Assembly (NCBI GenBank): GCA_946629405.1
Contig: CAMOXW010000058.1
Span: forward strand, 1 to 15,521
DNA length: 15,521 bases
Direction of reading: 5' to 3'
Origin: an uncultured Ruminococcus sp.
Lineage (GTDB): Bacteria > Bacillota_A > Clostridia > Oscillospirales > Ruminococcaceae
Under the pieces are notes generated by a model, which had not been told where the DNA came from, did not search any database, and saw only the letters and a program-made list of their open reading frames with translations. Positions 1 through 15,521 of this stretch are shown here, in pieces. The position numbers were made by a program, and so were the translations under genes. The stretch's first letter is position 1. Each line of letters begins with the position of its first letter.

Positions 1-359
1 GCGGCCTCCGCGGGGTGGCCGGTGTCCTGCTGCTGAGGCGGCTCACGGTAGCCGTTATATTGCTGCTGAGGCTGCTGCTGGTAGCCGCTGTACCGCTGCT
101 GAGGCTGCTCACGGTAGCCGCTATACTGCTGCTGAGGCTGCTCACGGTAGCCGTTGTACTGCTGCTGAGGCTGCTCACGGTAGCCGTTATATTGCTGCTG
201 AGGCTGCTCACGGTAGCCGTTATACTGCTGCCGAGGCTGCTCACGGTAGTTGTTGTATTGCTGCGGCTGGCGCTCATTTTCAGGGAGCTCGAAGCAGATG
301 GTGTCCTGATCGTCGGTGTTGTTTATCCTGTGGTTGTTCCCGTGTTCTCTGTCTGGCAT
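1..359 (-). CDS. Gln/Tyr-rich repeat protein, N-terminal part (runs off the left edge)
   Basis: The reading frame is open from an ATG at 359-357 to the window edge, giving 119 codons with no stop. An AGGAG ribosome binding site at 366-370 lies 6 nt before the ATG. The first 30 residues are hydrophilic (MPDREHGNN..., then DDQDTICFELPENER). Residues 31-117 are an 11-residue tandem repeat with consensus QPQQQYNGYRE, rich in Gln, Tyr, Pro, Asn and Gly. No signal peptide or membrane segment is visible in this part. The gene lies 61 bases after the P-type ATPase-like gene on the same strand, so it is probably co-transcribed. I do not recognise the family. The low-complexity N-terminus is probably disordered, and any folded or membrane domain would lie beyond the window. 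Function unknown; that it is a real gene is well supported by the start signal and in-frame repeat. Confidence 0.75.
   Translation of the reverse strand, partial: MPDREHGNNHRINNTDDQDTICFELPENERQPQQYNNYREQPRQQYNGYREQPQQQYNGYREQPQQQYNGYREQPQQQYSGYREQPQQRYSGYQQQPQQQYNGYREPPQQQDTGHPAEA
9..269 (-). repeat. 33-bp in-frame tandem repeat encoding QPQQQYNGYRE units
   Basis: About eight units of 33 bp (the first is 30 bp, the last degenerate) follow each other without spacers. Each encodes an 11-residue unit. Variation is mostly synonymous (TAT/TAC, CAA/CAG) or conservative (N to S, Q to R), so the protein repeat is kept by selection or by recent duplication. Unit variants in order are QPQQYNNYRE, QPRQQYNGYRE, QPQQQYNGYRE (twice), QPQQQYSGYRE, QPQQRYSGYQQ, QPQQQYNGYRE and PPQQQDTGHPA. 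Confidence 0.9.
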
Positions 360-387
360 AATATGCTCCTTTCTTTCTGCAATGGGA

Positions 388-417
388 AGACCTGTACCCG
401 CGGACGGATACAGGTCT
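388..417 (-). other. Intercistronic stem-loop after the P-type ATPase-like gene
   Basis: Nine perfect base pairs (AGACCTGTA with TACAGGTCT) enclose a 12-nt loop. The hairpin begins 3 nt after the TGA stop of the upstream gene. It is not followed by a T-run on either strand, so it is not a canonical intrinsic terminator. It may be an mRNA stability or processing element between two co-transcribed genes. Confidence 0.5.
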
Positions 418-420
418 GTT

Positions 421-2964
421 TCAGATCTTTTTCAGCCTTACCGCGATATCTGTAGCGATAATGCAGGCTAAATTGTAAATGACGAGTGCAGATGCTGACA
501 TATAGACATAGCTTCTCACGAATGCCTTCGAGATTATCAGCGCCATACACAGACCGAGCCCGAGGAATATTGAAACTGTCTGGAGTATCAGTCCAATTAT
601 TGCAGAGGCGTGGATGACCTTCGTGCTTATGAGAAGCTGCGCGAGGGAGGTGAACTTGCCGGTCGTAGCCATTGAAGCGCTGAGCCGGACTGCCTTGCCT
701 GTCTCTGCATCGAAGTCCTCGTGGAGGCGCTTGGGGAGTATTCTTATCATATCCTCCGGAACGCCGAAAAGATCGTGGAGCTTTCTCACAGTGATGCACG
801 GGTCGATGCTTTTTATCACCATGCAGATCTTGTTTCTGCACAGCTTCTTCGCCCATTTTTTGACATTTTTGTCGCCGTAGAGCTCCACCACGAACATTGC
901 GGCGAGATTTCCTGAGATCGAGAGATAAAGGGCTTCCTGTCTGCCGCTTATGTATTCAGCCTCCTTCGCCTTTGTGGGGACGCCCTCGATGTTGTGGCTT
1001 GCCATCAGCTCGCGGTTGCCGAAAAGGATGCGTTTGTTGTTTATCCAGCCGCACATACCCATAGACTCCTCGAAGGAGTAGTTGTCTATGTGGTAGAGCA
1101 TTTCCTCGCTTCCGCCGGTGACGTCGCTGAACAGCTGTTTCATAATGCTGCCGCCGTGGTAGGTGAGGCTTGCCGCTTCGAGCAGAGCCTCGTCTATCTT
1201 GGTATTCGAGAAAACCTTGATGCTTTCGAGGTGAACGGTGCCTGCGGGGAACAGGTCACCCGCGTCAACGAGGACGGAATTGGCATCGTAGAAGTCGTCA
1301 ACGCTCTGATAGCCGAGGATTATCCCCCTGTTGTCATATGCCTTTGAAGCGTTTTTTTCGAGCGGACGGTTGACCACCAGAGGCATTGCAGTGCAGGCGG
1401 AGGCGCAAATCATCATGCTGAATATCGACATTCCGAACGAGAAGGTGCCTATTGCCGAGTATGAATCCCTGCGGCAGAAGGCTATGAAGATAGCTATCGC
1501 AGCCGAGAACAGCATACACATCGGTGCAGCCTTGCGGCAGTAGGTATCGGTCATATCTGACGAATAGGTGTATCTCAGGAAGTCTGTCAGGAACTCCGTG
1601 CGGCGGGTCGAGGCGAGTATCGGGAAGTCTCCGAGAGTGCCTCTTGTGAGGCGTTCAGCCCTGTCCTCATCGGTGACGAAGACGACTCCGCTGCGGTCAA
1701 CATTTTTTGATACGAAGCGGAAATTCCTTGCAGCCCTGCGGATTATCAGCAGCTTGCCGTAAGCGTTTATCAGCATGGCAAGTATTCCGACCGGCATATA
1801 GACATGGACGATATCGTCGCTCACAAGGTCAGTTGTGTAGAATGCCGCGGCTGCCGATACAATGCAGCTCAGTGCAGTTATCGCGGTCATGGAGTCGCTG
1901 TCCGGGCGGAAGGAAAGGAGGTTTTTCATTCCCTTAGAAATCACCGCGACGGATGAGATCATTGATATCACGCCGAGGACAAGCTGTGCGCCGATGAAGA
2001 ATCGGATGTGCTCAGACTTCTGGAAAAGGTCGATCATCGGTATGCCGAACTGATTCCCGAGCGTGAGATAGAGGCTCAGGAAGGAGGTCATAAGGAGTAT
2101 GAACACGCGCGAGGAGATAGTGCTTTTCAGCTCAAAGATATCTCTCCCGACGTCCTCGACATCGCCGTAGTAGTTGAAGTCAACGATGCGCTTGGTGCGT
2201 TTCTTTTTTGACTTTACGGAGAGGTATTCCTCCTGCTCCTGAGTGATATGCACATCGAGGGAGCTTGCGTCAACGTCGCCGCGCTGACTGAGGTCGAGGC
2301 TTGTGATCTCGGCTCTTGGTGCGGGAATTACCGGCTTTGCAGCTTCAACGGCAGCAGGAGAGGGGACTATATCCGTGATATGCTTTCTTCCCTCAGGGCT
2401 TTCGTTCTCAGCGATAAGAGCGGCGCGGGTCTTTTTTTTCTTGCGGAAGGACGGGGGAGTATACATATACTCTCCGTCGGGAGTTTCCTTATCGTATGTG
2501 AAGCCGGACTGTCTGCGGCGGTCGGGCTTACGGTGACGTTTTTTGCGTTCTATAGCCTCTTTGGCGCGGGTGGAATGGTTCATCCGGCGGATCTTCGGGG
2601 CTTCGTCCGCAGACATACCGGGAGGTGCGGACGGTTGGGCATATTGACCCTCGGGCTTGCGGACGGTGGTAGTTCTTATCTCGCCGGCGGCCTCCTTGCC
2701 GACCACAGAAATTTTCTGGCGGGAGAGGTCTGCGGGCTTGTACTCATCTGCTGGCTCAGCCTGACGGTGAGCGTTGTCGAAAAGTGACGATTTTTCATGT
2801 GAAAGGGTGACCCGGCTTTTTTCAGGCGGAGCAAGCTCAGGTGCTTCGACCGTGGAGTTGAGTATCTTCTGCGCGTCGACTCTGCCGACGCTTGTTTTTG
2901 GAGCCCCGCTTTCGGGTGAATACTCCTTGAGGATATCCTCAAGCGACATTTTCTGATCCGGCAT
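421..2964 (-). CDS. P1B-type ATPase-like membrane protein, probable pseudoenzyme
   Basis: This 847-residue protein starts at an ATG 2 nt after a GGAGGAG ribosome binding site, 9 nt after the rlmB stop. Residues 1-280 are charged, low-complexity and probably cytosolic, with basic patches such as KKRHRKPDRRR near 141-151. Eight likely membrane helices follow, at about 285-305, 323-343, 358-376, 386-407, 479-497, 503-527, 785-811 and 816-836. This is the P1B heavy-metal ATPase layout. The stretch from helix 6 (SACTAMPLV) through DNRGIILGYQSVDD to VLVDAGDLFPAG (D567) lines up with CPC...NGILIKGG...VVFDKTGTLTxG. GWINNKRILFGNRELM (639-654) resembles the nucleotide-binding domain. The CPC, DKTGT and GDGxND motifs are lost. 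The actuator region between helices 4 and 5 is short (about 70 residues) and lacks TGES. Transport by ATP hydrolysis therefore seems unlikely, and a scaffold or sensor role is a guess. Family likeness is moderately sure; the biological role is unknown. Confidence 0.65.
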   Translation of the reverse strand: MPDQKMSLEDILKEYSPESGAPKTSVGRVDAQKILNSTVEAPELAPPEKSRVTLSHEKSSLFDNAHRQAEPADEYKPADLSRQKISVVGKEAAGEIRTTTVRKPEGQYAQPSAPPGMSADEAPKIRRMNHSTRAKEAIERKKRHRKPDRRRQSGFTYDKETPDGEYMYTPPSFRKKKKTRAALIAENESPEGRKHITDIVPSPAAVEAAKPVIPAPRAEITSLDLSQRGDVDASSLDVHITQEQEEYLSVKSKKKRTKRIVDFNYYGDVEDVGRDIFELKSTISSRVFILLMTSFLSLYLTLGNQFGIPMIDLFQKSEHIRFFIGAQLVLGVISMISSVAVISKGMKNLLSFRPDSDSMTAITALSCIVSAAAAFYTTDLVSDDIVHVYMPVGILAMLINAYGKLLIIRRAARNFRFVSKNVDRSGVVFVTDEDRAERLTRGTLGDFPILASTRRTEFLTDFLRYTYSSDMTDTYCRKAAPMCMLFSAAIAIFIAFCRRDSYSAIGTFSFGMSIFSMMICASACTAMPLVVNRPLEKNASKAYDNRGIILGYQSVDDFYDANSVLVDAGDLFPAGTVHLESIKVFSNTKIDEALLEAASLTYHGGSIMKQLFSDVTGGSEEMLYHIDNYSFEESMGMCGWINNKRILFGNRELMASHNIEGVPTKAKEAEYISGRQEALYLSISGNLAAMFVVELYGDKNVKKWAKKLCRNKICMVIKSIDPCITVRKLHDLFGVPEDMIRILPKRLHEDFDAETGKAVRLSASMATTGKFTSLAQLLISTKVIHASAIIGLILQTVSIFLGLGLCMALIISKAFVRSYVYMSASALVIYNLACIIATDIAVRLKKI

Positions 2965-2973
2965 AGCTCCTCC

Positions 2974-3732
2974 TTACTTTGCAGAGCGCTGCCGGAGCAC
3001 TTCATACATGAAGATGCCGGCGGCTACGGAGGCGTTGAGTGAATTTATTCTGCCGTGCATGGGGAGCTTTATCATGAAGTCGCATTTTTTCTGTATGAGG
3101 CTGCTCATGCCGAAGCCCTCAGAGCCGATAACGAGAGCGCAGCTTCCGGTGAAGTCAGTCGAGGTGTAGTCGTTTCCGGAGGCGTCGGTGCCGTATATCC
3201 ACACGCCGTTTTCCTTGAGCTTGTCGATGCAGGCTGCGAGGTTGGAAACTCTTGCGACCGGCACATAGCTTGCCGCGCCAGCGGAGGTCTTGAAGACCGT
3301 AGCATTGAGGGAAGCGCTTCTGCGCTTCGGGATAATCACGCCGTCGGCGCCGGAGGTCTCGGCGGTACGGATAATTGCACCGAGGTTATGGGGATCCTCT
3401 ATCTCGTCGCATATGATAATGAACGGTGGAGTTCCTTTTTTTCTGGAAATATCGAGGATATCGTCAACCGTGACATATTCTCCGCACGCGCCTTCAGCGA
3501 CAACTCCCTGGTGGGAAGCGCCGTCGGAAAGGCGGGAGAGCTTTTTGTCGTCGGCGTCCTTGACAACGACGCCCTTTTCCCTGGCGAGCCTGCGGATGAC
3601 GCCGAGGCTTCCGCTGCTGCCGTCAATATATATCGTATCGAGGCGGGCGCCTGATTTAAGCGCCTCCATGACGGGATTTCTGCCGCAGATGATCTCTGCG
3701 GGCTGTTCCCGGAATTTATTATCCTTATCCAT
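2974..3732 (-). CDS. rlmB: RlmB/TrmH-family (SPOUT) RNA 2'-O-methyltransferase
   Basis: The enzyme would transfer methyl from S-adenosylmethionine to a ribose 2'-OH, with 23S rRNA as the usual substrate of this family. From the chosen start it is 252 residues, close to the family norm. An N-terminal L30e-like substrate-binding domain begins IICGRNPVMEAL, followed by a linker and the SPOUT domain. All three SPOUT motifs are present: DEIEDPHNLGAIIRTAE (motif 1), ALVIGSEGFGMS (motif 2) and INSLNASVAAGIFMYE (motif 3), which forms the trefoil knot and SAM pocket. The frame is open back to an ATG at 3837, which overlaps the metallophosphoesterase stop by 8 bp and would give 287 residues. I prefer the ATG at 3732 because a near-perfect promoter lies inside the extra 105 bases and the extension does not resemble the family. 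Both forms could be made. The substrate nucleotide is inferred from the family only; a TrmH-type tRNA substrate is the main alternative. Confidence 0.85.
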   Translation of the reverse strand: MDKDNKFREQPAEIICGRNPVMEALKSGARLDTIYIDGSSGSLGVIRRLAREKGVVVKDADDKKLSRLSDGASHQGVVAEGACGEYVTVDDILDISRKKGTPPFIIICDEIEDPHNLGAIIRTAETSGADGVIIPKRRSASLNATVFKTSAGAASYVPVARVSNLAACIDKLKENGVWIYGTDASGNDYTSTDFTGSCALVIGSEGFGMSSLIQKKCDFMIKLPMHGRINSLNASVAAGIFMYEVLRQRSAK

Positions 3733-3767
3733 ATCATTTTCAGAGGTGAAAAGCCTCTGCTCCTTTT
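3733..3767 (-). promoter_or_regulatory. Distant Shine-Dalgarno with bridging hairpin before rlmB
   Basis: The sequence AAAAGGAG (3760-3767) is a strong ribosome binding site but lies 27 nt from the rlmB ATG, too far to act directly. Between them, CAGAGG (3754-3759) pairs perfectly with CCTCTG (3741-3746) around a 7-nt loop. Folding this 19-nt hairpin out would leave 8 nt between GGAG and ATG, a near-ideal spacing. The base pairing is seen directly; its use in translation is inferred. Confidence 0.45.
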
Positions 3768-3772
3768 GTTCT

Positions 3773-3801
3773 ATTATATCATTCTCTTTGCCGGATTTCA
3801 A
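3773..3801 (-). promoter_or_regulatory. Sigma-A promoter for rlmB
   Basis: TTGAAA (3796-3801) is followed by a 17-nt spacer and a perfect TATAAT (3773-3778). The TGA just upstream of TATAAT also fits an extended -10 (TGnTATAAT). Transcription would start near 3766-3767, giving a leader of about 35 nt. The promoter lies inside the open frame upstream of the short rlmB start and is the main reason for preferring that start. Confidence 0.75.
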
Positions 3802-3829
3802 GCCCTTTCGGGCTGGAAAGAACCGGATA

Positions 3830-4663
3830 TCACTCATCCCTGCCTACAATATCAATGACTGAAAGCTCAGGACGGTTGAAAATTCTTGGTATGAAGATCA
3901 TTCTGAGGGGCTTTGCGAGCCCGCGGCTTATGATCTGGACGGAATCGCCGTACTCATACATACCGCAGGTACGTTCCGGGAACAGACCCTGACCGGGAGC
4001 ATAAAGCCCCTGATCGAGCAGCTTTGGTATACGCCACTGTCCTCCGTGGGCATGGCCTGAGAGCACGAGGTCGAAGCGGGTGCTGCCGGTGCCGAGGTAA
4101 TCGTCCATATATTCAGGCTTGTGGGCGATGAGGATATTGTAGTGATCGCCGTCGAGGTCATTGAGGCAGTCTGCGAGCTGGTGCTTGTAGGTGGGATCGA
4201 CCGCACCGTACAGTCTTATGCTGCTGCCGTTTATGCTGAGCTCAGCGCGCTCTCCCATGAGCATCTGAACGCCTGTTTCACGGACGTTCTCGAAGAAATC
4301 CCCGATATCGTCGTGCATGAATTCGTGGTTTCCCGGGGTGTAATAGCACGGGTACATTGCCGCAGCCTTACGCATTGCGGTGAGGGCATTTTTTGTGTAG
4401 AACCAGCCGTCAATGACGTCGCCGCCGAATATCACGATATCAGGCGCTATACGGTCAAGCTCGTCCATTAGTGCGGACTGATCCCTTCCGCCGTAGATAC
4501 AGTTATGGAGGTCGGAGATAAAGGCTATCCTGACGCGTCCGCTGATCTTGTCGGAGCGCACGGTATAATGCACCGTTTCCATTTCATATCCGGCGATAAA
4601 GAGAGTGAGGGTGACCATAAGTGTGAGGCAGAATGCGATGAACCTGTGCCTTCGCTTATCCAT
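3830..4663 (-). CDS. Membrane-anchored calcineurin-like metallophosphoesterase (YkuE/YaeI type)
   Basis: This 277-residue protein has one N-terminal membrane segment (about 8-25), preceded by a basic MDKRRHR, so the catalytic domain probably faces outside the cell. The dimetal site is complete: SDLHN (D51, H53), GGD (80-82), GNHE (111-114), AHKPEY (H181) and SGHAHGGQW (202-210). Such enzymes hydrolyse phosphomonoesters or diesters, and YkuE/YaeI relatives act on undecaprenyl- or lipid-linked or other phosphoesters; the substrate here cannot be read from sequence. The start lies 2 nt after the ACP stop with no clear ribosome binding site, which suggests translational coupling to the ACP gene and hence membership of the acylation operon. 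A role in trimming a phosphoester in the same surface polymer is only a hypothesis. Confidence 0.85.
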   Translation of the reverse strand: MDKRRHRFIAFCLTLMVTLTLFIAGYEMETVHYTVRSDKISGRVRIAFISDLHNCIYGGRDQSALMDELDRIAPDIVIFGGDVIDGWFYTKNALTAMRKAAAMYPCYYTPGNHEFMHDDIGDFFENVRETGVQMLMGERAELSINGSSIRLYGAVDPTYKHQLADCLNDLDGDHYNILIAHKPEYMDDYLGTGSTRFDLVLSGHAHGGQWRIPKLLDQGLYAPGQGLFPERTCGMYEYGDSVQIISRGLAKPLRMIFIPRIFNRPELSVIDIVGRDE

Positions 4664-4664
4664 A

Positions 4665-4907
4665 TCAGCAGCCGCGTTCGCAGATTATTCTTATCATCTC
4701 GCCGACGTTCTTCATGCCGGAAACCTCACGCATTTTGAATTTCATGCTGAATTCGTCCTCAACAGCGGCTATTAGGTTGATATGCTCGATGCTGTCCCAG
4801 TCCTCGATGTCTGCGGATGTGGTATTATCGTCAACAGTGATGCTCTTGTCGCCGAAAACGTCCCTGAAGACGCCGCTTAGCCTGCTGATAACTTCTTCTT
4901 TATTCAT
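4665..4907 (-). CDS. Acyl carrier protein paired with FkbH
   Basis: The product is an 80-residue, acidic, all-helical carrier protein. The phosphopantetheine attachment site is Ser39 in DWDSIEHINLI, with Ile in place of the more common Leu after the serine. The ATG overlaps the FkbH stop as ATGA (4904-4907), so the two are translationally coupled and should be made in equal amounts. AAGGAG lies upstream inside the FkbH gene. Its position directly after a FkbH enzyme suggests that it carries the three-carbon unit loaded by FkbH, not fatty acid chains. It fills the place that DltC has in the D-alanylation operon. A 4'-phosphopantetheinyl transferase encoded elsewhere is needed. A general fatty-acid ACP is unlikely given the context. 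Confidence 0.9.
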   Translation of the reverse strand: MNKEEVISRLSGVFRDVFGDKSITVDDNTTSADIEDWDSIEHINLIAAVEDEFSMKFKMREVSGMKNVGEMIRIICERGC

Positions 4908-6691
4908 GACTGTAGCTCCTTTTTGATTACCTTGTTTTTGTTTTCATAGTTCTCAAGCTCAAGGCTCCAGACGGAGTCGCCGTTATCCTTTTTAGCGTCA
5001 AGGGTGAAGCCGAAGCTGCCGTAGAGCTGAGCGACCATAGCGTTCTTTGGGGTCCTGAAATAATAGCCTATGAGCCGTTTTACACCGCGTTCACGGCACT
5101 TTGCGGCAAGCTCGTCCAGCATGGCGAGCTCCATATCTCTTTTCAGCACGCGGCAGCTCATGAGCCAGAGCTCTATATGAGCGGTATCGCCCTCACATCT
5201 TGCAATGACGACGGAAACAATGCCGTTGTCGCCGAATTTATCAGTAAGTCTTCCGCATAGCCGGATGTGGTCGCAGCTTTCGCAGACGTCGGCTATCTCC
5301 TTTTCGCTGAAGCGTTTGGTAGTGAGGTTGAACTGGTTGCTCTTGTTGGTGAGCTGGGTTATTCTCTGCCGGTATACCGGCTCGAAGTCGGTGATCCTCG
5401 CACACATTTCAAGGCTCAGGAGGTAGTCGGTGTAGCTGCTGAACTGTTTCTGCTGAGCGGCACGCTTTGCGTTTGCGGCATACATCATGCTGCGCCGGAG
5501 GTCGTCGCCGGAGACGGAGGTGACCTCAAAAAAGCCACCGCGGCTGAGGGTGTACATAGCATCGCTGACCGTGGACAAACATATCGTCTGCACCTGCGGG
5601 AGTTGCGCCTCTGTCATAGCACATTCAGCGGGATTGTCATCGATGAATACGAAGCTTTCCGCAAGGAGTCCGAGCTCGTCGGCAGAAGCCTGGATATTGG
5701 TGTCTTTGCTGTCCCAGTTGGCTTTAATGGAAACGAAGTCGTCCGGATGAAGGAGGCAGCATGGGTGGCTGAGCCCAAGGAGGGCTTTCTCCTCGTCATT
5801 TTTGGAGCATACCGCGAGCAGTACACCGAAGTCCTTGAAGCCTCTGATGAATTTCTGGAATTCGCTGTGAGCCTGTCCTACGGCAGTTTCGGGGCCTATT
5901 TCGATGCCGTCAATTCCGTCGTCGCCGATGACGCCGCCCCAGAGGGTATTGTCGAGGTCGAGGTCGATGACCTTGTGGTTCCTGCCGTAGAGGGACTTGA
6001 TGATATTGGCGATGCTGAAAGCGAGGTCGGGGATAACGGCAGTGCTCATGGCGTACTTATAAAGGTACCATGCCTCCGCGTCGTGCCATTTTTCAAGTCC
6101 GAGGGCGGCTGAGAGATAGTTTATATCGTTGATATAGAATCCGGTGTGAGTGCGGGCATAGTCCGCGAGGCGGACGTTCATACGGCTGATGAAAGCAGCC
6201 TGTCCGGAGGGACTGTAGCAGTCGTAGCTTCCTGTTCTGCGGAAAAGCGGGAGTTCAAAGTTATTCTGTATCACCGGGCAGCCGAAGCGTTTTGAGATGC
6301 CCTCCCAGACCTGACAGAACAGCGAGAACTGCTCGTCGAGGAGAGCCTCGGCCTGCTGTACGGTAACAGAGGCACTGTCCGGAATGAGACTCAGATTGCG
6401 AGAGGTCGTGTGGATATAGACGATATCCGGCGAAAAGCTGCTTAGCTCCGGCGAGCCGAAAACGGCGTCCTCATAGAACCTGTTGTACTCTGAAACATAG
6501 AATTCCGGGTCGATGCCGCAGTTGAGGAGGAATAGTCTTAGCATTGAGACCACATGGTCGGCAGTTGAGCCGCCGAGCACCGCGATCTTCTTTTTTATGC
6601 GTGCAGAGCCGTCCGAGATCAGTTTTTTTTCGAGGTCGCGCCTGTTTCTGAGGATGGCCTTGCTGTCGAATGGGAAAACGAGTTCCTTCAT
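4904..6691 (-). CDS. FkbH-type HAD enzyme (glyceryl-ACP loading)
   Basis: FkbH-family proteins use 1,3-bisphosphoglycerate to load a glyceryl unit on an ACP, with loss of phosphate. This 595-residue copy has three parts. Residues 1-235 form an SGNH-like N-terminal region with GGST at 40-43. The HAD core has DLDLDNTLWGGVIGDDG (nucleophile D245, acid/base D247), AVCSKND (S296), a conserved lysine near K323 and FVFIDDNPAE (D351, D352). The C-terminal part carries the FkbH signature QLTNKSNQFNLTTKRF (446-461) and a GNAT-like domain with FGDNGIVSVV and a GFTL end. The start follows an AGGAGG site at 7 nt spacing, 10 nt after the DHHW gene. It overlaps the ACP gene by 4 bp, so enzyme and carrier are a natural pair. 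The exact acyl unit (glyceryl, phosphoglyceryl or lactyl) cannot be read from sequence. Confidence 0.9.
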   Translation of the reverse strand: MKELVFPFDSKAILRNRRDLEKKLISDGSARIKKKIAVLGGSTADHVVSMLRLFLLNCGIDPEFYVSEYNRFYEDAVFGSPELSSFSPDIVYIHTTSRNLSLIPDSASVTVQQAEALLDEQFSLFCQVWEGISKRFGCPVIQNNFELPLFRRTGSYDCYSPSGQAAFISRMNVRLADYARTHTGFYINDINYLSAALGLEKWHDAEAWYLYKYAMSTAVIPDLAFSIANIIKSLYGRNHKVIDLDLDNTLWGGVIGDDGIDGIEIGPETAVGQAHSEFQKFIRGFKDFGVLLAVCSKNDEEKALLGLSHPCCLLHPDDFVSIKANWDSKDTNIQASADELGLLAESFVFIDDNPAECAMTEAQLPQVQTICLSTVSDAMYTLSRGGFFEVTSVSGDDLRRSMMYAANAKRAAQQKQFSSYTDYLLSLEMCARITDFEPVYRQRITQLTNKSNQFNLTTKRFSEKEIADVCESCDHIRLCGRLTDKFGDNGIVSVVIARCEGDTAHIELWLMSCRVLKRDMELAMLDELAAKCRERGVKRLIGYYFRTPKNAMVAQLYGSFGFTLDAKKDNGDSVWSLELENYENKNKVIKKELQS

Positions 6692-6701
6692 GCGGTGCCT
6701 C

Positions 6702-8273
6702 CTATTTGTGAAGATTATTGTAGATATTGGTGCGGTTTACGCCGACAGCCGAATAGGAGCACATCGAGAACAGCATATCCGTAGCGCCGACCTGTTTTGC
6801 GAAGTCCGCGGCGTTGAGGCCGAAATAGCGTATATCGCAGAGGTAGATATTCTCGAATGAGCCTGTAAGGAAGGGCAGGAGCGCATTGCCGTAGCTGTCC
6901 TTGAAAATAACGAGTGTTCTGCCGTTCTTGCAGTTTGTCTGAACGTGTGCGATCCTGTCGTCCATGCCGAAGACCATATAATATCCCGAGGTGCCGAACC
7001 AGGATGGGTCGAGGATTAGCGGGACTGACTTGGGGTTTCTGAACGAGGTGTCATACTGAGTGACAGTGACATCCTGCTTGGGGATATAGTAGACGAAATC
7101 CTCCGGATTATTCAGGAGCTTTGAGCTCTGGGTGAAGCTGTAGAGAGTGCCGACATAGCCCTCGAGGGTGACCTTGTCGAACTGCGAGATATCGGTGAAC
7201 GGAACACCTGCGGTGCGAGCGAATTCCTCCGCCGCGTAGTAAGCGCCGAGCGGCTGCCAGTGGTGGTCAGTGCGGGAGTAGATCGGCTCATCCTTATGCT
7301 TTTCGAGGTTGGAATAGGCATCGACCGCCATAACGCCCTTGTATTCGGCAGCCATAGAGTCGAAGTCAGCCTTTTCGCTTGCGGCGAGGTCCTTGTACTT
7401 ATCGGGCAGGTAGAACGAGCAGGCGGTAGGGAGGGGCATAGACCAGATATTGACATCGGGTAGCGCCTCCTTGTACTCATTGAGGTATGAGGCGTATTGT
7501 TTCTCGCAGCCCCAGCCGCCTCCGTAGAGGGTGATACCGCGCTTGTTGACGATGAGGATATTGTTAGTGAGCTCTCCGTCCGCGGCGGCAGGGTTGTCTG
7601 CTGGGGGAGTGATCGTAGTTGCAGGCACGGTAGTTTCGGCAGGGGGAGCGGCCGTAGTGATTTCGGTGGTGACAGCGGGTGTATCGCTGGTATTTACGGA
7701 GCTTTGCAGGTCAGTCGTGGTGATGACGGTAGTAGTGACGGCTGCTGTGACCGTGGGAGAAGTTATAGCGGGACTGCTGTGTTCATAGGCACTTCCATAG
7801 AGTTCGACCTCGTCATCACCGCCGTAGGGTCTGCCTTTGAGGGGGATGAGCTTGTCAGAGATGAATCGTTTTATCTGCGACCTGTTGTGGACGGTATCGT
7901 CGAAATAATCAGCAACGGCGGCGGTATAGTCGCCGCTGAGGTAGCTGCTGAGTGAAAAGTCGGGAAACTTTGTGAGGTAGCGATTTTCATCCTCGGCGAC
8001 TTTTTCGTGTTTGAGGCAGGTCATATAAAAAGTGCCGAAGGCGAGTATCCCGCCTATCAGGACGACATTTGCCGCAGCTATCGCGTGGGTGAGGCTGCAG
8101 CGGCGTTTTTCGGCGGTTTCTTTTACGGCGGAAGTGACCGGGACATCTATCTTAGTGCGGCTGCGGTCTGTGGCTTTGACAGCGATAACAGCGCGGCGGC
8201 GGGAATTATTCCTGCGTTTTTTCTTCTTTCTTTTAGGTTTGCCGTATCTTTGGGCGGCAGCATAGTAACTCAT
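6702..8273 (-). CDS. DHHW-family (AlgX/AlgJ/DltD-like) membrane-anchored SGNH protein
   Basis: This 523-residue protein starts with a very basic cytosolic tail (KPKRKKKKRRNNSRRR, 12-27), then one membrane helix at about 64-86. An external segment (ENRYLTKFPDFS..., 96-160) is typical of DHHW proteins. A Thr/Pro/Ala-rich linker follows (about 164-232) and then the catalytic region. The motif DHHW is at 336-339; by analogy with AlgX, D336 and H338 would be triad members and S460 in FKDSYGN the nucleophile. The tail DIRYF...VGATDMLFSMCSYSAVG matches the family end. In alginate and related systems such proteins work next to an MBOAT protein to move the acyl group onto the polysaccharide. The gene lies 12 nt after the MBOAT stop, with an AGAGGTT ribosome binding site. 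The Thr-rich linker inside the domain is longer than expected. Polymer substrate unknown. Confidence 0.85.
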   Translation of the reverse strand: MSYYAAAQRYGKPKRKKKKRRNNSRRRAVIAVKATDRSRTKIDVPVTSAVKETAEKRRCSLTHAIAAANVVLIGGILAFGTFYMTCLKHEKVAEDENRYLTKFPDFSLSSYLSGDYTAAVADYFDDTVHNRSQIKRFISDKLIPLKGRPYGGDDEVELYGSAYEHSSPAITSPTVTAAVTTTVITTTDLQSSVNTSDTPAVTTEITTAAPPAETTVPATTITPPADNPAAADGELTNNILIVNKRGITLYGGGWGCEKQYASYLNEYKEALPDVNIWSMPLPTACSFYLPDKYKDLAASEKADFDSMAAEYKGVMAVDAYSNLEKHKDEPIYSRTDHHWQPLGAYYAAEEFARTAGVPFTDISQFDKVTLEGYVGTLYSFTQSSKLLNNPEDFVYYIPKQDVTVTQYDTSFRNPKSVPLILDPSWFGTSGYYMVFGMDDRIAHVQTNCKNGRTLVIFKDSYGNALLPFLTGSFENIYLCDIRYFGLNAADFAKQVGATDMLFSMCSYSAVGVNRTNIYNNLHK

Positions 8274-8285
8274 TTTTAACCTCTG

Positions 8286-9686
8286 TCAGAATCTGAAATA
8301 AAGGAATGGATTTGTAGTCGCATCGACGAGCATGATGCTTGATACGAGGAGGAGTGCGGCTGATGAAAGAGCGGCAGCGGAGCTCAGAGCGCTCCTTGCG
8401 GCGAAGCTTTTTTCGGAGAGTTTTTTTGCGGTGTCGATAATTGGGAAGGTGCATATAACAGCCGCGATGAGGAGGAACATATTGTTTGTGAGGGATATCC
8501 TGTCCTGCAGGCCGATGAAGCCGGTCGTACCGATGCCGGCGATAGTGCGGAAGAATCTGCCGAGCCTGCCGAGGTCCTCGAAGTAGAATATCCCGAAGCC
8601 GATGATGATGACGAGCTTGCTGTAGATATGTCTTATGACGGCGGGGATCATTTTCATGCGTTTCTTGCCGATCTGCATTTCGATGAAGATGAACAGGCCG
8701 TAGTAAAGTCCCCAGAGGATGAAATTCCAGCTTGCGCCGTGCCAGATGCCGGTGCAGAGCCAGACGAGGAACAGGCCGCCGTACTTTCTGCGCTTGCCGA
8801 AAATGGGGATATAGAGGACGTAATCGCGAAAGAAGGTGCTGAGGGAGATATGCCAGCGCTGCCAGAATTCGGTGATATCCCTGCATACGAAGGGGTGGCG
8901 GAAGTTCTCATCGAAGTGGAAGCCGAAGATCCTTCCGAGGCCGATAGCGATATCGGAATAGCCTGAAAAGTCAAAGTAGATCTGCAAAGCGTAGGCAATG
9001 ACGCCGTACCATGCTCCGAACACGGTAGCGGTAGAGATGCTGCCGAGGGTGCTGTCAACGATGAGGCTGAGCTGATTAGCGAGGAGGACTTTTTTACCGA
9101 GCCCGAGAGCCATGCGGTCGAAGCCGTAGGCGACGTCGGCAGCGGAGACCTTACGTTCGGTTATTTCCTTTTCGATAGTGCTGTAGCGGACGATAGGGCC
9201 GGCGACGAGCTGCGGGAAAAGCGCGAGGTAGAGCAGATAATTCCTGAAGCTTTTCTGGGCATCGACCTTTTCCCAGTGGCAGTCGATGATATAGGAGATA
9301 GTCTGGAAGGTATAGAAACTGATGCCGATAGGGAGCCTCACGTCCGGGACTGGGAGCGAGCATGAAAAAAGGGCGTTGACATTCTCCACGATAAAGCCGC
9401 TGTACTTGAATACTCCGAGCATGAGCAGGTCGAAAACGACAGCGAAGGCAGCAGCGGCGGTATCTCCGGGCTTTCCGCGGTACTTGTCAATAAGGAGACC
9501 GGCGGCATAGTTTACGAAGGCGCTCAGCAGCATGAGCAGGACGAAGGCCGGCTCACCCCATGCGTAGAATATCAGTGAGAAGATGATCAACACCGTATTT
9601 TTATGTTTAGTACCCCTTGCGGCGGCGTAGGTCAGGAGACAAACGGGCAGAAAGAGGTATATGAAGAATAGTCTTGAGAAGATCAT
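8286..9686 (-). CDS. MBOAT-family membrane O-acyltransferase (AlgI/DltB type)
   Basis: The protein has 466 residues and is mostly membrane helices. Conserved MBOAT features are RLPIGISFYTFQTISYIID (118-136), FPQLVAGPI (157-165), FDFSGYSDIAIGLGRIFGF (238-256), the RDITEFWQRWHISLSTFFRDY block (269-289, including W278-H279) and GIWHGASWNF (313-322) with the expected catalytic H316. These proteins move an acyl group from a cytosolic carrier to an acceptor on the outer face. The frame is open to an ATG at 9752, but I choose the ATG at 9686. It gives the usual MIFSRLFFIYLFLP start and follows AAGGCGGT at a workable distance, whereas the extra 22 residues are polar and basic. It is the first gene of the operon. 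Neighbouring FkbH and ACP suggest an unusual donor, a carrier-bound glyceryl-like group. Confidence 0.92.
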   Translation of the reverse strand: MIFSRLFFIYLFLPVCLLTYAAARGTKHKNTVLIIFSLIFYAWGEPAFVLLMLLSAFVNYAAGLLIDKYRGKPGDTAAAAFAVVFDLLMLGVFKYSGFIVENVNALFSCSLPVPDVRLPIGISFYTFQTISYIIDCHWEKVDAQKSFRNYLLYLALFPQLVAGPIVRYSTIEKEITERKVSAADVAYGFDRMALGLGKKVLLANQLSLIVDSTLGSISTATVFGAWYGVIAYALQIYFDFSGYSDIAIGLGRIFGFHFDENFRHPFVCRDITEFWQRWHISLSTFFRDYVLYIPIFGKRRKYGGLFLVWLCTGIWHGASWNFILWGLYYGLFIFIEMQIGKKRMKMIPAVIRHIYSKLVIIIGFGIFYFEDLGRLGRFFRTIAGIGTTGFIGLQDRISLTNNMFLLIAAVICTFPIIDTAKKLSEKSFAARSALSSAAALSSAALLLVSSIMLVDATTNPFLYFRF

Positions 9687-9905
9687 TTTGCTGTTACCGC
9701 CTTGAAAGTTCTTTTGTTTAGTAATATATATCTTTATCTGTATCTGCCGCAAAAAAAGCGAGGCGGCTGAATTGATCGACTATTGTGAAAATGCACAAAT
9801 TTTTTCTGTATATCATGACATTTTTACAGCAAGCCATAGTTTTAACAATTAAAAAAGCACTTATTGAGCGATTAATAGTAAAAACTATATAACATTGCAA
9901 TATTT

Positions 9906-9934
9906 ATTATACACCAATATCCGACGGAATGCAA
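9906..9934 (-). promoter_or_regulatory. Sigma-A promoter for the acylation operon
   Basis: TTGCAT (9929-9934), a 17-nt spacer and a perfect TATAAT (9906-9911) point toward the MBOAT gene. The -35 element is weak (it keeps TTG only), which suggests help from an upstream element or an activator. The predicted start near 9899 gives a leader of about 210 nt before the MBOAT ATG. Confidence 0.6.
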
Positions 9935-9949
9935 TAGCAAAAAACAAGG

Positions 9950-9969
9950 TTTTGCAAAATTTGCAAAAA
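9950..9969. promoter_or_regulatory. Tandem palindromic A/T motif upstream of the acylation promoter
   Basis: TTTTGCAAAA is a perfect 10-bp palindrome and is followed directly by the near-copy TTTGCAAAAA. The block lies 15 to 35 bases upstream of the -35 hexamer (about -50 to -70). It could be an UP element for RNA polymerase alpha or a repressor/activator site. The repeat is seen directly; the role is inferred. Confidence 0.4.
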
Positions 9970-10089
9970 TCGTACCAACAGACAAAAACCCCGGACATTT
10001 CGCTGAGGTTTTCGACGTTTGTAATAGTTTTCTTTTTAACATTGGATATCAACGTGGAAATGTGGAAAATGGCAGGTGCCGGGACGCAG

Positions 10090-10115
10090 AAAACGGGACA
10101 CCATACGGCGCCCCG
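10090..10115 (-). terminator. Rho-independent terminator of the NfeD-SPFH unit
   Basis: On the minus strand CGGGGCGCC pairs with GGTGTCCCG (nine pairs, two of them G-U) around a GTAT loop and is followed by TTTT. It lies 21 bases after the SPFH stop codon. The T-run is short, so termination may be partial. The plus-strand reading of the same hairpin has no T-run. Confidence 0.75.
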
Positions 10116-10136
10116 CTGTAATTGATATAAGCCTGT

Positions 10137-11114
10137 TCAGGCATCTGCGCTGTCCTTGTCAACAACAGATTTAAGCCCTGCTGCAAGACCTGCAAGCCCC
10201 TGTATTTCGCTGGGGATGATGATCTTTGTAGCCTTTCCGTCGGCAGCCTTCGAGAAGGCCTCGAGGGATTTGAGCTGGATAACTCTCTCGTTAGGATTGG
10301 ACTGATTGAGTTTCACGATACTGTCAGCGAGAGCCTGCTGAACCATTTCGATAGCCTTAGCCTCACCGGTAGCCTCGAGTATTTTCTGTTCCTTTACGGC
10401 GTCAGCGCGGAGTATCATAGCCTGCTTCTGAGCCTCAGCTTCGAGTATCTGGGATTCCTTCTTTGCCTGAGCGCGGAGTATCTGGGACTCCTTTTCGCCC
10501 TCTGCAACGAGGATCTGGGACTTCTTGTCACCCTCAGCCTGGAGAATCTTCTCACGGCGCTCACGTTCAGCCTTCATCTGCTTTTCCATGGCGTCCTGGA
10601 TCTCACGCGGGGGGAGGATATTCTTGAGCTCAACGCGGTTTACCTTGATGCCCCAGCGGTCGGTAGCCTGGTCGAGGATAGATGTTATCTTGGTATTGAT
10701 GACGTCACGCGAGGTGAGGGTAGTATCGAGTTCCATTTCACCGATGATGTTACGGAGAGTGGTGGCGGAGAGGTTCTCGATAGCGACGAGAGGTCTTTCA
10801 ACGCCGTAGATGTACTGCTTGGCGTCAGTGACCTGGAAGAACACGACAGTATCTATCTGCATGGTAACGTTATCCTTCGTGATAACGGGCTGCGGCTTGA
10901 AGTCAACGCCCTTTTCCTTGAGGGAGACCTTGCCTGCGATGCGGTCAACGAAGGGAACGAGAACGTGAACACCGGTCTGCCACTCAGCGTGGAATGAGCC
11001 GAGGCGCTCAACAACGAAAACGTGTGCCTGAGGAACTACTCTGAAGCTCCTGATGATGATGAACAGCAGAAAAACGATTACTGCCAAAACAATGATTACA
11101 AGGAAATTTCCCAT
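10137..11114 (-). CDS. SPFH/band-7 (stomatin/QmcA-like) membrane microdomain protein
   Basis: The 325-residue protein has one N-terminal membrane helix (about 4-22) and no enzymatic motif. The SPFH domain spans roughly 25-180 and shows the stomatin/paraslipin signatures RVVPQAHVFVVERLG, HVLVPFVDRI, TKDNVTMQIDTVVFFQV and LRNIIGEMELD. Residues 190-255 are six exact-length 11-residue repeats starting IL (ILQAEGDKKSQ, ILVAEGEKESQ, ILRAQAKKESQ and so on), predicting a hendecad coiled coil. A C-terminal segment (about 295-320) with KIIIPSEIQGLAGLAAGL is typical of the family oligomerisation end. Members form large membrane rings or cages and are thought to organise microdomains and protect membrane proteins from proteolysis. 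The gene follows an NfeD-family gene by 52 bases, the usual partner arrangement, and has a GGAGGT ribosome binding site 8 nt before its ATG. The family call is very sure; the client is unknown. Confidence 0.95.
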   Translation of the reverse strand: MGNFLVIIVLAVIVFLLFIIIRSFRVVPQAHVFVVERLGSFHAEWQTGVHVLVPFVDRIAGKVSLKEKGVDFKPQPVITKDNVTMQIDTVVFFQVTDAKQYIYGVERPLVAIENLSATTLRNIIGEMELDTTLTSRDVINTKITSILDQATDRWGIKVNRVELKNILPPREIQDAMEKQMKAERERREKILQAEGDKKSQILVAEGEKESQILRAQAKKESQILEAEAQKQAMILRADAVKEQKILEATGEAKAIEMVQQALADSIVKLNQSNPNERVIQLKSLEAFSKAADGKATKIIIPSEIQGLAGLAAGLKSVVDKDSADA

Positions 11115-11166
11115 AATTATAGACCTCCGGAAGATTTAGATGATGAAATTTTTTGGAAAATGCGAA

Positions 11167-11610
11167 TTATGATTTAAGCTCAACTGTCAGCTTGGCGCCC
11201 TGCACCTTTTTGACGGTGACGACGCTGCCTTTTGGGATAAGCGTGTCTTTTTCAGCCGGAACAGCACTCCAATCGACCCCTTTTAAAGTGACTCGTCCGG
11301 AACCGGCATCCTCGTTGATATCCTCGATGACAACGGCAGTTTCGCCGATATCGAGGTCAGCATTGGTGGAGACGATCTTTTTTGATCTCCGCCATTTGCT
11401 CAGGAACGGGAATGTCAGGGCGAGGAAGATGCCTGAGGTCAGGGTGAAGATAGCGAACTGTGCAATGAAACCGACGTCGAAGAAGAACGCGCTGAGCAGA
11501 GCAAAAAGCGCTCCGACGGCGAACCAGATCGAGACAAGCTGCACAGAAGTGACTTCAGCGATAACGAACAAGGCAAAAACAACTGCCCAGATGAGAAGCT
11601 CAGTTTCCAT
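11167..11610 (-). CDS. NfeD-family membrane protein, partner of the SPFH protein
   Basis: This is a short NfeD (YbbK/NfeD1b-like) protein of 147 residues without the ClpP-type protease domain seen in long NfeD forms. Membrane segments are at about 5-25, 28-44 and 46-69. They are followed by a basic SKWRRSKK turn and a soluble C-terminal OB-fold domain (about 80-146: IGETAVVIEDINEDAGSGRVTLKG...WSAV...IPKGSVVTVKKVQGAKLTV). This fold and the WSAV and KGS..V..V.G..L.V pattern are the family hallmarks. It is expected to sit in the membrane with the SPFH ring and shape or stabilise it. The gene starts at an ATG preceded by a GGGGG-containing site, has its own strong promoter at 11656-11684 and is first in a two-gene unit. 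It is divergent from the tepA gene. Confidence 0.9.
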   Translation of the reverse strand: METELLIWAVVFALFVIAEVTSVQLVSIWFAVGALFALLSAFFFDVGFIAQFAIFTLTSGIFLALTFPFLSKWRRSKKIVSTNADLDIGETAVVIEDINEDAGSGRVTLKGVDWSAVPAEKDTLIPKGSVVTVKKVQGAKLTVELKS

Positions 11611-11655
11611 GACGCGACCCCCTTTCTCAGAAATTGTAGTAATCCCTACGAGACT

Positions 11656-11684
11656 ATTCTACCATAGTCTGTGACGAATTTCAA
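11656..11684 (-). promoter_or_regulatory. Sigma-A promoter for the NfeD-SPFH unit
   Basis: TTGAAA (11679-11684), a 17-nt spacer and TAGAAT (11656-11661) with an upstream TGG make an extended -10 promoter reading toward the NfeD gene. The leader would be about 40 nt. Confidence 0.7.
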
Positions 11685-11718
11685 GGGTTTTTGGAAAATT
11701 TCATCAAACGAACACAAA

Positions 11719-11730
11719 ACAAGTTCTTGT
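11719..11730. promoter_or_regulatory. Small inverted repeat between divergent promoters
   Basis: ACAAG and CTTGT flank a TT, and a wider CACAA/TTGTG pair (11713-11717, 11727-11731) encloses part of it. The element lies upstream of both the NfeD and tepA promoters and could be a regulator site. In a short AT-rich gap such repeats also arise by chance. Confidence 0.25.
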
Positions 11731-11820
11731 GAACCTCTACGGGATTTAGGCGAACGTTTACGGAGTTTGTGCAGCCTTGCTATGACTTCAAAAATCCAAC
11801 TAAAATGTGCGGCACGGGGG

Positions 11821-11849
11821 TTGACTTTGACAGCAAAATGGCGTATAAT
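11821..11849 (+). promoter_or_regulatory. Sigma-A promoter for tepA-spoIIIE
   Basis: TTGACT (11821-11826), a 17-nt spacer and a perfect TATAAT (11844-11849) read toward tepA. Eleven of twelve hexamer bases match consensus. Transcription should start near 11856, about 50 nt before the tepA ATG. Confidence 0.8.
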
Positions 11850-11861
11850 TACTATGTATAT

Positions 11862-11899
11862 GCTCCCGGATAACGCACATACTATCACCAGAAGGGAGC
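11862..11899 (+). promoter_or_regulatory. Leader stem masking the tepA Shine-Dalgarno
   Basis: GCTCCC (11862-11867), within the first dozen bases of the predicted transcript, is perfectly complementary to GGGAGC (11894-11899), which contains the tepA ribosome binding site. The loop would be 26 nt. Pairing would hide the Shine-Dalgarno. Complementarity is seen; regulation is inferred. Confidence 0.35.
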
Positions 11900-11906
11900 G
11901 CTTACT

Positions 11907-12617
11907 ATGGCTGAATTCGCTGAACATGACATCTCTCCGGCAGAGGACAGGCTGAGTGAGGCTGAACTTGCCGAAAAACTCGGACAGTCCGTTTCACAGA
12001 ACAGCAGACACCTGATACACTGCCTCTCGGTTATCGGTCAGATCGAGGGTCACTATGTCCTCTCCGAACAGAACAAGACCACAAGATATGAACATATCAT
12101 CCCCGCTCTCGTCGCTATCGAACAGGACAGGAGCGTCGAGGGACTTCTCATTATCCTCAATACCGTCGGCGGCGATGTTGAGGCCGGGCTCGCTATCGCT
12201 GAGCTTATCTCGGGTATGAAAACCCCCACGGTCTCCCTTGTAGTCGGCGGCGGCCACTCTATCGGTGTACCGCTTGCTGTCAGTGCTAAGCACTCGTTCA
12301 TCGTCCCGACGGCTTCTATGACCATCCACCCCGTCCGGATGAACGGCACCGTTCTCGGTGTTCCTCAGACACTTTCGTACTTCGACAAAATGCAGGACAG
12401 GATAATCAGCTTCGTCCTAAGAAACAGCAATATCCCGGAGGACGTTTTCAGACGCCTTCTTACTAATACTCAGGAACTCGTCATGGACGTTGGCAGTGTT
12501 ATCGAGGGCAGGGAAGCCGTTGAGCTCGGTCTTATCGATTCCCTCGGAAGCCTCGGCGACGCTCTTGACCGCCTTTACGACATGATCGAGCACTCAGATA
12601 AAAGATATCAGCAGTAG
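11907..12617 (+). CDS. tepA: ClpP-like serine protease, TepA (YmfB) type
   Basis: The 236-residue product has the ClpP/crotonase fold. The substrate-binding glycine stretch is LNTVGGDVEAGLAIAELI (84-101). The nucleophile is S118 in VGGGHSIGVPLA and the histidine is H141 in MTIHPVRM, 23 residues later, close to the ClpP spacing. The C-terminal signature is IEGREAVELGLIDSLG (199-214). The third triad position is less clear: the ClpP aspartate site aligns with Gly196, and D194 two residues earlier may serve instead. In Bacillus subtilis this family (TepA, YmfB) lies just upstream of spoIIIE and has been linked to degradation of signal peptides and pre-protein translocation. The same neighbourhood here, 18 bases from a SpoIIIE gene, supports the assignment. 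The ATG follows GAAGGGAG with 8 nt spacing. There is no signal peptide or membrane helix, so it is a cytosolic or membrane-associated enzyme. The exact substrate is not established by sequence. Confidence 0.85.
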   Translation: MAEFAEHDISPAEDRLSEAELAEKLGQSVSQNSRHLIHCLSVIGQIEGHYVLSEQNKTTRYEHIIPALVAIEQDRSVEGLLIILNTVGGDVEAGLAIAELISGMKTPTVSLVVGGGHSIGVPLAVSAKHSFIVPTASMTIHPVRMNGTVLGVPQTLSYFDKMQDRIISFVLRNSNIPEDVFRRLLTNTQELVMDVGSVIEGREAVELGLIDSLGSLGDALDRLYDMIEHSDKRYQQ

Positions 12618-12635
12618 AACAACCCGGAGGATCAT

Positions 12636-15191
12636 ATGGCAGAACCTAAGAAAAAGACTTCAAAAAAAACCGCTCCCAAGGAGATCGCTGAGCCCACAAA
12701 AAAAGAGGAGAACTCTCAGCTCAGAAACGATCAGAACCAGTTCTGGTCGGTGATACTTTTCGCAGCAGGCATCCTAACCGCAATGATGGTGCTTATTACC
12801 GGCTCAGCCGGATGGCACGCGATTCACCGCTTCCTGCTCGGAATGTTCGGCATCGCCGCTTTCTTCGTCCCCATGATACTTATTTATACTGCCGTCCAGA
12901 TCGGCATGGAAAAAAGCCAGAAGTGCGTTGCAGGCCGTGCTGTCTGGGGTGTTGCACTGATGTTCCTGACAAGCGCTGCGATACAGATATTCTTCGTCGG
13001 CGAGCTTCCCGGTTCAAGCTTCAGGGAACAGCTCAGGGAGCTTTATGCGGACGGCTCAGAGCTGCGCGGCGGCGGTGTCGCAAGCATGGTCATCGCCGGT
13101 GTGCTCATAAGAGGCTTCGGAGGCCTCGGCGCAAGGATCATTACTATAATAATGTTCTTCGTCTTCGGTATGCTTCTCACAGGGCTTAGCCTCCTCGAAT
13201 TCCTGGATATGCTCTCTCCGCCGTTCAGATTCATCGGACGCTGCTTCAAGGGCTTCCACTATGTGTCGGTCGGCGGTAAATTCGGCGACGCCTTTGAGGA
13301 GGACGATGACATCGACGACGAGAAGGAGAAAAAAAGCTTCGCCAAGGATATGGAGGCTATCGAGATAGTCAACAGCCGCGCCTCACGCAGCGAAAAACAC
13401 CCTGAGCCCGTGATCGCTCCCCCGGCTCCTGCCGATGAGCAGCGCGTTATCCCTGTCAGCGTCCCGGTAGTACATAATTCCGGCAGCGGGGATGACTTCC
13501 TCCTCGATATCCCGCTCCCGACAGATGACCTTATCCCGCCTCAGAAGGAGCCTCCCGCCGAAAAACACATCAGCCTCAGAAAGAAAAAGTCCCCCGATGA
13601 TGGACTTGAATCCCTCATCGAACGTGAGGCAGGCAGAAAGCGTACAACTCCCGATGAGCTCTCCATTGACATTCCGACAGGCGATGAACCCCCTCAGCCT
13701 GAGGTCGAAAAGGTCTATATTCTCCCGCCGCTCGACCTGCTCACTCCCCCCGAGGTGAAGTCCAACAGCGCTGAGGCTGCCTCGGAAATGCGCGAAAAGG
13801 CTGAGATAATCGTGAACGCCTTCCGCAGCTTCGGTGTCGAGGTGCATATCAAGGATATCTTCCGCGGCCCCTCTATCACCCGCTATGAGATACAGCCCGG
13901 CCCCGGCGTCAAGGTCTCGAAGATCAAGGGCCTCGAGGACGATATCGCCCTCAACCTCGCCGCTCAGGGCGTGAGGATAGAAGCTCCCGTGCCCGGGAAA
14001 TCCGTTGTCGGCATCGAGGTCCCCAACGAGAACAAGGACACCGTCACCCTGCGCGAGATACTCTCAGCTCCCTCCTTCAAGGCTTCACCAAGCAAGCTCA
14101 CCTTCGCGGTCGGCAAGGACATCGCCGGAAACGTTATCCTCGGCGACGTCGCTAAAATGCCCCACGTCATAATCGCCGGAACTACCGGCTCAGGTAAATC
14201 TGTCTGCACCCGTTCGATCATTATGAGCATCCTCTACAACGCCCGCCCCGACGAGGTAAAGCTCATTCTCATCGACCCCAAAATAGTCGAATTCAAGGTC
14301 TTCGACGGCATCCCCCACCTCCTCATCCCTATCGTCACCGAGGCTAAAAAGGCTGCCGGTGCCCTCAACTGGGCGGTCAACGAGATGATGCGCCGCTACA
14401 AGCTTTTCTCAGATCACGGCGCAAATGACCTGAAATCCTTCAACTCGATCGCACAGAAGGACGAGGGGCTTGCACCTATACCTCAGGTGGTCATATTCAT
14501 CGACGAGCTCGCTGATATGATGCTCGTTGCCGGCAAGGAGGTCGAGGACTCGATCTGCCGTCTTGCACAGATGGGACGTGCTGCCGGTATGCACCTCGTT
14601 GTGGCTACCCAGAGACCTACCACCGACGTCATCACAGGCCTTATCAAGGCTAATATCCCCAGCCGTATCGCACTCTCCGTTATGTCTCAGGTGGACTCGC
14701 GCACTATCATAGATCAGGCTGGCGCGGACAAGCTCCTCGGAAACGGCGATATGCTCTATATGCCCATAGGCACCAACAAGCCGGTTCGTATCCAGGGCTG
14801 CTTTGCGTCAAATAAGGACATCTCCGAGACCCTCGGCTTCATCAAGGATCAGTGCGTTGCTGAGTATGACGAGGCTATCACCGAGGCTGTTGAGAATTAC
14901 GTTCCCCAGACAAAGGGCGGCAGCGATGATGATATCCCCGATGTTGCAGCAGGCTCGGACGAGGACTTCGTTGAACGCGCTATGGAGATCGCTGTCAATG
15001 CAGGTCAGATCTCAACTTCTACCCTCCAGCGCAAGCTCAAGCTAGGCTACGCAAGAGCTGCGCGCGTTATGGACGAGCTCGAGGAAAGAGGAGTTATCGG
15101 ACCAAGTGAGGGCGCTAAGCCAAGACGTGTGCTCATGTCCAAGATGCAGTTCGACGAGCGTAAGCTCCGCCGTATGCAGGATATTGATTAG
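12636..15191 (+). CDS. spoIIIE: DNA translocase SpoIIIE/FtsK
   Basis: This 851-residue protein is a membrane-anchored, ATP-driven dsDNA pump that moves chromosome ends through the division or sporulation septum. A Lys-rich tail (1-25) precedes hydrophobic segments at about 37-57, 66-89, 101-121 and 147-188. A long acidic/Pro-rich linker (215-360) follows, then the alpha domain from about 375. The motor has Walker A GTTGSGKS (515-522), ILIDPK (545-549 region), Walker B VVIFIDELADMM (618-629) and the ATQRPTTDVITGLIKANIPSRIA block (657-679). The gamma domain (about 777-835: VNAGQISTSTLQRKLKLGYARAARVMDELEERGVIG) is the winged helix that reads SRS/KOPS-type orienting sequences. It has a GGAGG site 5 nt before the ATG and follows tepA. 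FtsK and SpoIIIE cannot be told apart by sequence; the tepA context favours SpoIIIE, but its use in sporulation is not shown. Confidence 0.95.
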   Translation: MAEPKKKTSKKTAPKEIAEPTKKEENSQLRNDQNQFWSVILFAAGILTAMMVLITGSAGWHAIHRFLLGMFGIAAFFVPMILIYTAVQIGMEKSQKCVAGRAVWGVALMFLTSAAIQIFFVGELPGSSFREQLRELYADGSELRGGGVASMVIAGVLIRGFGGLGARIITIIMFFVFGMLLTGLSLLEFLDMLSPPFRFIGRCFKGFHYVSVGGKFGDAFEEDDDIDDEKEKKSFAKDMEAIEIVNSRASRSEKHPEPVIAPPAPADEQRVIPVSVPVVHNSGSGDDFLLDIPLPTDDLIPPQKEPPAEKHISLRKKKSPDDGLESLIEREAGRKRTTPDELSIDIPTGDEPPQPEVEKVYILPPLDLLTPPEVKSNSAEAASEMREKAEIIVNAFRSFGVEVHIKDIFRGPSITRYEIQPGPGVKVSKIKGLEDDIALNLAAQGVRIEAPVPGKSVVGIEVPNENKDTVTLREILSAPSFKASPSKLTFAVGKDIAGNVILGDVAKMPHVIIAGTTGSGKSVCTRSIIMSILYNARPDEVKLILIDPKIVEFKVFDGIPHLLIPIVTEAKKAAGALNWAVNEMMRRYKLFSDHGANDLKSFNSIAQKDEGLAPIPQVVIFIDELADMMLVAGKEVEDSICRLAQMGRAAGMHLVVATQRPTTDVITGLIKANIPSRIALSVMSQVDSRTIIDQAGADKLLGNGDMLYMPIGTNKPVRIQGCFASNKDISETLGFIKDQCVAEYDEAITEAVENYVPQTKGGSDDDIPDVAAGSDEDFVERAMEIAVNAGQISTSTLQRKLKLGYARAARVMDELEERGVIGPSEGAKPRRVLMSKMQFDERKLRRMQDID

Positions 15192-15193
15192 CA

Positions 15194-15218
15194 GGGAACG
15201 CTCCCCCGATGCGTTCCC
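15194..15218 (+). other. Stem-loop after spoIIIE without a T-run
   Basis: GGGAACGC pairs perfectly with GCGTTCCC over eight bases around a 9-nt loop, two bases after the spoIIIE stop. The following bases are AGCAGTTAAACTT, not a T-run, so it is probably an intercistronic RNA hairpin and not a terminator. It lies 34 bases before the next gene start and upstream of that gene's ribosome binding site. Confidence 0.5.
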
Positions 15219-15252
15219 AGCAGTTAAACTTCTGATAAAGGAGGTTTTGTAA

Positions 15253-15521
15253 ATGTATGAGGGCTTTCTCCCGACTACCAGAAGGGAAATGGATGAGCTC
15301 GGCATCGAACAGTTCGATTTCATCTACATAACAGGTGACGCCTACGTCGATCACCCAAGCTTCGGTGCGGCTATAATCACAAGACTTATAGAGTCACTCG
15401 GTTTTACCGTCGGAGTTATCGCTCAGCCCGACTGGCGCTCCGACAGGGACTTCCGCCGCTTCGGCAGTCCTAAGTACGCTTTCCTCGTCACCTCCGGCAA
15501 TATCGACTCTATGGTCGCACA
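15253..15521 (+). CDS. YgiQ-family (UPF0313) radical SAM protein, N-terminal part
   Basis: The reading frame runs from an ATG with an AAAGGAGG site at 8 nt spacing to the window end (89 codons, no stop). The protein matches the start of the YgiQ/UPF0313 family: [57 protein letters not shown], ending in [18 protein letters not shown]. The hallmark [12 protein letters not shown] and GVIAQPDW motifs are intact. The radical SAM cysteine motif CxxxCxxC would lie downstream, outside the window. The gene follows spoIIIE by 61 bases on the same strand and may be co-transcribed. The family reaction is not established. The family is clear; its function is not. Confidence 0.92.

What the first reader, a model, noticed from the sequence alone, without database searches (positions are those of the whole stretch)
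3830..9686. Dlt-like surface acylation operon that uses FkbH and ACP in place of DltA and DltC
Seen: MBOAT, DHHW/SGNH, FkbH, ACP and metallophosphoesterase genes in one tight series (gaps 12, 10, -4 and 1 bases) behind one promoter. Known: Dlt systems pair a loading ligase, carrier protein, MBOAT protein and DltD; alginate systems pair MBOAT AlgI with AlgJ/AlgX; FkbH loads glycerate-derived units onto ACP. Inferred: the machine transfers a glyceryl-like (possibly lactyl or phosphoglyceryl) ester from ACP through the MBOAT protein to a wall polymer, a decoration different from D-alanine or acetate. This would tie surface charge and hydration to glycolytic 1,3-bisphosphoglycerate.
Basis: partly seen in the sequence, partly recalled or inferred. 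Interest (0 to 1): 0.78.

Follow-up and report, generated by a model that had tools for sequence, protein, structure and literature searches.

The report
Carrier-fed surface acylation operon, probably glyceryl
A rumen bacterium of the Ruminococcus group carries a five-gene operon that probably makes a three-carbon sugar-acid unit from glycolysis, loads it on a carrier protein and attaches it to a cell-surface polymer; such a route is known for D-alanine and, without a carrier, for acetate, but I found no report of it for this unit.

Summary
The five genes are there on the minus strand with exactly the stated gaps: MBOAT, DHHW (SGNH), FkbH, ACP, metallophosphoesterase. The first four form a real unit. 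In a draw of 391 Clostridia genomes, 22 of 22 full-length FkbH frames of the window's type have an MBOAT and an ACP within 7 kb; of 43 other frames 4 have an MBOAT. Where the operon is split, an MBOAT of the same clade sits elsewhere in the genome. Catalytic residues are intact, and the MBOAT ends in FLYFRF, the acyl-shuttle motif. [quoted passage not shown] the MBOAT moves the acyl group to its own C-terminal tyrosine; DHHW hands it to an outer polymer. The load and the acceptor are inferred. It is not a Dlt system: the pair is of the PatA1/PatB1 kind with a fused shuttle, without DltA or DltX. It differs from that kind by having a carrier and loader, which a 2025 paper says such pathways lack. 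Elsewhere in Clostridia VOC, or MaoC with or without a reductase, sits near the ACP, suggesting a family of C3 surface esters. New variant of a known kind.

The parts
8286..9686 (-). MBOAT acyltransferase, 466 aa; His316 (codon 8741-8739)
   Evidence: PF03062 95.7 bits; DltB (8jem, 6bug) best solved relatives by sequence and by fold; AlphaFold model pLDDT 88.9, pTM 0.89; H316 at least 90% conserved in 37 MBOATs
8289..8306 (-). C-terminal FLYFRF acyl-shuttle motif, Tyr463 (codon 8300-8298), behind model helices 393-411 and 428-455
   Evidence: F.Y..F in 44 of 44 full-length MBOATs of L005-L058; helices; motif and its function described in PMC12148441
6702..8273 (-). DHHW-family SGNH acyltransferase, 523 aa, one N-terminal helix 48-86 read as membrane anchor; Ser460, Asp336-His337-His338-Trp339, Asp480-x-Arg482-Tyr483
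   Evidence: PF14286 146.1 bits; model pLDDT 78.3; fold match to 4nzk (E 1.9e-36, 47% identity) and B. cereus PatB1 5v8d; D336 and S460 invariant, H338 and R482 at least 90% in the 32-sequence alignment
4904..6691 (-). FkbH-type HAD-IIIC glyceryl transferase/phosphatase, 595 aa; Asp245-x-Asp247, Ser296, Lys323, Asp351-Asp352, Cys513-Arg514
   Evidence: TIGR01686 256.8 bits, PF21211 41.8 bits; DxD in 140 of 140 and Cys-Arg in 138 of 138 FkbH sequences that reach that column
4665..4907 (-). acyl carrier protein, 80 aa, Ser39 (codon 4793-4791) in DWDSIEH
   Evidence: PF00550 21.3 bits; best solved relative 2lml, E 1e-13
3830..4663 (-). calcineurin-like metallophosphoesterase (YaeI-like, below that model's cut-off) with a hydrophobic N-terminus, accessory at most
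   Evidence: PF00149 61 bits, NF008460 62.9 bits, cut-off 188; missing from 6 of 38 complete loci

Best explanation
A carrier-fed MBOAT-SGNH envelope acylation system. Steps: (1) AcpS puts phosphopantetheine on ACP Ser39 (inferred). (2) FkbH takes the 3-phosphoglyceryl unit of glycolytic 1,3-bisphosphoglycerate, removes the phosphate with its HAD domain and leaves D-glyceryl as a thioester on the ACP, probably through Cys513 (inferred from the family). (3) The MBOAT binds glyceryl-ACP at the inner face and uses His316 to pass the acyl group to Tyr463 of its own FLYFRF tail at the outer face (inferred from PatA and DltB/DltX). (4) The DHHW protein takes it on Ser460 and esterifies an extracellular polymer (inferred from PatB/PatB1). 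Shown here: gene set, residues, predicted folds of MBOAT and DHHW, and co-inheritance of loader, carrier and this MBOAT/DHHW lineage. Not shown: the acyl group and the acceptor.
For: Linkage: 22 of 22 full-length window-type FkbH frames in a 391-genome Clostridia draw have MBOAT and ACP within 7 kb; 4 of 43 other FkbH frames have MBOAT. Reverse test from the DHHW side: of 13 fetched places with 50% or so identity or more to 4nzk, 10 lie beside FkbH and the genomes of the other 3 have a window-type FkbH elsewhere. Split operons: in 4 of 4 genomes where no MBOAT is seen next to DHHW-FkbH, one of two MBOATs elsewhere falls in the FkbH-linked MBOAT clade (100/100), the other does not. Specificity: 67 of 78 MBOAT frames in a separate draw have no carrier or loader nearby. 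Independent pairing: FkbH is linked to MBOATs of several separate lineages. Chemistry: HAD Asp pair and Cys-Arg invariant, shared with FkbH of clusters that look like methoxymalonyl sets by length and order; [quoted passage not shown] Shuttle Tyr present in 96 of 96 MBOAT frames (over 200 bits and 430 aa) of FkbH loci that are not cut by a contig end. DHHW Ser/Asp/His and DxRY Arg present (BcPatB1 motifs in PMC9487903, passages). No genuine DltA: 0 of 13 related genomes over the cut-off.
Against: No biochemical evidence for the load or the acceptor. The window's MBOAT clade is nested among carrier-less MBOATs that presumably use acetyl-CoA. Four of 80 loci with related FkbH (L059-L062) have full flanks and no MBOAT, so this FkbH-ACP set can serve other acyltransferases. 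A contig-cut FkbH of the same type (L160, 668 bits) fell just under the 700-bit line, which I set after seeing the scores; its 4.2-kb contig shows neither MBOAT nor ACP, so the count would be 22 of 23 with it. In L270-L272 the MBOAT is not adjacent, and in two of these genomes the distant MBOAT has a DHHW gene of its own. Sub-threshold ligase matches to the DltA model exist in all 13 genomes. The single promoter was not found. No polymer gene was recognised in the window.
Confidence: 0.68

Rival explanations
1. The MBOAT-DHHW pair is an ordinary acetyl-CoA-dependent O-acetyltransferase (PatA1/PatB1, CcsH/CcsI kind), and FkbH-ACP serves something else that happens to be co-transcribed.
For: The closest tree neighbours of the window's MBOAT clade outside it are carrier-less MBOATs, mostly with DHHW neighbours and similar tails; B. 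cereus PatB1 and clostridial CcsH/CcsI are described as O-acetylation pairs (PMC9487903, PMC7710045, passages).
Against: 22 of 22 linkage, an MBOAT clade that follows FkbH-ACP even when unlinked, repeated pairing with MBOATs of separate lineages, and no other acyl-ACP user recognised in the operon.
Confidence: 0.13
2. Same machine, but the ACP carries another acyl group: lactyl, phosphoglyceryl, a further modified C3 unit, or a fatty acid.
For: Related operons put a VOC gene, or MaoC with or without SDR, near ACP and MBOAT, so some members probably modify the load; trans-acting enzymes could do so in Ruminococcus.
Against: 0 of 54 loci L005-L058 have these genes in the stretch held; a dedicated FkbH argues against a fatty acid; the HAD residues are intact, against phosphoglyceryl.
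Confidence: 0.14
3. The acceptor is a membrane lipid or a small molecule and not a surface polymer.
For: MBOAT proteins also acylate lipids; no polymer gene was recognised in the window.
Against: Shuttle tail plus a DHHW partner place the final step outside, on the pattern of PatAB; in L144, L174, L175, L181 and L185 related sets lie among genes that look like glycosyltransferase or nucleotide-sugar genes by their start sequences (not scanned against a library).
Confidence: 0.05

Closest known systems
B. cereus PatA1/PatB1 and clostridial CcsH/CcsI (MBOAT plus DHHW, O-acetylation of secondary wall polymer or cellulose)
   Same: MBOAT with DHHW-family SGNH partner; DHHW, DxRY and Ser motifs; fold match to PatB1 and 4nzk; shuttle tail as described for such MBOATs.
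   Different: Own ACP and FkbH loader; donor is probably glyceryl-ACP, not acetyl-CoA.
Dlt system (DltA, DltB, DltC, DltD, DltX; teichoic acid D-alanylation)
   Same: Loader, carrier protein, MBOAT, SGNH protein; acyl-Tyr shuttle (in DltX).
   Different: Loader is FkbH, not an adenylating ligase; MBOAT and SGNH proteins belong to other branches; shuttle is fused to the MBOAT; no amino group on the presumed load.
FkbH-ACP modules of polyketide and tetronate pathways (Mad7/Mad8, passages; OzmB and FkbH, recalled)
   Same: FkbH family and catalytic residues, stand-alone ACP.
   Different: Here coupled to a membrane acyltransferase and not to a polyketide synthase or FabH-like enzyme.
Sinorhizobium meliloti set MBOAT-x-ACP-FkbH on a 1.65-Mb plasmid (L004)
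   Same: Same three core genes in one row.
   Different: Alphaproteobacterial; in place of DHHW a 409-aa protein annotated as TonB-dependent receptor, without a Pfam match; long branches in both trees. The published ACP SMb20651 of S. meliloti may or may not be this ACP (paper not held).

Membership tests
Dlt D-alanylation system | DltA ligase in operon or genome | tested here: not met
   None in the window; 0 of 13 related genomes over the DltA cut-off (weaker ligase matches in all 13), control over the cut-off in 2 of 14. The window's own genome is not held
Dlt D-alanylation system | MBOAT is DltB | tested here: not met
   TIGR04091 154 bits, cut-off 375; tree placement
Dlt D-alanylation system | SGNH partner is DltD | tested here: not met
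   PF14286 DHHW and PF16822 ALGX match, no DltD family
Dlt D-alanylation system | DltX microprotein with FxYxxF | tested here: not met
   Motif is at the MBOAT C-terminus instead; no gap in the operon large enough for dltX
Dlt D-alanylation system | dedicated carrier protein | tested here: met
   ACP 4907-4665, Ser39
PatA1/PatB1-type MBOAT-DHHW pair | DHHW-family SGNH protein with Ser, DHHW and DxRY blocks | tested here: met
   block names from PMC9487903
PatA1/PatB1-type MBOAT-DHHW pair | MBOAT with conserved His and C-terminal FxYxxF | tested here: met
   H316, FLYFRF
PatA1/PatB1-type MBOAT-DHHW pair | acyl-CoA donor, no carrier protein | tested here: not met
   Carrier and loader genes present and co-inherited; use of acyl-CoA itself not testable here
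FkbH glyceryl transferase/phosphatase family | family model over cut-off, HAD Asp pair, Cys-Arg motif | tested here: met
   TIGR01686 256.8 vs 146.65
FkbH glyceryl transferase/phosphatase family | loads glyceryl from 1,3-bisphosphoglycerate onto an ACP | not testable with these tools
   needs enzyme assay; an ACP gene overlaps the fkbH gene by 4 bases

The most novel reading that the evidence does not exclude
FkbH-ACP is a plug-in donor module that bacteria have joined several times to surface acyltransferases, and the genes beside the ACP set the ester: no extra gene gives D-glyceryl (Ruminococcus), a VOC epimerase-like gene inverts the alpha carbon, and MaoC plus a short-chain reductase turn glyceryl into lactyl by dehydration and reduction. 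This would be a whole family of C3 surface esters drawn from glycolysis and not yet seen chemically.
Probability: 0.4. Interest if true: 0.82.

Novelty: new variant of a known kind. Interest (0 to 1): 0.7.

Why it matters
PMC12148441 (abstract and passages) describes MBOAT-SGNH envelope acylation with acyl-CoA donors, and with a carrier only in Dlt. A carrier-fed pair with a fused shuttle tail would show that donor supply and acyl transfer are separable modules. It predicts a new surface ester in fibre-degrading gut and rumen bacteria, linked to a glycolytic intermediate. One DHHW protein from such a locus already has a crystal structure (4nzk, Eubacterium siraeum; the genome with the 100% match has DHHW-DHHW-FkbH-ACP), so the terminal enzyme is ready for testing.

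Tried and rejected
Ordinary Dlt operon: rejected (no DltA, DltD or DltX in the window; 0 of 13 genomes over the DltA cut-off). Polyketide or tetronate cluster: rejected, no synthase, FabH or dehydrogenase recognised among the window proteins scanned; the same goes for methoxymalonyl-type oxidation. Metallophosphoesterase as a core part: rejected, absent from 6 of 38 complete loci. C295 of FkbH as the thioester cysteine: rejected, it varies (71 of 140 C) while C513 does not. Known RNA families in the window: none over threshold. Acceptor search: 8 of 8 Ruminococcus genomes have a 622-659-aa frame with a sulfatase-domain match, about the length of LtaS (recalled), and 5 of 8 have a PF04464 match; this does not name the acceptor. 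Literature: 'FkbH' with 'MBOAT' 2 papers, both natural-product clusters where the two genes act in separate steps (passages); with 'exopolysaccharide' 1 paper, with 'polysaccharide' 3, judged from listings except one passage; 'MBOAT' with 'DHHW' 2 papers (passages); 'FkbH' with 'glyceryl' 8 papers, listing plus passages of one. The library lacks most subscription papers, so absence there is weak evidence.

Rows dropped: one search kept the best 80 of 148 loci. The 700-bit line was set after seeing the scores (lowest above 936, highest below 668); an earlier version on called genes gave 20 of 20 over 900 bits. For the FkbH tree I left out 24 loci by hand as near copies or contig-cut, and frames outside 550-700 aa. 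For the MBOAT tree I picked 45 FkbH loci by hand; three of these (L066, L075, L081) hold two or three MBOATs, all labelled FkbH, which inflates the count of label changes. The 45-row MBOAT tree used 20 carrier-less and 17 FkbH-linked loci picked by hand, plus the 8 frames in question. One search left out MBOAT frames up to 430 aa, up to 200 bits or with X in the tail. In one search the 78 frames come from 75 fetched regions plus three frames of G003; two further FkbH-linked places of that draw (L142, L151) were held already and are not in the 78; one region (L228) gave no frame. Of 6 genomes drawn for low-identity DHHW-MBOAT pairs, 5 have no FkbH; the sixth (G668) has two FkbH frames, one of the window's type.
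Full report
WHAT IS THERE. The minus strand of the window carries MBOAT (9686-8286), DHHW (8273-6702), FkbH (6691-4904), ACP (4907-4665) and a metallophosphoesterase (4663-3830), with gaps 12, 10, -4 and 1. Family scans confirm each, the ACP only just over the Pfam cut-off. rlmB and a P-type-ATPase-like gene follow. The best relatives of FkbH in species genomes are 80% identical and come from rumen Ruminococcus, R. flavefaciens among them; no whole genome is held for the window itself. The consensus scan found no minus-strand promoter between 9686 and 11684 but a strong one before rlmB, so one transcript for the five genes is likely from spacing only.

IS THE SET REAL. A scan of species genomes gave 80 loci with related FkbH (best 80 of 148). 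69 of 80 hold an MBOAT, 78 an ACP, 56 a DHHW gene, 50 all three. Of the 11 without MBOAT, seven (L011, L036, L038, L039, L044, L045, L080) are on short contigs or reach a contig end; four (L059-L062) have full flanks and lack it. Because that scan was seeded with the window's FkbH I made an independent draw: 391 Clostridia genomes searched with the FkbH model, 52 over the cut-off. I fetched the surroundings and counted 65 FkbH frames: all 22 that score over 700 bits on a full-length profile of the window's type have MBOAT and ACP within 7 kb; of the other 43, 4 have MBOAT. One of the 43 (L160, 668 bits, cut by its contig) is of the window's type and shows neither; with it the count is 22 of 23. 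Others of the 43 are in frames of 1,800-3,500 aa that look like synthetases, and the seven loci I printed look like methoxymalonyl-type, flagellar nonulosonate or other sugar loci (labels read from protein starts, not scanned).

SPLIT OPERONS AS A TEST. Searching 297 genomes of the family with the solved DHHW protein 4nzk gave a 100% match in one genome, so Eubacterium siraeum. It has DHHW-DHHW-FkbH-ACP and no MBOAT match in the 16 kb held; two other genomes are alike with full flanks (L271, L272), and a fourth (L160) on a 4.2-kb contig. Each of these four genomes has two MBOATs elsewhere; exactly one in each falls inside the clade of FkbH-linked MBOATs (21 rows, 100/100), the other outside. 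In two of the four (L294, L295) that MBOAT has a DHHW gene of its own beside it. From the DHHW side: of 13 places with the higher identities (L270-L282), 10 lie beside FkbH and 3 do not; the three genomes of the latter all have a window-type FkbH elsewhere, and one of them (G504) has a single MBOAT in all, with FkbH 28 kb away. Genomes drawn for low-identity DHHW-MBOAT pairs: 5 of 6 have no FkbH; the sixth has two. So this MBOAT/DHHW lineage follows FkbH-ACP even when unlinked.

MECHANISM. FkbH: the HAD Asp pair is present in 140 of 140 sequences compared, and Cys513-Arg514 in 138 of 138 that reach the column, including FkbH from clusters that look like methoxymalonyl sets. [quoted passage not shown] That Cys513 is the acyl-carrying residue is my inference. 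MBOAT: the model (pLDDT 88.9) matches DltB best in fold, has two helices beyond the DltB sequence match and ends in FLYFRF. PMC12148441 (abstract and passages) shows that PatA acylates the Tyr of such a tail, that DltB uses DltX for this, and states that other MBOAT/SGNH pathways lack a carrier protein. The tail is F.Y..F in 44 of 44 full-length MBOATs of L005-L058; over all 109 MBOAT frames compared the Tyr is missing in three, one of them a contig-cut frame. DHHW: the model (pLDDT 78.3) matches 4nzk (47% identity) and B. cereus PatB1; Ser460, Asp336, His338 and Arg482 correspond to the motifs named for PatB1 (PMC9487903, passages; conservation). Together this gives: 1,3-bisphosphoglycerate, glyceryl-ACP, glyceryl-Tyr463, glyceryl-Ser460, polymer ester. 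Only residues and folds are shown; every transfer step is inferred.

WHY NOT DLT, AND WHY NOT PLAIN ACETYLATION. DltA, DltD and DltX are absent from the window and the MBOAT fails the DltB model; 13 related genomes have no DltA over the cut-off, though all have weaker ligase matches. In a draw of 69 Clostridia genomes, 78 MBOAT frames were classed by neighbours on the same strand within 5.5 kb: 67 no carrier or loader, 8 adenylating ligase, 2 FkbH, 1 ACP only (two more FkbH-linked places of the draw were already held). In the MBOAT tree the window lies in a clade of 17 FkbH-linked rows (100) nested among carrier-less MBOATs; a second clade of 27 rows (100) holds only carrier-linked MBOATs, 21 with FkbH and 6 with an adenylating ligase or ACP. 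The tree needs at least 6 changes of the FkbH label on well-supported branches, a number inflated by three loci with several MBOATs. So the window's lineage appears to be a carrier-less type that gained a carrier, independently of Dlt. This nesting is also the main argument for the acetyl-CoA rival.

VARIANTS. Outside the window's type, the ACP neighbourhood changes in a regular way: VOC (Glyoxalase_4), or MaoC with or without SDR, or neither. L174 and L175 share gene order, FkbH, an asparagine synthase-like gene and MBOAT, but one has MaoC+SDR where the other has VOC (FkbH clade of L174-L176 support 100). VOC enzymes such as methylmalonyl-CoA epimerase act on the alpha carbon of thioesters, and MaoC plus SDR could turn glyceryl into lactyl, as proposed for the bryostatin starter (both recalled). 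None of the 54 loci L005-L058 has VOC, MaoC or SDR matches in the stretch held, 36 of them with at least 3.5 kb on both sides. VOC also accompanies FkbH-ACP without MBOAT (L161-L163, L129).

VERDICT. Observation confirmed, apart from the promoter; interpretation partly supported. New variant of the MBOAT-SGNH envelope acylation kind, with a carrier and an FkbH loader; load probably glyceryl; acceptor unknown.

Noticed in passing
window 421-2964, minus strand: P-type-ATPase-like protein (weak CopA match) without the DKTGT phosphorylation motif (recalled motif); 0 of 39 relatives over 500 bits have it. Usually next to rlmB in the related loci; looks like a non-pumping relative.
   Followed up: partly
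window 27-264: Seven 33-base tandem repeats (88% matches) which on the minus strand read as REQPQQQYNGY-like repeats of a protein that runs off the window.
   Followed up: no
L086 5864-7252 and L089 5401-6786: A second MBOAT with a DHHW neighbour in R. flavefaciens ends in MLLMKL or QLFIKL, with no shuttle tyrosine.
   Followed up: no
L090, L258, L261, L262, L263: MBOATs with a tyrosine shuttle-like tail beside an adenylating ligase, in four of the five with an ACP seed match (L090 is the seed itself); in the tree next to FkbH-linked MBOATs. A second non-Dlt carrier-fed type.
   Followed up: partly
L161-L163, L129: FkbH-ACP-VOC sets, without MBOAT, in loci that look like flagellar nonulosonate synthesis (read from protein starts in L161, L163, L129), perhaps supplying an N-acyl group.
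   Followed up: no
L135, L139, L151: A short (about 350 aa) FkbH beside an MBOAT with a tyrosine tail and a 600-aa protein; the L135 protein has a polysaccharide deacetylase domain, the other two match it.
   Followed up: no
L002: FkbH-ACP-MaoC-SDR set on a 267-kb plasmid of Subdoligranulum variabile typed as mobilizable.
   Followed up: no
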